Source: Thermoanaerobacter sp. A7A
Lineage (GTDB): Bacteria; Bacillota; Thermoanaerobacteria; Thermoanaerobacterales; Thermoanaerobacteraceae
NCBI RefSeq assembly: GCF_000445185.1
Contig: NZ_AVAF01000114.1
Location: 1-64,000 of the forward strand
Direction: 5' to 3'
Length of the DNA stretch: 64,000 nucleotides
A program made the position numbers and the translations under genes. The notes beneath the pieces are model-generated. The model worked only from the letters and a program-made list of their open reading frames with translations, ran no database searches and was not told where the DNA came from. Of the stretch, positions 1-64,000 are shown piece by piece (the first letter of the stretch is position 1; every line of letters begins with the position of its first letter).

Positions 1-2
1 CG

Positions 3-278
3 GGGCTTAGTGAAAAGCGTAAACTTACTCATGAAGAATTGGTAAGGGCTATACGCTTTATGGTGGCGGCAGAGTATGAGGCAGTTCAGTTTTATACACA
101 GCTTGCGGAATCAATAGACAATAAACTGGCAATTGCAGTTTTAAAGGAAATAGCAGATGAAGAAAGAGTACATGCTGGAGAGTTTTTGAGGCTTTTGAAA
201 GAATTAGCTCCTGATGAGGAAAAATTTTACGAAGAAGGGGCAAAAGAAGTAGAGGAGATAATTGAGGAGATTAAATGA
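3..278 (+). CDS. Ferritin-like diiron protein (encapsulin-cargo/rubrerythrin type), 5' partial
   Basis: The reading frame is already open at the left edge, and the first start-like codon (TTG at 39) falls inside the conserved helix, so the true start lies outside the window. About 91 residues are visible. They form a short ferritin-like helical pair: a first helix with AAEYEA followed by a second with DEERVHAGEF. These are the E...E and ExxH ligand patterns of half-ferritins that dimerise to make a diiron site. The acidic tail (EEIIEEIK) is usual in encapsulin-associated ferritins. The likely role is ferroxidase activity and iron storage. The next gene, superoxide reductase, supports oxygen and iron defence. 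No encapsulin shell gene follows; whether one lies upstream cannot be seen. Confidence 0.8.
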   Translation, partial: GLSEKRKLTHEELVRAIRFMVAAEYEAVQFYTQLAESIDNKLAIAVLKEIADEERVHAGEFLRLLKELAPDEEKFYEEGAKEVEEIIEEIK

Positions 279-363
279 AGAAAGAAGAATTAGTTGCTTT
301 AGATATTTAGAAGTATGAGTGCAAATTGGACAAATGAAATTTTGAGTTTTGAGGAGGATATTT

Positions 364-741
364 ATGAAAAGTTTTGGTTCATTGTATCAAAGTGGAGATT
401 GGAAAGGCGAAAAACACGTACCTGTAATCCACCTTCCTGAAAAAGTTAAAAAGGGTGAAGTAATTGAATTAAAAGTTAACGTGGGAGAGGAAATTCCACA
501 TCCCAATACTTTAGAGCATCACATTGCGTGGATTAAAATTTGTTTCCATGGTGAAGGAGATAAATTTCCTGTTGAAATAGGCAATTACAATTTTACAGCC
601 CACGGAGAGTACGGTGTTTTTACTGAGCCTTACATAATTGTTAAGTTTAAAGCTGGAAAATCAGGAACAATTTATACGGCAAGCTATTGTAATATACATG
701 GGTTATGGGAAAATAGCAAGGAAGTTGTAGTAGAAGAATAG
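364..741 (+). CDS. Superoxide reductase (neelaredoxin type)
   Basis: This 125-residue protein reduces superoxide to peroxide at a non-haem iron centre without making oxygen, a typical defence of anaerobes. The iron ligands of the family are visible: H18 (in GEKHVPVI), H46 and H52 (in HPNTLEHH), C109 and H112 (in CNIHG). E16 and K17 form the usual catalytic pair. There is no N-terminal desulforedoxin domain, so it is the one-iron class. I chose ATG 364 because GAGGAGG at 351-357 is correctly spaced. A TTG at 349 in the same frame overlaps that ribosome binding site. It follows a ferritin-like gene and is closed by a strong terminator. Confidence 0.95.
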   Translation: MKSFGSLYQSGDWKGEKHVPVIHLPEKVKKGEVIELKVNVGEEIPHPNTLEHHIAWIKICFHGEGDKFPVEIGNYNFTAHGEYGVFTEPYIIVKFKAGKSGTIYTASYCNIHGLWENSKEVVVEE

Positions 742-764
742 AAAATTTAGCGGCTTTCATAAGA

Positions 765-804
765 AAAAAGCTCTCTCATGCGGACTTGCTGAGAGAGCTT
801 TTTG
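765..804 (+). terminator. Rho-independent terminator after superoxide reductase
   Basis: A 14-bp stem (AAAAAGCTCTCTCA at 765-778 against its complement at 790-803) closes an 11-nt loop and runs into a T tract. Confidence 0.9.
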
Positions 805-900
805 TTGCATTTATTGTAACAAAATTCACATTGGTTGCGTATATTGTAGGTAGAAAAGAGAAGTTTCAGAAATGGTGTAAGCCATGAAGGGGGAAATAAT

Positions 901-1572
901 ATGGCTTTTTCTAAAAAGATGGTGGGACAGCAAGAAATAGTGCCAGGCCCTGTACAGCCAGGGCAACTTCCTGAACCTACAGAGATAGCTTGCATTGAAG
1001 TGACTAAGATATATGATGCTTGTTCGCAGAAACTATGCCTTGATAATATACCTCCTATTACGTTTGTACCAACAAATCTAACTTTAACTCCTTCTTTTGG
1101 AGGATGTGAAAATATAACAGTATCTTTGCTGACGCCTCCGGGTTTTGTGATAACTCCGCTTCCTGATAGACCAGGATTTGCAAGAGTAGAAGCGACTTTT
1201 CAGGTGACTTATGATATTGTCATTAATTTTCCTGATGGGACTACGCAGACATTACCAGGAAATATTACCACATTTACAAAAGACATTGTCCTTTACGTGC
1301 CAGAGCCTGATGTAGCAATAATGAAGTATGAGGCGTTGGCAGAGTGCTTATATGGCAAAGTTAATGTAGGTGCTACTACAACTGTAGATGTGATAATAGG
1401 AGTATGGATTGTGATAAAATCTGCGGTAGATGTGCAGCTATTAGTTCCTTCTTACGGATTTTGCCCGACTCCTGCAACTTGCGAAGAATTTCCAACTAAT
1501 GTATGCGATGAGTTTAACAAAAGACCTTTCCCATCATTTATGCCGCCACAAATGTACCAAAATCCTTATTAA
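901..1572 (+). CDS. Hypothetical protein with CxxVxKxYDxC motif, possible spore-surface protein
   Basis: ATG 901 has GGGGGAA upstream. The 223-residue product has no signal peptide or membrane helix. It has seven scattered cysteines, including the motif CIEVTKIYDAC near residues 31-41 and a CLDN just after. It is rich in Pro, Thr and Val, with alternating hydrophobic residues that suggest beta strands, and ends in a Pro/Phe/Met/Gln/Tyr-rich tail. I recall this CxxVxKxYDxC opening from Clostridial spore-coat or exosporium-like proteins, but I cannot assign a named family with certainty. It is a single-gene unit with its own terminator. Function is not established. Confidence 0.75.
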   Translation: MAFSKKMVGQQEIVPGPVQPGQLPEPTEIACIEVTKIYDACSQKLCLDNIPPITFVPTNLTLTPSFGGCENITVSLLTPPGFVITPLPDRPGFARVEATFQVTYDIVINFPDGTTQTLPGNITTFTKDIVLYVPEPDVAIMKYEALAECLYGKVNVGATTTVDVIIGVWIVIKSAVDVQLLVPSYGFCPTPATCEEFPTNVCDEFNKRPFPSFMPPQMYQNPY

Positions 1573-1597
1573 AAGCCAGCGTGTGGCTGGCTTTTTT
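1571..1597 (+). terminator. Rho-independent terminator overlapping the stop of the 901 gene
   Basis: The 9-bp stem AAAGCCAGC / GCTGGCTTT is followed by T residues. The left arm starts in the stop codon. Confidence 0.9.
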
Positions 1598-1683
1598 ACA
1601 TAATGATTGACTCTTTATTGTTTTTGTGGCAAAGTTAATATATAGAGGAAAGAAAAATTTAATTAGTGAAAGGTGTGTTGTAA

Positions 1684-1950
1684 GTGAGCGAAAGCTTGAG
1701 AAATGATATTTTGATGAGATTAAAGACAATAAAGGGCCATATTGCTGGTATAGAAAAAATGGTAGAAGAATCAAAAGAGTGTCAGGATATATTGCTGCAA
1801 ATTGCAGCAGTTAAAGCCTCATTAGAAAAGGTAGGCATGTCAATTATTCAAGAACACGCTAAAGAATGTATATTAGCAAGTGAGGATGGAAAGGCTACCT
1901 ATGAAGATGTGCAAAGGATTATCAATTTGCTAATCAAATTTGTCAAATAA
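1684..1950 (+). CDS. csoR: CsoR/FrmR-family metal-sensing repressor
   Basis: The 88-residue all-helical DUF156 protein carries the copper-sensor ligand set C33, H58, C62 (EC...QEHAKEC), the arrangement of Cu(I)-binding CsoR rather than the Cys-only persulfide sensor CstR. Such proteins are tetrameric repressors that leave DNA when Cu(I) binds. The start is GTG 1684, preceded by AAAGGTG. No copper exporter or chaperone gene is adjacent. The next gene is a cysteine desulfurase, so its target is not obvious from context. The symbol is given by ligand pattern, with moderate certainty about the metal. Confidence 0.85.
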   Translation: MSESLRNDILMRLKTIKGHIAGIEKMVEESKECQDILLQIAAVKASLEKVGMSIIQEHAKECILASEDGKATYEDVQRIINLLIKFVK

Positions 1951-2063
1951 AATATGTTGTTAATGTTTAAAAGTTTGTAAAGGACAGATTTGTCGGAGTG
2001 ATGGACAACACTTAAAATGGTTGTTATCAACTACAAAAAATCTAACTAAAAGGGATGATGTCC

Positions 2064-3215
2064 ATGGAAGTATATCTTGACAATAGCGCAACTACCAGAG
2101 TTAGAAGCGAAGTAATTGAAAAGATAGTGGAGGTTTTAGACAAGCAATATGGCAATCCCTCTTCTTTGCATATGAAAGGCTATGAAGCTGAAAAGTTAAT
2201 GAGTGAAGCGAGAGAAAATGTTTCTAAGTTAATAAACGGCGATAATGAGGGGATAATTTTTACATCGGGCGGTACAGAGTCAAACAACCTTGCTTTAATA
2301 GGGGTTGCTGAAAGCTTAAGGAAGAAGGGCAATCACATAATATCTTCAAAAATTGAACATCCTTCTGTGCTTAATGTGCTAAAGCACCTTGAAGAAAACG
2401 GATTTGATGTGACATATCTTGATGTGGATAAAACAGGAAAAATAGATTTAGAAGATTTTAAAGGGGCGATAACTGACAAGACTATATTCGTATCGATAAT
2501 GGCTGTAAATAATGAAATAGGCACTATAGAGCCAATAGATGAAATAGCAGACATTGCAGACGAAAAGGACATAGTTTTTCACGTAGATGCTATACAAGCA
2601 GCAGGAAAAATAAATATAGATGTTAAAAAGCAAAAAATAAAGATGGTGTCTTTAAGCAGCCATAAAATACACGGTCCTAAAGGAGTAGGAGCACTTTATG
2701 TAGATAAATCAGTTAGAATAAGGCCGATAATTTTTGGAGGAGGGCAAGAAAAGAATTTAAGGTCTGGGACAGAAAATTTGCCTGGAATTGTGGGGTTTGG
2801 CATAGCAAGCAAATTGGCTAAAGAAAACTTTAACGATAATATAAATAAATTAATGAACTTGAAAAGAAAGTTATACCAAGGTATAGTTTCTGAAATAAAA
2901 GATATCCATTTAAACGGTCCAGATATTGAAGGTGGAGCGCCGCATATACTTAATATTTCTTTTGCTGGCGTAAGAGGGGAAGTACTTTTACATGCTCTTG
3001 AGGAAAAAGGTATATACGTTTCTACAGGTTCAGCTTGTTCTTCCAAAAAGAAAGGACAAAGCCACGTTCTAAAAGCAATAGGTCTTAAAGAGGACCTCAT
3101 TGAAAGTGCTATAAGATTTTCTTTTGGAATTTTTAATACAGAAGAAGAAATTGACTATACTATATCAGTGTTAAAAGAAAAAGTGAATTTTTTAAGAAAG
3201 TATAAACGGAGGTAA
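2064..3215 (+). CDS. Cysteine desulfurase (IscS/NifZ-like), partner of ThiI
   Basis: This PLP enzyme removes sulfur from L-cysteine as a persulfide. The PLP lysine lies in SSHKIHGPKG, and the active cysteine loop STGSACSS is near residue 320. The gene is followed three bases later by thiI, the arrangement of nifZ-thiI in Bacillus, so its sulfur is most likely passed to ThiI for 4-thiouridine in tRNA. In-frame ATGs occur at 2055, 2058 and 2064. I chose 2064 because AGGG at 2051-2054 is then nine bases away and the product begins MEVYLDNSATT, as in the family. Confidence 0.93.
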   Translation: MEVYLDNSATTRVRSEVIEKIVEVLDKQYGNPSSLHMKGYEAEKLMSEARENVSKLINGDNEGIIFTSGGTESNNLALIGVAESLRKKGNHIISSKIEHPSVLNVLKHLEENGFDVTYLDVDKTGKIDLEDFKGAITDKTIFVSIMAVNNEIGTIEPIDEIADIADEKDIVFHVDAIQAAGKINIDVKKQKIKMVSLSSHKIHGPKGVGALYVDKSVRIRPIIFGGGQEKNLRSGTENLPGIVGFGIASKLAKENFNDNINKLMNLKRKLYQGIVSEIKDIHLNGPDIEGGAPHILNISFAGVRGEVLLHALEEKGIYVSTGSACSSKKKGQSHVLKAIGLKEDLIESAIRFSFGIFNTEEEIDYTISVLKEKVNFLRKYKRR

Positions 3216-3218
3216 AAT

Positions 3219-4361
3219 ATGCAAGACATATTATTGATTAAATATGGAGAATTAGCTTTAAAAGGAGATAACAGGTCTTTTTTTGAAAATAAATTGATAA
3301 AAAATATAAAACATGCTCTTTCTGACTTTAAGGAAGTTAAAGTTGAAAAAACTCATGGCAGAATTTATGTAGAATGTGATGGGGATATTGAAGAGGTAAT
3401 AGAAAGGCTAAAAAAAATTTTTGGCATTGTAGGCATAACAAGGGCGAAAAAGATTGGTTTAAACTTGGAGGAAATATATGAAGCTGCTATAGAACTGATG
3501 AGGGAATACCAAGGAAAGACGTTTAAAGTAGAGACAAAAAGGCCAAATAAATCTTTTCCCTATGACAGCATGGAAGTAAGCCGTAGAGTCGGAGCTGCGG
3601 TTTTAAAGAATGTAAAAGGCCTTAAGGTGGATGTTCATAACCCTGATGTGCTTTTAAATGTAGAAATAAGGGAGATGGCTTTTGTCTATGCAGGAGTAAT
3701 CGAAGGAGCAAAAGGACTTCCGCTTGGCACTAATGGCAAAGCTACTGTGCTTTTGTCAGGGGGCATTGACAGCCCTGTAGCTGCGTGGATGATGATGAAA
3801 AGAGGAGTAGAGATAAATGCTGTATATTTTCACAGTCCACCATATACATCTGAAAGGGCTAAAGACAAAGTGGTGGATTTGTGCAAAGTGCTTTCTCAAT
3901 ATGGCCAAAGCATAAAATTGCATGTGGTGTATTTTACTGATTTACAACTGGAAATTTATGAGAAATGTCCTGCTAAGTTTACTACTATAATAATGAGAAG
4001 AATGATGATGAAGATAGCAGAAAAAATTGCTCAAAAAAATGGTTCTATGGCTCTAATCACAGGGGAAAGTTTAGGACAAGTTGCAAGCCAAACGATTGAA
4101 AGTTTATATGTAACCAATGCTTCTGTCTCTATGCCAATATTTAGACCTCTTATTGGGATGGATAAGACAGAGATTATAGATTTAGCTCAAAAGATTAGTA
4201 CGTTTGAGATCTCTATAAGACCCTATGAAGATTGTTGCACTATCTTTGTGCCAAAACATCCTGCTACAAAGCCAAAATTAGAAAAAGTAATAGAAGCAGA
4301 ACAAAAAATGGAGTATCAAAAATATATTGATGATTTTGAAGAAGAGGTTATAGAAGTTTAA
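3219..4361 (+). CDS. thiI: tRNA 4-thiouridine synthase ThiI
   Basis: The 380-residue protein has an N-terminal ferredoxin-like/THUMP region (roughly residues 60-165) and a PP-loop ATPase domain with SGGIDSPVAAW near residue 180. It ends with the conserved CCTIFVPKHPATKP segment and has no C-terminal rhodanese domain. It is the short Bacillus-type ThiI, which takes sulfur directly from a dedicated desulfurase, the gene just upstream. It adenylates and thiolates U8 of tRNA. ATG 3219 has CGGAGGT at a good distance. The two genes are certainly one transcription unit. Confidence 0.96.
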   Translation: MQDILLIKYGELALKGDNRSFFENKLIKNIKHALSDFKEVKVEKTHGRIYVECDGDIEEVIERLKKIFGIVGITRAKKIGLNLEEIYEAAIELMREYQGKTFKVETKRPNKSFPYDSMEVSRRVGAAVLKNVKGLKVDVHNPDVLLNVEIREMAFVYAGVIEGAKGLPLGTNGKATVLLSGGIDSPVAAWMMMKRGVEINAVYFHSPPYTSERAKDKVVDLCKVLSQYGQSIKLHVVYFTDLQLEIYEKCPAKFTTIIMRRMMMKIAEKIAQKNGSMALITGESLGQVASQTIESLYVTNASVSMPIFRPLIGMDKTEIIDLAQKISTFEISIRPYEDCCTIFVPKHPATKPKLEKVIEAEQKMEYQKYIDDFEEEVIEV

Positions 4362-4391
4362 GCCAAGCAGCTTTGCTTGGTTTATTTTTAT
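4360..4391 (+). terminator. Terminator after thiI
   Basis: Stem AAGCCAAGCA / TGCTTGGTTT with a GCTT loop is followed by a T-rich stretch. Confidence 0.85.
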
Positions 4392-4445
4392 CCTTTAAAA
4401 AATTAATTTTTTTAAACTAAAACTTAAAATAATTTAAAATTTTTA

Positions 4446-4473
4446 TTGACATTTTTAAAATAAGTGTTATAAT
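4446..4473 (+). promoter_or_regulatory. Sigma-A promoter for the DUF2089 gene
   Basis: TTGACA at 4446-4451, a 16-bp spacer, then TATAAT at 4468-4473. Both hexamers are perfect. The predicted leader before the start at 4539 is about 60 bases. Confidence 0.85.
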
Positions 4474-4538
4474 AAAAACAAGATGACGAATGTGAGCAGG
4501 CTTTTTATAATAAACTTGCCTTTTAAGAGGTGATATTA

Positions 4539-4835
4539 ATGAATGAAGTAATAGGTAGATGTCCAGTTTGCAGTGAAAAAATGGTGGTAACAAGGCTGGA
4601 ATGTCCTCAATGTGGAACAGCAATTGAAGGTAAATTTGAACTTTGTAAATTTTGTTATTTGTCAAAAGAGCAAAGAGATTTTTTGGAACTTTTCATACGG
4701 ACGAGGGGAAATATAAGGGAAATGGAAAAAGAATTAGGCTTATCTTATCCTACAATTAGAAACAAATTGGACAATTTGATTGCTGCTTTGGGATATGAAG
4801 TTGAGGAGACACCAAAGATAGACAAAAAAGAGTAA
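4539..4835 (+). CDS. DUF2089 protein: zinc ribbon plus helix-turn-helix
   Basis: Two CxxC pairs in the first 30 residues (CPVC, CPQC) form a zinc ribbon, followed by a third pair, CKFC. The rest is a helix-turn-helix with LGLSYPTIRNKLDNLI, as in sigma-region-4-like DNA binders. The family is DUF2089, whose members are small likely transcriptional regulators without a characterised target. I chose ATG 4539, spaced behind AAGAGGTG (4525-4532), over the GTG at 4530 that lies in that ribosome binding site. It is transcribed alone from a consensus promoter and ends at a terminator shared with ychF. Confidence 0.88.
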   Translation: MNEVIGRCPVCSEKMVVTRLECPQCGTAIEGKFELCKFCYLSKEQRDFLELFIRTRGNIREMEKELGLSYPTIRNKLDNLIAALGYEVEETPKIDKKE

Positions 4836-4836
4836 T

Positions 4837-4869
4837 GTATAAAAATCGCCTAAAAGGCGATTTTTATAC
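4837..4869. terminator. Bidirectional terminator between DUF2089 and ychF
   Basis: A perfect 14-bp inverted repeat (GTATAAAAATCGCC and its complement) with loop TAAAA has A and T tracts on both sides, so it can serve both converging genes. Confidence 0.9.
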
Positions 4870-5955
4870 ATTAAATCTAAATACTACTATATCTCCATCC
4901 TGCATCACATAATCTTTTCCTTCCAGTCTCATAAGTCCCATTTCTCTTGCTGCTGCCTGTGAACCAGCTTTTACTAAATCTTCATAAGAGATTACTTCTG
5001 CCCTTATAAATCCTTTTTCAAAATCTGAATGAATTTTTCCTGCTGCTTGAGGTGCTTTTGTGCCTTTTTTTATTGTCCAAGCGTGGACTTCTTTTGGTCC
5101 AGCGGTGAAAAAGGTTATAAGTCCAAGGAGAGAGTAACCATGCCTTATTATGTTGTTAAGGCCAGGTTCGGCAAGGCCGTATTCTCTCAAAAGTTCATTT
5201 CTTTCTTCATCACTTAAAGAAGCTAATTCTTCTTCAATTTTTGCACTTATAACTAAAACTTGGGAATTTTCATTTTCAGCATATTCTTTTAGTTGCTTTA
5301 CATATTGATTTTCTTTTCCTGAAATTAAGTCTTCTTCTGATATATTTGCTACATACATAACAGGTTTATAGGTAAGCAACATAAGTTGACTTACAAAACT
5401 TTTTTCTTCTTCAGTAAATTGAAGAGCCCTTACAGGTTTCCCTTCATCTAATCCTTTTTTTATTTTTTCAAGTACTTCTACTTCAAAGGCTGCTTTTTTA
5501 TCATTTCGCGCAAGTTTTGATGTTTTTTGAAGACGCCTTTCAATAACTTCCATGTCAGCAAGTATAAGCTCTAAAGTTATTATTTCAACATCTCTTATAG
5601 GATCAATACTTCCTTCTACATGGACAATGTTGCTATCTTCAAAGCATCTTACCACGTTTAATATAGCGTCAACTTCCCTAATATGAGAAAGAAATTTATT
5701 TCCTAAACCCTCTCCTTTACTTGCCCCTTTTACAAGTCCTGCTATGTCAACAAATTTTATAGTTGCAGGTATGATTTTTTGGGGATTTTCAATTTTTGAC
5801 AAAAAATCTAACCTTTCATCAGGCACAGATACAATTCCGACATTTGGCTCAATAGTGCAAAAGGGGTAATTTGCACATTCTGCACCTGCTTTTGTAATTG
5901 CGTTAAACAAAGTGCTTTTACCGACGTTAGGTAGTCCAACAATTCCTATTTCCAT
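4864..5955 (-). CDS. ychF: Ribosome-binding GTPase/ATPase YchF
   Basis: This is an Obg-family P-loop protein of 363 residues. It has GLPNVGKST at the N terminus and DIAGLVKGASKGEGLGNKF (G3 region). The usual NKxD is replaced by NISE (VMYVANISEED), the change that gives YchF its preference for ATP. A coiled coil lies in the middle and a TGS domain ends the protein. It binds ribosomes and affects stress and translation. ATG at 5955 has GGAGGG eight bases upstream. It is the only minus-strand gene in the first 49 kb. Confidence 0.96.
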   Translation of the reverse strand: MEIGIVGLPNVGKSTLFNAITKAGAECANYPFCTIEPNVGIVSVPDERLDFLSKIENPQKIIPATIKFVDIAGLVKGASKGEGLGNKFLSHIREVDAILNVVRCFEDSNIVHVEGSIDPIRDVEIITLELILADMEVIERRLQKTSKLARNDKKAAFEVEVLEKIKKGLDEGKPVRALQFTEEEKSFVSQLMLLTYKPVMYVANISEEDLISGKENQYVKQLKEYAENENSQVLVISAKIEEELASLSDEERNELLREYGLAEPGLNNIIRHGYSLLGLITFFTAGPKEVHAWTIKKGTKAPQAAGKIHSDFEKGFIRAEVISYEDLVKAGSQAAAREMGLMRLEGKDYVMQDGDIVVFRFNV

Positions 5956-6097
5956 TTCATCTTCCCTCCAATAGTTTTACATATGCATTATATATTACTC
6001 ACAAAATTTTTTCAAATGTTTTTCGTAAAAATTCCATAATTTAGCATAATACTTTTTAATAAAAGTGCAAAAATATATTTTGAGGAGGTGCATAGCT

Positions 6098-6649
6098 TTG
6101 AAAAAAATAAAAAGTATAATTACAATAATGCTTATTGGGATAATGATAATGGTTTCAATGGCAGGATGCAAAACTGCGACTAAAAAGCCTACTCCTGCAC
6201 GTTATACACCAGCCCCTACAAGGACTACTCCTGCGCCTTCTAAGACAGCCCCAGGATATACTACACCTGCACCGACAACACCTACACCTGCTCCAACTGC
6301 TGTAAGAAAACCGACACCTGAGAGTGTAAGGGCTTCTAAGATAGCTTCAAATGTTGCCAAAATACCAGAAGTAAACAAGGCTACAGTGGTAATTTCAGGG
6401 ACAAATGCTATTGTAGGTGTGGATATGAAGGCAAGGGTACAAGGCGCTCATGAAACTGATGTGAAAAAGAAAATAGAAAAAACAGTAAAAGACACAGATA
6501 AGTCTATAAAAAGAGTTTATATAACTGCTGACCCAGATTTGTACAAGAGAATAGATAATATTGCTAAGGGTATTTCAGAGGGAAGACCAGTTTCTGAATT
6601 TGCAAAACAGATATCAGAAATTATTAAGCGCATAACGCCTGGCATGTAA
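6098..6649 (+). CDS. YhcN/YlaJ-family sporulation lipoprotein
   Basis: The start is TTG 6098, seven bases after the strong GAGGAGGTG (6082-6090). An earlier ATG-like extension would put that site inside the gene. The product opens with KK, a hydrophobic stretch and the lipobox VSMAGC, so it is a lipid-anchored exported protein. A Thr/Pro/Ala-rich linker of about 45 residues follows, then the YhcN/YlaJ domain (ASKIASNVAKIPEV, VGVDMKA, VYITADPDLYKRI). Family members are spore membrane or cortex lipoproteins that affect germination. It is a monocistronic gene with its own terminator. Confidence 0.9.
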   Translation: MKKIKSIITIMLIGIMIMVSMAGCKTATKKPTPARYTPAPTRTTPAPSKTAPGYTTPAPTTPTPAPTAVRKPTPESVRASKIASNVAKIPEVNKATVVISGTNAIVGVDMKARVQGAHETDVKKKIEKTVKDTDKSIKRVYITADPDLYKRIDNIAKGISEGRPVSEFAKQISEIIKRITPGM

Positions 6650-6680
6650 AAAACCTGGGGTTTTTCCCCGGGTTTATGTA
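6648..6680 (+). terminator. Terminator after the sporulation lipoprotein
   Basis: Stem AAACCTGGGG / CCCCGGGTTT (6651-6660 with 6666-6675, one G-T pair), loop TTTTT. The left arm follows the stop codon. Confidence 0.8.
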
Positions 6681-6683
6681 TTA

Positions 6684-6712
6684 TTGACTTTGTGATACAA
6701 TTATCATATAAT
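6684..6712 (+). promoter_or_regulatory. Sigma-A promoter for ymfF-ymfH
   Basis: TTGACT (6684-6689), 17-bp spacer, TATAAT (6707-6712), about 38 bases before the ymfF start. Confidence 0.8.
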
Positions 6713-6750
6713 CAAAAAATAATTGGATTATTTTAGAAGGAGTTGATTCC

Positions 6751-8016
6751 ATGGAATTAATTGAGAAACAATTAAACAACGGAATAAATTTGTACATAGA
6801 TACTACAGACAAATTTAAAACAGTGACAATTAATCTTTATATCCACAATCAATTAGGAAAAGAGGCTACAAAATACGCTTTGCTGCCTGCTGTTTTAAAA
6901 AGGGGTACTTCTAGTATTAAAACCTATAAAGAAATGGTGAAGTTTTTAGAAAACTTATACGGCACTACTATGGCTGTTTCTGTGTATAAAAAAGGAGAAA
7001 GGCACCTTCAACAATATAGATTGGAATTACCTCAAGAGGAGTACATAAAAGAGAATATTTTAGAAGAGGGAGTAAAATTTTTAAAAGAGTTAGTTTTCAA
7101 CCCTCTTACAGAAGGAAATGCTTTTAATAAAGATTATGTACTTCAAGAAAAAGAGATTCACAAAAATTTAATAGATTCAAGAATAAATGACAAAACCAAA
7201 TATGCGGTAGACCGTTGTTATGAAGAGATGTGTAAAGGGGAGCCTTTTGCTATATTCGAATTAGGCAAGAGTGAGGACTTAGAGGTTATTGATGAAAAAA
7301 ATCTTTACCACTATTATCAAAATTGTATTAATACTTTGCCGATAGATATATATGTTGTAGGAAATGTGGACCCTAGATATGTAGAAGAGGTTTTTACAAA
7401 ATATTTTTCTTTTCAAAGAGGACAGATACTAAATATTCCTTCCCCAAATATATATAAAGAGGTAAAGGAAGTAAAGTATGTGACAGAAAATTTAGAAGTA
7501 ACCCAGGGGAAGCTTACTCTTGGCTTTAGAACTAATGTGCCGGCTAACAGTGAGGAATATTTTCCTCTTTTGGTATACAGTGGTGTATTAGGAGGAGGAC
7601 CTTTTTCTAAACTTTTTATGAATGTGAGGGAAAAGGCAAGCCTTGCTTATTATGCTTATTCAAGGCTTGAGAGATTTAAAGGTTTAATGGTGGTAAGTTG
7701 CGGCATAGAGATAGAAAATTACAACAAAGCTCTTGATATAATACTTAAACAGTTAAAAGAAATTGAAGAAGGTAATATCTCAGATTATGAATTAGATTCC
7801 ACAATAAAAGCCTTAAAGACCTCTTTGAATGCAATGAAAGACAATGCTACTTCTAAATCTGACTACTATTTGTCACAAAAAATTGCAGGAGCAGATTTAA
7901 ATATAGAAGAATTTATTAAAAAAGTAGAAAAGGTGACAAAAGAGGACGTAGTGGAAGTTGCTAAAAAGGTTAAATTAGATACGGTGTATTTTATGACCGG
8001 CAAAAAGGAGGAATAA
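6751..8016 (+). CDS. ymfF: M16-family protein YmfF, lacking the zinc motif
   Basis: This 421-residue member of the M16 peptidase fold has lost the HxxEH zinc site: where the motif should sit the protein reads LLPAVLKRGT. It is therefore the non-catalytic half of an M16 pair, with the C-terminal domain intact (GGGPFSKLFMNVREKASLAY). The active partner follows three bases later. In Bacillus the pair is YmfF/YmfH, and current family naming links them to maturation of the 5-aminopentanol modification of elongation factor P; that role comes from family knowledge. ATG 6751 follows GAAGGAG. Confidence 0.9.
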   Translation: MELIEKQLNNGINLYIDTTDKFKTVTINLYIHNQLGKEATKYALLPAVLKRGTSSIKTYKEMVKFLENLYGTTMAVSVYKKGERHLQQYRLELPQEEYIKENILEEGVKFLKELVFNPLTEGNAFNKDYVLQEKEIHKNLIDSRINDKTKYAVDRCYEEMCKGEPFAIFELGKSEDLEVIDEKNLYHYYQNCINTLPIDIYVVGNVDPRYVEEVFTKYFSFQRGQILNIPSPNIYKEVKEVKYVTENLEVTQGKLTLGFRTNVPANSEEYFPLLVYSGVLGGGPFSKLFMNVREKASLAYYAYSRLERFKGLMVVSCGIEIENYNKALDIILKQLKEIEEGNISDYELDSTIKALKTSLNAMKDNATSKSDYYLSQKIAGADLNIEEFIKKVEKVTKEDVVEVAKKVKLDTVYFMTGKKEE

Positions 8017-8018
8017 TT

Positions 8019-9296
8019 ATGCAGCAGTTGTACAATGGGAGAATAGACGAAAAAATACTTTTACAAGAATTGGATAATGGCCTGAAAGTGTATATAATGC
8101 CGAAAAGAGGTTATACAAAGCAGTTTGCAATATTTGCTACCCATTTTGGTTCTAATGACAGTAAGTTTATCGCTCCAGGGGATACTAATGTAACGGAGGT
8201 ACCTGATGGGGTTGCACATTTTTTGGAACACAAAATGTTCGAAGAGGAAGAAGGTAGTATTTTTGAGCAGTTTTCAAAATTAGGGGCTTCAGCTAACGCT
8301 TACACTAATTTTACTACAACTGCTTATTTATTTGCGAGTACTGAAAACTTCTATGAAAATCTAAAACTTTTAGTAAAGTTTGTACAAAATCCTTATTTTA
8401 CAGATGAAAATGTGGAAAAAGAAAAGGGAATAATAGCTCAAGAAATAAGGATGTATCAAGATGACCCCAATTGGAAAGTTTATTTTAACGCATTAGAGGC
8501 TCTTTATCATGTACATCCAGTTAGAAAGGACATAGCTGGCACAATTGAATCAATTTCTCAGATAAATAAAGAAATTTTATATAAGTGTTATTACACATTT
8601 TATCATCCTGAAAATATGGTATTGTTTGCGGTAGGAGACATTGATATAGATAAAACTCTTGACATTATAAAAGAAAATATGAGACAAGATAAAAAACAAG
8701 GAAAAATAAAAAGGATATATCCTAAAGAGCCTTTAAGCGTTTATAAAAAAGAAGTTGTACAAGATATGCAAGTATCCATTCCTCTTTTTAATCTAGGTTT
8801 TAAAGATACAGATGTGGGTTTTGGGGGAAAGAAATTATTAAAGAAAAATTTAGAGATACAAATAGGTTTGGAAATGGCATTAGGCAGAAGTTCTGACTTG
8901 TATGAGAGGCTTTACAATGAAGGGCTTATTGACAGCACTTTTAGCTTTGATTACGGTGGAGAGATAGATTACGGTTATTCTATAATAGGAGGTCAATCTA
9001 AAGATCCTTTTAAAGTGAGAGATATCATTTTAAATGCAATAAATAATCTACAATTTTTAAAGGAAGAAGATTTTGAGAGAATAAAGAAAAAATACATAGG
9101 AAAATTTTTAAGAACATTTAATTCGGTCGATAGTATAGCTTACAGTTTTATAAACTTTTATATGAAAGAAATAAATTTACTGGATTATTTAGATGTGCTT
9201 TACAGTATAAGCTTTGAAGATGTTAGAGAAAGATTTCAAAATCATCTGAGAGAAGAGAATAGTGTACTTTCCGTTGTGAATCCTATAAAAAAATAA
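8019..9296 (+). CDS. ymfH: Zinc peptidase YmfH (M16 family)
   Basis: The catalytic M16 signature VAHFLEHKMF sits near residues 65-74, with the distal glutamate in EKGIIAQEIRMYQDD about 75 residues later, so the zinc site is complete. At 425 residues it is a standard M16B subunit. It pairs with the inactive YmfF upstream, as in heterodimeric M16 peptidases. The probable substrate context is EF-P modification, or a peptide as suggested for other M16B pairs; the sequence does not decide. It is cotranscribed with ymfF and ends at a strong hairpin. Confidence 0.92.
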   Translation: MQQLYNGRIDEKILLQELDNGLKVYIMPKRGYTKQFAIFATHFGSNDSKFIAPGDTNVTEVPDGVAHFLEHKMFEEEEGSIFEQFSKLGASANAYTNFTTTAYLFASTENFYENLKLLVKFVQNPYFTDENVEKEKGIIAQEIRMYQDDPNWKVYFNALEALYHVHPVRKDIAGTIESISQINKEILYKCYYTFYHPENMVLFAVGDIDIDKTLDIIKENMRQDKKQGKIKRIYPKEPLSVYKKEVVQDMQVSIPLFNLGFKDTDVGFGGKKLLKKNLEIQIGLEMALGRSSDLYERLYNEGLIDSTFSFDYGGEIDYGYSIIGGQSKDPFKVRDIILNAINNLQFLKEEDFERIKKKYIGKFLRTFNSVDSIAYSFINFYMKEINLLDYLDVLYSISFEDVRERFQNHLREENSVLSVVNPIKK

Positions 9297-9326
9297 AAAA
9301 ATCAGGCGCAAAGCCTGATTTTTTTA
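9295..9326 (+). terminator. Terminator after ymfH
   Basis: Stem AAAAAATCAGGC / GCCTGATTTTTT with loop GCAAA, beginning in the stop codon region and running into T residues. Confidence 0.9.
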
Positions 9327-9380
9327 TTTTTTTATAAAAATTTAGCAGGATTTTTTAAATTTATATAGAATAACATATTA

Positions 9381-9415
9381 AGTGGTGTAATGTGGTGGTA
9401 AGTGGGAGAATGTGA
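9381..9415 (+). promoter_or_regulatory. MraZ-box repeats upstream of mraZ
   Basis: GTGG recurs at 9382, 9392 and 9402, and GTGA at 9412, so four copies stand exactly 10 bp apart, 22-55 bp before the mraZ start. MraZ autoregulates in several phyla by binding arrays of GTGG/TGGG-type repeats with 10-bp phasing. The array is the expected operator of the dcw cluster. Confidence 0.8.
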
Positions 9416-9436
9416 AATGAAAGTTTGGTGTTTTGT

Positions 9437-9868
9437 ATGTTGATGGGCCAATACGAACACACAATTGATGCAAAGGGAAGAGTCATAATTCCCGCAAAAT
9501 TCAGAGAAGAACTAGGGGAAAAGTTTGTATTGACTAAAGGTTTGGACAATTGTTTATTTGTATATTCCTTGGAGGAGTGGAAAAATATTGAGGCCAAACT
9601 TAAAACTTTGCCACTTACCAAAAAAGACGCAAGAGCATTTACGAGATTTTTCTTAGCTGGAGCTGTGGAATGTGAAATTGATAAACAGGGAAGAATACTT
9701 ATACCTGCTAATTTAAGAGAGCATGCCAAAATAGAAAAAGATGTTATATTTATTGGAGTTTCTACAAGGGTTGAGATTTGGAGTAAAGAGGTTTGGGAAG
9801 AATACTCTAACAATACAGATGTTTCTTTTGAAGAGATTGCTGAGCATCTTGACGACTTAAATATATAG
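9437..9868 (+). CDS. mraZ: Transcriptional regulator MraZ
   Basis: A 143-residue protein with two AbrB/SpoVT-like repeats, each containing the DxxGR signature ([14 protein letters not shown] and [14 protein letters not shown]). It assembles into a ring that binds tandem repeats at its own promoter and controls the dcw cluster. Four phased GTGG repeats stand just upstream. I chose ATG 9437 (MLMGQYEH), matching the usual MFMGxYxH opening, over an upstream TTG at 9425. The ribosome binding site is weak. rsmH follows after 12 bases. Confidence 0.95.
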
Positions 9869-9880
9869 GTGTGATAAAGA

Positions 9881-10807
9881 ATGGAATATAGCCATAAAAG
9901 TGTTTTGCTTAAGGAGACAATTGAATATTTAAATATAAAACCAGAGGGAATATATGTAGATGGTACTTTAGGTGGTGGAGGCCATTCTGAAGAAATATTA
10001 AAAAGGCTTACCACCGGAAAGTTAATTGCGATAGATAGAGATTTAGATGCGATAAAGGCTAGCAAAGAAAGGCTTAAAAATTACAAAAATGTAGAGTACA
10101 TAAATGATAATTTTAAAAATATAAAAGAGATACTTAAAAGTTTGAATATTGACAAGGTTGATGGCATCCTTTTGGATTTGGGGGTATCTTCTTATCAATT
10201 AGAAGAAGTTAAACGGGGTTTTTCTTATATGAAAGATGCTCCGATGGATATGAGAATGGACAAAAATTCACCTTTTTCTGCCTATGATGTGGTGAACAAG
10301 TATTCACAGCAAGAATTAGAAAGAGTGATAAGAGAATATGGAGAAGAGAAATGGGCATCACGTATTGCTAAATTTATTGTAAAAGAAAGAGAAAAAGGAG
10401 AAATAAAAACTACTTTTCAGTTAGTAGAGATTATAAAAAACGCTATTCCTGCCTCTGCCAGGAGAGAAGGACCACATCCAGCAAAAAGAACATTTCAAGC
10501 CATACGAATAGAAGTCAATGAAGAACTTAAAGGTTTAGATAAGGCGATTGAGGATATGGTAGAGGTATTACGGGGGAAAGGGCGCATTGCGATAATCACA
10601 TTTCACTCTTTGGAAGATAGAATTGTGAAGAATACTTTTAAAAAATTAGAAAATCCCTGCACTTGTCCACATAATATGCCTTGTACTTGTGGCAAAGAAC
10701 CTTTGATAAAAATCATCACAAAAAAACCGGTACTACCTTCCAAAGAGGAAATAGAGACAAATTCAAGGTCTCGCAGTGCAAAACTTAGAGTTGCAGAAAA
10801 ACTGTAA
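9881..10807 (+). CDS. rsmH: 16S rRNA m4C1402 N4-methyltransferase RsmH
   Basis: The class I methyltransferase has the SAM site [11 protein letters not shown] at residues 26-36 and the family segment [16 protein letters not shown] ribosome-facing helical insert lies between. It also has a [11 protein letters not shown] cysteine cluster near the C terminus. At 308 residues it is a normal length. It methylates C1402 of 16S rRNA. Second gene of the dcw operon, beginning 12 bases after mraZ with AGGTG as ribosome binding site. Confidence 0.97.
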
Positions 10808-10835
10808 GTTCTAAAAGAAATGGAGGTAGAATAAA

Positions 10836-11279
10836 TTGATAGTAGCACAAAGAGAATATAATTACGAGTATCCCCCATATACCTCAGAAAAGAAAGAGCA
10901 AGTAAGAAAAACTAAAAAAAACAGGAAATTAAAGAATTTACTTTTGGTAGTTTTTATAAGTTCTCTAAGCATTTTGATACTTTACAGGTATACTGTAATT
11001 TATCAAAGGTCAATTGCTTTAGATAAAATGGAAAAACAAGTACAATATACAGAAAATTTAAATCAACAATTAAAAGCCCAAATTGCTTCTTTAAGCAATC
11101 CTGCTCGAATTGAAGAGATTGCAAAAGAAAAATTAGGAATGCAATTGCCAGAAGAAAATCAGATAGTCTATATAAATGTGGGAGAAAAGCCTAAAGTAGC
11201 TGAAGAGAAAAAAGGTGAAGAGAAATCACAAGATAGAAGTAACTTTTTTATGAGGATATTGGGGGTGTTGAATAGATAG
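10836..11279 (+). CDS. ftsL: Cell division protein FtsL
   Basis: A 147-residue bitopic protein with a cytoplasmic basic N terminus, one membrane helix (about residues 35-52) and an extracytoplasmic coiled coil with IARIEEIAKEKLGMQLP-like text, typical of the FtsL/DivIC family. It bridges DivIB and DivIC in the divisome. The start is TTG 10836, eight bases after GGAGGT (10822-10827). The position between rsmH and the transpeptidase gene fits FtsL. Sequence alone cannot fully separate it from DivIC, but gene order can. Confidence 0.85.
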   Translation: MIVAQREYNYEYPPYTSEKKEQVRKTKKNRKLKNLLLVVFISSLSILILYRYTVIYQRSIALDKMEKQVQYTENLNQQLKAQIASLSNPARIEEIAKEKLGMQLPEENQIVYINVGEKPKVAEEKKGEEKSQDRSNFFMRILGVLNR

Positions 11280-11291
11280 GGGGGATAATAA

Positions 11292-13352
11292 ATATATCCA
11301 ACCATATCTGTAAAGAGAAGAATTCTTTTTTTACTTTTTTTATCTTCTATAGTAGTTTTTGGACTTATACTTAGACTTTTTTGGATACAGGTTGTAAAAA
11401 GTGAAGAATATCAAAAGATGGCACTTCCTCAATGGACTTTAGACGTATCTGTTAGCGACAAAAGGGGAAATATATTTGATAGAAATGGCAAAGTATTAGC
11501 AGAAAATATAAGTGTTATCCCCAAAGAAATACCTGATTCTCAAAGAGAAGCAGTAGCTGAAGCTTTAGCCCAAATATTAAATTTAGATAAAGGAAAAGTT
11601 CTTCAAAAGATTTCTAATAAAAACTTACAAGAAGTGTTAATTGCTAAACAAGTTGATGACGAAAAGGCAGCAGAGATAAGAAAGCTTAATATAGATGGAA
11701 TAATAATTTCTGAGGACATGAAAAGATTTTATCCAAATAATACTCTTGCATCTCATGTCTTGGGCTTTACTGGAATTGACAACCAAGGTTTAGATGGCAT
11801 TGAATTAGCATTTGACAACTTTTTAAGAGGTATTCCGGGAAGAATTTCTACTCCAATGGATGCTATAGGTAGAAAGATGGATGTGGGAGAGGAAGAGTAT
11901 TTTGAACCTCTTCCAGGTTATAACGTAGTGCTTACAATAGATGAAACTATTCAGCATTTTGCAGAAAAGGCTCTTAACAAAGCGATGGTTCATTCTAAGC
12001 CTTCAAAAGGAGCAGTAGCCATTGTTATGGACCCCAAAACAGGTGAAATATTGGCTTTGGCTAATAGACCAAATTTTAATCCTAATAATCCTTTTGAAGG
12101 ACCGCAGGAGGAATGGTATAAAGCTTGGCGAAATAAAGCTATTTCTGATTCTTATGAACCTGGTTCTGTTTTTAAGACAATTACTGCTTCTGCAGCTTTA
12201 GAAGAAAAACTTGTAGGTCTTAATGAACAGTTTTATTGTCCGGGCTATACTATAGTTTCTGGACATAGAATAAATTGCTGGGCTACCCATGGCAGTGAAA
12301 ATTTTGTTCAAGGTGTTCAAAATTCCTGCAACGCAGTTTTTGTGACGTTAGGACAAAGGCTAGGAGTAGAAAAACTCTATAAATACATACATGATTTTGG
12401 ATTTGGACAAAGGACAGGAATACTTCTTCCTGGTGAAGCTCCAGGTCTTGTATTGGCAGAAAGTAGTGTTGGGCCTGTTGAGTTAGCCACTAATTCTTTT
12501 GGGCAAGGTATTGCTGTGACGCCTCTTCAGATGATTACTGCTGTCTCCGCAATAGCCAATGGAGGAAAATTGATGCAACCTCTAATTGTGAAATCAATTG
12601 TAGATTCAAATGGAAAAGTAGTGAAGGAATTTAAACCAAAAGTAGTGAGGCAAGTCATTCCTGAACAGACCTCTTCTACAATGAGAGAAATACTAAAAAG
12701 TGTAGTGTCAGAGGGAACAGGCAAAGCAGGATATATTGAAGGATTTGATGTAGCTGGAAAGACTGGTACTACAGAAAAATATATGCCAGGCAAATATGTG
12801 GCATCTTTTATAGGTTTTGCACCAGCGGAGGATCCAAAAGTTATTGTGTTGGTGGTAATAGATGAGCCTAATAATCCGGAAACCCATTTTGGAAGCCAAT
12901 TGGCTGCACCTGTAGTAAAGAGCATTTTAGAAGATACCTTAAGATATTTGGAAGTACAGCCAAGAGGAATAGAAAAACCTGCATCGGTTGTGGTACCGGA
13001 TGTGAGGAATATGAAACTTTATGAAGCAGAAAACATTATTTTGTCGAATAAGCTTAATTTTATAATAGAAGGAAATGGAGATACCGTTTTTGACCAAATG
13101 CCTAAACCAGGAGCAATTGTAGAAGAAAACACACAAGTTATTTTGTACTTAAATGCTGAAAAAATACAAGAAGTAGTAGTTCCTGATTTAACTGGTAAGA
13201 GCGTAAAAGAAGCTACAGAAATTCTAAATTCTTTAGGACTTAAAATAAGAATAAAAGGCAGTGGTTTTGCTGTAAATCAAAGTCCGAAAGAAGGTACGAT
13301 TTTGAAAAAAGGTGAAACTGTAGAAGTGGAGTTTAGGCCTAAGGAAAATTAA
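11292..13352 (+). CDS. spoVD: Class B penicillin-binding protein SpoVD/PBP2, with non-canonical start
   Basis: The transpeptidase motifs are complete: SVFK (near residue 292), SCN (near 345) and KTGT (near 489). Two PASTA domains follow (about 566-620 and 625-685). This is the SpoVD/FtsI-type transpeptidase of Clostridial dcw clusters. The first canonical start is ATG 11418, but that would remove the membrane anchor. The frame is open upstream and encodes a basic stretch plus a clear hydrophobic helix, ending in RLFWIQVVKSEEY. The only initiation-like codon there is ATA 11292, seven bases after a run of Gs (11279-11284). I therefore place the start at 11292, noting that no ATG, GTG or TTG exists in the anchor region. 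Confidence 0.85.
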   Translation: MYPTISVKRRILFLLFLSSIVVFGLILRLFWIQVVKSEEYQKMALPQWTLDVSVSDKRGNIFDRNGKVLAENISVIPKEIPDSQREAVAEALAQILNLDKGKVLQKISNKNLQEVLIAKQVDDEKAAEIRKLNIDGIIISEDMKRFYPNNTLASHVLGFTGIDNQGLDGIELAFDNFLRGIPGRISTPMDAIGRKMDVGEEEYFEPLPGYNVVLTIDETIQHFAEKALNKAMVHSKPSKGAVAIVMDPKTGEILALANRPNFNPNNPFEGPQEEWYKAWRNKAISDSYEPGSVFKTITASAALEEKLVGLNEQFYCPGYTIVSGHRINCWATHGSENFVQGVQNSCNAVFVTLGQRLGVEKLYKYIHDFGFGQRTGILLPGEAPGLVLAESSVGPVELATNSFGQGIAVTPLQMITAVSAIANGGKLMQPLIVKSIVDSNGKVVKEFKPKVVRQVIPEQTSSTMREILKSVVSEGTGKAGYIEGFDVAGKTGTTEKYMPGKYVASFIGFAPAEDPKVIVLVVIDEPNNPETHFGSQLAAPVVKSILEDTLRYLEVQPRGIEKPASVVVPDVRNMKLYEAENIILSNKLNFIIEGNGDTVFDQMPKPGAIVEENTQVILYLNAEKIQEVVVPDLTGKSVKEATEILNSLGLKIRIKGSGFAVNQSPKEGTILKKGETVEVEFRPKEN

Positions 13353-13435
13353 ACTTCCTCTATGCAAAATCTATAATTGTGCTATACTATTTAGTGGTGG
13401 TATGCTTTTTAGATATTTTTGTGAGGAGGCCTAAC

Positions 13436-14887
13436 ATGAAACTTATAGATATTTTAAAAGGAGTCAACTGCGAGATAAAAGGAGATCCTAATATAGACAT
13501 CAGTGGGGTGTGTTACGATTCCCGTAAATCTAAAAATAAATATTTATTTATCGCTATAAAAGGGTTTAAAACCGATGGTATTTTCTATGTGGAAGAGGCT
13601 ATTAAAAATGGGGCAGTTGCTGTTGTTACAGATAGGGAAATAAAAGAATATCCCGGAATTACAACAGTATTAGTAGAAGATGCTCGAGCTGCCATGGCAA
13701 AAATAGCTTCTAATTTTTACAATAACCCCACCAGCAAACTTACTTTAATTGGTGTAACAGGAACAAATGGCAAAACCTCTGTTACTTATATGCTAAAAGC
13801 GATTTTAGAAAGGCAAAATAATAAAGTGGGCCTAGTGGGGACTATACAAAATATGATAGGGGATGAAGTGATACCTTCTGTACATACCACACCTGAATCA
13901 TTGGATTTGCAGGAGCTTTTTAGCATTATGGTGAACAAAGGTGTTAAGTATGTGGTTATGGAGGTATCATCTCATTCTTTAGCATTAAATAGAGTAGGCG
14001 AATGTGAATTTGATATAGCAGTTTTTACCAACTTATCCCAAGACCATTTAGATTTTCACCAGAACATGGAAGAGTATGCTAAGACAAAGAGTAAGTTATT
14101 CAAGATGGCGAAGAGTGCGTCGGTCATCAATATAGATGATAAATACTCTTCTATGATGATTGAGAGTTCTAAAGCAAAAGTTTTGACTTATGGTATAAAA
14201 GATTTTGCTTATGTTATGGCAAAGGATATTAGGAATAGTTTAGATGGTGTAAAGTTTAAAGTTCAGATTGAAGATAAAAAAGAAGAGATTTCATTAAAAA
14301 TTCCAGGAATTTTTAGCGTCTACAATGCTTTAGCTGCCATTACAGTGGCTGATTTTCTTGGTATTTCTTTGCGAAGTGTGAGAGAAGCTTTAAGTCAGGT
14401 CACAGTAAAAGGTCGATTTGAACTGGTGGAGACAGGAAAAGACTTTTATGTGATTATAGATTATGCCCATACTCCTGACGGAATACAGAATATAATGGAG
14501 GCATTGAAGGAATATAAAACTGGAAGAAAAATACTTCTTTTCGGTGCTGGAGGAGATAGGGATAAAACTAAAAGGCCTTTGATGGGAGAAGTTGCAGGAA
14601 AATATGCAGATTTTTGCATTTTGACATCAGACAATCCTCGTTCGGAAGACCCAAGAGAAATAATTTCACAAATTGAGGAAGGCATAAAAAAGACTAATTG
14701 CCCTTATGTTGTAATAGAAAATAGAAAAGAAGCGATAAGATACGCTCTGACTAATGCTCAAAAAGACGATGTAATAATACTTGCAGGTAAAGGACACGAA
14801 ACTTATCAAATTATAGGAGATAAGGTTATTCACTTTGATGAGAGAGAAATAGTTAAAGAAATTTTGTCTGAAGGCGGTAATAAATAA
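13436..14887 (+). CDS. murE: UDP-MurNAc-tripeptide synthetase MurE (meso-DAP type)
   Basis: This Mur ligase adds meso-diaminopimelate to UDP-MurNAc-Ala-Glu. The ATP loop GVTGTNGKTS is near residue 106. DNPR, the motif that selects diaminopimelate over lysine, is near residue 399. The length of 483 residues is standard. ATG 13436 follows GAGGAGG at a good distance, whereas the upstream in-frame TTG would have no ribosome binding site. The stop TAA overlaps the murF ATG by one base (TAATG), so translation is coupled. Confidence 0.96.
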   Translation: MKLIDILKGVNCEIKGDPNIDISGVCYDSRKSKNKYLFIAIKGFKTDGIFYVEEAIKNGAVAVVTDREIKEYPGITTVLVEDARAAMAKIASNFYNNPTSKLTLIGVTGTNGKTSVTYMLKAILERQNNKVGLVGTIQNMIGDEVIPSVHTTPESLDLQELFSIMVNKGVKYVVMEVSSHSLALNRVGECEFDIAVFTNLSQDHLDFHQNMEEYAKTKSKLFKMAKSASVINIDDKYSSMMIESSKAKVLTYGIKDFAYVMAKDIRNSLDGVKFKVQIEDKKEEISLKIPGIFSVYNALAAITVADFLGISLRSVREALSQVTVKGRFELVETGKDFYVIIDYAHTPDGIQNIMEALKEYKTGRKILLFGAGGDRDKTKRPLMGEVAGKYADFCILTSDNPRSEDPREIISQIEEGIKKTNCPYVVIENRKEAIRYALTNAQKDDVIILAGKGHETYQIIGDKVIHFDEREIVKEILSEGGNK

Positions 14888-16269
14888 TGGAACTTTTAAT
14901 AGATGAAATTGTAAGGGCTACTGAGGGAAAATTTATAAAAGGAAGTTTAAAGGATAAAGTAATAGGAATTTCAACTGATTCGAGAAAAGTCAAAAAAGAT
15001 GAATTATTTATCCCTTTGAAAGGGGAAAAATACGATGGAGAAGATTTCGTAAAAGATGCAATAGACAAAGGGGCTATTGCAGTTATTACTGCGAGGTTGG
15101 ATAATGTAGAGTGTTTGAAAGATTTTTCAGTTGATGTCATTTACGTTAATGAAACTTTAGAAGCTTTGCATAAAATTGCTTCTTATTATAGAAAAAAATT
15201 CAATATTCCTTTTATTGCTGTGACAGGTAGCAGTGGAAAAACTACTACGAAAGATATGATTGCACAAATATTGTCTAAAAAGTGTAAAGTTTTGAAAACA
15301 GAGGGAAATTTTAATAATGAAATTGGCTTGCCATTGACAATTTTTAATTTGGAAGATACTCATCAGATTGCGGTAGTGGAAATGGGAATGAGTGGTTTTG
15401 GAGAAATTAGGAGGCTAAAGAATATTGCAGAGCCTCAAGTAGCAGTTTTTACAAATATAGGAGTTGCTCATATCGAAAAATTAGGCTCAAGAGAAAATAT
15501 ATTAAAAGCTAAACTTGAGTTAATTGAAAATTTTAAAGAGGAAAATGTGATTGTATTAAATGCAGATGATGATATGCTATCAAAAATTCCTCTGCAGTAT
15601 TCAAGTAAGTATTACAGATATGGTATAAAAAGTGGAGAAATTAAAGCTTGCGATATAGAAAAAGGAGAAAAAGATATAAAATATACTTTAAAATATAAAA
15701 ATTTGGCGAAGGAAATAAAGCTTTCAGTACCTGGTATTCACAATGTGTACAATTCTCTTGCTGCTATTTGTGTTGGATTAGAGTTTGGTATCAATGTAGA
15801 GGAGATGGCAGAGGCTTTAAAAGATTTTCAACCAGGCAAAATGAGGCTTAATATAATAGAAAAAGGTGATATAAAAATTATTGATGATGTATATAATGCT
15901 AATCCGGATTCTATGAAAGCAGCTTTAAGCGTATTAAGGGATTTACCTGCTAAGAGAAAAATAGCAGTTTTGGGAGATATGCTGGAATTAGGTGAGTATG
16001 CAGTAGAAGCCCACAAAGAAATAGGAAAAGTGGTGGCAGATAGCCATATAGATATTTTGATAACCTCTGGTGATATGGCGAAATATATTGCAGAAGAATC
16101 CAAGGTTTGTGGGATGAAAGAGAATACTATTTTTGTTTGTAACACTAATAAAGAGGTTAAGGAAATGTTGAAAGATATTATCAAAGAAGGGGATTCAATT
16201 TTAATAAAAGGTTCAAGAGGTATGAAAATGGAACAAATAGTACAATTTTTGCTGGAGAGGGTAAAGTAA
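14887..16269 (+). CDS. murF: UDP-MurNAc-pentapeptide ligase MurF
   Basis: This Mur ligase adds D-Ala-D-Ala to the tripeptide precursor. The nucleotide loop GSSGKTTTKD lies near residue 115. The NNEIGLPLT segment and the C-terminal DDVYNANPDSMKAAL are family hallmarks. Length is 460 residues. The start overlaps the murE stop by one base. Confidence 0.96.
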   Translation: MELLIDEIVRATEGKFIKGSLKDKVIGISTDSRKVKKDELFIPLKGEKYDGEDFVKDAIDKGAIAVITARLDNVECLKDFSVDVIYVNETLEALHKIASYYRKKFNIPFIAVTGSSGKTTTKDMIAQILSKKCKVLKTEGNFNNEIGLPLTIFNLEDTHQIAVVEMGMSGFGEIRRLKNIAEPQVAVFTNIGVAHIEKLGSRENILKAKLELIENFKEENVIVLNADDDMLSKIPLQYSSKYYRYGIKSGEIKACDIEKGEKDIKYTLKYKNLAKEIKLSVPGIHNVYNSLAAICVGLEFGINVEEMAEALKDFQPGKMRLNIIEKGDIKIIDDVYNANPDSMKAALSVLRDLPAKRKIAVLGDMLELGEYAVEAHKEIGKVVADSHIDILITSGDMAKYIAEESKVCGMKENTIFVCNTNKEVKEMLKDIIKEGDSILIKGSRGMKMEQIVQFLLERVK

Positions 16270-16270
16270 A

Positions 16271-17221
16271 ATGTTACAAAAGATAATTTTGGCTACAGTT
16301 GTTGCTTTTGTGCTAAGCTTGGTGTCTGGTCCTCTTTTTATACCTTATCTTAGAAAATTAAAATTTGGGCAAAAAGTAAGGGAAGATGGGCCTAAAAGCC
16401 ATTTAAAAAAATCCGGAACCCCTACAATGGGTGGGATAATGTTTATTACAGCCACAGTTATTTCTACTTTAATTTTTTCTCATTGGAACAAATATTTGGC
16501 TATTTTGTTAGTAGGTTTTTTGGGATATGGTTTAATAGGATTTGCAGATGATTTTCTAAAGGTTTATTTTAAGAGGCCTTTAGGTTTAAAAGCGAGAGAA
16601 AAACTTATTGGACAGTTTTTACTTGCGACAATCATTTCATATTTTGCTCAAAAATATGTGGGAACAGAAGTGATTTTCCCTTTTTTAAAAACTACTATTG
16701 ACCTTGGCAATTTATATATTCCTTTTATGGTTTTTGTAATAGTTGGAACAGTAAACAGTGTAAACTTGACAGATGGGCTTGATGGATTAGCAGCTGGTGT
16801 ATCTTTTATTGTTATGGCTTTTTTCACCATGACAGCTTTATTTTTAAATAATATAACTTATGGAGCTTTTAGCGCCTCTTTGACAGGGGGATTGTTGGGG
16901 TTTTTGAGGTATAACCGTCATCCTGCGGAAATTTTTATGGGAGATACTGGTTCCTTAGCTATTGGAGGAGCTATAGCTACTGCCGCGGTTTTGACTAAAT
17001 TGCCTTTGATTTTGCCCTTGATAGGTATTATTTATGTGGTTGAAGCTTTTTCAGTGATTATTCAGGTATTGTCTTTTAAATTGTTTGGTAAAAGAGTTTT
17101 TAAAATGAGTCCTTTACACCATCATTTTGAACTGTCAGGATGGCAAGAACAAAATGTAGTATATGCCTTTTGGATTGTTACTCTAATTGCTATGTTTATA
17201 TCTTTTTATAGTTTAAGCTAA
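16271..17221 (+). CDS. mraY: Phospho-MurNAc-pentapeptide translocase MraY
   Basis: The ten-helix membrane enzyme transfers phospho-MurNAc-pentapeptide to undecaprenyl phosphate to give lipid I. The catalytic aspartates are visible in FADDFLK and NLTDGLDGLA. MGDTGSLAIGG and the histidine loop SPLHHHFE are also intact. Length is 316 residues. It starts one base after the murF stop and is followed by murD. Confidence 0.97.
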   Translation: MLQKIILATVVAFVLSLVSGPLFIPYLRKLKFGQKVREDGPKSHLKKSGTPTMGGIMFITATVISTLIFSHWNKYLAILLVGFLGYGLIGFADDFLKVYFKRPLGLKAREKLIGQFLLATIISYFAQKYVGTEVIFPFLKTTIDLGNLYIPFMVFVIVGTVNSVNLTDGLDGLAAGVSFIVMAFFTMTALFLNNITYGAFSASLTGGLLGFLRYNRHPAEIFMGDTGSLAIGGAIATAAVLTKLPLILPLIGIIYVVEAFSVIIQVLSFKLFGKRVFKMSPLHHHFELSGWQEQNVVYAFWIVTLIAMFISFYSLS

Positions 17222-17233
17222 GGAGTGCAAATT

Positions 17234-18598
17234 ATGGAGCTAAAAGGGAAAAAAATTTTTGTAGCAGGTTTAGGAGTTAGTGGAATAGCTTTATGTAGAG
17301 TATTGGATAGCTTAGAAGCAAAAGTAATAGCTTATGATGAAAAAGAATATGATGTCTTAAAGGAAAATTTAGAAGAAGTTAAAAGTTTGCCTATAGATTT
17401 TAGGTTTGGTAGATTCAAAAAGGAATTTTTAGAAGGTGTGGATTTGATTGTTTTAAGTCCAGGTGTTCCTACAGATTCGGATATAGTAAAAACAGCACAA
17501 CAAATGAAAATTGAAGTATGGGGAGAAGTAGAGTTTGCATATAGGTTTTCTAAAGCTCCTATTTATGCAATTACAGGTACAAATGGCAAAACAACTACTA
17601 CTACTTTATTAGGCGAAATGTTTAAAAATGCTGGGAGAAAGGTATATGTTGCTGGAAATATAGGTTATCCACTTATTTACGCTACTATGGAAGCAGCAGA
17701 AGGAGATTTTATAGTAGCAGAGATTAGTAGCTTTCAATTAGAGACTGTAAAAGAGTTTAAACCCAAAATAAGCTGTATAATAAATATTACCCCTGATCAT
17801 TTAAACAGACATAAAACCTTTGAAAATTATAGAGATATAAAAGGAAGAATTTTTGAAAATCAACGCGAAAATGAATATACTGTTCTAAATTTCGATGACC
17901 CTATTACTTGGAGTCTAAAAAATAAGGCTAAATGCAGAGTTTTTCCTTTTAGTAGAAAAAGTTCATTAGAAAATGGGGCATATGTAAAAGATGGAAGTAT
18001 TTATATAGGTGTTAATGGAAATGCTAAAAAAATTATTGACATAGAGGAAATTTATATTCCTGGAGAACACAATTTAGAGAATGCATTGGCTGCTTCTTCA
18101 GTAGCATATCTTTCCGGTATTAATGTAGATGTTATTGCAAATACTTTAAAAACTTTTAAAGGTGTAGAACATAGGATTGAGTTTGTTGATGAAATAAATG
18201 GTATAAAATTTTACAACGATTCTAAAGGGACTAACCCAGACGCCTCAATTAAAGCGATACAAGCGCTAAAAACCCCTATAGTTTTAATTGCTGGTGGTTA
18301 TGATAAAGGTAGTGAATTTGATGAGTTTGTAAAAGCCTTTAATGGGAAAGTAAAGAAATTGATTTTGATAGGGCAAACTGCAAAAAAAATCAGAGATACT
18401 GCAAGGAAGTATTCTTATCCTGAAGATGACATATTTTTTGCTAGTACTCTAGAAGAAGCTGTTAAAAAAGCTTATGAAAGTGCGAAAGAGGGGGATAGTG
18501 TACTTTTGTCACCAGCTTGTGCCAGTTGGGATATGTTTAGGAATTTTGAGGAGAGGGGAAGAATCTTTAAAAAGGCAGTGGCAGAGTTAAGGAGGTAA
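17234..18598 (+). CDS. murD: UDP-MurNAc-L-alanine:D-glutamate ligase MurD
   Basis: A Mur ligase with an N-terminal Rossmann domain (GLGVSGIA), the ATP loop GTNGKTTTT near residue 114, HNLENALAA and the C-terminal DSKGTNPDA. Length is 454 residues. AAGGAG (17220-17225) lies eight bases before ATG 17234, which decides the start against an overlapping GTG at 17225. It adds D-Glu to UDP-MurNAc-Ala. Confidence 0.97.
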   Translation: MELKGKKIFVAGLGVSGIALCRVLDSLEAKVIAYDEKEYDVLKENLEEVKSLPIDFRFGRFKKEFLEGVDLIVLSPGVPTDSDIVKTAQQMKIEVWGEVEFAYRFSKAPIYAITGTNGKTTTTTLLGEMFKNAGRKVYVAGNIGYPLIYATMEAAEGDFIVAEISSFQLETVKEFKPKISCIINITPDHLNRHKTFENYRDIKGRIFENQRENEYTVLNFDDPITWSLKNKAKCRVFPFSRKSSLENGAYVKDGSIYIGVNGNAKKIIDIEEIYIPGEHNLENALAASSVAYLSGINVDVIANTLKTFKGVEHRIEFVDEINGIKFYNDSKGTNPDASIKAIQALKTPIVLIAGGYDKGSEFDEFVKAFNGKVKKLILIGQTAKKIRDTARKYSYPEDDIFFASTLEEAVKKAYESAKEGDSVLLSPACASWDMFRNFEERGRIFKKAVAELRR

Positions 18599-18602
18599 AA
18601 TA

Positions 18603-19709
18603 ATGAAAAAAAAGTATCCTGTGGATTACGGCATTTTACTCGTAGTTTTAATATTAGTCTCCATTGGTGTAATTATGGTCTTTAGTGCTAGTTCTGCCAG
18701 TGCTGAGTACATGTACAATGACCCTTATTATTTTTTGAAAAGGCAATTGTTATGGGTAATATTAGGTTTTTTTGCTATGGTTTTTATGATGAATTTTGAT
18801 TACATTATTTTAAAGAAGTTAGCTGGCCCTTTGCTTATTATTTCGATTGGATTGCTTGTTGCAGTCTTAATTCCTGGAATAGGAGTTGAAAGATATAATG
18901 CGACCAGATGGATAGGAGTTGGAAGCTTTACAATACAGCCTTCTGAAGTGGCAAAATATGCTCTTATTATATACTTTGCAAAATATTTTGACAAACATCC
19001 TGATTATGCAAAAAGTTTCAAAAAAGGAGTTATGCCTGTTTTAGGATTGGCAGGATTGTTTTTTGGCCTTATAATGTTACAGCCTAATTTTAGTACAGCT
19101 GGTATTATATTCATTGTGGCTGTAATAATTCTCTTTGTAGCAGGTGCTAAATTATCTTTTATGGGAGCTTTATTTGGAGCAGGAATTGGGGCAGCAGTTG
19201 TTGTTTTTTCATCTTTTAAGTATATACGGGAAAGGGTATTTACATTTTTAAATCCATGGCAAGATATTCAAAAATCTGGGTATCAAATTGTACAATCCCT
19301 TTATGCTTTAGGCTCTGGAGGATTATTCGGAGTAGGACTTGGAGAAAGCAGGCAAAAACTCATGTATCTGCCTATGCCTTACAATGATTTTATATTCGCC
19401 ATAATTGGAGAAGAATTAGGACTTGTGGGTACAGTTACTATACTTTTGATGTTTTTATACCTTATTTTGCGAGGTTTGAGAGTGGCAGCAAAAGCTCCAG
19501 ATATGTTTGGATGTCTTTTAGCTACAGGAATTACAAGTCTTATAGGAGTTCAAACACTTATAAATGTTGCGGTTGTAACTTCTTCTATGCCACCTACAGG
19601 GGTGTCCCTTCCTTTTATAAGTTATGGAGGTACTTCTACTGTTATTATGATGGCAGGAGTAGGCATACTATTAAATATTTCACGATCTGCAAATTTAGAT
19701 AGGAGTTGA
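18603..19709 (+). CDS. ftsW: SEDS glycosyltransferase FtsW (or SpoVE)
   Basis: A 368-residue polytopic protein of the SEDS family with about ten membrane helices. It has the conserved RWIGVGSFTIQPSEVAK loop and the C-terminal PFISYGGTS motif. SEDS proteins polymerise lipid II with a partner class B PBP, here the SpoVD-like gene in the same cluster. The single SEDS gene in the cluster could act in division (FtsW), in spore cortex synthesis (SpoVE), or both; sequence does not separate these. GGAGG lies just before ATG 18603. Confidence 0.92.
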   Translation: MKKKYPVDYGILLVVLILVSIGVIMVFSASSASAEYMYNDPYYFLKRQLLWVILGFFAMVFMMNFDYIILKKLAGPLLIISIGLLVAVLIPGIGVERYNATRWIGVGSFTIQPSEVAKYALIIYFAKYFDKHPDYAKSFKKGVMPVLGLAGLFFGLIMLQPNFSTAGIIFIVAVIILFVAGAKLSFMGALFGAGIGAAVVVFSSFKYIRERVFTFLNPWQDIQKSGYQIVQSLYALGSGGLFGVGLGESRQKLMYLPMPYNDFIFAIIGEELGLVGTVTILLMFLYLILRGLRVAAKAPDMFGCLLATGITSLIGVQTLINVAVVTSSMPPTGVSLPFISYGGTSTVIMMAGVGILLNISRSANLDRS

Positions 19710-19715
19710 TGATAA

Positions 19716-20810
19716 TTGAAATATTTGTTTGCTGGTGGAGGTACTGGAGGACATATTTATCCTGCCATAGCCATTGCTAAGGAAATATTAAAAAATGAAA
19801 AAGATGCTCAAATTTTATTTGTAGGTACAAAAAAAGGTTTAGAGAATGAGTTAGTACCAAGAGAAGGTTTTGATTTAAAGACAATTACTGTGCAAGGATT
19901 TAAAAGGAAATTATCATTAGATACATTAAAAACTATTTATAAAGCAATGGTGGGGCTTAAGGAAGCAAATGATATTTTAAAAGAATTTAAACCAGATGTA
20001 GTAATTGGAACAGGAGGATATGTTGGTGGCCCTGTTTTAATGATGGCGGCTTTAAAAGGGATACCTACTTTGATTCATGAACAAAATGCTTTTCCAGGCT
20101 TTACAAATAAGGTACTATCACGGTTTGTGAAGGTAGTAGCGGTAAGTTTTGAAGAATCAGTTAAATATTTTAAAAATAAAGAAAAAGTTGTGGTAACAGG
20201 TAATCCAATTAGAAGAGAATTGCTAAAAGTTACTAAAGAGGAAGGTTTAAAAAATTTGGGTTTTTATTCTGATAATCCTTTAATAGTATCAGTTGGAGGG
20301 AGCAGAGGGGCAGAGAAAATCAATTCTACAATGGTAGAGTTTTTAAAATTGAAAGATAAAAACCTGCAAGTTTTAATAATTACGGGTGCTAATCAATATG
20401 AAAAAGTGTTGGAAAAAGTTAAAACTGAAACTATAGACATAGATGAAACAGTTAAAATAATTCCTTATTGTCACAATATGCAGGATGTATATGCTGCCGC
20501 AGATATTATAATCTGTAGGGCTGGGGCTATTACTTTGGCAGAAATTACTGCAAAAGGTGTTGCTTCTATTTTGATTCCTTCTCCTTATGTTGCTAATAAT
20601 CACCAAGAGTATAACGCCCGGGTGTTAGAAAAAGCCGGAGCTTCTTATGTTATTTTAGAAAAGGATTTGATAGCAGAAGAATTATACAAAAAAATCAAAT
20701 ATCTTTTGGATAATCCTCAAGTACTTTTAAAAATGAGAGATAATGCACGAAAAATTTCTAAAATTGATGCTGCGGAGAAGATATACAAGCTTATAAAAAG
20801 CATAACTTAA
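19716..20810 (+). CDS. murG: Lipid II synthase MurG
   Basis: A GT-B glycosyltransferase adding GlcNAc to lipid I. The N-terminal glycine-rich loop GGTGGHIYPA is at residues 6-15, and the donor domain shows SVGGSRGAEKIN and ICRAGAITLAEI. Length is 364 residues. It starts with TTG 19716; AGGAG overlaps the end of ftsW at a suitable distance. Confidence 0.97.
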   Translation: MKYLFAGGGTGGHIYPAIAIAKEILKNEKDAQILFVGTKKGLENELVPREGFDLKTITVQGFKRKLSLDTLKTIYKAMVGLKEANDILKEFKPDVVIGTGGYVGGPVLMMAALKGIPTLIHEQNAFPGFTNKVLSRFVKVVAVSFEESVKYFKNKEKVVVTGNPIRRELLKVTKEEGLKNLGFYSDNPLIVSVGGSRGAEKINSTMVEFLKLKDKNLQVLIITGANQYEKVLEKVKTETIDIDETVKIIPYCHNMQDVYAAADIIICRAGAITLAEITAKGVASILIPSPYVANNHQEYNARVLEKAGASYVILEKDLIAEELYKKIKYLLDNPQVLLKMRDNARKISKIDAAEKIYKLIKSIT

Positions 20811-20883
20811 TACCTTATGTAACACCCCATCCTATTTATGCATAGTATATGTTGTAAGCTGTATTAAATTTAGGGGTGATAAG

Positions 20884-22137
20884 ATGGGGAAATTTAAAAT
20901 TAATGGAGGGAACAGGCTATATGGTGAGTTAAAGGTAAATGGCGCTAAAAATTCTGTTTTACCCATCCTTGCAGCATCAATTTTAAATGAAGGGATTTCT
21001 GTAATACATGATTGTCCTAAATTAAAAGATGTTTATTCAATGATAGAAATTTTAGAACATTTAGGTTGTAAGGTAACTTTTAAAGGCAGAGACATTATTG
21101 TAGATGCAAGGGATGTAAAAGATAGTGAAATACCTGATAGCTTAATGAGAACCATGAGGTCATCTATATTTTTGATGGGGGCTTTAATATCAAGAAACAA
21201 AAAAGCTTTGATGAGTTTTCCAGGAGGTTGTGATATAGGACACAGACCTATAGATTTACACCTTAAGGGTTTGAGAAGATTAGGAGTTAAAGTGGAAGAA
21301 TCTTATGGATATATTAAATGTGAAGGTGGGAAGATAAGAGGAAATGAAATTCACTTAGACCTTCCTAGTGTAGGAGCCACAGAAAATATCATGTTGGCGG
21401 GAGTTTTTGCAGAAGGCGTCACCATCATTAGAAATGCGGCAAAAGAACCGGAAATAGAAGACTTGCAGAATTTTTTAAACTCTATGGGGGCTAAAATATC
21501 AGGAGCTGGTACCAACACGATTATCATAGAAGGAGTAAAAAGATTGCATGATGCGGAATACACCATAATTTCAGATAGAATTGTTGCGGGTACTTATCTT
21601 TGTGCTGCGGTGATGACACAAGGAGAATTAACAGTAGTAAATGCTTTAAAAGAACATTTAGAACCATTGTTGTCAAAATTGAGAGAAACGGGATGCGAAA
21701 TACATGCTGGAAATGATTATATAAAAATTATATGCGATAAGCGCCCCAAAGCAGTAGATATGATTGTTACATTGCCATACCCTGGCTTTCCCACAGATTT
21801 ACAGCCCCAGATGGTTTCGGTTTTGTCTGTAGCAGAGGGAACATCTATTATTACAGAGACAATATTTGATAATAGATTTAAATACACGGAAGAACTTATA
21901 CGAATGGGAGCAGATATAAAAGTGGAAGGAAGAGTAGCAGTAATACGTGGTGTTGAGAAGTTAATGGGTGCAAAAGTAGTAGCAAGAGATTTAAGGGGAG
22001 GAGCTGCTTTGATTATTGCAGGTTTGGGGGCAAAAGGTACAACAATAGTAGAAGAAGCAGAACACATTGATAGAGGATATGAATCAATCGAAAAGGCTTT
22101 GAAAAGTGTGGGAGGGGATATTGTAAGAATAATGTAA
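20884..22137 (+). CDS. murA: UDP-GlcNAc enolpyruvyl transferase MurA
   Basis: A 417-residue EPT-family enzyme for the first committed step of peptidoglycan synthesis. The catalytic cysteine is present in GGCDIGHRPIDLH (near residue 116), which implies the usual fosfomycin-sensitive form. NGAKNSVLPILAAS and LRGGAALIIAGL are further signatures. It is separated from murG by 73 bases without an evident terminator, so it probably remains in the dcw transcript. Confidence 0.96.
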   Translation: MGKFKINGGNRLYGELKVNGAKNSVLPILAASILNEGISVIHDCPKLKDVYSMIEILEHLGCKVTFKGRDIIVDARDVKDSEIPDSLMRTMRSSIFLMGALISRNKKALMSFPGGCDIGHRPIDLHLKGLRRLGVKVEESYGYIKCEGGKIRGNEIHLDLPSVGATENIMLAGVFAEGVTIIRNAAKEPEIEDLQNFLNSMGAKISGAGTNTIIIEGVKRLHDAEYTIISDRIVAGTYLCAAVMTQGELTVVNALKEHLEPLLSKLRETGCEIHAGNDYIKIICDKRPKAVDMIVTLPYPGFPTDLQPQMVSVLSVAEGTSIITETIFDNRFKYTEELIRMGADIKVEGRVAVIRGVEKLMGAKVVARDLRGGAALIIAGLGAKGTTIVEEAEHIDRGYESIEKALKSVGGDIVRIM

Positions 22138-22160
22138 AACAGCGTCATGCTGTTTTACAT
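22132..22160 (+). terminator. Perfect hairpin at the murA stop (weak terminator or processing site)
   Basis: A 12-bp perfect inverted repeat (ATGTAAAACAGC and its complement) with a 5-base loop spans the murA stop codon. No T tract follows beyond the arm, so partial termination or RNA stabilisation is more likely than full termination. Confidence 0.5.
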
Positions 22161-22194
22161 ATGCAAAAGAAAAGTACAAGCAGGGGATGGTTTA

Positions 22195-22908
22195 ATGGTT
22201 AAAAGTGCTTTTAAAAAGAGGTTTTTAATATTTATGTTTGCGACCTTGATATTTATAGTTTTGATTTACCTTTTTATGTTTCATTCAAATTATTTTGAGA
22301 TTAAAACTATAAAAGTTGTAGGCAATCGAATTTTATCTTATAATGATATTAAAGAGTTAGCTATGATTGATTATGGAATGAATATTTTTAAAGTTAATCC
22401 TAAAAAAATAGAAAGTAATTTACTTGCTAACCCCTATATAAGGGAGAGTAAAGTAAAAATTCAATATCCTGCCACTGTAGAAATATTTATAAAAGAAAGA
22501 CAAATAGTTGCACAAGTCAAATATCAAAAAGACTATTTAATGATAGATAAAGAAGGAGTGGTAATAAAAAAGGACGAGTATAACCCTGAACTTCCTGTTA
22601 TAGAAGGAATAAAAGTTGATAAATATCAAATTGGCAAAAAGTTGAATGATATTTTTGAAAAAAGTTATTTGGGAACGCTTTTAGAACTCATAGAAGGTAC
22701 TGATTTTTGTTCTGTTATAAAATATGTGAATGAAAGACAAATTATATTAGTTACAAAAAATGGCATAGATATATCTTTTGACAATCCTTCTGATATTAAT
22801 TATTCTTTCAAATTTGCCGAATTAATATTAAAAGATTTGGTTGAAAAAGGGTATCATAAAGGTACAATTCAAATTATTGGAGACAGCAATCCAGTATTTA
22901 TGCCATAG
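22195..22908 (+). CDS. divIB: Cell division protein DivIB/FtsQ
   Basis: A 237-residue bitopic protein. A basic N terminus and one membrane helix (about residues 10-28) are followed by a POTRA domain (FEIKTIKVVGNRILSYNDI and onward) and a beta domain. It acts in the divisome with FtsL and DivIC. I placed the start at ATG 22195, after AGGGG (22182-22186). An in-frame ATG at 22147 lies inside the preceding hairpin and would add a non-conserved leader. Confidence 0.88.
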   Translation: MVKSAFKKRFLIFMFATLIFIVLIYLFMFHSNYFEIKTIKVVGNRILSYNDIKELAMIDYGMNIFKVNPKKIESNLLANPYIRESKVKIQYPATVEIFIKERQIVAQVKYQKDYLMIDKEGVVIKKDEYNPELPVIEGIKVDKYQIGKKLNDIFEKSYLGTLLELIEGTDFCSVIKYVNERQIILVTKNGIDISFDNPSDINYSFKFAELILKDLVEKGYHKGTIQIIGDSNPVFMP

Positions 22909-22923
22909 AGGATGGGGGTACTT

Positions 22924-23646
22924 ATGAAAAAAAGTGTATATATTTCCGTAGCTTTAGTTTCAATAGTATTAGGAATAATGCTTTCTACTCAATTTAAAAT
23001 AGTAAAAAAAAGCGGCGTAGTTACTGTGCAGAGAGCAGAAGAATTGGCAGCTCAATTAAAGGAACTGCAGTCAGAAAAAGATGCTCTTCTAAAACAGATT
23101 AATGATTTAGAAGCAAAAATAAATGCTTACGAAGATTCTGCGTCCAAGAATAGCGTAATTACTCAAACTTTGAAAAATGATGTAGAAAAATATAAAGAAT
23201 TAGCAGGACTGACTGACCTTCAAGGTCCAGGAGTAATTGTAACTATAAATGATAGCAAACAAGCCGTTCCCCCAGGACAAGACCCTAATTTATTTCTGGT
23301 CCACGATGGGGACTTATTGCGAGTTGTAAATGAGCTAAGAGCGGCAGGAGCGGAGGCCATATCTTTAAATGACCAAAGATTAATTGCTACTTCAGAAATT
23401 AGGTGCGTTGGTCCTACAGTAAATGTAAATTCTGTGCGTTTTTCTGCGCCGTATGTCATAAAGGCTATTGGAGACCCTGATACATTAGAGGCTGCTCTTA
23501 AGCTAAAGGGTGGAGTAGTAGATACTTTAGCTACTTGGGGAATAGAGGTAAATATCAAAAAATCGGACAATATATTGATTAAAAAATATGACGGAGTGAT
23601 AAAGTTTAGATATGCAAAACCTTTAGTTGAAGGAGAGAACAAGTAA
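22924..23646 (+). CDS. DUF881 membrane-anchored coiled-coil protein (YlxW/YlxX-like)
   Basis: The 240-residue product has one N-terminal membrane helix (about residues 4-22), a heptad coiled coil (about 35-80) and a globular DUF881 domain with GPGVIVTINDS, RAAGAEAISLNDQR and IGDP. In Bacillus, related proteins sit between divIB and sbp. Their exact role is unsettled. ATG 22924 is preferred to ATG 22912, which has poor spacing to a ribosome binding site. The stop overlaps the next start by one base. Confidence 0.85.
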   Translation: MKKSVYISVALVSIVLGIMLSTQFKIVKKSGVVTVQRAEELAAQLKELQSEKDALLKQINDLEAKINAYEDSASKNSVITQTLKNDVEKYKELAGLTDLQGPGVIVTINDSKQAVPPGQDPNLFLVHDGDLLRVVNELRAAGAEAISLNDQRLIATSEIRCVGPTVNVNSVRFSAPYVIKAIGDPDTLEAALKLKGGVVDTLATWGIEVNIKKSDNILIKKYDGVIKFRYAKPLVEGENK

Positions 23647-23990
23647 TGGCTTATATTATAATAGTTAGTTTATTAATAGGAATAGTGATAGGTTTTATTT
23701 TGCCAATTAATATCCCCAGCACTTATGTTTCTTATTTATCTGTTGCTATTCTTGCAGCGTTGGATTCAGTTTTTGGTGGTATTAGAGCTAGTCTTGAAGA
23801 GAAGTTTGATAATCTTATTTTTATAACTGGCTTTTTTGGCAATGCGATATTGGCAGGAGGCCTTGCTTATATTGGAGATGTGTTAGGAGTTCCTATTTAT
23901 CTTGCGGCAATTTTTGTATTTGGAAGCAGGCTATTTGTCAATTTTGCATATATAAGGAGATATCTGATAGACAAGATGCGAAAAAGATAG
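23646..23990 (+). CDS. sbp: Small basic membrane protein Sbp (DUF1290)
   Basis: A 114-residue protein with about four hydrophobic segments and the family text LAALDSVFGGIRASLE, ending in basic residues (KMRKR). It matches Sbp, found just before ftsA in many Firmicutes. The molecular function is not known. It is translationally coupled to the DUF881 gene (TAATG). Confidence 0.9.
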   Translation: MAYIIIVSLLIGIVIGFILPINIPSTYVSYLSVAILAALDSVFGGIRASLEEKFDNLIFITGFFGNAILAGGLAYIGDVLGVPIYLAAIFVFGSRLFVNFAYIRRYLIDKMRKR

Positions 23991-24015
23991 CAGTCTCCTG
24001 AAGGAGGATTTGATA

Positions 24016-25242
24016 ATGGGTGATTTAATAGTTGGTTTAGACATTGGCACATCTAAAGTATGTACAATTATTGGAGAAGGGGATAAAAATGGAGAACTGC
24101 ATATTGTTGGGATTGGCTATTATCCGTGTTATGGGGTTAAAAAAGGGGTTATTGTAGATATAGATGAAACTGCCTATTCTATAAAAAAGTCTGTGGAGCA
24201 AGCGGAAAGAATGGCCAACCAAAAAATATCCTCTGTGTATTTGAAAATATATGGAGGGTTGACGACTATATATAAAAACAATGGAGTAGTAGCAGTATCG
24301 AGAGAAGATAGAGAAATAACAAAACAAGATGTGGATAGAGTTTTACAAGCTGCTAAAATCATTGCTATTCCTTCTGATAAAGAAATTATCGATGTTATAC
24401 CATTAGAATATATTGTGGATGGGTATGGGGAAATAAAAGACCCTGTTGGAATGGCGGGTATAAGGTTAGAGGTAAATGCCGCTATAGTAACAGGTAGTGT
24501 TACCGCTATTCAAAATATGGAAAAGTGCGTTAAAAAAGCAGGGTTAGAGGTAGAAGGAATAATTGTAGGCCCTTTAGCTACGGGCGAAGCAGTACTTTTA
24601 AAAGATGAAAAAGAGTTGGGGGTTGCATTAATTGATGTGGGTGCAGGAGTGACTGATATTTCTGTTTTTAAGTATGGCAGCCTTATTTATTCATCTATGA
24701 TAGCAGTCGGTGGATGGCATATCACAAACGATTTATCTATAGGGTTAAAGATTTCTTTTGAAGAAGCCGAAAATATAAAGAAGAAATATGGAACTTTAGA
24801 AAAATTATCCCCTGAAAAGCTGGAACCAATTAAAATTGCTAGTTTAGCAGGTAAAAGCAAATCAGCTACAGATGTAAATGAAATATCTGATATAATAGAA
24901 GCGAGGGTTTCTGAACTTTTAATGCTTGTGTATGAGAGATTGGAAGAAGCAAAAGTTCTGGAAGACATTGTTACAAATGTAGTCATAACAGGTGGAGGCA
25001 TTTCCTTTTTAAAGGGAAATATAGAGTTGGCACAAAAAATTTTTAATAGAAACATTCGCATTGGTTCTCCGCAAAATATCGGAGTAGCAACTCCTATTTA
25101 CTCGGCAGGGGTAGGAGTGGTAAAATATGTATATAACAATAAGAGGTTTATGCATAATGTCCAACCGACTGATAAAAAAGAGAAAAAGAGTTCTAAATTA
25201 GTTGATAAACTCAAAGAAATATTTAGCGATTTTTGGGCGTAA
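24016..25242 (+). CDS. ftsA: Cell division protein FtsA
   Basis: An actin-fold protein of 408 residues with phosphate loops VGLDIGTSKV and LIDVGAGVTDI and the adenosine motif VITGGGISFLKG. The C terminus is a Lys-rich stretch ending in an amphipathic helix (KLKEIFSDFW) that tethers FtsZ to the membrane. ATG 24016 lies eight bases after AAGGAGG (24001-24007). ftsZ follows after 15 bases. Confidence 0.95.
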   Translation: MGDLIVGLDIGTSKVCTIIGEGDKNGELHIVGIGYYPCYGVKKGVIVDIDETAYSIKKSVEQAERMANQKISSVYLKIYGGLTTIYKNNGVVAVSREDREITKQDVDRVLQAAKIIAIPSDKEIIDVIPLEYIVDGYGEIKDPVGMAGIRLEVNAAIVTGSVTAIQNMEKCVKKAGLEVEGIIVGPLATGEAVLLKDEKELGVALIDVGAGVTDISVFKYGSLIYSSMIAVGGWHITNDLSIGLKISFEEAENIKKKYGTLEKLSPEKLEPIKIASLAGKSKSATDVNEISDIIEARVSELLMLVYERLEEAKVLEDIVTNVVITGGGISFLKGNIELAQKIFNRNIRIGSPQNIGVATPIYSAGVGVVKYVYNNKRFMHNVQPTDKKEKKSSKLVDKLKEIFSDFWA

Positions 25243-25257
25243 AGAGGAGGGTTTTTT

Positions 25258-26331
25258 GTGATAGGTATAGAAACTGATATGGAACAATTTGCTGCTATTA
25301 AAGTAATAGGAGTTGGTGGTGGAGGCGGAAATGCTGTAAATCGAATGATTGATGCTGGCCTTCGCGGTGTTGAGTTTATTGCAATTAATACAGACAAGCA
25401 GGCTCTTTATTTATCGAAAGCTGAAATAAAAATACAAATTGGTGAAAAATTAACAAAAGGGTTAGGAGCAGGAGCAAACCCTGAAATTGGGAAAAAAGCT
25501 GCTGAAGAATCTAGAGAAGAAATAGAACGAGTTATAAAAGGTGCTGATATGATATTTATCACTTCTGGCATGGGAGGAGGCACAGGAACAGGAGCGGCTC
25601 CTGTTGTGGCGGAAATAGCAAAAGAATTAGGAATTTTGACTGTAGGAGTAGTTACCAAGCCTTTTACCTTTGAAGGGAGAAAAAGGATGGCCCATGCAGA
25701 AATGGGCATTGAAGAACTTAAAAAACATGTAGATGCTCTTATTACTATTCCTAATGATAGATTATTGCAAGTTGTTGAAAAAAAGACTTCAATGATTGAT
25801 GCTTTTAAATTAGCAGATGATGTTTTAAGACAGGGTGTTCAAGGTATATCCGACCTTATCGCAGTCCCTGGACTTGTAAATGTGGATTTTGCTGATGTTA
25901 AAACTATTATGACAAATACAGGACTTGCACATATGGGAATAGGTATAGCTTCTGGGGAAAATAAAGCGACTGAGGCAGCGAAACAAGCAATCCATAGTCC
26001 ATTATTAGAGACTTCAATTGAAGGCTCAAGAGGAATATTACTTAATATTGCAGGAGGTCCAAATTTAACCATATTTGAAGTTAATGAAGCGGCTAATTTT
26101 ATCTATGAAGCTGCAGACCCTGATGCAAATATTATATTTGGTGCAGTAATAGACGAGGCATTAGAGGACCAAATAAGGATTACTGTTATAGCTACAGGAT
26201 TTGAAAGAAATGAAAAATCTAAGGATACAGCAAAGAAAAAAGACACTAGGGAGCCTGAAGTAAAATTAGAAAATGTTATAGAGAGTGATGATTTAGATAT
26301 ACCTACTTTTTTAAGAAGAGGGAGACGATAA
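25258..26331 (+). CDS. ftsZ: Cell division GTPase FtsZ
   Basis: A tubulin-fold GTPase of 357 residues. It has [15 protein letters not shown] near the N terminus, the tubulin signature [11 protein letters not shown] (about residues 104-114), NDRLL and a C-terminal conserved peptide [12 protein letters not shown] for FtsA binding. GTG 25258 has AGAGGAGGG upstream; ATG 25279 is a shorter alternative. Last gene of the dcw operon, closed by a terminator. Confidence 0.97.
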
Positions 26332-26360
26332 ATCTGCAAAGGTTTCTTTGCAGATTTTTT
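26330..26360 (+). terminator. Terminator of the dcw operon
   Basis: A perfect 12-bp stem AAATCTGCAAAG / CTTTGCAGATTT with loop GTTT and a T tail, immediately after ftsZ. Confidence 0.93.
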
Positions 26361-26365
26361 TATGC

Positions 26366-26437
26366 AAAAATTCTACAAAAACAACCTTATTTTTATACCA
26401 AAATATTACAATAAATTTGAGATTTTTATTTTATAAT
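26366..26437 (+). promoter_or_regulatory. Possible Spo0A-activated promoter of spoIIGA
   Basis: A perfect -10 TATAAT stands at 26432-26437 with no good -35 at 16-18 bp. About 60 bp upstream the minus strand reads TTTTGTAGAA near 26368-26378, one mismatch from the 0A-box core TTTGTCGAA. A poor -35 plus an upstream 0A box is how spoIIG is built in Bacillus. The call is tentative. Confidence 0.35.
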
Positions 26438-26505
26438 ATGAATAAAATAAGCAAATGGGAATATACATTGTATAAGGATTAAAAGTGTCCCCGGGGATGG
26501 TATGA

Positions 26506-27336
26506 ATGTATTTAGACGTAATTTTTTTCGAAAATTTAATTATTAACTATCTTATTTTATCCCTTACACGAAAATTTTCTAAAAAGGGCAGCAAACCTAT
26601 TAAGCTTTTTTTAGGTGCATTATTGGGAGCGTGTTATGTCCTAATATTTTTTTTGTTACCTTATAAGATGATTCACGAAGTTTTCGCAAAAATTATTTTA
26701 TCTCTCTTAATAATATATATGGCATTTACTCCAAAAACATTAAAAGAATTTTTGAGAATTTTAGCAGTTTTTTATCTAATTTCTTTTGCGATAGGTGGGA
26801 CAATTTTTGCAGTTTTGTATACGGCAAAATTTAATTTACACAGTTTATGGATTGGAATATTGATAGCTATTTTACTTTTCTATACTAATTGGGATTATAT
26901 AGTGAGAAAATCAAAAGAGGAAAAAATGTTATACAGCCTAAAAATAGAAATTTTTCAAAAACAAATAGAGATAAAAGGATTGTTAGATACTGGAAATAGA
27001 TTATACGACCCTTTAACTAAATCGCCTGTTGTGGTAGTAGAGTTTTTGGCTATGAAAAATATACTTCCTGATAATATGGAAATTTTATTAAATGAAGAGA
27101 AGATAGATTTTAGCAAAATTTTTGAAGTTTTGAAAGAGGAAAGATGGTTATCAAGGATAAGGTTAATACCCTTTATATCAGTAGGACAGTCTAAAGGAAT
27201 AATGTTAGGATTTAAGCCAGATAAATTAGTGGTAGGTGAAAAAGAGATAAGGAATGTAATAGTAGGAGTATACAAAAGCCAAATAGATAAATATGGTAAT
27301 TATGCGGCGTTGTTAGCACCAGAAATTTTAGTATAA
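26506..27336 (+). CDS. spoIIGA: Sigma-E processing aspartic protease SpoIIGA
   Basis: The N-terminal half (about residues 1-130) has five hydrophobic segments. The C-terminal half is a half-pepsin domain with the catalytic [12 protein letters not shown] near residue 160. It cleaves the pro-sequence of sigma-E in the mother cell on a signal from the forespore. ATG 26506 follows GGGGATGG. The stop overlaps the region of the sigE start, so the substrate gene is directly coupled. Confidence 0.95.
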
Positions 27337-27350
27337 TGGGGGTGTTGGAA

Positions 27351-28076
27351 GTGCAACTAAAAACAAAAGTAAAAATAGAAATGCTATTGTTGTGGAAAAA
27401 AATCCTTGATTTTTTAGATTTATCTGAAGGCATATTTTATATTGGAGGAAGTGAAGCATTACCTCCACCTCTTTCTGTAGAAGAAGAAATATATTTAATT
27501 TCAAAAATGGAAAAAGGAGATAATGAAGCAAAAACGGTACTTATTGAAAGAAATTTAAGATTGGTAGTATATATAGCAAAAAAATTTGAAAACACAGGAG
27601 TAGGAATCGAAGATTTAATATCTATTGGCACGATTGGACTTATAAAAGCTATTAATACTTTCAATCCTAAGAAAAAAATAAAATTAGCTACTTATGCTTC
27701 TCGATGCATTGAGAATGAGATATTAATGTATTTAAGAAGGAATAGCAAAACTAAATTAGAGGTTTCTTTTGATGAACCTTTAAATGTAGATTGGGATGGA
27801 AATGAACTTTTGCTTTCAGATATTTTAGGCACTGATAACGAAACAGTTTATAAATATATCGAAGATGAAGTAGAAAAGGAATTATTGACTTCTGCATTAA
27901 AGAAATTACCAGATAGAGAAAAAAAGATAATAGGACTTAGATTTGGATTAGAGGGTGGAGTAGAAAAGACTCAAAAAGAAGTGGCAGATATGTTGGGAAT
28001 TTCACAGTCCTATATTTCTCGCTTAGAAAAAAAGATTTTAAAAAGATTAAAAAAAGAATTGAATAGACTAGTTTAA
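27351..28076 (+). CDS. sigE: Sporulation sigma factor SigE (pro-form)
   Basis: A sigma-70 family protein of 241 residues for the early mother cell. It has a hydrophobic/basic pro-sequence of about 27 residues before [12 protein letters not shown], where SpoIIGA cleaves. Region 2 follows ([38 protein letters not shown]), then region 4 ([15 protein letters not shown]). GTG 27351 is chosen because GGGGGTG (27338-27344) precedes it and the length then matches the family. An ATG at 27336 lies within the spoIIGA stop. Confidence 0.96.
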
Positions 28077-28084
28077 GCTTTTCT

Positions 28085-28114
28085 GTATATTTTTTTATCC
28101 TGCCGGCAATACTG
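28085..28114 (+). promoter_or_regulatory. Candidate sigma-F/sigma-G promoter for sigG
   Basis: GTATA (28085-28089), a 15-bp gap, then GGCAATACTG (28105-28114). This fits the sigma-F pattern GYATA / GGnnAnAnT closely. In Bacillus sigG is switched on by sigma-F in the forespore. It lies 32 bp before the sigG start. Confidence 0.6.
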
Positions 28115-28145
28115 TTAATAAGCTAAACATGTGGGGGCAGGATTT

Positions 28146-28916
28146 ATGAATAACAAAGTTGAAATTTGCGGTGTCAATACCTCTAAGTTACCTGTTTTAA
28201 AACCTTCTAAGCAAAAAGAACTATTGATACGGATGAAAAATGGAGACAAAAAAGCAAGAGAAGAATTTATAAATGGCAATTTGCGATTGGTACTAAGTGT
28301 TATTCAAAGATTTAATAATCGCGGGGAATACGTAGATGATTTGTTTCAAGTAGGATGTATAGGGCTTATAAAAGCTATTGACAATTTTGACTTAGATCAA
28401 AATGTAAAATTTTCTACTTACGCTGTTCCAATGATAATTGGAGAAATAAGAAGATACTTAAGAGATAACACTCCTATAAGGGTGAGCCGCTCTTTAAGAG
28501 ATATAGCCTATAAAGCATTACAGGTAAGAGACAAATTAGTATCGGAAAATTCCAAAGAGCCGACAGTAGGCGAGATAGCTAAAGAGCTTGACCTTACACG
28601 TGAAGAAGTAGTAATGGCTCTTGATGCTATTCAAGAACCGGTTTCTTTGTTTGAACCTATATATCATGATGGTGGAGATGCAATTTATGTGATGGATCAA
28701 GTAAGCGATGACAAGAATATGGATGAAGTGTGGCTAGAGAAAATTGCATTAAAAGAAGCAATACAAAAACTAAGCGAAAGGGAAAAAATGATATTGACGA
28801 TGAGATTTTTTGAAGGGAAAACCCAGATGGAGGTAGCAAAAGAGATAGGAATATCTCAAGCACAAGTTTCAAGATTAGAAAAAGCGGCTTTAAATCACAT
28901 GAGGAAATACATCTAG
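28146..28916 (+). CDS. sigG: Forespore sigma factor SigG
   Basis: A 256-residue sigma factor with the sigma-G opening NKVEICGVNTSKLPVLKP (its anti-sigma contact region), then RFNNRGEYVDDLFQVG, FSTYAVPMIIGEIRRYLRD and region 4 with IGISQAQVSRLEKAA. It drives late forespore genes. ATG 28146 follows GGGGGCAGGA; the GTG at 28131 is less well placed. A sigma-F-like promoter stands upstream and a terminator closes the gene. Confidence 0.97.
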   Translation: MNNKVEICGVNTSKLPVLKPSKQKELLIRMKNGDKKAREEFINGNLRLVLSVIQRFNNRGEYVDDLFQVGCIGLIKAIDNFDLDQNVKFSTYAVPMIIGEIRRYLRDNTPIRVSRSLRDIAYKALQVRDKLVSENSKEPTVGEIAKELDLTREEVVMALDAIQEPVSLFEPIYHDGGDAIYVMDQVSDDKNMDEVWLEKIALKEAIQKLSEREKMILTMRFFEGKTQMEVAKEIGISQAQVSRLEKAALNHMRKYI

Positions 28917-28945
28917 CTTATCAGGAATGATAAGCTAGATTTTTT
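28911..28945 (+). terminator. Terminator after sigG
   Basis: A perfect 13-bp stem (ATCTAGCTTATCA and complement) with loop GGAA and five Ts, overlapping the last codons of sigG. Confidence 0.93.
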
Positions 28946-28984
28946 CATATAATTTTATGAAAAGGACAAAAGGGGGAAATGAGG

Positions 28985-29230
28985 ATGATTAAAGCTTCAG
29001 AGTTAAGAGATAAAGATGTTATAGATATAAATACAGGAGAAAAATTAGGGAATATAATTGACATTGAAGTAAACCTTGAAGAAGGAAGAGTAGAGGGAAT
29101 TGTTATACCGAAAGAAACAAGTTTTTTTAGGTTTTTTAATAAAGATATAGAAATATACTTGCCGTGGGAATCTATAAAAAAGATTGGAACGGATGTAATA
29201 TTAGTAGATTTTAAAGATAGAGAAGCTTAA
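28985..29230 (+). CDS. PRC-barrel protein YlmC/YmxH family
   Basis: An 81-residue PRC-barrel protein with LRDKDVIDINTGEKLG near the start and a closing LPWESIKKIGTDVILVD. YlmC/YmxH members are commonly found next to sporulation sigma genes in Clostridia and Bacilli; their function is not settled. ATG 28985 is eight bases after AGGGGG (28971-28976); ATG 28979 would be only two bases away. Confidence 0.88.
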   Translation: MIKASELRDKDVIDINTGEKLGNIIDIEVNLEEGRVEGIVIPKETSFFRFFNKDIEIYLPWESIKKIGTDVILVDFKDREA

Positions 29231-29232
29231 GT

Positions 29233-29261
29233 TTGACTAATGAAAACAAGTTTATTATAAT
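29233..29261 (+). promoter_or_regulatory. Sigma-A promoter for nrdR
   Basis: TTGACT (29233-29238), 17-bp spacer, TATAAT (29256-29261), 36 bp before the nrdR start. Confidence 0.8.
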
Positions 29262-29297
29262 TTTATTAAACAATTAAGAATTGTTGGAGGTAATAAG

Positions 29298-29774
29298 ATG
29301 AAATGCCCTTATTGTGGGTATCCAGATTCAAAAGTTATTGATTCTCGACCTACAGATGATAACACTTCTATAAGGAGAAGAAGGGAATGTTTAAAATGTG
29401 GGAAGAGATTTACTACTTATGAGAAAGTAGAACAATTGCCTATACTTGTAATAAAAAAAGACAATCGCCGAGAAGTCTATGACAGAGATAAAATATTAAA
29501 AGGCATGATAAAAGCTTGCGAAAAAAGGCCCGTGCCTATAAAGGTCTTAGAAGAAATTACAGATGAAATTGACAAAAGAATAATAAATTCAATGGAAAGG
29601 GAAATAACCTCCGCCGAAATCGGAGAAATGGTAATGGAAAAACTTAAAAATGTAGATGAAGTAGCTTATGTCAGATTTGCTTCTGTTTATAGGCAGTTTA
29701 AAGACATAAATACTTTTATGGATGAACTTAAGAAACTTCTTAAAGAGAATGAGACAAAAAAAGAAAAGACATAA
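29298..29774 (+). CDS. nrdR: Ribonucleotide reductase repressor NrdR
   Basis: A zinc ribbon (CPYC ... CLKC) at residues 3-37 is followed by an ATP-cone domain ([16 protein letters not shown]). NrdR senses ATP/dATP and represses ribonucleotide reductase genes. At 158 residues the length is normal. GGAGGT precedes ATG 29298. No nrd gene lies nearby; the neighbour is the phosphate regulator. Confidence 0.96.
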
Positions 29775-29826
29775 TTTTATTTTTTGTTTCAAATGTGTAC
29801 AAGCCATATTATCTGGAGGTGTCAAA

Positions 29827-30531
29827 ATGGCCTATACGGTTTTGGTTATAGAAGATGAAATTCATATATTGGAACTTTTAAGATACAACTTGGAAGCAGC
29901 AGGATACAAAGTTATTACTTCGGAAAATGGAAAAGAAGGCTTGGATAAAGCACTTGAAGGAAAACCCGATTTGGTTATATTAGATTTGATGTTGCCAGAT
30001 GTGGATGGACTGGAAATATGTAAAATTTTAAAAAAGAATGATGAAACGAAAAATATACCGATAATAATGTTAACAGCAAAAAGCGAAGAATTTGATAAAG
30101 TATTGGGATTGGAGTTGGGAGCCGATGATTATATAACAAAGCCTTTCAGCGTAAGAGAATTGTTAGCTCGAATTAAAGCCGTTCTTCGGCGAACCCAGCA
30201 ACCAGAAGAAGAAAAAGAAGAAATAATAAAATTTGGTGATATAGTTATAGATACTGGAAAGCATTTGGTTTATAAAAAAGGGAAAGTCTTAGAATTGACT
30301 TTAAAAGAGTTTGAGCTTTTAAAACTTTTGTCTCAAAATATGGGCAAAGTATTAACTAGAGACTATCTTTTAGACAAAGTATGGGGATATGAATATGCTG
30401 GAGAAACTCGAACTGTTGATGTCCATATCAGGCATTTAAGAAAAAAGATAGAAGACGATGATAAATCTCCTGTGTATATTGAAACTGTAAGAGGAATTGG
30501 ATATAAGCTAAAAGATAAAGGTGAAGTGTGA
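29827..30531 (+). CDS. phoP: Phosphate response regulator PhoP (PhoB type)
   Basis: An OmpR-family regulator of 234 residues. The receiver has the acidic pair ED near residue 10, phospho-Asp in LDLMLPD and Lys in TKPF. The winged helix has LTLKEFELL and TVDVHIRHLRKKI. ATG 29827 is set by GGAGGTG; longer readings run back into nrdR. It overlaps phoR by one base. Two arrays of TTAACA repeats downstream are its expected binding sites. Confidence 0.95.
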   Translation: MAYTVLVIEDEIHILELLRYNLEAAGYKVITSENGKEGLDKALEGKPDLVILDLMLPDVDGLEICKILKKNDETKNIPIIMLTAKSEEFDKVLGLELGADDYITKPFSVRELLARIKAVLRRTQQPEEEKEEIIKFGDIVIDTGKHLVYKKGKVLELTLKEFELLKLLSQNMGKVLTRDYLLDKVWGYEYAGETRTVDVHIRHLRKKIEDDDKSPVYIETVRGIGYKLKDKGEV

Positions 30532-31901
30532 TGCTAAAGAAATCCTATTATAAATTGTTTTTTATAAACCTACTTGGAATTTTAATAGTTGCCATATTTT
30601 TTTTAGGTTATGTTCCAACGACCAAATTTATTTTTGCTATTTTATTAGGAATTTTAGTAACAGGTTTTTTAAGTTATAGATTTATACAAAATATAGTAGA
30701 ACCAATAAAAGAAATAACTGAAATTACAAAGGATATTGCAAATGGTATATACAGTCATGAACTTGAAAGCAATTCTATTGATGAAATAAAAGAACTTTCT
30801 CTTGCAGTAAATTCTATGTCTTATAAATTAAAAGAAACGATAGAGGAATTAAATGACAGAAATGCAAAATTAGAAGCCATTTTAAAAAGTATAGTAAATG
30901 GGGTTATCGCTTTTGATGATAATGAGAAAATATTACTTATAAATGATGCTGCGAGGAAAATTCTAAATATAAAAGAGAAAGATTTAATTGGAAGACATAT
31001 CTTAGAAGTTGTAAGAAATAGTAAATTACATGACCTTTTTGAAGATGTTAAGAAAAATAAAAATTCCCCTTCCAGAAGTTTAGAACTAAATGTTTTCAAC
31101 AAGCACCTCAAAGTGTATACCAGTCCAATTCTTCATCCAATTTCCCATCAAAATTTGGGTTTTGTGTTAATAATAGATGATATTACAGAAATGAGAAGAT
31201 TGGAAAAAATAAGAAGCGAATTTGTTGCAAATGTGTCCCATGAGCTAAGAACTCCTTTGACTTCTATTAGAGGCTTTATTGAAACTTTAAGAAATGGTGC
31301 TATTGAGAATCCTGAAGCAAGGGATAAATTTTTAGATATAATTGATTTTGAGTCTGAAAGACTTACAAGACTTATAAACGATATACTCACTCTTTCTGAA
31401 ATAGAAAATGTTAAAGAAGGTTATCCGACAGAAGAAATAGAATTAGATAATGAGATAGAGGATATATTATATATAATGGACAAGGTCGCGAGAAATAAAA
31501 ATATAACGTTAAAAAAAGATTTAAATTGTACTGATTTGGTGATAAATACTAATAAAGATAGATTTCATCAGATGATGATCAATTTAATAGATAACGGTAT
31601 AAAATACACTCAAGAGGGAGGATTTGTAAAAGTATCTACCAGAGAAGAGGGGGATAAAATAATTATTGAAGTAGAAGACAACGGCATTGGTATTTCAAAA
31701 GAAAATATTCCTCGGCTTTTTGAAAGATTTTATCGAGTTGACAAAAGTCGCTCAAGAAAATTAGGTGGTACAGGATTGGGACTTGCTATAGTTAAACATA
31801 TCGTGGAATCTATGAAAGGGGAAATTTTTGTAGAAAGTGAAGTGGGGAGAGGTACAAAATTTATTATAAAATTCAACAAAGCTGATTTAACAAAGACTTA
31901 A
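30531..31901 (+). CDS. phoR: Phosphate sensor histidine kinase PhoR
   Basis: Two hydrophobic helices (about residues 8-25 and 32-50) are separated by only a few residues, so there is no extracytoplasmic sensor. They are followed by a HAMP region, a PAS domain (about 105-215), the H box VSHELRTPLTS with His near residue 237, and the ATPase with N box NLIDNGIKYT and GTGLGLAIVKHIVES. This short form probably reads phosphate through the Pst transporter and PhoU, encoded just downstream. ATG 30531 overlaps the phoP stop. Confidence 0.94.
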   Translation: MLKKSYYKLFFINLLGILIVAIFFLGYVPTTKFIFAILLGILVTGFLSYRFIQNIVEPIKEITEITKDIANGIYSHELESNSIDEIKELSLAVNSMSYKLKETIEELNDRNAKLEAILKSIVNGVIAFDDNEKILLINDAARKILNIKEKDLIGRHILEVVRNSKLHDLFEDVKKNKNSPSRSLELNVFNKHLKVYTSPILHPISHQNLGFVLIIDDITEMRRLEKIRSEFVANVSHELRTPLTSIRGFIETLRNGAIENPEARDKFLDIIDFESERLTRLINDILTLSEIENVKEGYPTEEIELDNEIEDILYIMDKVARNKNITLKKDLNCTDLVINTNKDRFHQMMINLIDNGIKYTQEGGFVKVSTREEGDKIIIEVEDNGIGISKENIPRLFERFYRVDKSRSRKLGGTGLGLAIVKHIVESMKGEIFVESEVGRGTKFIIKFNKADLTKT

Positions 31902-31940
31902 CAATATCTTAATATTGACTTTACAATAGACTGTTACAAT
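31887..31940 (+). promoter_or_regulatory. PhoP box and promoter of pstS
   Basis: TTAACA at 31887 and 31898, TTAATA at 31909 and TTTACA at 31920 form four direct repeats exactly 11 bp apart. This is the PhoP-binding pattern TT(A/T)ACA-N5. The -10 TACAAT stands at 31935-31940, so the last repeat ends near -22, as in Bacillus Pho promoters. The first two repeats overlap the phoR 3' end. Confidence 0.88.
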
Positions 31941-31981
31941 GTAGTTGTACAAAAAATTTAAGGAATTTTGGAGGTGCTTTA

Positions 31982-32854
31982 ATGTTAAATAGTCGATTTG
32001 CGAAAGTTGCTATTGTAGTACTGTTAATTGCAAGTTTTTTTACTTTTGCTGCGTGTGGCTCAAAACAACCTCAAAGTGCAGATTCTGGTAACCTGTCAGG
32101 TAATATAACAGTTGCTGGTTCTACAGCGTTACAGCCATTGGCTGAACAAGCAGCTAAAATGTTTATGGAAAAATATCCTAATGTAGCGATAACAGTGCAA
32201 GGCGGTGGTAGTGGTACAGGATTGACACAAGTAGTTCAAGGGGCAATTGATATTGGAAATTCTGATATTTTTGCTGAAGAAAAATTAGATGCCAACACAG
32301 CCAAATCTTTAGTAGATCATAAAGTTGCGATTGTAGGTTTTGCTGTAGTTGTTAATAAAGATGTTACAGTTGATAATTTAACTCAACAACAATTAATAGA
32401 CATTTTTACAGGGAAAATAACAAATTGGAAAGATGTTGGCGGGTCAGATATGAAAATAGTTATTATTAATAGACCTGCAAGTTCAGGGACTCGGGCTACA
32501 TTCAAAAAAGTGGTATTAAAGGGACAAGAAGAAGCTCAAGGTTTTGCTTTGACAGAGGATTCATCAGGTGCAGTTAAAAAAGCAGTTGCTGACACAAAAG
32601 GAGCTATAAGTTATCTTGCTTTATCCTACGTGGATGATACTGTTAAAGCTCTAAAATATGAGGGAGTAGAACCAACGGCCCAAAACATAATAGATGGCAA
32701 GTATCCTATTTGGTCATACGAGCATATGTACACAAAAGGAGAACCTACTGGTGCAGTTAAAGCTTTCTTAGATTTCATGATGTCAGATGAAGTACAAAAA
32801 GAACTTGTTCCTAAGGTGGGATTTATACCTGTTAGTGAGATGAAAACAAAATAG
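31982..32854 (+). CDS. pstS: Phosphate ABC transporter binding lipoprotein PstS
   Basis: A 290-residue exported lipoprotein with lipobox FAAC (Cys25). The mature domain begins with VAGSTALQPLAEQAA and has GGGSGTGLTQV and NRPASSGTRATFK, the phosphate-binding segments of the PstS fold. It delivers phosphate to PstCA. It is driven by its own PhoP-box promoter, and a terminator follows, so it can be expressed at a higher level than the membrane genes. Confidence 0.96.
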   Translation: MLNSRFAKVAIVVLLIASFFTFAACGSKQPQSADSGNLSGNITVAGSTALQPLAEQAAKMFMEKYPNVAITVQGGGSGTGLTQVVQGAIDIGNSDIFAEEKLDANTAKSLVDHKVAIVGFAVVVNKDVTVDNLTQQQLIDIFTGKITNWKDVGGSDMKIVIINRPASSGTRATFKKVVLKGQEEAQGFALTEDSSGAVKKAVADTKGAISYLALSYVDDTVKALKYEGVEPTAQNIIDGKYPIWSYEHMYTKGEPTGAVKAFLDFMMSDEVQKELVPKVGFIPVSEMKTK

Positions 32855-32863
32855 AAAATAATT

Positions 32864-32899
32864 AAAAAAGGAGCTGACATGAATGTCAGTTCCTTTTTT
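32864..32899 (+). terminator. Terminator between pstS and pstC
   Basis: A 17-bp stem (AAAAAAGGAGCTGACAT with ATGTCAGTTCCTTTTTT, one G-T pair) and a 2-base loop end in six Ts. Confidence 0.88.
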
Positions 32900-32926
32900 A
32901 ATATATATAGAGATATAGATATCGAT

Positions 32927-32965
32927 TTAACATAGATTTAACACATATTTAACATAAATTTAATG
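32927..32965 (+). promoter_or_regulatory. Second PhoP box, upstream of pstC
   Basis: TTAACA at 32927, 32938 and 32949 and TTAATG at 32960 again stand exactly 11 bp apart. No perfect -10 lies at the expected distance; a TACTAT at 32987-32992 is the nearest candidate. Confidence 0.82.
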
Positions 32966-33041
32966 AATTTTTTTTTTAGAGTTGATACTATAAAAGAAGT
33001 GCCATTATTGTCATTATAATTTCTTAAATGGGGGAAAGCAC

Positions 33042-33941
33042 ATGACAGTTGATAAAAATTATGAAAGAAAGCGGAAATTGGTTAATTCGTTTGGAAAGGC
33101 TATCGTTTTCATCTCTGCTTTATTGTTAATAATTATTACTGTTTCACTATTTTTATTTGTGACATCTAAAGGCCTTTCTACTTTCATAAAAGATGGCATC
33201 TCGATAAAAGAGTTTTTGTTTTCTACCACTTGGAATCCGGATAGAGAGGTACCTGCTGTCGGGTCTTTGCAATTTATAATAGGGTCTATTCTTGTTTCTG
33301 CTTTTGCAATTATGATAAGTGCACCTCTGGGAGTCTCCTCTGCAATTTTTATGGTAGAGATTGAAAAAAAATTAGGACAAAAAATATTGCAACCAGCTAT
33401 TGAGATTTTTGTTGGTATTCCCTCTGTCGTATACGGATGGGTTGGCCTTACTGTATTAGTTCCTTTTATAAGTAAACATTTTGGAGGATTGGGCTTTAGT
33501 TTATTGGCAGGTATATTAGTCCTTACCATTATGACGCTTCCAACAATTACTAGTGTTAGTACTGATGCTATAAGGTCATTACCTGTGGAAATAAGAGAAG
33601 CCAGTTATGCTCTTGGGGCGACAAGATGGCAGACAATACGACATGTTGTCATTCCTGCTGCGAAATCGGGAATTTTAACAGCAATTATTTTGGGTTTGGC
33701 AAGGGCTTTTGGAGAAGCTTTGGCAGTTCAAATGGTTATAGGTAATCGTCCAGTTATTCCCAAATCTTTTTTAGAGCCTATGAGTACTATAACCTCTATT
33801 ATTACAATGGACATGGCAAATACAGCAATGGGTTCTGTGTGGAATGATGCACTTTGGTCTTTAGCATTACTGCTTCTCATAATATCTTTTACTTTTATCA
33901 TTATTATCAAATTAGTTGGCAGGAGGGGAATGTATAAATGA
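33042..33941 (+). CDS. pstC: Phosphate ABC transporter permease PstC
   Basis: A 299-residue membrane protein with six helices and the ABC permease EAA loop REASYALGATRWQTI before a cytoplasmic Gly. FVGIPSVVYGWVGL is typical of PstC. AGGGGGAA-like GGGGGAAA precedes ATG 33042. It overlaps pstA by four bases (ATGA), so the two permease subunits are made together. Confidence 0.95.
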   Translation: MTVDKNYERKRKLVNSFGKAIVFISALLLIIITVSLFLFVTSKGLSTFIKDGISIKEFLFSTTWNPDREVPAVGSLQFIIGSILVSAFAIMISAPLGVSSAIFMVEIEKKLGQKILQPAIEIFVGIPSVVYGWVGLTVLVPFISKHFGGLGFSLLAGILVLTIMTLPTITSVSTDAIRSLPVEIREASYALGATRWQTIRHVVIPAAKSGILTAIILGLARAFGEALAVQMVIGNRPVIPKSFLEPMSTITSIITMDMANTAMGSVWNDALWSLALLLLIISFTFIIIIKLVGRRGMYK

Positions 33942-34825
33942 AATCCAAGCTGTATGACAAAATAGCGACTATATATTTCTATGCTGTTGCTGTGTTTTTA
34001 ATCTTGTTTTTGGTTTCATTAATAAGTTATATATTATATCAAGGGAGAACTAAACTCAATATAGATTTTTTAACTTCCCCTCCAAAATTTATGGAAGCAG
34101 GAGGAGGCATAGGGCCACAGCTTTTTAATTCGTTAGAATTATTAATAATAACTTTGATAATTTCTGTTCCTATAGGCTTAGGTGCAGGAATCTATATGGC
34201 AGAGTATGCAAAGCCAGGTCTATTAACAGAACTTATAAGATTGTCAGTAGAAACTTTATCTTCAATGCCTTCTATTGTAGTAGGTCTTTTTGGACTTTTA
34301 GTGTTTGTAACTATGACTGGATGGGGTTATTCCCTCATTGCAGGAGCTCTTGCTCTTACGGTGTTAAATCTTCCTGTAATGACAAGAGTAAGTGAAGATT
34401 CAATTAGAAGTGTGCCTAATAGTTTGCGAGAGGCAAGTTACGCTTTAGGTTCCACAAAATGGCAAACAATTGTAAAAGTTGTAGTGCCTGCTGCAATGCC
34501 TGGAATTATAACCGGGATAATTTTAACTGCTGGAAGAATTTTTGGAGAAGCTGCTGCTTTATTGTATACTGCAGGTATGAGCAGCCCTGCCTTGAATTTT
34601 TCAAACTTAAATCCTTCAAGTCCTACCTCGCCTTTAAATATCTTTAGACCTGCAGAGACTTTAGCTGTTTATATTTGGAAGGTAAATAGTGAGGGGTTAG
34701 CACCTGATGCAAGACAGATTGCAGACGGTGCAGCAGCAGTTTTATTGCTAATGGTATTGATTTTCAACATCCTTGCTAGATGGTTAGGAAGTACATTATA
34801 TAAAAGAATGACAGGCGAAAAATAA
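33938..34825 (+). CDS. pstA: Phosphate ABC transporter permease PstA
   Basis: A 295-residue membrane protein with six helices and the EAA loop REASYALGSTKWQTI. AGIYMAEYAKPG and SSMPSIVVGLFGL match PstA. It is coupled to pstC through ATGA. Its last codons contain a probable promoter for pstB. Confidence 0.95.
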   Translation: MKSKLYDKIATIYFYAVAVFLILFLVSLISYILYQGRTKLNIDFLTSPPKFMEAGGGIGPQLFNSLELLIITLIISVPIGLGAGIYMAEYAKPGLLTELIRLSVETLSSMPSIVVGLFGLLVFVTMTGWGYSLIAGALALTVLNLPVMTRVSEDSIRSVPNSLREASYALGSTKWQTIVKVVVPAAMPGIITGIILTAGRIFGEAAALLYTAGMSSPALNFSNLNPSSPTSPLNIFRPAETLAVYIWKVNSEGLAPDARQIADGAAAVLLLMVLIFNILARWLGSTLYKRMTGEK

Positions 34826-34836
34826 AATGGTATAAT
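34808..34836 (+). promoter_or_regulatory. Internal extended -10 promoter for pstB-phoU
   Basis: ATGACA (34808-34813), 17-bp spacer, TATAAT (34831-34836) with TGG directly before it (extended -10). It overlaps the end of pstA and lies 30 bp before pstB. Confidence 0.65.
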
Positions 34837-34866
34837 ATAGCTAATAGGAAGGGGAATGACTGACAA

Positions 34867-35616
34867 ATGAAAAAAATAGAGGTCAGAGAGTTGGACTTAT
34901 TTTATGGTGAGGTCCAGGCCCTTAAAAAAATAAATTTGGATGTAGAAGCAAATAGCGTTTTGGCACTTATAGGTCCGTCTGGTTGTGGGAAATCTACCTT
35001 TATTCGTACTTTAAACAGGATGAACGATCTTATAGAAGGGGTCAAAATAAATGGAACAGTTTTGCTAGATGGACAAGACTTATACAAAGAGGTAGATGTT
35101 ATTGAACTTAGAAAAAAAGTAGGAATGGTTTTCCAAAAACCAAATCCTTTTCCTATGACTGTTTACGACAATGTAGCATATGGACCTAGAATCCATGGTA
35201 TAAAAGACAAAAAAAAGTTAAATGAAATTGTTGAAAAAAGTTTAAAAGCTGCAGCTTTATGGGATGAAGTAAAAGATAGGCTTCATAAGTCGGCTCTTAG
35301 TTTATCTGGAGGTCAACAACAAAGGCTTTGCATTGCTAGGACATTGGCAGTAGAGCCAGAAGTAATTTTGATGGATGAGCCTACATCTGCGTTAGACCCT
35401 ATTTCTACTATGAAAATAGAGGAATTAATTGAGGAACTTAAAAATAAATATACAATAATAATAGTAACTCACAATATGCAACAGGCAGGAAGAGTGTCTG
35501 ATTATACTGCGTTTTTCCTAAATGGTGAATTAATTGAAAGTGGACCAACAGATCAAGTATTTTATAATCCTAAAGATAAAAGAACAGAAGATTACATTAC
35601 TGGTAGATTCGGTTAA
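34867..35616 (+). CDS. pstB: Phosphate ABC transporter ATPase PstB
   Basis: An ABC ATPase of 249 residues with Walker [10 protein letters not shown], the PstB-specific [15 protein letters not shown], signature LSGGQQQR and Walker [14 protein letters not shown]. It powers PstCA. It is also the likely contact for PhoU and PhoR signalling. The ribosome binding site is modest (GGAAGGGG about 12 bases upstream). Confidence 0.97.
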
Positions 35617-35629
35617 AGGAGGTGACACA

Positions 35630-36283
35630 GTGAATCGCACCCATTTTGAAAAAGAATTAGAGGAACTCCATTATGACGTATTGAAAATGGGTAGCCTTGT
35701 AGAAGAGGCCATAGCAAATGCCATTGCTTCTTTAGTAAACCATGATACAGAATTAGCTCAGAAAGTTATAGATGACGATGACAGGATAGACAAAATAGAA
35801 GTAGAAATTGATAATAAGTGTGCAAAAATCATGGTCACACAGCAGCCGATTGCAAGGGATTTGAGAATAGTTTTGACGGGCCTTAAAATTGTTACAGATT
35901 TAGAAAGAATGGCAGATCATGCAGTAGATATAGCAAAGACTACGTTGCGGATTGCTCATCAAAAGTATATAAAACCTTTAATCGATATTCCTAGAATGGC
36001 AGAAATTGTAAGAGAAATGGTCAAAATGTCTTTGGATTCCTACGTACGACAAGATTTAGAGCTGGCAAGAGCTATTGGCGAAAAAGACGATATAGTAGAT
36101 GCTCTTTACAAACAGATTTTTAGAGAACTTTTGACATATATGATGGAAGACCCTAGAAACATTGACCAGGCAACTCAATTTTTGTTTGTTGCTCGTTATC
36201 TTGAGAGAATTGCTGACCATGCAACTAATATATGTGAATGGGTAATCTACCTAGATACCGGTGAACATATAGATTTAAATTGA
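35630..36283 (+). CDS. phoU: Phosphate signalling protein PhoU
   Basis: A 217-residue protein of two three-helix PhoU repeats, each with a metal-binding E/D motif: DRIDKIEVEID and RMADHAVDIAK in the first, DDIVDALYKQIF and RIADHATNICEW in the second. It couples the Pst transporter to PhoR. GTG 35630 follows AAAGGAGGTGA, which fixes the start. A terminator ends the operon. Confidence 0.96.
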   Translation: MNRTHFEKELEELHYDVLKMGSLVEEAIANAIASLVNHDTELAQKVIDDDDRIDKIEVEIDNKCAKIMVTQQPIARDLRIVLTGLKIVTDLERMADHAVDIAKTTLRIAHQKYIKPLIDIPRMAEIVREMVKMSLDSYVRQDLELARAIGEKDDIVDALYKQIFRELLTYMMEDPRNIDQATQFLFVARYLERIADHATNICEWVIYLDTGEHIDLN

Positions 36284-36284
36284 A

Positions 36285-36335
36285 ATGCAAAAAGCGCTCA
36301 CTCGAAGAAGTGAGCGCTTTTTGCATATTTTTTTT
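36285..36335 (+). terminator. Terminator of the pst-phoU operon
   Basis: An 18-bp perfect stem (ATGCAAAAAGCGCTCACT and complement, loop CGAAGA) is followed by ATTTTTTTT. Confidence 0.93.
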
Positions 36336-36384
36336 GCATTGTGTAAAACATATTTTTAAGAAAAAAAGTTAAGGAGTGATTTTG

Positions 36385-37089
36385 ATGCCATTAAGTTATA
36401 TTTTGCTTTCTATTACAGGATTGGTCGTTTTGTTCGGATTTGCCCATAGAGTATTAGATAGGATGAAAATGACAGATACTTGGGCTTTTTTAGTGATAAT
36501 TGGGATGATTATAGGGACTTTGATACCTAATATTCCTATAACCAAAACTGTGTCTATAAACATAGGTGGAGCTGCTATTCCTATAGCAGTATGTGTGTAT
36601 CTTTTTTTGAGAGCAGAAAGTACCAGAGAAAGAGTAAATGCAGTTGTAGTATCAATTGTTACAGGAATAGCTGTTTTTATTGCAGGGCGAATACTTCCTG
36701 CAGAACCTGAAGCCATGATTATTGAGCCTAAGTATATTTATGGTATTGTTGGAGGTTTAATCGCGTATCTTTTTTCACGTTCGAGAAGAAGTGCTTTTAT
36801 TGCAGGAGTGATGGGAATAATGCTGGCAAATGTGATGCAGGCAGTTTCAAACTACTTGACAGGGACAGGAGGAGCAGTACCCATAGGAGGAGCTGGATTT
36901 TTCGATTCGGTAGTTATATCTATGATAATTGCCGTGTTTTTGTCTGAAATAATTGGGGAAACAAGAGAAAAAATACAAGGAGGTACTTCTAAAAAGCATC
37001 TTGAACCCAGGGAGGGTATGGCTAGCAGCCTGATAGATACTAACAAAAAAGAAGAGGGTGATAAAAATGAACAAAAAGAAGATGAATAA
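36385..37089 (+). CDS. DUF1614 membrane protein
   Basis: A 234-residue protein with about six to seven hydrophobic segments, including NIGGAAIPIAVCVYLF and GTGGAVPIGGAGFFDSVV, and a charged C-terminal tail. It matches the DUF1614 family, common in spore-forming Clostridia; function unknown. ATG 36385 lies eight bases after AAGGAG (36371-36376). Its 3' end overlaps the spoIIP-like gene by 23 bases, which ties it to a sporulation operon. Confidence 0.85.
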   Translation: MPLSYILLSITGLVVLFGFAHRVLDRMKMTDTWAFLVIIGMIIGTLIPNIPITKTVSINIGGAAIPIAVCVYLFLRAESTRERVNAVVVSIVTGIAVFIAGRILPAEPEAMIIEPKYIYGIVGGLIAYLFSRSRRSAFIAGVMGIMLANVMQAVSNYLTGTGGAVPIGGAGFFDSVVISMIIAVFLSEIIGETREKIQGGTSKKHLEPREGMASSLIDTNKKEEGDKNEQKEDE

Positions 37090-38212
37090 AGTTACAATAT
37101 TAATCTTATTGATTATTGTGTTTTTATCTTTTGCTTTTAGCAGTTATGCAGAGAAGCAGGCTGAATTACAACCTGATTATTACACAGTGTATGATGCAAA
37201 GACAAATAAAGTGCTTTTCAGGACTGCAATGGAGGTTTATAAAGGGGATAGATATTTATCAGGGGATAATAAATTGTATGAAGTGTTCAAAGTGGATAAA
37301 AATGAAAATATAGCTTATGCAAAGTATTTGCGAACAGAAAAACTTCCAGATGTTAACATAGAAGAAATTTCACAAGCAATGGCAGTAGCAGAAAATACTG
37401 GTGAAAAGAGAGTGGCGATATATTCTACCCACAGTGATGAATCATATCTTCCTTCAGATGGCGCTGCAAGTATCAATGGACATGGCGGGATATATAAAGT
37501 AGATGCCGCCTTACAAAAAGCTTTAGAGGCAAAAGGAGTCACAGTCAAAGTGGACAGGACTTTGTATATACCGCATGATGCTATGGCATACAGCCGGTCA
37601 AGAACTGGAGCAGTCAAACTTTTAAAGGATTTTAAACCGGACTTACTTTTGGATGTCCATAGAGATGCAGTCCCTTTCAAAGAATATATACGAAAAATTG
37701 CAGGGAAGAATGCTACAGGCGTAAGAATTGTCTTAGGACGGAACAACCCTAATTTAAAAGCAAATCAGCAATTAGCCTATAGGATAAAAGCTATTGCGGA
37801 TAAGACATATCCAAACATGATCAAGGATGTATTTTTTGGACAAGGAGATTTCAATCAAGATTTGACTCCAAACTCTTTGCTGTTAGAATTTGGCACTTAT
37901 TCTCACACAAGAGAAAGAGCAGAAGTTTCAGCTTCTTTAATAGCAGACATATTGACAAAAGCTTTATATGGTTCCGATGAACAAAAACAAGTAGGTACAG
38001 TTACAAAAACTCAAAAGCCGTTGCCAGGACAAAATAAAGCTGCAGGTACCGGAATATGGGTTTTGATTGGAGTTGTTGTAGTATCAGCAGTAGCTTTCAT
38101 GTTTTTGAGTACTGGTGGGAGAGAGATGTATCACAAGTTTTCTAAAGCTACGCGCAAAGAATTTGCAAGTTATTTGGGTAAGTTTAGGAGAAAAAAAGGA
38201 GATGAGCCATGA
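37067..38212 (+). CDS. spoIIP: Stage II sporulation protein P (SpoIIP-like)
   Basis: A 381-residue protein with an N-terminal signal/anchor helix (about residues 8-25), a SpoIIP amidase/endopeptidase domain (VAIYSTHSDESYLPSDG, VDRTLYIPHDAMAYSRSR, LLLDVHRDAV, LLLEFGTYSHTRERAE) and a C-terminal membrane helix near residues 330-350. SpoIIP cleaves peptidoglycan during engulfment with SpoIID. The conserved metal-type His and Glu residues (STHSDES, DVHRD, LEFG) are present. The C-terminal helix is unusual for SpoIIP and suggests a variant topology. ATG 37067 follows AGAGGGTG. It overlaps both neighbours. Confidence 0.85.
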   Translation: MNKKKMNKVTILILLIIVFLSFAFSSYAEKQAELQPDYYTVYDAKTNKVLFRTAMEVYKGDRYLSGDNKLYEVFKVDKNENIAYAKYLRTEKLPDVNIEEISQAMAVAENTGEKRVAIYSTHSDESYLPSDGAASINGHGGIYKVDAALQKALEAKGVTVKVDRTLYIPHDAMAYSRSRTGAVKLLKDFKPDLLLDVHRDAVPFKEYIRKIAGKNATGVRIVLGRNNPNLKANQQLAYRIKAIADKTYPNMIKDVFFGQGDFNQDLTPNSLLLEFGTYSHTRERAEVSASLIADILTKALYGSDEQKQVGTVTKTQKPLPGQNKAAGTGIWVLIGVVVVSAVAFMFLSTGGREMYHKFSKATRKEFASYLGKFRRKKGDEP

Positions 38213-39114
38213 GCATAAATCATGAATTGTATATCAATATTGTGGTTTGTGGAATTGCTTTGGGGACACTTGCCCGCTTTATATATTTAAGAGTGGACTA
38301 TAGGCAGTATCCTACTTATCCTCAAGGTTATATGACTCATTTAACCTTAGGGGTAATTTCAGCTGCTTTAGGAGCTTTTTCTGTGCCTGCATTAATTGAA
38401 AAACAGTACACTGCTGTCACCTTTTTAGCTTTGGCAGCACAACAATTTAAAGAAGTAAGAGAAATAGAGAGAGCCAGTTTAGAAAAAATGGAAGCAACAG
38501 AATTAGTTCCAAGAGGAGCAGCTTATATAGAAAATATAGCTAAAATTTTTGAAGCAAGAAACTATATTGCTATGGCAGTAGCTACTCTTACTTCTTTGGC
38601 AGTTTATCTTTCTAAAAGTGTTATAATAGGGACAATTGTGGGAGGACTAGCAATTTATTTGTCTCGTTATGTAATGAAAATTGCTTATATTAGAGATATT
38701 GCCGAAGTTCTTCCTTCAAAGATTGTTTTTAAAGGACCTTTATTGTGCGTTGAGGATGTGGTTTTAGCAGATATAGGTCTAAAAGAAGGAAGAGAAATAA
38801 TAGAGAAATTTGGAATGGCTGTTATAATACGTCCGAAAGGATTGGATAGTTTAATTTCCATAAACAATTTGGGAATAAGACAGGCTATTCTCCATGAAGC
38901 TGCTAATCAATTGGGATTAAAAATGAATATTGATACTCCCGAATTAGCTCCTCTTACTATGAACAACAATGAAAATGGAGATATTATTGTAGTTATGGTA
39001 GCGATGAAGCCTGATATTGATGCTTTTGTGGAAATTATAAAGAATGTGCCAGCAATTGAAACTGTAAGAAAGTATCCTTCAAAGTCAAGGGGCGCGAGAA
39101 AAGCTGTTAATTGA
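38209..39114 (+). CDS. YIEGIA-family membrane protein
   Basis: A 301-residue protein with about five membrane helices and the family-naming motif, here YIENIAKIFEARNY. A soluble C-terminal part follows (VVMVAMKPDIDAFVEIIKN). YIEGIA proteins are restricted to spore-formers. The start overlaps spoIIP by four bases (ATGA). The next gene encodes its predicted partner. Confidence 0.87.
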   Translation: MSINHELYINIVVCGIALGTLARFIYLRVDYRQYPTYPQGYMTHLTLGVISAALGAFSVPALIEKQYTAVTFLALAAQQFKEVREIERASLEKMEATELVPRGAAYIENIAKIFEARNYIAMAVATLTSLAVYLSKSVIIGTIVGGLAIYLSRYVMKIAYIRDIAEVLPSKIVFKGPLLCVEDVVLADIGLKEGREIIEKFGMAVIIRPKGLDSLISINNLGIRQAILHEAANQLGLKMNIDTPELAPLTMNNNENGDIIVVMVAMKPDIDAFVEIIKNVPAIETVRKYPSKSRGARKAVN

Positions 39115-39123
39115 GGTGATAGA

Positions 39124-39327
39124 ATGGAAGTACATGTAACAGGATATATAATAGCAATAGTAGCTTTAAGAAAAGCAAAAGATAATGTCTTAAGTGGTAC
39201 TGCACCCATCATTTATGTAGAAAATGAAGAAGAGCAGCAAAAGATTTCTATGTATTTGAGCAGAATTTTTAAGGCAGCCGTTCACGATCTTGAAAATGGA
39301 GTATTTATTTTAGTTAAACAATATTAG
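39124..39327 (+). CDS. Small YIEGIA-partner (capping complex) protein
   Basis: A 67-residue protein with GYIIAIVALRKAKDNVLSG at the start, no signal peptide and no membrane helix. I recognise it as the small protein that always follows YIEGIA and is named as its capping complex subunit; that name is from memory of family annotation. GAGGTG precedes ATG 39124, nine bases after the YIEGIA stop. Confidence 0.75.
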   Translation: MEVHVTGYIIAIVALRKAKDNVLSGTAPIIYVENEEEQQKISMYLSRIFKAAVHDLENGVFILVKQY

Positions 39328-39336
39328 GTGGTATCT

Positions 39337-39768
39337 ATGAAAGTAGTGTATTATAGTTATTATGGGTGCTATTCTTCTCCTATATGTGCATATCTTCATT
39401 TAAATGATAAATCCAAAATTGAAAAAGAGGAATTTTTTAAAATCCCTTTTTTGTTTCAAGTTGATTATGGACAAATGAGATTTATTGGGAAAGATAATAA
39501 TCAAAATGAAGTGTTCATAATAGGAATGAAAAATTTTAGTGAAAATATCAAGAAAACTTTGTGTGATTTGATGGAAGTTTTTAAAATAAAAGAAGATATA
39601 ATTTTTATAGATACTTCCCACTATGATGTAATTTTTTTTAAAGTGCTGATGAATCTAAGAGGTAAGAAAATACTAACACAAACTATAGACAATTTTTTGT
39701 ATAATTACTATTTGATGAGACACAAGAATATAAAAAGATTTGTAGAGAGATATAAAAAAATACTATGA
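39337..39768 (+). CDS. DUF3189 protein (first copy)
   Basis: A 143-residue soluble protein beginning KVVYYSYYGCYSSPICAYLHL, with FQVDYGQMRFIGKD and VFIIGMKNFSE, which matches DUF3189. It is a divergent paralogue of the next gene, sharing the order YxCYGsxxSS...G.lf..GkD..g..V.I.G. Function unknown; the context is sporulation. ATG 39337 is chosen because TAGGTGG stands just upstream. Confidence 0.82.
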   Translation: MKVVYYSYYGCYSSPICAYLHLNDKSKIEKEEFFKIPFLFQVDYGQMRFIGKDNNQNEVFIIGMKNFSENIKKTLCDLMEVFKIKEDIIFIDTSHYDVIFFKVLMNLRGKKILTQTIDNFLYNYYLMRHKNIKRFVERYKKIL

Positions 39769-39780
39769 GGTGGTAGGTTT

Positions 39781-40245
39781 GTGATTATTGTATATATGTG
39801 TTATGGAAGTGCTCACTCTTCTGTTGTAGCTGCTTCTATACACATAGGACTTTTACCTATTGACAGAGTGCCTACTTATGAAGAAATTGTTTCTCTTCCT
39901 CATTATGATAAAACTTCCAACGATGAAATTGGCACTCTTTTTTATATGGGTAAGGATGAATTTGGAAACTATGTGTACATTGTCGGTGCGAGAAATGGGC
40001 GAGAAATAGTGACAAAAGCTATTTACAGTTTTTTGTCTTTATATGGAATTTCTGAAAAAGATATATTAGTCGTAGATGCACTTCCTACCATAGGACTTAC
40101 TACAAAGATTGGAGGTATTACGTCAAGGCGTTTAGGAATTATCTTTTTAGGTAGGCCTATAACGGTATATGGCATATTGAAAAAATACAACAATTTCGTA
40201 AAATTAGTAACAGATATTAAAACAAAGTTGCAAATAAGGTCTTGA
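39781..40245 (+). CDS. DUF3189 protein (second copy)
   Basis: A 154-residue soluble protein with IVYMCYGSAHSSVVAASIHIG near the N terminus and LPHYDKTSNDEIGTLFYMGKD. It is a tandem paralogue of the preceding gene, better conserved to DUF3189 than the first copy. The Cys followed by a Gly/Ser/His-rich loop resembles a nucleotide- or phosphate-type loop, but no catalytic role is known. GTG 39781 follows GAGGTGGTAGG. Confidence 0.84.
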   Translation: MIIVYMCYGSAHSSVVAASIHIGLLPIDRVPTYEEIVSLPHYDKTSNDEIGTLFYMGKDEFGNYVYIVGARNGREIVTKAIYSFLSLYGISEKDILVVDALPTIGLTTKIGGITSRRLGIIFLGRPITVYGILKKYNNFVKLVTDIKTKLQIRS

Positions 40246-40303
40246 CGTATTGATAGGATTAATTCATAATTGAAAAGAGAGGAGTTAATTTAGGAGGAAA
40301 AAT

Positions 40304-41620
40304 ATGCATAAAATAAATATAAAAGATGTAATAAAAGGAAGTATAGCATGGGATTTAGATATACAAAAAGGAGACAAACTCATTACATTAAACGGAAAAG
40401 AAATAATTGATATAATAGATTATCGATATGAAGTGTCAAATGAGTTTATACAATTAGAAATTGAAAAGGCTACAGGAGAAAGATATATTTTTGAAGTGGA
40501 AAAAGACTATGATGAGGATTTAGGGTTAGTCTTTGAAGAAGAAATAATTGACAGGCCAAAACATTGTAGAAATAAGTGTATTTTTTGCTTTATTGACCAG
40601 TTACCTAAAGGAGTCCGCAAATCTCTTTTATTTAAGGATGACGATTATAGGTTTTCCTTTTTACAAGGTAATTTTATTACTATGACTAATATGAGTGAAG
40701 AGGAAATTGCCAGGGTAATAAAATATAAGCTCTCTCCCTTATATGTTTCAATTCATGCCACTGATGATGATGTAAGAGTAAAAATGATAAATAACCCGAA
40801 TGCAAAAGGTATAATGGATAAATTAAAAAAACTTGTTGAGAACGGAATTGAGGTACATGGTCAAATCGTATTATGTCCAGAAATAAATGATGGTAAAATT
40901 CTTGACAGAACTATCAAGGATTTGTCAAGTCTATATCCTGGTGTAAAATCAATAGCAGTTGTTCCAGTAGGACTTACAGACCACAGAGAGAAACTTTATA
41001 AACTTAGAACTTTTACTAAAGAGGAAGCTAAAAATGTAGTCGAACAAGTATCTTCATGGCAAAAGAAATTAAAGAAAGAATTAGGTTCTTCTTTTGTTTT
41101 TTTGTCAGATGAGTTTTATGTGATGGCAGGTGTTACTATACCTTCTTATTATCATTACGAGGGATTTCCTCAAATAGAAAATGGCGTAGGACTTATGGCA
41201 TTGTTTAAACATCAATTTCAAAGGAGTCTAAAAAGATTAAAAGTGAAGAAAGGGAAAAATATAAACACCACCCCTTACATTATTGTTACAGGAATAGCTG
41301 CCTATAATTTTATGGAAGAAGTAGCGAAAGAATTAAGAAAAACAGGGTTTAATGTAAAAGTGGAGAAGATACACAATGAGTTTTTTGGTCACAATATCAC
41401 AGTAGCTGGACTTGTGGTGGGGAAAGATATAATAAACCAATTAAAAGGTAAAATAAATGGGGAAGTTTTAGTTATTCCCGATGTCATGTTAAAGGAAAGT
41501 TCAAATGTTTTTCTTGATGATACTACTGTTGAAGAAATAGAAAGAGAACTGGGGACAAAAGTTATAGTTTCTGAAGTCGATGGGAGAAAATTTTTACAAA
41601 GGATACAGAGTGGAAGGTGA
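40304..41620 (+). CDS. DUF512 radical SAM protein with PDZ-like N terminus
   Basis: The 438-residue protein has an N-terminal PDZ-like segment (GSIAWDLDIQKGDKLITLNG), then a radical SAM cluster motif C88-x3-C92-x2-C95 (CRNKCIFCF) followed by IDQLPKGVRKSL, and a C-terminal DUF512 domain. The family is widespread in Clostridia beside der and plsY, but no reaction is established. GGAGG precedes ATG 40304. Confidence 0.88.
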   Translation: MHKINIKDVIKGSIAWDLDIQKGDKLITLNGKEIIDIIDYRYEVSNEFIQLEIEKATGERYIFEVEKDYDEDLGLVFEEEIIDRPKHCRNKCIFCFIDQLPKGVRKSLLFKDDDYRFSFLQGNFITMTNMSEEEIARVIKYKLSPLYVSIHATDDDVRVKMINNPNAKGIMDKLKKLVENGIEVHGQIVLCPEINDGKILDRTIKDLSSLYPGVKSIAVVPVGLTDHREKLYKLRTFTKEEAKNVVEQVSSWQKKLKKELGSSFVFLSDEFYVMAGVTIPSYYHYEGFPQIENGVGLMALFKHQFQRSLKRLKVKKGKNINTTPYIIVTGIAAYNFMEEVAKELRKTGFNVKVEKIHNEFFGHNITVAGLVVGKDIINQLKGKINGEVLVIPDVMLKESSNVFLDDTTVEEIERELGTKVIVSEVDGRKFLQRIQSGR

Positions 41621-41625
41621 TAGAT

Positions 41626-42945
41626 ATGGCAGGAGCAATGGTAAGTATTGTAGGTAGACCAAACGTGGGTAAATCTACTCTTTTTAATAAAATTATGGGA
41701 AAAAGAATTTCTATTGTGGAAGACAAACCAGGAGTTACAAGGGATAGAATATACGGCAATGCAGAATGGCTGGACAAAAAATTTATATTAGTAGACACAG
41801 GAGGATTAGACCCAAATGCTGAAGATATCCTCTTTTCAAAAGTCCGTTTACAAGTGGAAGCAGCAATTGATGCTTCCGACGTAATACTATTTTTAGTTGA
41901 TGCAAAAGAAGGTTTAATGCCAGAAGATGAAGAAATAGCAAACATTTTAAGAAGAGCAAAAAAAGAAGTTATTTTGGTTTGCAACAAGGTGGACAGTTTT
42001 AAAGAAATGCCTCCTACTTATTATGACTTTTTTAGCCTTGGTTTAGGCAATCCCATTCCAATTTCAGCGTCAAATGGGTTGGGCATCGGAGAACTTTTAG
42101 ACGAAGTAGTAAAAAAATTGCCACAGGAAGAGTTAGAATACACTGAAGAGACAATTAAAATTGCTGTTATTGGCAAACCTAATGTGGGGAAATCCTCACT
42201 AGTTAACAAAATATTAGGGGAAGAAAGGGTAATAGTCAGTAACATACCTGGCACTACACGGGATGCAATAGATACTCCTTTTTCAAAAGATGGGAAGAAC
42301 TATGTTCTTATTGATACAGCAGGGATACGTAGAAAAAGTAGAATTAGCGAATCTATAGAAAGGTACAGCGTATTAAGAGCTTTAGCTGCAATTGAAAGGT
42401 CTGATATATGCCTTTTGATGATAGATGCTACAGAAGGTCCAACAGAACAGGACACTAAAATAGCAGGATATGCGTTTGAAAATGGAAAAGGAATCATCAT
42501 AGTTGTTAATAAATGGGATGCAATAAAAAAAGACAATAATACTGTTAATGAGTATACTAAGATGGTAAGAGAAAAACTATCTTTTATATCTTTTGCTCCT
42601 ATACTATTTATTTCAGCAAAAACAGGGCAAAGAGTACACAGAGTTTTAGAGACTGTAGATAAAGTATGGGAGGAATATAATAAAAGAATTACTACTGGTC
42701 TTTTAAATAATGTGCTAAATGAAGCTATGCTTATGTTTCCGCCACCTGCTGATAAGGGCAAACCATTAAAAGTATATTATACTTCACAAGTAGGAATTAA
42801 GCCGCCTTCTTTTGTAGTATTTGTCAATGAACCTGAGCTGATGCATTTTTCCTATTTAAGATTTATTGAGAATACATTAAGACAAAATTTTGGCTTTGAA
42901 GGAGTACCTGTTGTGATTTCTACTAAAAAAAGAGGAGAAAATTAA
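41626..42945 (+). CDS. der: Ribosome assembly GTPase Der (EngA)
   Basis: Two tandem G domains: GRPNVGKST near residue 10 and GKPNVGKSS near residue 183, each with DTAG/DTGG and NKxD (NKVD, NKWD). A C-terminal KH-like domain follows ([14 protein letters not shown]). Der is needed for 50S subunit assembly. ATG 41626 follows GGAAGGTGA; a GTG at 41617 would overlap the previous stop. Confidence 0.97.
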
Positions 42946-42964
42946 AAGAGAAAGGGGGGGAAAT

Positions 42965-43561
42965 ATGTACGCTGTTTTAACGGCCATCATTGCTTATTTG
43001 ATTGGTTGCATAAACAATGCATATATTTTTACAAAATACACGCGAAACATAGACATTCGCAATTATGGAAGTGGAAATGCGGGGGCTACTAATGTTTTGA
43101 GAGTATTAGGATATAAAGCTGCAGCTCCTGTTTTTGCATTGGATGTGTTAAAAGGAGTTATAGCCGTATTAATCGGTAAGTATTTAATGGGTAATACTGG
43201 TGCTATGATTGCAGGAATAGCAGTGGTATGCGGTCATAACTGGCCTGTGTTTTTAAAATTTAGAGGTGGAAAAGGAATTGCTACAAGCGTTGGAGTTGTA
43301 ATGACTGTAAGTCCTCTTTTAGGGCTCATAGCCTTAGCAATTGGGGTTACAGTAATTGTTTTGACAAAATACGTATCTTTAGGGTCCATAACAGGGTCGG
43401 TTACTTTTGTGCTTTTAAATGCAATCTTTTGGAATTCAACACAAATATTCATATTTTCGCTTATTCTGGCATCTTTAGCAATTTTCCAACACCGTTCTAA
43501 TATAAAACGTTTGCTGGCGGGAACAGAATCTAAACTTGGACAAAAGACGGAAATAAAATGA
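42965..43561 (+). CDS. plsY: Acyl-phosphate glycerol-3-phosphate acyltransferase PlsY
   Basis: A 198-residue five-helix membrane enzyme. The three PlsY motifs are visible: [30 protein letters not shown] and the last near [15 protein letters not shown]. It acylates glycerol 3-phosphate at the start of phospholipid synthesis. gpsA, which makes its substrate, follows immediately. AGGGGGG precedes the start. Confidence 0.97.
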
Positions 43562-43576
43562 GAAAGGAAAGTGGTC

Positions 43577-44569
43577 ATGAAAATATCAGTATTAGGTGCG
43601 GGAAGTTGGGGAACAGCTATAGCGATACACTTAAACCGACTTGGGCATCAAATTACATTGTGGATGAGAGATAAAAATCAGTTTGAGGAAATTGTGTCTA
43701 CTCGTCACAATAAAAAATATCTTGATGTTGATATTCCTCAAGAAATTTCCATTACTACTGATTTAAAAGAGGCAGTAACTAACTCTGAAATAGTAGTAAT
43801 CGCAGTACCTTCTCATGCTGTGAGAGAGATATCGGAAAAATTAAAAGAGGTAGTTGATAAAAACTTTATTGTGGTAAATCTTGCAAAGGGAATAGAGACT
43901 TCCACTTTAAAAAGAATGTCTGAAGTCATAAAAGAATATCTTTCAAATGATGTAGTTGTTTTGTCAGGTCCTAGTCATGCTGAGGAAGTAGTCAGGCAAA
44001 TTCCTACAGCCTGTGTTTTAGCCTCTTTGAATGTTAAAGCCTGTGAAATAGTGCAAGATGCCTTTATGGATGAAAACTTTAGGTTGTATATAAACAAGGA
44101 CGTTGTGGGAGTGGAATTAGGAGGATCATTAAAGAATATTATAGCCTTGGGAGCTGGAATTTCAGACGGGCTTGGATTTGGCGATAATACCAAAGCTGCT
44201 CTTATGACAAGAGGTCTTGCGGAAATTACTCGTTTGGGTGTCGCGTTAGGTTCTGATCCGTTGACGTTTTTAGGTTTGGCAGGTGTAGGAGACCTCATTG
44301 TCACTTGTACCAGCATGCTTTCACGAAATAGAAGAGCAGGGATACTTATAGGTAAAGGTAAAAGTTTAGAAGAAGCATTAAAAGAGATAGGAATGGTAGT
44401 AGAAGGAGTTAATACTACAAAATCCGCCTACAGACTTTCTCAAATTCATAAAATAGAAATGCCAATAACTAAAGAAATTTATTCCATACTTTTTGAGGGT
44501 AAAAATCCCTATGAGGCTGTTTATAGCCTTATGACAAGAGATAAAAAACATGAATTGCACGGTATTTGA
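43577..44569 (+). CDS. gpsA: Glycerol-3-phosphate dehydrogenase (NAD(P)+) GpsA
   Basis: A 330-residue enzyme with the N-terminal dinucleotide loop [21 protein letters not shown], the catalytic Lys in LAKGIE and [15 protein letters not shown]. It reduces dihydroxyacetone phosphate to glycerol 3-phosphate for PlsY. ATG 43577 is preferred; the GTG at 43571 is too near the ribosome binding site. A short hairpin begins in its stop codon. Confidence 0.96.
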
Positions 44570-44593
44570 TCTCCGGTTTTCCGGAGATTTTAT
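44569..44593 (+). terminator. Terminator after gpsA
   Basis: Stem ATCTCCGG / CCGGAGAT with a TTTT loop, then TTTATT. Confidence 0.8.
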
Positions 44594-44611
44594 TATATTT
44601 CAATATTTTTT

Positions 44612-44642
44612 ACATATAAATGTACTGTTAAAGCATATATAT
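44612..44642 (+). promoter_or_regulatory. Possible sigma-E promoter of spoIVA
   Basis: CATATATAT (44634-44642) resembles the sigma-E -10 CATACAnT. ACATATA stands 15 bp upstream as an imperfect -35. spoIVA is sigma-E controlled in Bacillus. The AT-rich background weakens the call. Confidence 0.35.
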
Positions 44643-44690
44643 ATGAGTGAGAAGAAAAGGATATGGGGATATAAAAAGGAGGGAAATGGG

Positions 44691-46169
44691 TTGGAAAACT
44701 ACGATATCTATAAAAATATTGCAGAAAGAACACAAGGGGATATCTACATAGGAGTAGTAGGCCCAGTGAGAACAGGTAAATCGACTTTTATTAAGCGATT
44801 TATGGACATATTAGTACTGCCATACATAGAAAATCTTCCCCAAAAAGAGAGAATAAAAGATGAATTGCCACAAAGTGCAGCAGGCAAAACCATAATGACT
44901 ACTGAGCCTAAATTTGTTCCTGAAAAAGCGGTAGAGATAACAATTAATGAAAACACGAGGTTTAAAGTGAGATTAGTAGATTGTGTAGGATATATGGTCA
45001 AAGGTGCACTGGGATACATGGAAGGGGATAAGCCCCGTATGGTGTCTACTCCTTGGTATGATTATGAAATACCTTTTGAGGAAGCGGCAGAAATAGGAAC
45101 AAAAAAAGTCATAAATGACCATTCTACAATAGGATTAGTGATGACCACTGATGGAAGCATAACCGACATACCGCGAGAAAATTATGTAGCAGCAGAAGAA
45201 AGGGTAGTAAAAGAATTAAAAGAATTGAATAAACCTTTTATAATAGTGCTAAATACAACTGATCCTCAAAGTCCCGAAACAATTAATTTAGCAAAAGAAT
45301 TAGAGAAAAAATACGATGTACCTGTTGTTGTTTTAAATGTACTTAAAATGGAAATACCAGACATTCATGCAATTTTGGAAAAAGTCTTATTTGAATTTCC
45401 CATACGGGAGATTGCAATTGATTTGCCTAAATGGGTAGATGCTCTTGATAAAAGTCATTGGCTTAAGCAAAATATAATGGAAACAGTAAAAGAAAACATA
45501 AAAGATTTGTTTAGATTAAGAGATATACCTAAGTTAGTTGGTGGTCTTAAAGCAAATGAAAACTTTTCTGAGGTGTTTATAAAGAAGATAACTCCAGGTG
45601 AAGGCTGTGCAAATGTTGAAATAAAAACCCAGGAAGGCTTATTCTTTAAGATATTAAGTGATGAAAGCGGACTTGAAATTCAGGGTGATAAAGAATTAAT
45701 GACAATGATGAGAGAATTGGCTTATGCAAAAAGACAGTATGATAGAGTTAAAGATGCTTTTTTACAAGCTGAAAAAACAGGTGTAGGAGTGGTACCTGCA
45801 AGCCTTGATGACATGAAGTTTGAAAAACCCGAAATAGTAAGGCAAGGTGGGAGATTTGCGGTAAGGCTTAGAGCTTCTGCTCCTTCATATCACATATTTA
45901 GAACTGATATTACGGCAGAAGTATCGCCAGTTGTAGGAACAGAAAAGCAAAGTGAAGATTTTGTAAAATATTTGACAGAACAGTTTGAGAGCGATCCAGA
46001 AAAAATTTGGGAATCTAACATTTTTGGCAAGACCTTGAGTGACCTTGTAAAAGAGGGAATGCAAAACAAGATTGGCACCATTCCCGAAAACTTAAGTCAT
46101 AAACTGAGAGATACATTAGAAAGAGTTGTGAATGACAGTGGAGGCGGAATAATCTTTATAATCATTTAA
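44691..46169 (+). CDS. spoIVA: Spore coat morphogenetic ATPase SpoIVA
   Basis: The start TTG 44691, after AAAGGAGGG, gives a 492-residue protein beginning MENYDIYKNIAERTQ, in register with Bacillus SpoIVA. Walker A GPVRTGKST places the lysine at residue 30, as in Bacillus. STIGLVMTTDGSI and a long C-terminal assembly domain are intact. It hydrolyses ATP to polymerise as the base of the spore coat on the forespore surface. Upstream in-frame ATG codons would add a non-conserved leader across the gpsA terminator and are rejected. Confidence 0.97.
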   Translation: MENYDIYKNIAERTQGDIYIGVVGPVRTGKSTFIKRFMDILVLPYIENLPQKERIKDELPQSAAGKTIMTTEPKFVPEKAVEITINENTRFKVRLVDCVGYMVKGALGYMEGDKPRMVSTPWYDYEIPFEEAAEIGTKKVINDHSTIGLVMTTDGSITDIPRENYVAAEERVVKELKELNKPFIIVLNTTDPQSPETINLAKELEKKYDVPVVVLNVLKMEIPDIHAILEKVLFEFPIREIAIDLPKWVDALDKSHWLKQNIMETVKENIKDLFRLRDIPKLVGGLKANENFSEVFIKKITPGEGCANVEIKTQEGLFFKILSDESGLEIQGDKELMTMMRELAYAKRQYDRVKDAFLQAEKTGVGVVPASLDDMKFEKPEIVRQGGRFAVRLRASAPSYHIFRTDITAEVSPVVGTEKQSEDFVKYLTEQFESDPEKIWESNIFGKTLSDLVKEGMQNKIGTIPENLSHKLRDTLERVVNDSGGGIIFIII

Positions 46170-46172
46170 CTA

Positions 46173-46201
46173 TTGATTTTTTATTTTATCTCGTTTATAA
46201 T
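46173..46201 (+). promoter_or_regulatory. Sigma-A promoter for tRNA-Pro
   Basis: TTGATT (46173-46178), 17-bp spacer, TATAAT (46196-46201), 22 bp before the tRNA. Confidence 0.75.
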
Positions 46202-46222
46202 AAAAGCTGAACATAGTTTCTT

Positions 46223-46299
46223 TCTGGGTGTGGCGCAGCTGGTAGCGCGCCAGAATGGGGTTCTGGAGGCCGGGGGTTCAAGTCCCCCCACTCAGACCA
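46223..46299 (+). tRNA. tRNA-Pro (anticodon GGG)
   Basis: A 77-nt cloverleaf. Acceptor TCTGGGT pairs with ACTCAGA (one G-T). The D arm has GCGC/GCGC, the anticodon stem CCAGA/TCTGG encloses ATGGGGT (anticodon GGG), and the T arm GGGGG/CCCCC encloses TTCAAGT. CCA is encoded. It marks the border between the conserved core and the decayed accessory region. Confidence 0.95.
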
Positions 46300-46311
46300 G
46301 TGAAGATCAGT

Positions 46312-46340
46312 AACCGCAAGGCTTTGCGGTTTTCTTTTTT
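46312..46340 (+). terminator. Terminator after tRNA-Pro
   Basis: Stem AACCGCAA / TTGCGGTT, loop GGCT, then TTCTTTTTTTT. Confidence 0.9.
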
Positions 46341-46899
46341 TTGGAAATACAATTAGAAATCGAAATTTGCAAACATTTTGCAAACATATTTTTTATTTTG
46401 TTTCTTTATCAAGAATTGGGGTGGGTATTTTCTGAATGCCTGCCCTTAGTTTTTAGATTGGAACGTAATACTATTATTAGCAATTTTATATATTAAATGC
46501 AAATAACTTTATTTTACTCTAATCTTATTTTAACCTCAATTCGACAAGTAGCAACTAGATTAAAAATTCAATTTCTATGAATGTAAAATATTGATACTTC
46601 ATTATCAGATCTTCAACTATTGTATATTTGTTGGATAAAGATGTTCTTTTTGATTAACATAATTTATAAAACATCTAATCCATGCCTGATTTTTGGCTTT
46701 CATTTCATGCTCATAATCTTATTCTAAGCAAAAGTGAAATTTTACCCCAAAAATTTGGGCTTGGCTTAATGTAGCTATCTATAAGTTTTTTGACAGAAAA
46801 ATATCAGAGGGATAATATTATGACAGGAAAATTTTTATTGTGTTTTTAAGTAAGCTGCTTCATACCTATTTAAAATAACGTTTTTAAATATAATTTTAA
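46341..46899. other. AT-rich stretch without a recognisable gene
   Basis: I see no coding region with support. A tandem repeat of TTTGCAAACAT occurs just after the tRNA terminator (about 46366-46387). A short minus-strand open tail ending at 46358 could be the end of a lost gene, such as an integrase, but it is too short to call. Confidence 0.4.
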
Positions 46900-47299
46900 A
46901 GCTTGTGGGTGTGCTTCCTGTAAAAGAAAAAAGCAAGATTTAAGGACATTAAAACGAGCAATAGATTTGCTAAAAAACGGCAATATAGTCGGCGTTTTTC
47001 CGGAAGGCGGGGTGAGCGTAAATGAAAATGTTAAAGAATTCAAACATGGTTTTGCTTTCCTTTCGGTTAAAACAAATGCACCTATCCTTCCTATAGCGAT
47101 AATAGGGACGGAAAGAGTGCTTCCTCCAGGAAAATGGATTCCAAAAAGGGCAAAAGTTAAAATTTGCATTGGGTAACCCATATTTTTAGAAAAAGTAAAT
47201 ATAAAGGATAAAAAAGAAATTTACAGTTTTTTAGTAAATTATACAAGGGCAATGATTTTAAAGTTCATATCAAAATTTAGCACTCCTGTAATAAATTAA
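46900..47299 (+). pseudogene. Broken 1-acylglycerol-3-phosphate acyltransferase (PlsC-like)
   Basis: The frame around 46967-47173 encodes PlsC block III (VGVFPEGG) and block IV (PILPIAIIGTERVLPPG). Upstream, VGVLPVKEK continues the homology in another frame, so there is a frameshift near 46930-46945. The N-terminal HxxxxD catalytic block is missing. At 47174-47176 an in-frame TAA replaces what should be Glu in the G-E-P-I segment. The frame then continues open with recognisable PlsC text (PIFLEKVNIKDKKEI) to 47299. The gene is therefore dead through at least one frameshift, one nonsense codon and an N-terminal loss. Confidence 0.85.
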
Positions 47300-47311
47300 A
47301 ATGTTGTAATA

Positions 47312-49291
<1,980 letters not shown>

Positions 49292-49353
49292 ATTTTTGTG
49301 ATTATCAAGTATTTACAGATTTTAATATAAGAAAAATTAATGTGTTATCTTAG

Positions 49354-49392
49354 AAAGAGCAATGCCAGGGCAGTGGTTAATTGCTCTTTTTT
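49354..49392 (+). terminator. Terminator downstream of the KimA-like pseudogene
   Basis: Stem AAAGAGCAAT / ATTGCTCTTT with a 16-base loop that may fold further, then TTTT. Confidence 0.75.
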
Positions 49393-49480
49393 AATTAACT
49401 TTTTAATTAAAAAGAAAAAGCTTAAAAGTTTTGCCACAGGCAGCTATTATCTCATCGAATAATAAAATTTAAAATGTTAA

Positions 49481-49530
49481 CAAAAATAAGCTACCTTAAA
49501 ACTTTAAAAAGCCTTTAAAGTAGCTTTATA
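49481..49530 (-). terminator. Terminator of the minus-strand SEC-C gene
   Basis: On the minus strand AAAGCTACTTTAAAG pairs imperfectly with TTTTAAGGTAGCTT and is followed by ATTTTTG. It lies about 50 bp past the stop. Confidence 0.65.
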
Positions 49531-49582
49531 TTGATTCTTTTTGATTTATTTATAAATTCATAACATTTCTACACAACAAAAA

Positions 49583-50932
49583 TCAAAAACCTTTTAATGC
49601 ATTTACAATCGCATTCATATTATCATATATAATTGCTTTTTGTTCTTCGATTTTATTGTAAAGCTGTTTTAAGTATTGCACTTCTTCAAAATCCTTTGAC
49701 TCTAAATAGGCTATATATTCATTAAAAAATTTTCTTGATAATAGCTGTTCTAGATTTTCTAAAATCATATTGCTATCATCTATTCTTTGAGGTAAAGTAT
49801 TAACATAGTTAGATAGGGATATAACAAATCTTATCTTTATTAAACTAATCTGGAATGTTGTTGGTATAGTTAAAAATTCTAATATGTTTTGAAGCTTTTC
49901 TTTGAGGTCATTATCTTTTGTAGTTTTTTCTATTTTTACTATTTTGTCTAATATAGAAAAATACACTTTTTCTGCAACTATATCTTCATCAAAAATTTCA
50001 TCTATCACTTCATCAAATATAAAATCAAAAACTTCTTGTTTCTCTATATTTTTCTTTTTAAAAAATTCAGCAGCTTTTGTAAGGAACTTTAAATAAAATA
50101 TATAAAATACATAAAATGGTATTTCAATTTCCATTTCAGGGTCTAAAATATAATTTAAATCATCTTCCATTTCCATAAGCATATTGGCACTTAAATATTC
50201 GGCAAATATAGGATATTTATAGAATATTTCCATCACTTTCTCCTTCACTAAGTCATGAGGTAATTTTTCTGCATCATTTATAACTTTTTCTAATTCATCT
50301 TCTCCATCCACAAGGTCAAATTCCGTTGCTTCTAAGATAGGTGTTGTAAATATCTTATAAGTTTTATCTATAACTGCTATTGAAAGCCAGATAAAGATAT
50401 TTTTCATTTCTTCTTCGTTAACTTTTTCTGTACGTAGATAATAGGCTAAATTCAATAAATAGTTTTCTAAAAAATATGTATTAGATATTTCATCTAAAAC
50501 TCTTTCCATTTCTTCCTCATTATCAAGATCTACATTCATTATAAAAGTAACCGGGATCCTTAAGTCTTTCAACCCTTCATTTTTTCTGAATATGCTTACA
50601 ATTTTTCTAAATAATTCTTCGGTTATTTCATCTTCATTTTCTTCATTAAGTTCTTCCGCCTGTCGTTTTCTTTCTTCCAATGATTCTATTAGTAATACTT
50701 TTAATTTTTCCACGTTTACAGCTTCATTTTTACCATCCAGCTTAATTCCATACATTACACTTAATATTCGTATAAATTCATAATCATAAGGTAAAAATAC
50801 GTCATCTTTTTCCATTTCTTTTAAGAGGGTTTTCTCAATTTTTTCTATGTTAGGAAGACAGCATTTTTTATATTTTTTTCCACTTCCACAAATGCATTCA
50901 TCATTTCTATCAATATCAAAAATTTTACTCAT
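49583..50932 (-). CDS. SEC-C zinc-motif protein of unknown function
   Basis: A 449-residue, Lys/Glu-rich, helical protein. Near residue 13 it has a SEC-C motif CICGSGKKYKKCC (C-x-C-x8-CC), the zinc-binding sequence found at the end of SecA and as an adapter in many proteins. The rest has no domain I recognise; it is acidic, with repeated EE/DE clusters and predicted long helices, and has no membrane helix. GGAGGGCG stands before ATG 50932. It is a lone gene in an accessory region, diverging from the marR-like gene. Confidence 0.8.
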   Translation of the reverse strand: MSKIFDIDRNDECICGSGKKYKKCCLPNIEKIEKTLLKEMEKDDVFLPYDYEFIRILSVMYGIKLDGKNEAVNVEKLKVLLIESLEERKRQAEELNEENEDEITEELFRKIVSIFRKNEGLKDLRIPVTFIMNVDLDNEEEMERVLDEISNTYFLENYLLNLAYYLRTEKVNEEEMKNIFIWLSIAVIDKTYKIFTTPILEATEFDLVDGEDELEKVINDAEKLPHDLVKEKVMEIFYKYPIFAEYLSANMLMEMEDDLNYILDPEMEIEIPFYVFYIFYLKFLTKAAEFFKKKNIEKQEVFDFIFDEVIDEIFDEDIVAEKVYFSILDKIVKIEKTTKDNDLKEKLQNILEFLTIPTTFQISLIKIRFVISLSNYVNTLPQRIDDSNMILENLEQLLSRKFFNEYIAYLESKDFEEVQYLKQLYNKIEEQKAIIYDNMNAIVNALKGF

Positions 50933-51083
50933 TTAACGCCCTCCAAATTGATTTTTACTTTCTTTTTATAGATTACCACACTGTTTTCTTCTTGTCTATT
51001 ATTTTTAAGGATATTTATCTCATTGTTCACGCATTTATTTATATCTTTATCTATCATTTTTATAATAAAATGTTTACACCCTA

Positions 51084-51131
51084 TTGACTTTGTAAAAATA
51101 ATGTTATAATATAATTTGGAAACCAAAATAT
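51084..51131 (+). promoter_or_regulatory. Promoter and palindromic operator of the marR-like gene
   Basis: TTGACT (51084-51089) with TATAAT at 51105-51110 (15-bp spacer). An overlapping second TATAAT begins at 51110. Directly downstream the palindrome TTTGG-AAA-CCAAA lies at the likely transcription start, a suitable MarR operator. Confidence 0.55.
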
Positions 51132-51146
51132 TAGGGAGGCAAATTG

Positions 51147-51587
51147 ATGAAACTAGGGTATATAGACAATTTAGAAATGTTTTTACGAGAGATAAACCAC
51201 ATATTAAATTTATATACTCGAAGCTATCTCAACGAAAAAAATATAACGATGGCGAGGTTTTGGGTTATGAATAAGTTGTCGGCTGACAACCCAATAACCA
51301 TGAAAGAATTGCAAAGAAGGTTGCTGCTAGCTCCCGCTACTCTGACAGGACTTGTTGACAATCTTGTAAGTGATGGGCTCGTTGAAAGATGGCGAGACGA
51401 AACTGACAGGAGGCTTGTTTATCTGAAATTAACCCAAGAAGGTGATAAACTATTAAAAGAGATTTTACAATATCGCACATCAATACTCGCAAATATTTTG
51501 AAAAAAATTGAGGGACTTGACGTAGAACGGCTAAACAGGGATTTGAGGTTAATTTGGAATCATTTGAAAGAATGTGAGACTTGCTAA
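51147..51587 (+). CDS. MarR-family transcriptional regulator
   Basis: A 146-residue winged-helix protein with the MarR recognition region TMKELQRRLLLAPATLTGLV and the wing DGLVERWRDETDRRLVYLKLT. It probably represses the ABC/MFS efflux genes behind it, since it starts the transcription unit and overlaps the next gene by a few bases. ATG 51147 is seven bases after GGGAGG. Confidence 0.9.
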   Translation: MKLGYIDNLEMFLREINHILNLYTRSYLNEKNITMARFWVMNKLSADNPITMKELQRRLLLAPATLTGLVDNLVSDGLVERWRDETDRRLVYLKLTQEGDKLLKEILQYRTSILANILKKIEGLDVERLNRDLRLIWNHLKECETC

Positions 51588-51613
51588 ATTTTAATTTGGA
51601 AGGAGGTGTTTGT

Positions 51614-52120
51614 ATGCCTTTTTCTGTTGAAGTTAAAAATCTAAGGAAGTTTTTTGGAAAGTATGAGGCAGTTGCAGGTATAAGTTTTAACATAAACAAA
51701 GGAGAGGTTTTTGGCTTATTGGGACCTAATGGAGCAGGAAAAACAACTACAATTCGTATGATAACTACGCTTTTGTCTCCGACATCAGGCGAAATCAAAA
51801 TAGAGGGAATAAATGTTATAAAAAATGGAGGTTATATTCGAAATTTAATAGGATATGTACCGCAAGCCTTATCAGCCGATTCAACTTTAACAGGGTATGA
51901 AAATCTTCTAATTGTTGCAAAATTATTGCGCTTACCTAAAAAAGAGAGAGAAGAAAGGATTAATCATATTCTTGACATATTAAATTTAAGTGAAGCAGCA
52001 AACAGGATTGTCAAAGAGTACTCTGGTGGTATGGTTAGAAAACTGGAAATCGGCCAGGCATTAATACATAAATCCTCTGAGTTATATTGTAGAACTTTTA
52101 AGAGGATATTTATTAAATAG
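51614..52120 (+). pseudogene. Truncated drug-type ABC transporter ATPase
   Basis: Starts at ATG 51614 after GGAAGGAGG. It is a normal DrrA-type ATPase up to about residue 155: Walker A GPNGAGKTTT, Q loop GYVPQ, and the signature region EYSGGMVRKLEIGQALIH. Where Walker B (LDEPT) should follow, the frame changes into unrelated residues and stops at 52120. The D loop and H loop are also missing, so it cannot hydrolyse ATP. The break is at about 52072, where sequence from the end of a permease gene begins. Confidence 0.88.
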
Positions 52121-52220
52121 TCCTATACCAAATGCAGGTTTGGATTGGCTAATAATAATATTCATAACTGCTATTTTGCAATTATGTGCCGCATTATTAT
52201 ATCCGAGAATCGTCACATGA
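52072..52220 (+). pseudogene. C-terminal remnant of an ABC-2 type permease
   Basis: In another frame than the ATPase this stretch reads INPLSYIVELLRGYLLN, PIPNAGLDWLII and ends AALLYPRIVT followed by TGA at 52218-52220. That is the last 50 residues or so of a DrrB/ABC-2 drug-export permease, usually encoded right after the ATPase. The rest of the permease and the ATPase 3' end have been deleted. Confidence 0.75.
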
Positions 52221-52237
52221 GAAAGGGGATGCATGCT

Positions 52238-53686
52238 GTGAAAAAATTGGAATACAAATGGATTGCGCTTTCCTGCACTACAATAGGTGCTCTTTTTTCT
52301 GTTCTTAATGGAAGTATGCTTTTAATTGCTTTGCCTGATATTATGAACGCTTTACATGCTGATATGACTATAATCATGTGGATTGTCATGAGTTACATGC
52401 TTTCTATTACAATACTTGTACCGACAATAGGCAGAATTGCAGATATGATTGGAAGAAAGAAATTATATGTTACAGGTTTTGCGATATTTACTCTCAGTTC
52501 TTTACTATCTGGAATGTCAAATTCGGGTATTCAATTGCTTTTGTTTAGAATTATTCAATCTATTGGTGGCGCCTTAATGATGGCTAATAGTACAGTGATT
52601 GTAACAGACGCTTTTCCTAAAAACGAATTAGGGAAAGCTTTAGGTATAAACAGCATGGTTATAAGCATTGCAAATGTCATAGGACCTATTTTAGGAGGAT
52701 TTTTGCTTAAATTTGGCTGGAGAAGCATCTTCTACATCAATGTGCCATTTGGGATTATTGGCACGCTGTGGGCAGCACTACAGCTTAGGGAAGTAGAGGC
52801 TCTTCCCGAACATCAAAAATTTGATTATGCTGGTACTTTAGTATTTACCGTTGCTATGATAATACTTTTAATTGTCCTGTCTTTTGGAGGATTTGCAGGA
52901 TGGGGAAATCCACACATTATTACTCTCTTTGTTGTCTCAATAGCCTTGTTTGTTTTATTCGTTTATATTGAAAATACCGTAGACCAGCCAATGCTTGATT
53001 TGAATCTTTTTAAAACGAGAATATTAGCTTTTGCCTATACGAGTAATCTTCTAAACGGAATAGCAAGAGGAGCCGTTACTTTTCTTTTGATTTTTTATTT
53101 GCAGGGTATTAAAGCAATGGATCCATTGACTGCAGGTATTTTATTGACACCATTTGCTCTTGCAATGATGGTGGTTTCTCCAATTAGCGGTTGGCTATCT
53201 GATAGGTATGGGTCACGAGAGTTAAGTAGTATAGGGCTACTTATATCTGCAGTAGGACTTGTAGGTTTTATGGGAATAAATGCTATAACGTCAATTACAA
53301 AGTTAATACTGTGGATGGCTATAATGGGTTTTGGCTCCGGACTATTTATATCTCCTAATACCAATGCTATAATGAGTAATGTTCCGGTCGACAAAAGAGG
53401 AATAGCGGCAGGAGTAAGGACAATGATGAACAATGCCGGAACAGTAATAAGTATAGCATTAGCAATGGGAATAATTTCTTCAAGCATAGATCCACAAGCA
53501 ATGCAAGCACTTTTTGTAGGAACCCAAGTTGGGGCAAAAGGGATAGCAGTTGCTCAATTTATTAAGGGCTTAAGGTCTACTTTTGGGATTTCTTTTGCAA
53601 TAAGCTTGGTTGCAGCTTTTATATCCTATCTAAGAGGACCACAGCCCAAATGGGAATCAGAATATAGTGCTAATAAAAGAATGTAA
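52238..53686 (+). CDS. DHA2-family drug:H+ antiporter (EmrB/QacA type)
   Basis: A 482-residue MFS protein with about 14 membrane helices, motif A GRIADMIGRKKLYVTG after helix 2, and the antiporter motif region with ANVIGPILGGFLL in helix 5. It probably exports toxic compounds under the MarR-like regulator upstream. I take GTG 52238, spaced ten bases from AAAGGGG (52222-52228). ATG 52217, which overlaps the permease remnant stop as ATGA, and ATG 52229 are alternatives. No adaptor (EmrA) is present, as expected for a Gram-positive. Confidence 0.9.
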   Translation: MKKLEYKWIALSCTTIGALFSVLNGSMLLIALPDIMNALHADMTIIMWIVMSYMLSITILVPTIGRIADMIGRKKLYVTGFAIFTLSSLLSGMSNSGIQLLLFRIIQSIGGALMMANSTVIVTDAFPKNELGKALGINSMVISIANVIGPILGGFLLKFGWRSIFYINVPFGIIGTLWAALQLREVEALPEHQKFDYAGTLVFTVAMIILLIVLSFGGFAGWGNPHIITLFVVSIALFVLFVYIENTVDQPMLDLNLFKTRILAFAYTSNLLNGIARGAVTFLLIFYLQGIKAMDPLTAGILLTPFALAMMVVSPISGWLSDRYGSRELSSIGLLISAVGLVGFMGINAITSITKLILWMAIMGFGSGLFISPNTNAIMSNVPVDKRGIAAGVRTMMNNAGTVISIALAMGIISSSIDPQAMQALFVGTQVGAKGIAVAQFIKGLRSTFGISFAISLVAAFISYLRGPQPKWESEYSANKRM

Positions 53687-53766
53687 GTAAGTTAAGATAA
53701 TAAAAAACACCAGTAGCAGAAAGATGGATTGCAACGCAGAGAGAAAATATTGCTTTTGATAAAATC

Positions 53767-53803
53767 TAAGGAACCCTTTACAGCAGAGGGGTTCCTTACT
53801 TTT
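53767..53803 (+). terminator. Terminator after the MFS gene
   Basis: Stem TAAGGAACCC / GGGTTCCTTA with a 12-base loop, then CTTTT. It might also stop transcription from the converging minus-strand operon. Confidence 0.75.
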
Positions 53804-53883
53804 ATAGCATAAGGCATTAGGAATATAGGAAAAAACCAGGTCACAAAATTGCAGAATACATAGAGAAGCCGCTAATGTAATAA

Positions 53884-55095
53884 CTATAATTGCAATGAAC
53901 TTGACTCTTTTAGACCCACTTTTAAGATTGTATGATTAAAAGTTAAATAACGAATAGGAGTTTCTTGATAAAAAACTACAGGCTTTTCCAGAAAATTATG
54001 CTTTTTATTAATAAGGTGTAAATTTTTTAATAAATTTTTTTTGTTTTCATATAGTTCTTCTTGTTTGCAGATGGTAAGAGATGTTAAAACCGCTGGAGCT
54101 GTAAGAAAACCGATATAACGGAGTAATTTTGAAAAAGCAAGCTGATAAAATCGGTATGGATAAGAATCAGAAAAATAGTAACTGGAAAAATTAAAAATAG
54201 GAATTATGCCCTGCACATTTTCAGGAAGGCGGTATTTAAGGCTGGCAAGTAAAGGTTGCACTGACGAGGCGCTAATGAAACTAAAAGGTGGAGATAATTC
54301 GCTGACTTCTAAAGAATTCTGCACTTGAAAAAGTTTAAATGTAGAACCGACTTTAAAAAGAGCTAAAGAATAACGGTAACCAAATAAAACGGCAGCACCT
54401 CGGGCTATTTGTAACAAAGGAGCAAATTCGTAAATTTTACCGCAAGTTTGTGGTAAAAAATCTTCGGTTAAGCAGACTGCTTCGTTTTCAACCCAATATA
54501 TTCCTGGGGGGTAAGGAGCAAAAAAATCTCTAAGTTGCTTAAGATAAGGATATACTGTAACCATAAAATTATCAGCTATTAGCAAAGCTTTTTCTCGTTC
54601 ATAAAAGCCAAGCTGGGGATAATCCTGAGATTTTAAGATTGTTGCCGAAGCGAGTTTTTTAAGTATACGAATAGCTTTGTCTTCTTTTTCAGGGTAGACT
54701 AGACCAAAAGGCGCAATGATGGAGATTACATTGGCTTTTTTAATCTGCTCTTTATTTTCTTCTAATTTTTGTAAAAGTTTTTCTGGGGTTACTTGAAAGA
54801 TTGTTACTAGTTTTTGTAAATTTTGGGATTGGGTAAAAAAAGCACTAAATTGCTCTGGTACTAGGCGAAGATGAAAGATTGGCTTAATATCACTTTTTGC
54901 TGAAGAAGAAAGAGGTGGAGTAAAATAGACTTTAATTACATCTTTTCTAGATAAGCCTAGTATGGAAAGGCAGTGCTCTAATTCATCTAAAAAAGTCTGC
55001 CAAGAAAATTTTCCTTCATAAAGAAGGTACTTACCTGAGCCAGCGATAAGAGTTCCAGATTGACCATTCAAAAAAATTCCAAGTGTAAGTTTCAA
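53884..55095 (-). CDS. Degenerate hydantoinase/oxoprolinase-like pseudoenzyme
   Basis: The 403-residue protein looks unrelated at first but aligns along its length with the intact hydantoinase at 60756-62306. GIFLNGQSGT occupies exactly residues 6-15, where the enzyme has GIDVGGTNTD. LGFYEREKALLIADNF matches LGLLERENATVLNAAL. RGAAVLFGYRYSLALFKVG matches the enzyme's RGAAF...ALVLDVGG. The key acidic and glycine residues of both phosphate loops are lost (D8 to F, G10 to N, T12 to Q, D15 to T; DVGGTTSD to FKVGSTFK). It is also about 110 residues shorter. The reading frame is intact, so the protein is probably made but catalytically dead. It overlaps the DUF917 gene upstream by four bases and is last in the regulator operon. 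Confidence 0.75.
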   Translation of the reverse strand: MKLTLGIFLNGQSGTLIAGSGKYLLYEGKFSWQTFLDELEHCLSILGLSRKDVIKVYFTPPLSSSAKSDIKPIFHLRLVPEQFSAFFTQSQNLQKLVTIFQVTPEKLLQKLEENKEQIKKANVISIIAPFGLVYPEKEDKAIRILKKLASATILKSQDYPQLGFYEREKALLIADNFMVTVYPYLKQLRDFFAPYPPGIYWVENEAVCLTEDFLPQTCGKIYEFAPLLQIARGAAVLFGYRYSLALFKVGSTFKLFQVQNSLEVSELSPPFSFISASSVQPLLASLKYRLPENVQGIIPIFNFSSYYFSDSYPYRFYQLAFSKLLRYIGFLTAPAVLTSLTICKQEELYENKKNLLKNLHLINKKHNFLEKPVVFYQETPIRYLTFNHTILKVGLKESSSLQL

Positions 55096-56201
55096 GAAAA
55101 TACCTCCTTTTTATGGTAGTAGTCCCAATATAGCTTTTCCAGCGGTACATAAATAGTTCGATAGCCAAAACATTGAGGGCCAACGACATCTAGAGCTTTG
55201 CTGATTCTGAGTCGAAGCGGTGCTGGAAGGCCCAGAAGTGCCAGCTGTTGTCCTTCATAAATTTCGTTGTTGTTTACTGGTTTAAGTTTATTTAAATCAA
55301 TTGCAGAAATTAAATCAGGCACACTAGCAACCATATTACCGTTTTTAAAAGCGAGCAGATTTTCATATTGAAAAAGAAGTTGTAATTTTTCACCTTTTGG
55401 CGAAATTAATGTTGCAGCTTTCCATTTAGTAATTTCATATGTGGAGATGTTTGTTACGGTACCTTGGAAAATTTCCACTACTGGCCCGTAGAAAGAGTTA
55501 GAAGTTACTTCTAAAAGCAAGCTAAACAGTTCACGATAATTATCAGCTTGTAGAAAGCATTCACCTATTTCTCGAGCAAAAGTTAACGTGCCTGGAAGAA
55601 GGACTCTTTTTAGCACAGAACCAGGATAAGGAAAACCAGCAAAATAACCTACTCCTCCCTGCTGGGAAATAATCTGGCGAGTATTCAATTCTAAAAGGAA
55701 GGTATCTTGCTTATCAAGAAACAAATGCAAATTATAATTGCTGTCAATTAACACTAAAGGAGTAACAGTTAAATTTTCAAGATGATAGGTGGTCATTTGC
55801 AATTCGGGAAAAGCTCGCCCCATAGCATCACCATCAGTAACTGGTAAGCCTGTTTGAAGCGCAGTTAAGAGTGGGTAAAAAATATTAACCCCTGCTCCTT
55901 CAACGATTGAGATCCCCTTAAACTTAGCACCAGTATGTTTTTCTAACTCCTCAATAATAATACGTGCTTCCATTCCCGAAGGTAGGCTTTCTTCACTTAA
56001 TTCCGGTGAGCCTAGAAGACCTACGCCGCAAAAAAAATTGTTTTCTGGCAATTCATCAAGGGTTAGTAATGGAATAGAACGGTTTTGTAAAGCTTTATAC
56101 AGTACAGATGCCAAAAGTTCACTTTTCCCGCCACCACCCGAACCGAGGAAGATACTGCCATACCAAAGTGGTTCAATCCAATCAATGGTAATTTCTTGCA
56201 T
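55092..56201 (-). CDS. DUF917 protein, regulator-linked copy
   Basis: A 369-residue paralogue of the DUF917 protein at 59636. It keeps LGSGGGG (residues 19-25) and the block DAMGRAFPELQMTTYHL, and ends with VGPQCFGYRTIYVPLEKLYW. Between these it differs strongly: the enzyme copy's GAPTV becomes a longer GSPELSEESLPSG segment, and the middle third has few matches. DUF917 has been renamed for S-methyl thiohydantoin desulfurase activity in one characterised member. It lies eight bases after the sigma-54 activator gene and overlaps the pseudoenzyme gene, so the three form one operon. Confidence 0.85.
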   Translation of the reverse strand: MQEITIDWIEPLWYGSIFLGSGGGGKSELLASVLYKALQNRSIPLLTLDELPENNFFCGVGLLGSPELSEESLPSGMEARIIIEELEKHTGAKFKGISIVEGAGVNIFYPLLTALQTGLPVTDGDAMGRAFPELQMTTYHLENLTVTPLVLIDSNYNLHLFLDKQDTFLLELNTRQIISQQGGVGYFAGFPYPGSVLKRVLLPGTLTFAREIGECFLQADNYRELFSLLLEVTSNSFYGPVVEIFQGTVTNISTYEITKWKAATLISPKGEKLQLLFQYENLLAFKNGNMVASVPDLISAIDLNKLKPVNNNEIYEGQQLALLGLPAPLRLRISKALDVVGPQCFGYRTIYVPLEKLYWDYYHKKEVFS

Positions 56202-56209
56202 AGTTACAC

Positions 56210-57790
56210 CTACCTTAGATGGTATTTTCTAAGCCAACGATAGAGAGTTGCCAGACTAATACCTAACTCTTGGGCAATTAACTTTTTGGACTGGGTAGAA
56301 TTACCGTATTTAGCTAATAGAATTTCTAACTGATCTTTTAATTGATCGACCTGGATAATTGGATGGGTGGTTTTAACTTCACCAAACTGGGATTTACTAG
56401 AGGAAAAACCGTTTTGTAAGTACTTTGGTAGATAATGCAGAATAATTTTATCACCTTTACAAATAGAGACGGCGTAAGTAACTACGTTTTTTAATTCTCG
56501 TATATTTCCTGGCCAATTATAATTCTGAAGTATTTGAATAGCTTCGGGGCTAAAGACTTTAAATGGCTTATCTTGTTCAAGACAAACATTTTTTAAATAA
56601 AAATCCAAAAGCAGAGGTATATCATCTCGACGCTCACGTAGTGGTGGTATGAAAACTGGAAAAACATTTAAGCGGAAGAATAGGTCTTCTCTGAACAGTT
56701 TAGCATCAATTAATTCTTTTAAATCTTTATTAGTTGCCGCAATAATTCTTACATCAATTGGACGGGAAACAGTAGCTCCAATTCTTTCTACTTGTCGGTT
56801 CTCCAAAACCCGTAAAAGTTTTGCTTGTAATTGTAGAGGCATGTCACCAATTTCATCAAGAAAAATTGTTCCACCATTAGCAAGTTCAAATTTACCAGGC
56901 TTGCCGCCACGACGAGCACCTGTAAATGAGCCGTCTTCGTAGCCGAAAAGTTCGCTTTCAAGAAGGTTATCGGGAATTGCAGCACAGTTTATTGCAATAA
57001 AAGGATGGTTTTTCCGAGGACTTAAGTAGTGAATATAGCGGGCAAAGAGTTCTTTACCAGTGCCACTTTCACCTTGAAGTAGTACTGTGCTGTCGGTTAC
57101 TGCGATTTGTCGTACAAGGTCTTTTATTTCTAAAAAACGAGGGTTTTTACCTGGAATAGTAAAAAAAGAATCGTCGTGAAAAAGGAATTTGTTTTCTTCC
57201 TGCTTGGTTGGTTCTGTTTTCCAGACTATCGAACCCGTTGTTATTCCATCTTTTGTAAAAATACGATAATAAAAGTTTCCCCATCTGGTTTTTATAAAAC
57301 CTTCTGGCTCACCTGTCTGACTTACCTTTTCCCAAAGGGTAAAGGTAGAAAGTTGGATAGGCGAATGAGTTTGACTTAAAATTAGTTGTCCTTTATTGTC
57401 AAAAAGGAAAAACTCTATATTAAATTGATTTGCCAAAAATTGCAATGCTTCCGCGATTAACAAATTATCGGATTTTTGTTCAGGAATATATAACATTTCC
57501 AATACAGTCAAAAGAAATTTAACAAGGAATGCGGGTGTTAGCTTTAAATCTCTATCAATGTTTTTAGGCAATGCAACCACAAAAATATCTTCTTCTAGTT
57601 TAAAGGAAAGTATTAGCTCATAAGGGCAAGCAGTGCCTTCCGGGCAAGTGGGCGTACAGGGTGGTGCCCAAACACGATAGCCTGTTTTCGGAAGTGAAAT
57701 AAATGAGAAACATTTTTCCGGAAGATTGGTCACAACGCCAAAAGTTTCTTTAAGAGAATCAATAAAAGAATCAATAAAAGCTTTTCTCAT
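56210..57790 (-). CDS. Sigma-54-dependent transcriptional activator
   Basis: A 526-residue enhancer-binding protein. The N-terminal sensor region (about 1-210) holds a cysteine cluster C45-x3-C49-x5-C55 (CTPTCPEGTAC) and a PAS- or GAF-like part. The AAA+ domain has Walker A GESGTGKE (about 241-248), the sigma-54 loop GSFTGA (about 285, a variant of GAFTGA) and Walker B GGTIFLDEIGDM. A Fis-type helix-turn-helix ends the protein (AQELGISLATLYRWL). ATG 57790 is chosen; an in-frame GTG at 57805 lies in the likely ribosome binding site GTGGTGA. It should activate the -24/-12 promoter at 58147. Confidence 0.93.
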   Translation of the reverse strand: MRKAFIDSFIDSLKETFGVVTNLPEKCFSFISLPKTGYRVWAPPCTPTCPEGTACPYELILSFKLEEDIFVVALPKNIDRDLKLTPAFLVKFLLTVLEMLYIPEQKSDNLLIAEALQFLANQFNIEFFLFDNKGQLILSQTHSPIQLSTFTLWEKVSQTGEPEGFIKTRWGNFYYRIFTKDGITTGSIVWKTEPTKQEENKFLFHDDSFFTIPGKNPRFLEIKDLVRQIAVTDSTVLLQGESGTGKELFARYIHYLSPRKNHPFIAINCAAIPDNLLESELFGYEDGSFTGARRGGKPGKFELANGGTIFLDEIGDMPLQLQAKLLRVLENRQVERIGATVSRPIDVRIIAATNKDLKELIDAKLFREDLFFRLNVFPVFIPPLRERRDDIPLLLDFYLKNVCLEQDKPFKVFSPEAIQILQNYNWPGNIRELKNVVTYAVSICKGDKIILHYLPKYLQNGFSSSKSQFGEVKTTHPIIQVDQLKDQLEILLAKYGNSTQSKKLIAQELGISLATLYRWLRKYHLR

Positions 57791-57830
57791 AAATTTTATC
57801 ACCACTTAAAATGAAAAATTTTAATAGCCA

Positions 57831-57880
57831 TGAGAAAACATGATAAAAAATGAGAAATTTTGAGAATAAATGAGAAAATA
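57831..57880 (+). repeat. Five 10-bp-phased TGAGAAA repeats (candidate activator sites or bent DNA)
   Basis: TGAGAAAACA, TGATAAAAAA, TGAGAAATTT, TGAGAATAAA and TGAGAAAATA begin at 57831, 57841, 57851, 57861 and 57871, exactly one helical turn apart. They lie between the divergent activator gene and the sigma-54 promoter. An inverted copy (TTTTCTCAT) covers the activator start codon at 57782-57790. They may bind the activator side by side on one DNA face, or bend the DNA through phased A-tracts. Confidence 0.7.
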
Positions 57881-58146
57881 AAATAAAATATAAAAAATAT
57901 AAGTTAATTTTTATTATATTTTAATTCAAAAGAAATTCTGCGTCAATAATTTTTTCTTAGCTATAAAATTTTTAAACGTTTTAATTTTGCTTACAATTGG
58001 CATTTTAAGATTAAGAAAATTTTTTTAACACATCTCACTTTTTGTTTTTTTACCTTTCAAAATGGAATTCTACTTATTATCAAGAACTTTCCCATCGTAT
58101 AACTTTACACATCCTTAGTTAAAATCATAAAAGTTTGGCGAAGAAA

Positions 58147-58163
58147 TTGGCATGATTTTTGCT
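58147..58163 (+). promoter_or_regulatory. Sigma-54 (-24/-12) promoter of the permease operon
   Basis: TTGGCATG, four bases, TTGCT: GG at 58149-58150 and GC at 58161-58162 stand 12 bp apart, as sigma-54 requires. It fits YTGGCACG-N4-TTGCW with one mismatch. Transcription would start near 58174, about 60 bp before the permease ATG. Confidence 0.9.
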
Positions 58164-58232
58164 AAACTATTGCTTCACAGAATTAACTTTTTAAACTTTA
58201 AAAAATTAACTTTTTAAAGAGGAGGAGTCAAA

Positions 58233-59552
58233 ATGGCTTTTAAGACTGCTGATGACTATTCTTTAAGTCGTGTTCCATTAGATGCACGACGTCCTATGTG
58301 GGAGGTTTTCATGATTCGTTTTGGCAGTGTGGTTTGTTTGCCTTTACTTATGACTGGTGCCACTATAGGCTATGGCATGACAATGAAAGATGTAATTATT
58401 GCTACTTTATTGGGTGTTACAATTATGGAAATTGTCAGTTTTTTAACTGGGGTAGCTGGAGCTTTAGAAGGAATGTCTACTAGTTTTCTTTCTCGCTGGG
58501 CAGGCTTTGGTCAACTAGGTTCGAGTCTTATTGGACTTGTAATTTCAATTACGGCTACGGGTTGGTTTGGTATTCAAAATTCTGTTTTTGCTGAGGGACT
58601 TTATAGTGCTTTTAGGGGTAAGGTTAATATTCAGTTATTAATGCTTATAAGTGGTATTGCAATTACATTAATTGTAGTTTATGGTTATAAAATGCTTAGC
58701 TATACAGCAAATATTGCTGTTCCTGCTTTTATAGCCGGAGTATTGTGGGCTACATTTAAAATGTTAGGTAACTACAATATGAGCGAAATTCTTTCATCTC
58801 TCCCTCCGGGTCCGCATCTTACTATTGGTGTTGCTGCAACTATGATAGCGGGTGGCTTTATGGTAGGTTCGGTTATAACGCCTGATCTGAGTAGGTTTAA
58901 CAGAAATGCCAAAGATGTTTTTTGGATGACTTTACTAAGTCTACTTTTAGGAGAAATATTACTAAACTTTATAGGAGCCACGATGGCACATGCAGCAAGT
59001 ACAAGCGATGTTGTTAAGATAATGTATAATCTAGGTGGTTGGTTTGCTGCATTGTTGGTTATTTTTTCAACTATAAAAATTAATGATTTAAATCTTTATG
59101 CTGCTTCATTGGGTGTTACTAATTTTTTAGATGCTGCCTTTAATGTAAAAGTTAACCGAGGAATAGTTACATTGATTATTGGAATAATAGGAACAGCACT
59201 TTCTATGATGGGAATATTAGAGAAATTTACAAGTTTTTTGATGATATTAGGAATTGCAATACCACCTATTGCAGGAATCATGGTTGTTGATTATTTTATC
59301 TTAAGGCGTTTCAAAAAAGAACTTGAGGAAAGTCGTGCAGAGGGCAAATTACCGGAGATTGTGGAGCATATCAATCCTATTGCATTATTAGCTTGGTTAA
59401 TTGGAGCTTTAATAGGTTATTATGTTCAGTGGGGTATTCCAGCATTAAATTCTTTAGTGGCTGCTGGTTTAGCACACTGGTTAATATCGAAAATGTGGGC
59501 TATAACCACAGGCCGTAAAATGATTCGTTTTGTAAAAGGTGAGAATGCATGA
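58233..59552 (+). CDS. NCS1-family permease (cytosine/hydantoin permease-like)
   Basis: A 439-residue protein with about 12 membrane helices of the NCS1/CodB family (VPLDARRPMWEVFMIRFG, TGWFGIQNSVFAEGL, GSVITPDLSRFNRNAKD). NCS1 members import nucleobases, hydantoins and related rings with a cation. First gene after the sigma-54 promoter; together with the following hydantoinase and racemase it suggests uptake of a hydantoin-like compound. AGAGGAGGAG precedes ATG 58233. Confidence 0.9.
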   Translation: MAFKTADDYSLSRVPLDARRPMWEVFMIRFGSVVCLPLLMTGATIGYGMTMKDVIIATLLGVTIMEIVSFLTGVAGALEGMSTSFLSRWAGFGQLGSSLIGLVISITATGWFGIQNSVFAEGLYSAFRGKVNIQLLMLISGIAITLIVVYGYKMLSYTANIAVPAFIAGVLWATFKMLGNYNMSEILSSLPPGPHLTIGVAATMIAGGFMVGSVITPDLSRFNRNAKDVFWMTLLSLLLGEILLNFIGATMAHAASTSDVVKIMYNLGGWFAALLVIFSTIKINDLNLYAASLGVTNFLDAAFNVKVNRGIVTLIIGIIGTALSMMGILEKFTSFLMILGIAIPPIAGIMVVDYFILRRFKKELEESRAEGKLPEIVEHINPIALLAWLIGALIGYYVQWGIPALNSLVAAGLAHWLISKMWAITTGRKMIRFVKGENA

Positions 59553-59635
59553 AAAGGATGGTAGTAAAATATAACTTTTTCAGGAAAATTTACAAAAAAT
59601 CTATTAAAAATGTTTAAAAGGAGGTACAACAAAAA

Positions 59636-60739
59636 ATGAAAAAGGATATAGAAAAAATTAAGAAAATCGATGTGCAAGTAGTCGAAGACATTGCGGTTGG
59701 AGCTGCTCTTCTCGGAACTGGGGGAGGAGGAGACCCTTATGTAGGCAAACTCATGGCTATTCAAGCTCTACAAAAAAATGGTCCAGTAGAACTTATTGAT
59801 GTGGAGAATATACCCGATGATGCATTAGTTGTTCCTGTAGCAATGATGGGAGCGCCGACAGTATTAGTAGAAAAAGTACCATCAGGAAAAGAGATTTTCA
59901 AGGCTTTCGATAATCTTCAAAGTTTTCTTGGGAAGGAAGTATATGCGGTTCTTCCCATTGAAGCCGGAGGAGTTAATTCAATGATACCTATTATGGTTGC
60001 AGCTGAGAAGAAACTACCACTGGTAGACGTAGATGGCATGGGAAGGGCTTTCCCGGAGCTGCAAATGGTGACATATCACCTTTATGGAGTTTCTGCAACA
60101 CCTATGGTTTTAGCAGATGAAAAAGGTAATTCTATACTTTTACACACAATCAGTAATTTCTGGACGGAAAGTCTTGCTAGAAATGCTACGGTAGTTATGG
60201 GTGGATCAGTTATGATAGCAATTTATCCGATGACTGGAAAAGATTTAAAACGAGCAGGAATAAGAAATGTTATTTCTTATTCGGTTCAAATTGGAAGAGT
60301 GATACGCGAAGCCCGCAAGAAAGGTGAAGATCCTATAGAGGCACTTTTAGAAGTGACAGGTGGATACATGCTTTTCAAAGGCAAAATTTCTGATGTGCAA
60401 AGGCGTACTACTGGTGGATTTGTCCGCGGGGAAGCTCATATTGATGGAATTGACCAATATAAAGGGGAAGCCATGACTATTAATTTCCAAAATGAAAATT
60501 TAATAGCTCGCCGCAATGGAAAAGTTGTAGCTACCGTACCTGACTTGATTTGTACCGTTGACGCCCATACAGCTTTACCTATAACCACCGAAGGATTACG
60601 TTATGGACAGAGAGTATTTATTATAGGAATTCCGTGTGATAAGAAGTGGAGAACTGAAAAAGGCATTGAAACTGTTGGTCCGCGTTACTTTGGATATGAT
60701 GTTGATTATATACCTTTAGAAGAACTCAATAGAGGTTAA
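59636..60739 (+). CDS. DUF917 protein (S-methyl thiohydantoin desulfurase family), catabolic copy
   Basis: A 367-residue member with the family text LGTGGGGDPYVGK (from about residue 26), EAGGVNSMIPI, DVDGMGRAFPELQMVTYHL and RYFGYDVDYIPLEEL. DUF917 genes normally stand next to HyuA-type hydantoinases, as here (16 bases). One characterised member removes sulfur from S-methyl thiohydantoin, so a thiohydantoin-like substrate is possible, but the substrate is not shown by the sequence. AGGAGGT precedes ATG 59636. Confidence 0.9.
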   Translation: MKKDIEKIKKIDVQVVEDIAVGAALLGTGGGGDPYVGKLMAIQALQKNGPVELIDVENIPDDALVVPVAMMGAPTVLVEKVPSGKEIFKAFDNLQSFLGKEVYAVLPIEAGGVNSMIPIMVAAEKKLPLVDVDGMGRAFPELQMVTYHLYGVSATPMVLADEKGNSILLHTISNFWTESLARNATVVMGGSVMIAIYPMTGKDLKRAGIRNVISYSVQIGRVIREARKKGEDPIEALLEVTGGYMLFKGKISDVQRRTTGGFVRGEAHIDGIDQYKGEAMTINFQNENLIARRNGKVVATVPDLICTVDAHTALPITTEGLRYGQRVFIIGIPCDKKWRTEKGIETVGPRYFGYDVDYIPLEELNRG

Positions 60740-60755
60740 AAGGAGGTAGAAAAAG

Positions 60756-62306
60756 ATGGAATATCGTATTGGAATTGATGTTGGTGGGACCAATACTGAC
60801 GCAGTCTTAGTAAATGAAAATATGGAACTAATAGAGAGTGTTAAAGTACCGACTACTAAAGATGTTTCAAGCGGTATATTTGAAGCATTGAATAAGGTAT
60901 TAGATAAAAGTAACATAGATCGCAAAAAGATAAAATATGCAATGTTAGGAACAACCCATGCTACAAATGCCATTGCTGAGCGCAAAAGGCTTTGTAAGAC
61001 TGCAATTATTCGAATTGGTAAACCCGCAACCGAAGCAATTGCTCCGCTAGTTGGTTGGCCTAAGGATTTGGTTGAGGCGGTAGGGAATCATTATTACCTA
61101 ATTGCCGGTGGAAATGAATTTGATGGCAGAGAAATAAGTCCACTAGATGAAGATGAGCTTGGTAAAATCGCCAAGGAAATTAAAGGCAAAGTAGAAAGTG
61201 TTGCGGTAATATCTGTATTTTCTCCGGTTAGCAATAAACATGAATTAAGAGCAAAAGAAATATTGCAAGAAGTTCTTGGGGAAATACCAATATCTCTATC
61301 TCATGAAATTGGTTCCCTTGGCCTACTTGAGAGGGAAAATGCTACTGTTTTAAACGCCGCTTTAGTTGAAGTTGCTCGGACAACTGCTAATAGTTTTAAA
61401 GATGCTTTGAAACGAGAAGGTCTTACAGAGGCTACCGTATATCTTTGTCAAAACGATGGAACTTTAATGTCGATTGATTATGCGATGCGTTATCCTATCT
61501 TAACAATTGCTTGTGGTCCTACAAACAGTATTCGTGGAGCAGCTTTTCTTAGTAAGCTAGAAAATGCATTAGTGCTTGACGTTGGTGGAACTACAAGTGA
61601 CATTGGAGTTATTTCTCAGGGATTTCCTAGAGAATCTTCCATTGCAGTAGAAATTGGCGGGGTGCGGACAAACTTTAGAATGCCTGACTTAATTTCACTC
61701 GCACTTGGCGGTGGTACAATTATTCGTGAAGAGAACGGCGAAATTAAAGTAGGTCCTGAAAGTGTAGGGTATAGAATTACCGAAGAGGCTTTGGTATTTG
61801 GAGGGAAAACCATAACTGCTACTGACATTGCAGTTCGTTTAGGATTGGCAGAAGTAGGTTCTAAGGAAAAAGTAAAAGATATACCTTTAGAATTTGCTAA
61901 GCGAGCACATGCCAAAATGCAAGAAATGATTAATGAAGCCATTGACAAAATGAAAACCAGTAAAGAACCACAACCTCTTGTATTGGTTGGCGGAGGAAGT
62001 ATTATTGTTGCCGATGAAGTACACGGTGTAAATGAAATAGTAAGGCCGAAAAATTTTGGAGTAGCCAATGCTTTAGGTGCTGCTATAGCTCAGGTTAGTG
62101 GTGAAATAGATCGCATTTATTCTTTGAGTGATATGAGCAGAGAGGCAGCATTAAACGATGCAAAGCAACGGGCAATAAATGAAGCAATAAAAGCAGGGGC
62201 TAATCCTGAATCAGTGGATGTTGTTTATGTTGAAGATATACCTTTAGCTTATCTTCCCGGAAATGCAGTTAGAATTAGAGTTAAAGCAGCAGGAAATTTA
62301 ATTTAA
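60756..62306 (+). CDS. Hydantoinase/oxoprolinase (HyuA N-terminal type)
   Basis: A 516-residue ASKHA-fold enzyme. Phosphate loops GIDVGGTNTDAV (residues 6-17) and LDVGGTTSDIGV (274-285) and the adenosine motif VLVGGGSIIVADE are intact. GTTHATNAI (65-73) is the family substrate segment. It is the single-domain form (no HyuB fusion) that usually pairs with DUF917. It would open a hydantoin- or oxoproline-like ring with ATP. It is 16 bases behind the DUF917 gene with AGGAGG as ribosome binding site. Confidence 0.93.
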   Translation: MEYRIGIDVGGTNTDAVLVNENMELIESVKVPTTKDVSSGIFEALNKVLDKSNIDRKKIKYAMLGTTHATNAIAERKRLCKTAIIRIGKPATEAIAPLVGWPKDLVEAVGNHYYLIAGGNEFDGREISPLDEDELGKIAKEIKGKVESVAVISVFSPVSNKHELRAKEILQEVLGEIPISLSHEIGSLGLLERENATVLNAALVEVARTTANSFKDALKREGLTEATVYLCQNDGTLMSIDYAMRYPILTIACGPTNSIRGAAFLSKLENALVLDVGGTTSDIGVISQGFPRESSIAVEIGGVRTNFRMPDLISLALGGGTIIREENGEIKVGPESVGYRITEEALVFGGKTITATDIAVRLGLAEVGSKEKVKDIPLEFAKRAHAKMQEMINEAIDKMKTSKEPQPLVLVGGGSIIVADEVHGVNEIVRPKNFGVANALGAAIAQVSGEIDRIYSLSDMSREAALNDAKQRAINEAIKAGANPESVDVVYVEDIPLAYLPGNAVRIRVKAAGNLI

Positions 62307-62500
62307 CAGACTTTAGTAATTTACTTCCATCTTCTATAAAATGGAGATGAATTAGAGTATAAATGGAAACCAAATCTGGGGAGGCATTTACCTTACGAGT
62401 AGTAGGCGAGCACGACATGAACTAGTGTCTGTGGAGGATGCGATAGCATTCTATGAAGCAGGGAGCCACTGCCTAATATAGATGGAAGGCAATTCATTTA
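62307..62500 (+). mobile_element. Candidate IS200/IS605 (TnpB) right-end / omega-RNA-like scar
   Basis: The gap between the hydantoinase and racemase genes holds no gene. From about 62395 it reads like the 3' tail of TnpB genes and their overlapping omega-RNA: GGCGAGCACGACATGA, CTGTGGAGGATGCGATAGC, TATGAAGCAGGGAGCCACTG, then CTAATATAGATGG and AAGGCAATTCAT. Stems are formed by GAATGC-type arms (GATGCGATAGCATTC) and by AGCCACTGCC with GATGGAAGGCAATT. I recognise the pattern GAAGCAGGAAGCCACTxCC...TAGTTCA from such elements, from memory. No transposase frame remains. Confidence 0.5.
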
Positions 62501-62526
62501 ATTTTAAAAAACAAGGAGGGTTACTT

Positions 62527-63255
62527 ATGAAACTAAAAATTATTGTGCCAATTACTTCAGAGGTATTTAATGAGGAAGTTAAAAAGGAAATCAAACACTA
62601 TGTAGATCCTGATGATTATGTTGATGTTGAAAATTTGAATTATGGTCCGGCGTCCATCGAGTGTGAATATGATGAAGCTATGGCTGTACCAGATATCTTA
62701 AATAAGGTAAAGAAAGCTCAAGAAGAAGGATTTGAGGGTATAGTTATTGATTGTTTTGGGGATCCGGGGGTACATGCTGCACGGGAACTTGTTGATATAC
62801 CCGTTTGCGGTGGTTTTGAACCTTCTATGCAAATTGCTTTAGGACTTGGTCAAAACATTGGTGCTGTTACAGTTTTGCCCAATGTTATTCCAATGCTACA
62901 CGATTTAGTTGCCAAGATGGGAATAGAAAAGCGAATAAAAGCACTACGATATGTTAACATTCCAGTATTAGATTTGGGCGATAAGAAAAAATTAGAAGAT
63001 GCCTTATTCAAGGAAAGCTTAGATGCAATTCAAAAAGAAAATGTTCATGTTATTGTATTAGGTTGTACTGGCATGATGGGAGTGGCTAATAATCTAATGA
63101 ACAGGTTAAAAGAAGCTGGTTATGATGTTCCAGTAATAGACCCGGCCTTTGCTGCGGTAAGAATGGTTAAAACTTATATACGCATGGGATTGAAGCATAG
63201 CCGGTTGACTTACATGACTCCTCCTGCAAAACCATATACTTGGTGGGGAAAATAG
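62527..63255 (+). CDS. Asp/Glu/hydantoin racemase-family protein
   Basis: A 242-residue protein of the aspartate/glutamate racemase fold with the paired catalytic cysteines in VIDCFGDPGV (near residue 76) and VLGCTGMMG (near residue 182), as in hydantoin racemases. The pair suggests cofactor-independent two-base racemisation. It lies in the same direction as the hydantoinase operon but is separated by 220 bp containing a mobile-element scar. ATG 62527 follows AAGGAGG; longer readings include non-conserved residues. Confidence 0.88.
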   Translation: MKLKIIVPITSEVFNEEVKKEIKHYVDPDDYVDVENLNYGPASIECEYDEAMAVPDILNKVKKAQEEGFEGIVIDCFGDPGVHAARELVDIPVCGGFEPSMQIALGLGQNIGAVTVLPNVIPMLHDLVAKMGIEKRIKALRYVNIPVLDLGDKKKLEDALFKESLDAIQKENVHVIVLGCTGMMGVANNLMNRLKEAGYDVPVIDPAFAAVRMVKTYIRMGLKHSRLTYMTPPAKPYTWWGK

Positions 63256-63336
63256 TAAAAAACTTTTGCTTATAATGGCCAGGTAAACTTTCCTTTTACA
63301 TGCGTAAAAGATAAATTATATCATAAGATAAAAATA

Positions 63337-63765
63337 TTACCAATTAGCTGGTTTTACATGTGGTTTATCGACTAAGACAAAAAAGAGAAGTACAAATGCT
63401 TTAAAAGCAGCACTAATATTTAGGTTAGTGAAATAATAACCAAACCAGCCCAAAGAGATTGCCAGAAGAGCAAATACGTAATCAAGCATTAAGTCCTATC
63501 CTATTGTCCAAGCAATAAGTTTTTTCATTAGCATATAGATGTAGTTATAGGTAGAACCTATAATTGGAAATATGTATGCCAATTCTGCATAGAAATTGCC
63601 GCAAAAGCACAAGCTAATCTTGCTAGAATATATGAGAGCACAACTGCAAGACAAAATTTTTCAGTTGTAGCAACACTAGTAATTACAAATATACCTGTAT
63701 CTATAATTCTGCTTATTCCAATTACTATTAAGTCAATGGCACTTAAGACTTCTTTAATTTGGTTC
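63337..63765 (-). pseudogene. Decayed N-terminal fragment of an APC-family amino acid permease
   Basis: On the minus strand, from 63765 downward, frames read NQIKEVLSAIDLIVIGI, IDTGIFVITSVAT, VVLSYILARLACAFAAI, then after a frameshift YAELAYIFPIIGSTYNYIY, KKLIAWTIG, an in-frame TAG, and DLMLDYVFALLAISLGWFGY, ending in an unrelated tail at 63337. This is the order of the first four to five helices of cationic amino acid permeases (LTAFDLxxxGIGxIIGTGIFV ... CYAELASxFPVAGSxY ... AWIIGWDLxLEY). The rest is missing. Confidence 0.75.
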
Positions 63766-63816
63766 TATAATAAATGTTGATGTAATCCCTAGCCACGTCA
63801 ACATTTATATAGAACC
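63761..63816. repeat. Near-perfect inverted repeat
   Basis: GGTTCTATAATAAATGTTGA (from 63761) is complementary to GTCAACATTTATATAGAACC (63797-63816) with a single-base bulge, enclosing about 15 bases. It abuts the start of the permease fragment and could be an insertion-element end, a MITE or a terminator. No T tract follows on either strand. Confidence 0.6.
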
Positions 63817-64000
63817 GTTATTTTTATAATTTATAAACATAATAAACATATAAAATTTTTTGCGGGAATCTCACTATTAATAGAGAATTAAGCACTATAA
63901 ACTAAAAAGATCTGACTGTGTAGATGAGAAGAGAAAGAAGAATAATGGAAGTGAGGTATATGCGACTACTTCTCATTACTAGCAGGGTGTGCACTTCGGC
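63817..64000. other. Window end without a supported gene
   Basis: An AT-rich stretch. A plus-strand frame opens at ATG 63923 and runs off the window (MRRERRIMEVRYMRLLLI and onward) with no recognisable domain and no clear ribosome binding site. I do not call it as a gene. Confidence 0.3.

Follow-up and report, generated by a model that had tools for sequence, protein, structure and literature searches.

Comparison with related genomes indicates that a row of five short head-to-tail DNA units in a divergent intergenic region of Thermoanaerobacter sp. A7A is probably the upstream activator sequence (UAS, or enhancer) of the σ54-dependent activator encoded beside it; we infer that this activator binds the row. 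In the window (the whole stretch of DNA analyzed, 64,000 nucleotides), the intergenic region spans 57791–58232, with the activator gene on the minus strand to one side and an operon on the plus strand to the other. The features of the locus, in coordinates of the window, are as follows.

57831–57880, plus strand: proposed activator-binding array or UAS, five head-to-tail units (from sequence; kept in nine other genomes)
57812–57818, plus strand: lone flanking copy, TGAAAAA (TGAGAAA in the 99%-identical G008 locus)
57783–57790, minus strand: inverted copy TTTCTCAT / ATGAGAAA made by the activator start codon (ATG, 57790–57788; from sequence)
57918–57946, minus strand: predicted σ70 promoter of the activator, TTGACG-N17-TAAAAT (same form in G001, G211, G121, G083 and G156)
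58147–58163, plus strand: σ54 (−24/−12) promoter TTGGCATGATTTTTGCT of the divergent operon (from sequence)
56210–57790, minus strand: σ54-dependent activator, AAA+ (Sigma54_activat), with C-terminal helix-turn-helix GISLATLYRWLRKY (Pfam, sequence)
55092–56201, minus strand: second S-Me-THD-like paralogue, downstream of the activator (domain match, conserved synteny)
53884–55095, minus strand: 403-residue protein, downstream of the activator and the second S-Me-THD paralogue (synteny conserved in all orthologous loci examined)
58233–59552, plus strand: NCS1-type permease (Transp_cyt_pur), first gene of the presumed target operon (domain match)
59636–60739, plus strand: S-Me-THD-like protein, presumed target operon (domain match, synteny)
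60756–62306, plus strand: hydantoinase/oxoprolinase-like protein, presumed target operon (domain match, synteny)
62482–63255, plus strand: Asp/Glu/hydantoin racemase-like protein, presumed target operon (domain match, synteny)

The units start at 57831, 57841, 57851, 57861 and 57871, exactly 10 bp from start to start, and read, in order, TGAGAAA, TGATAAA, TGAGAAA, TGAGAAT and TGAGAAA. The sequence-only reading of this DNA had described five TGAGAAA repeats at 10-bp intervals; the position, the period and the count of five stand, and the identity of the repeats does not, three of the five being exact and units 2 and 4 carrying one change each. The next frame, AAATAAA at 57881, could count as a sixth unit only in degenerate form, and the lone copy at 57812, 19 bp from unit 1, is out of the 10-bp register. 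When chains of any 7-mer at any spacing of 8–40 bp were scored over the 442-bp intergenic region, the top chain (score 33, five units) was the array itself. The maximum over 200 dinucleotide shuffles of the region was 20, in agreement with the earlier judgment that a chance origin is unlikely.

The array lies 40 bp from the activator start codon, and the start codon contains an inverted copy, both as previously described. We considered this inverted copy as one half of a phased operator and rejected it: the distance from the start codon to the array ranges from 10 to 40 bp among the loci without a constant helical phase, and the spacing between the TGATAAA of the ribosome-binding site and the inverted copy varies from 8 to 13 bp. 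A coincidence with the ATG-AGA-AAA codons is more likely. The predicted σ70 promoter (57946–57918) places the array within the predicted 5′ leader of the activator.

Several other features of the neighborhood were recorded. The sequence TTAAACGTTTTA (57972–57983) is common to the window and G001 amid poorly conserved sequence and resembles a weak catabolite-response (cre) palindrome. A 23-bp tandem duplication (58173–58218, CTTCACAGAATTAACTTTTTAAA / CTTTAAAAAATTAACTTTTTAAA) lies between the σ54 promoter and the ribosome-binding site of the permease. The 403-residue protein has no Pfam or NCBIfam match. Further out, an apparently shortened ABC-type ATPase reading frame (51581–52120, plus strand, 179 residues) is followed by an MFS transporter. 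Comparison with phage records gave no match.

Within the genus, a three-unit pattern allowing at most one mismatch was found at this locus only, in 4 of 10 genomes; precisely these four genomes encode the N-terminal domain of the activator and carry the operon's first S-Me-THD-like gene. In the same genus-wide scan, the reversed-pattern control gave zero matches in whole genomes. The looser pattern TRAKAAW finds the locus in six of eight genomes, missing G211 and G280 (degenerate units); its sole other match is a TAATAAAGCC tandem in G001. The G008 locus is 99% identical to the window, and the G001 activator is 72% identical to the window activator. Both G001 and G007 carry four TGAGAAW units at 10 bp in the corresponding place, next to a different permease (~30–31% identical), and their promoter region aligns poorly past the array. 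Since the permease and the σ54 promoter region differ within the genus while the array is kept, the array has stayed with the activator.

The window-type permease resembles those of the G083 and G211 loci (60%), and the other type those of the G280 and G183 loci (77–78%). Two NCS1 permeases in the same place of otherwise syntenic operons within one genus likely reflect replacement by recombination. Stops or frameshifts break three genes of G007, those for the activator, for the second S-Me-THD paralogue and for the operon's first S-Me-THD protein; the array and the promoter are intact.

A profile of the activator N-terminal domain, searched against 399 genomes of the phylum, identified six further loci in three other families (G211, G121, G083, G156, G280 and G183). 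A scan with the whole activator returned general activator relatives only, through the AAA+ domain, and no orthologous locus. The activators of the six loci are 59–78% identical, and gene order is shared across the operon, the activator and the two genes that follow the activator, except that no racemase gene was found in the stretches covered for G280 and G183. A −24/−12 promoter equivalent to TTGGCATGATTTTTGCT is present in the divergent region of every orthologous locus, and all six distant loci combine it with three to five head-to-tail TRAKAAA-like units at 10 bp. G211 has TAAGAAA TAAGAAC TAAGAAA AAAGAAA, one 10-bp unit different from G121, which like G083 and G156 has five units. Only three in-register units are found in G183 (TGATAAA TGAGAAA TGATAAA) and in G280 (CAAGAAA TGAGAAA TGATAAA, one of the three degenerate). 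These counts describe a pattern-selected set whose invariant columns are partly so by construction, and a held-out matrix test is fairer.

For the held-out test, a matrix was trained on the units of the window and G001 only, and spacings of 8–20 were compared. Spacing 10 was best in 6 of 6 distant loci, and 0 of 300 shuffles per locus, maximized over spacing, matched the observed score. The narrowest margin was that of G211 (15.9 versus a shuffle maximum of 15.5). Within two close pairs of loci, the core positions T1, A3, K4, A5 and A6 were changed in 2 of 45 cases versus 11 of 45 at the other positions (p = 0.007). None of 80 upstream regions of other activators exceeded three phased copies. 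At the level of sequence, then, the row and its spacing are kept in relatives of at least five genera. The comparison with relatives proposed in the sequence-only reading thus found the phased array in every orthologous locus identified, and no relative that keeps the operon without it.

The distance from the end of the array to the −24 TGG is 270 bp in the window (where the array, its center ~320 bp away from the predicted start of transcription, lies far from the promoter, a point against the enhancer reading), 144 bp in G001, 142 bp in G280, 123 bp in G183, and 100–102 bp in G211, G121, G083 and G156. With the last four taken as one value, the five distances cluster in helical phase for a chosen repeat of 10.5 bp per turn (R = 0.89, p ~0.01); the clustering is significant at 10.4–10.6 bp per turn and not at 10.0, 10.2, 10.8 or 11. 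A shared phase is as expected of an enhancer that needs to face its promoter, and these five, partly related values are at most suggestive of one.

The activator contains a σ54 interaction domain (PF00158, E = 4.5e-70) with GSFTGA in place of GAFTGA, invariant in eight orthologues; PMC6615313 counts GSFTGA among the working variants of GAFTGA. As expected if the proteins read a conserved DNA word, eight of eight proteins that are 59–100% identical share the recognition helix SLATLYRWL without change. The C-terminal domain misses the cut-off of the Fis-type Pfam family HTH_8 in the window protein (20.0 versus 22 bits) and in two others (15.6 and 13.8 bits). It fits HTH_23 or HTH_28 somewhat better than HTH_8, and passes HTH_23 in G083 (28.3 versus 24.6). 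The predicted structure has a mean pLDDT of 49 overall and of ~80 over three C-terminal helices, so that a helix-turn-helix of a type related to Fis is likely there. As modeled, these helices are compatible with single domains bound one after another along the DNA. Four cysteines of the N-terminal sensory part, C27, C45, C49 and C55 (PPCTPTCP...CPY), are invariant in eight of eight orthologous activators. This region, which matches no Pfam family, might serve to sense a metal or an Fe-S cluster.

The arrangement suggests the following model. The C-terminal helix-turn-helix of the activator would read one unit per helical turn, aligning three to five activator subunits on one face of the DNA. 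The aligned subunits would seed the AAA+ oligomer, which would loop to the σ54 holoenzyme at 58147 and, on ATP hydrolysis, open the promoter of the permease and thiohydantoin/hydantoin-type operon. With the array placed between the predicted σ70 promoter and the start codon of the activator, autoregulation is compatible with this model and plausible, and the occupied array would probably also repress the activator as a road-block. Most known sites of σ54 activators are inverted repeats, and the usual view of assembly is that dimers on such repeats seed it and that the hexamer is then built. We raise as a more tentative possibility, and one we doubt, that single DNA-binding domains sit head to tail with one helical turn per subunit, in which case the DNA would template a one-sided AAA+ oligomer instead of dimers on dyads.

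Conservation by itself does not identify the binding protein, since the array and the locus as a whole go together. The array might be the operator of another DNA-binding protein, or serve chiefly in autoregulation of the activator, with the true enhancer at another place between the two divergent genes. One-turn direct repeats are more typical of other classes of regulator, and the position of the array in the predicted 5′ leader, 16–43 bp downstream of the −10 element in the loci where this σ70 promoter was found, would make a good repression site. However, the helical phase of the array is kept relative to the σ54 promoter and not to the σ70 promoter (the distances to the predicted −10 element, 40, 43 and 16 bp, have no common phase), the conserved genes of the locus include no further regulator, and the intergenic regions of the window, G008 and G001 contain no TGT-N10-12-ACA site. 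The uniqueness of the array in each genome argues against a global regulator in particular. We regard either alternative as unlikely.

Action at the RNA level appears less likely still. The leader carries several copies of UUUCUCAU with complementarity to the AUGAGAAA start region, so RNA pairing that hides the activator start codon could be an additional layer of control. The start codon region reads ATGAGAA in all loci, and for most loci the predicted pairing of this region at 65 °C is stronger than in shuffled leaders (0.007–0.2 of the shuffles reach the same level). An antisense repeat would, however, need no 10-bp period, and the distance from start codon to array is variable. The change of G to T at position 4 is tolerated although it breaks the pairing, and compensatory changes were not seen. 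Stem energies at 65 °C are just 0 to −4 kcal/mol. The z-scores for folding differ by locus, with strong values at 65 °C for the window, G008 and G001 and unremarkable ones for G211, G156 and G280. Positions 57700–58300 gave no Rfam match at E values up to 1.

The sequence-only reading had also offered a static bend from phased A-tracts that aids DNA looping, and had called for a curvature prediction. The prediction, computed from wedge values, gave the window and G001 a curvature above at least 99% of shuffles, but G211, G121, G083 and G280, all with the array, were unremarkable, and the T at position 1 and the K at position 4 are kept although neither is part of an A-tract. A bend as the conserved function is accordingly very improbable. 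Least credible of all is a neutral minisatellite produced by replication slippage in AT-rich DNA: relatives do differ by one 10-bp unit, but word, orientation, spacing and place are the same across distant genera, and the spacers have changed while the core is kept.

Of the upstream activator site, the autoregulatory site and the bend that had been offered for this array, the comparison thus favors the UAS, presumably bound by the activator: the array tracks the activator, is unique to the locus, and keeps its 10-bp spacing in distant relatives. The role proposed for it, that of an enhancer for an AAA+ σ54 activator, is the role of the AnfA, NifA and NtrC sites, which often occur in two or more copies. 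AnfA sites are TAC-N6-GTA dyads, thought to be bound by dimers (PMC7294313), whereas all units of the present array have the same orientation. In PMC6615313 and PMC4641369, on Clostridiales and Desulfovibrio, UASs are placed between a −24/−12 promoter and an activator gene that is divergent or adjacent, an arrangement that the present array shares, and the regulons of the σ54 activators are mostly small. The commonest shared motif there is an inverted repeat, TGT and ACA 9–12 bp apart; the present array differs in its single orientation and in the absence of that motif from the three intergenic regions named above. TRAKAAA is not named in the available text of these two papers.

The nearest direct-repeat precedent that we found in the open-access literature is Nla28 of Myxococcus xanthus. 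Its likely site is a series of imperfect 8-bp half-sites in tandem, with a minimum of two and frequently three to five per promoter, upstream of σ54 promoters that include that of its own gene (PMC9765219). The proposed UAS resembles it as a direct repeat with at least two half-sites in the same orientation upstream of a σ54 promoter, here three to five in register. The Nla28 half-sites, in contrast, are GC-rich (CT(C/G)CG(C/G)AG), irregularly spaced (mean ~25 bp) and present at many promoters (PMC9765219), and the present array is found at one locus. Relative to the systems described in the open-access literature, and allowing for a possible prior description, what is new is a probable direct-repeat enhancer with strict one-turn spacing.

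A conserved head-to-tail array with one-turn spacing and a variable number of units would be a natural system for studying how enhancer geometry sets the oligomer, and would also suit asking whether the number of DNA-bound subunits limits activation. The analysis supplies a proposed binding motif for an uncharacterized activator and suggests that it has a single-target regulon in several Firmicutes.
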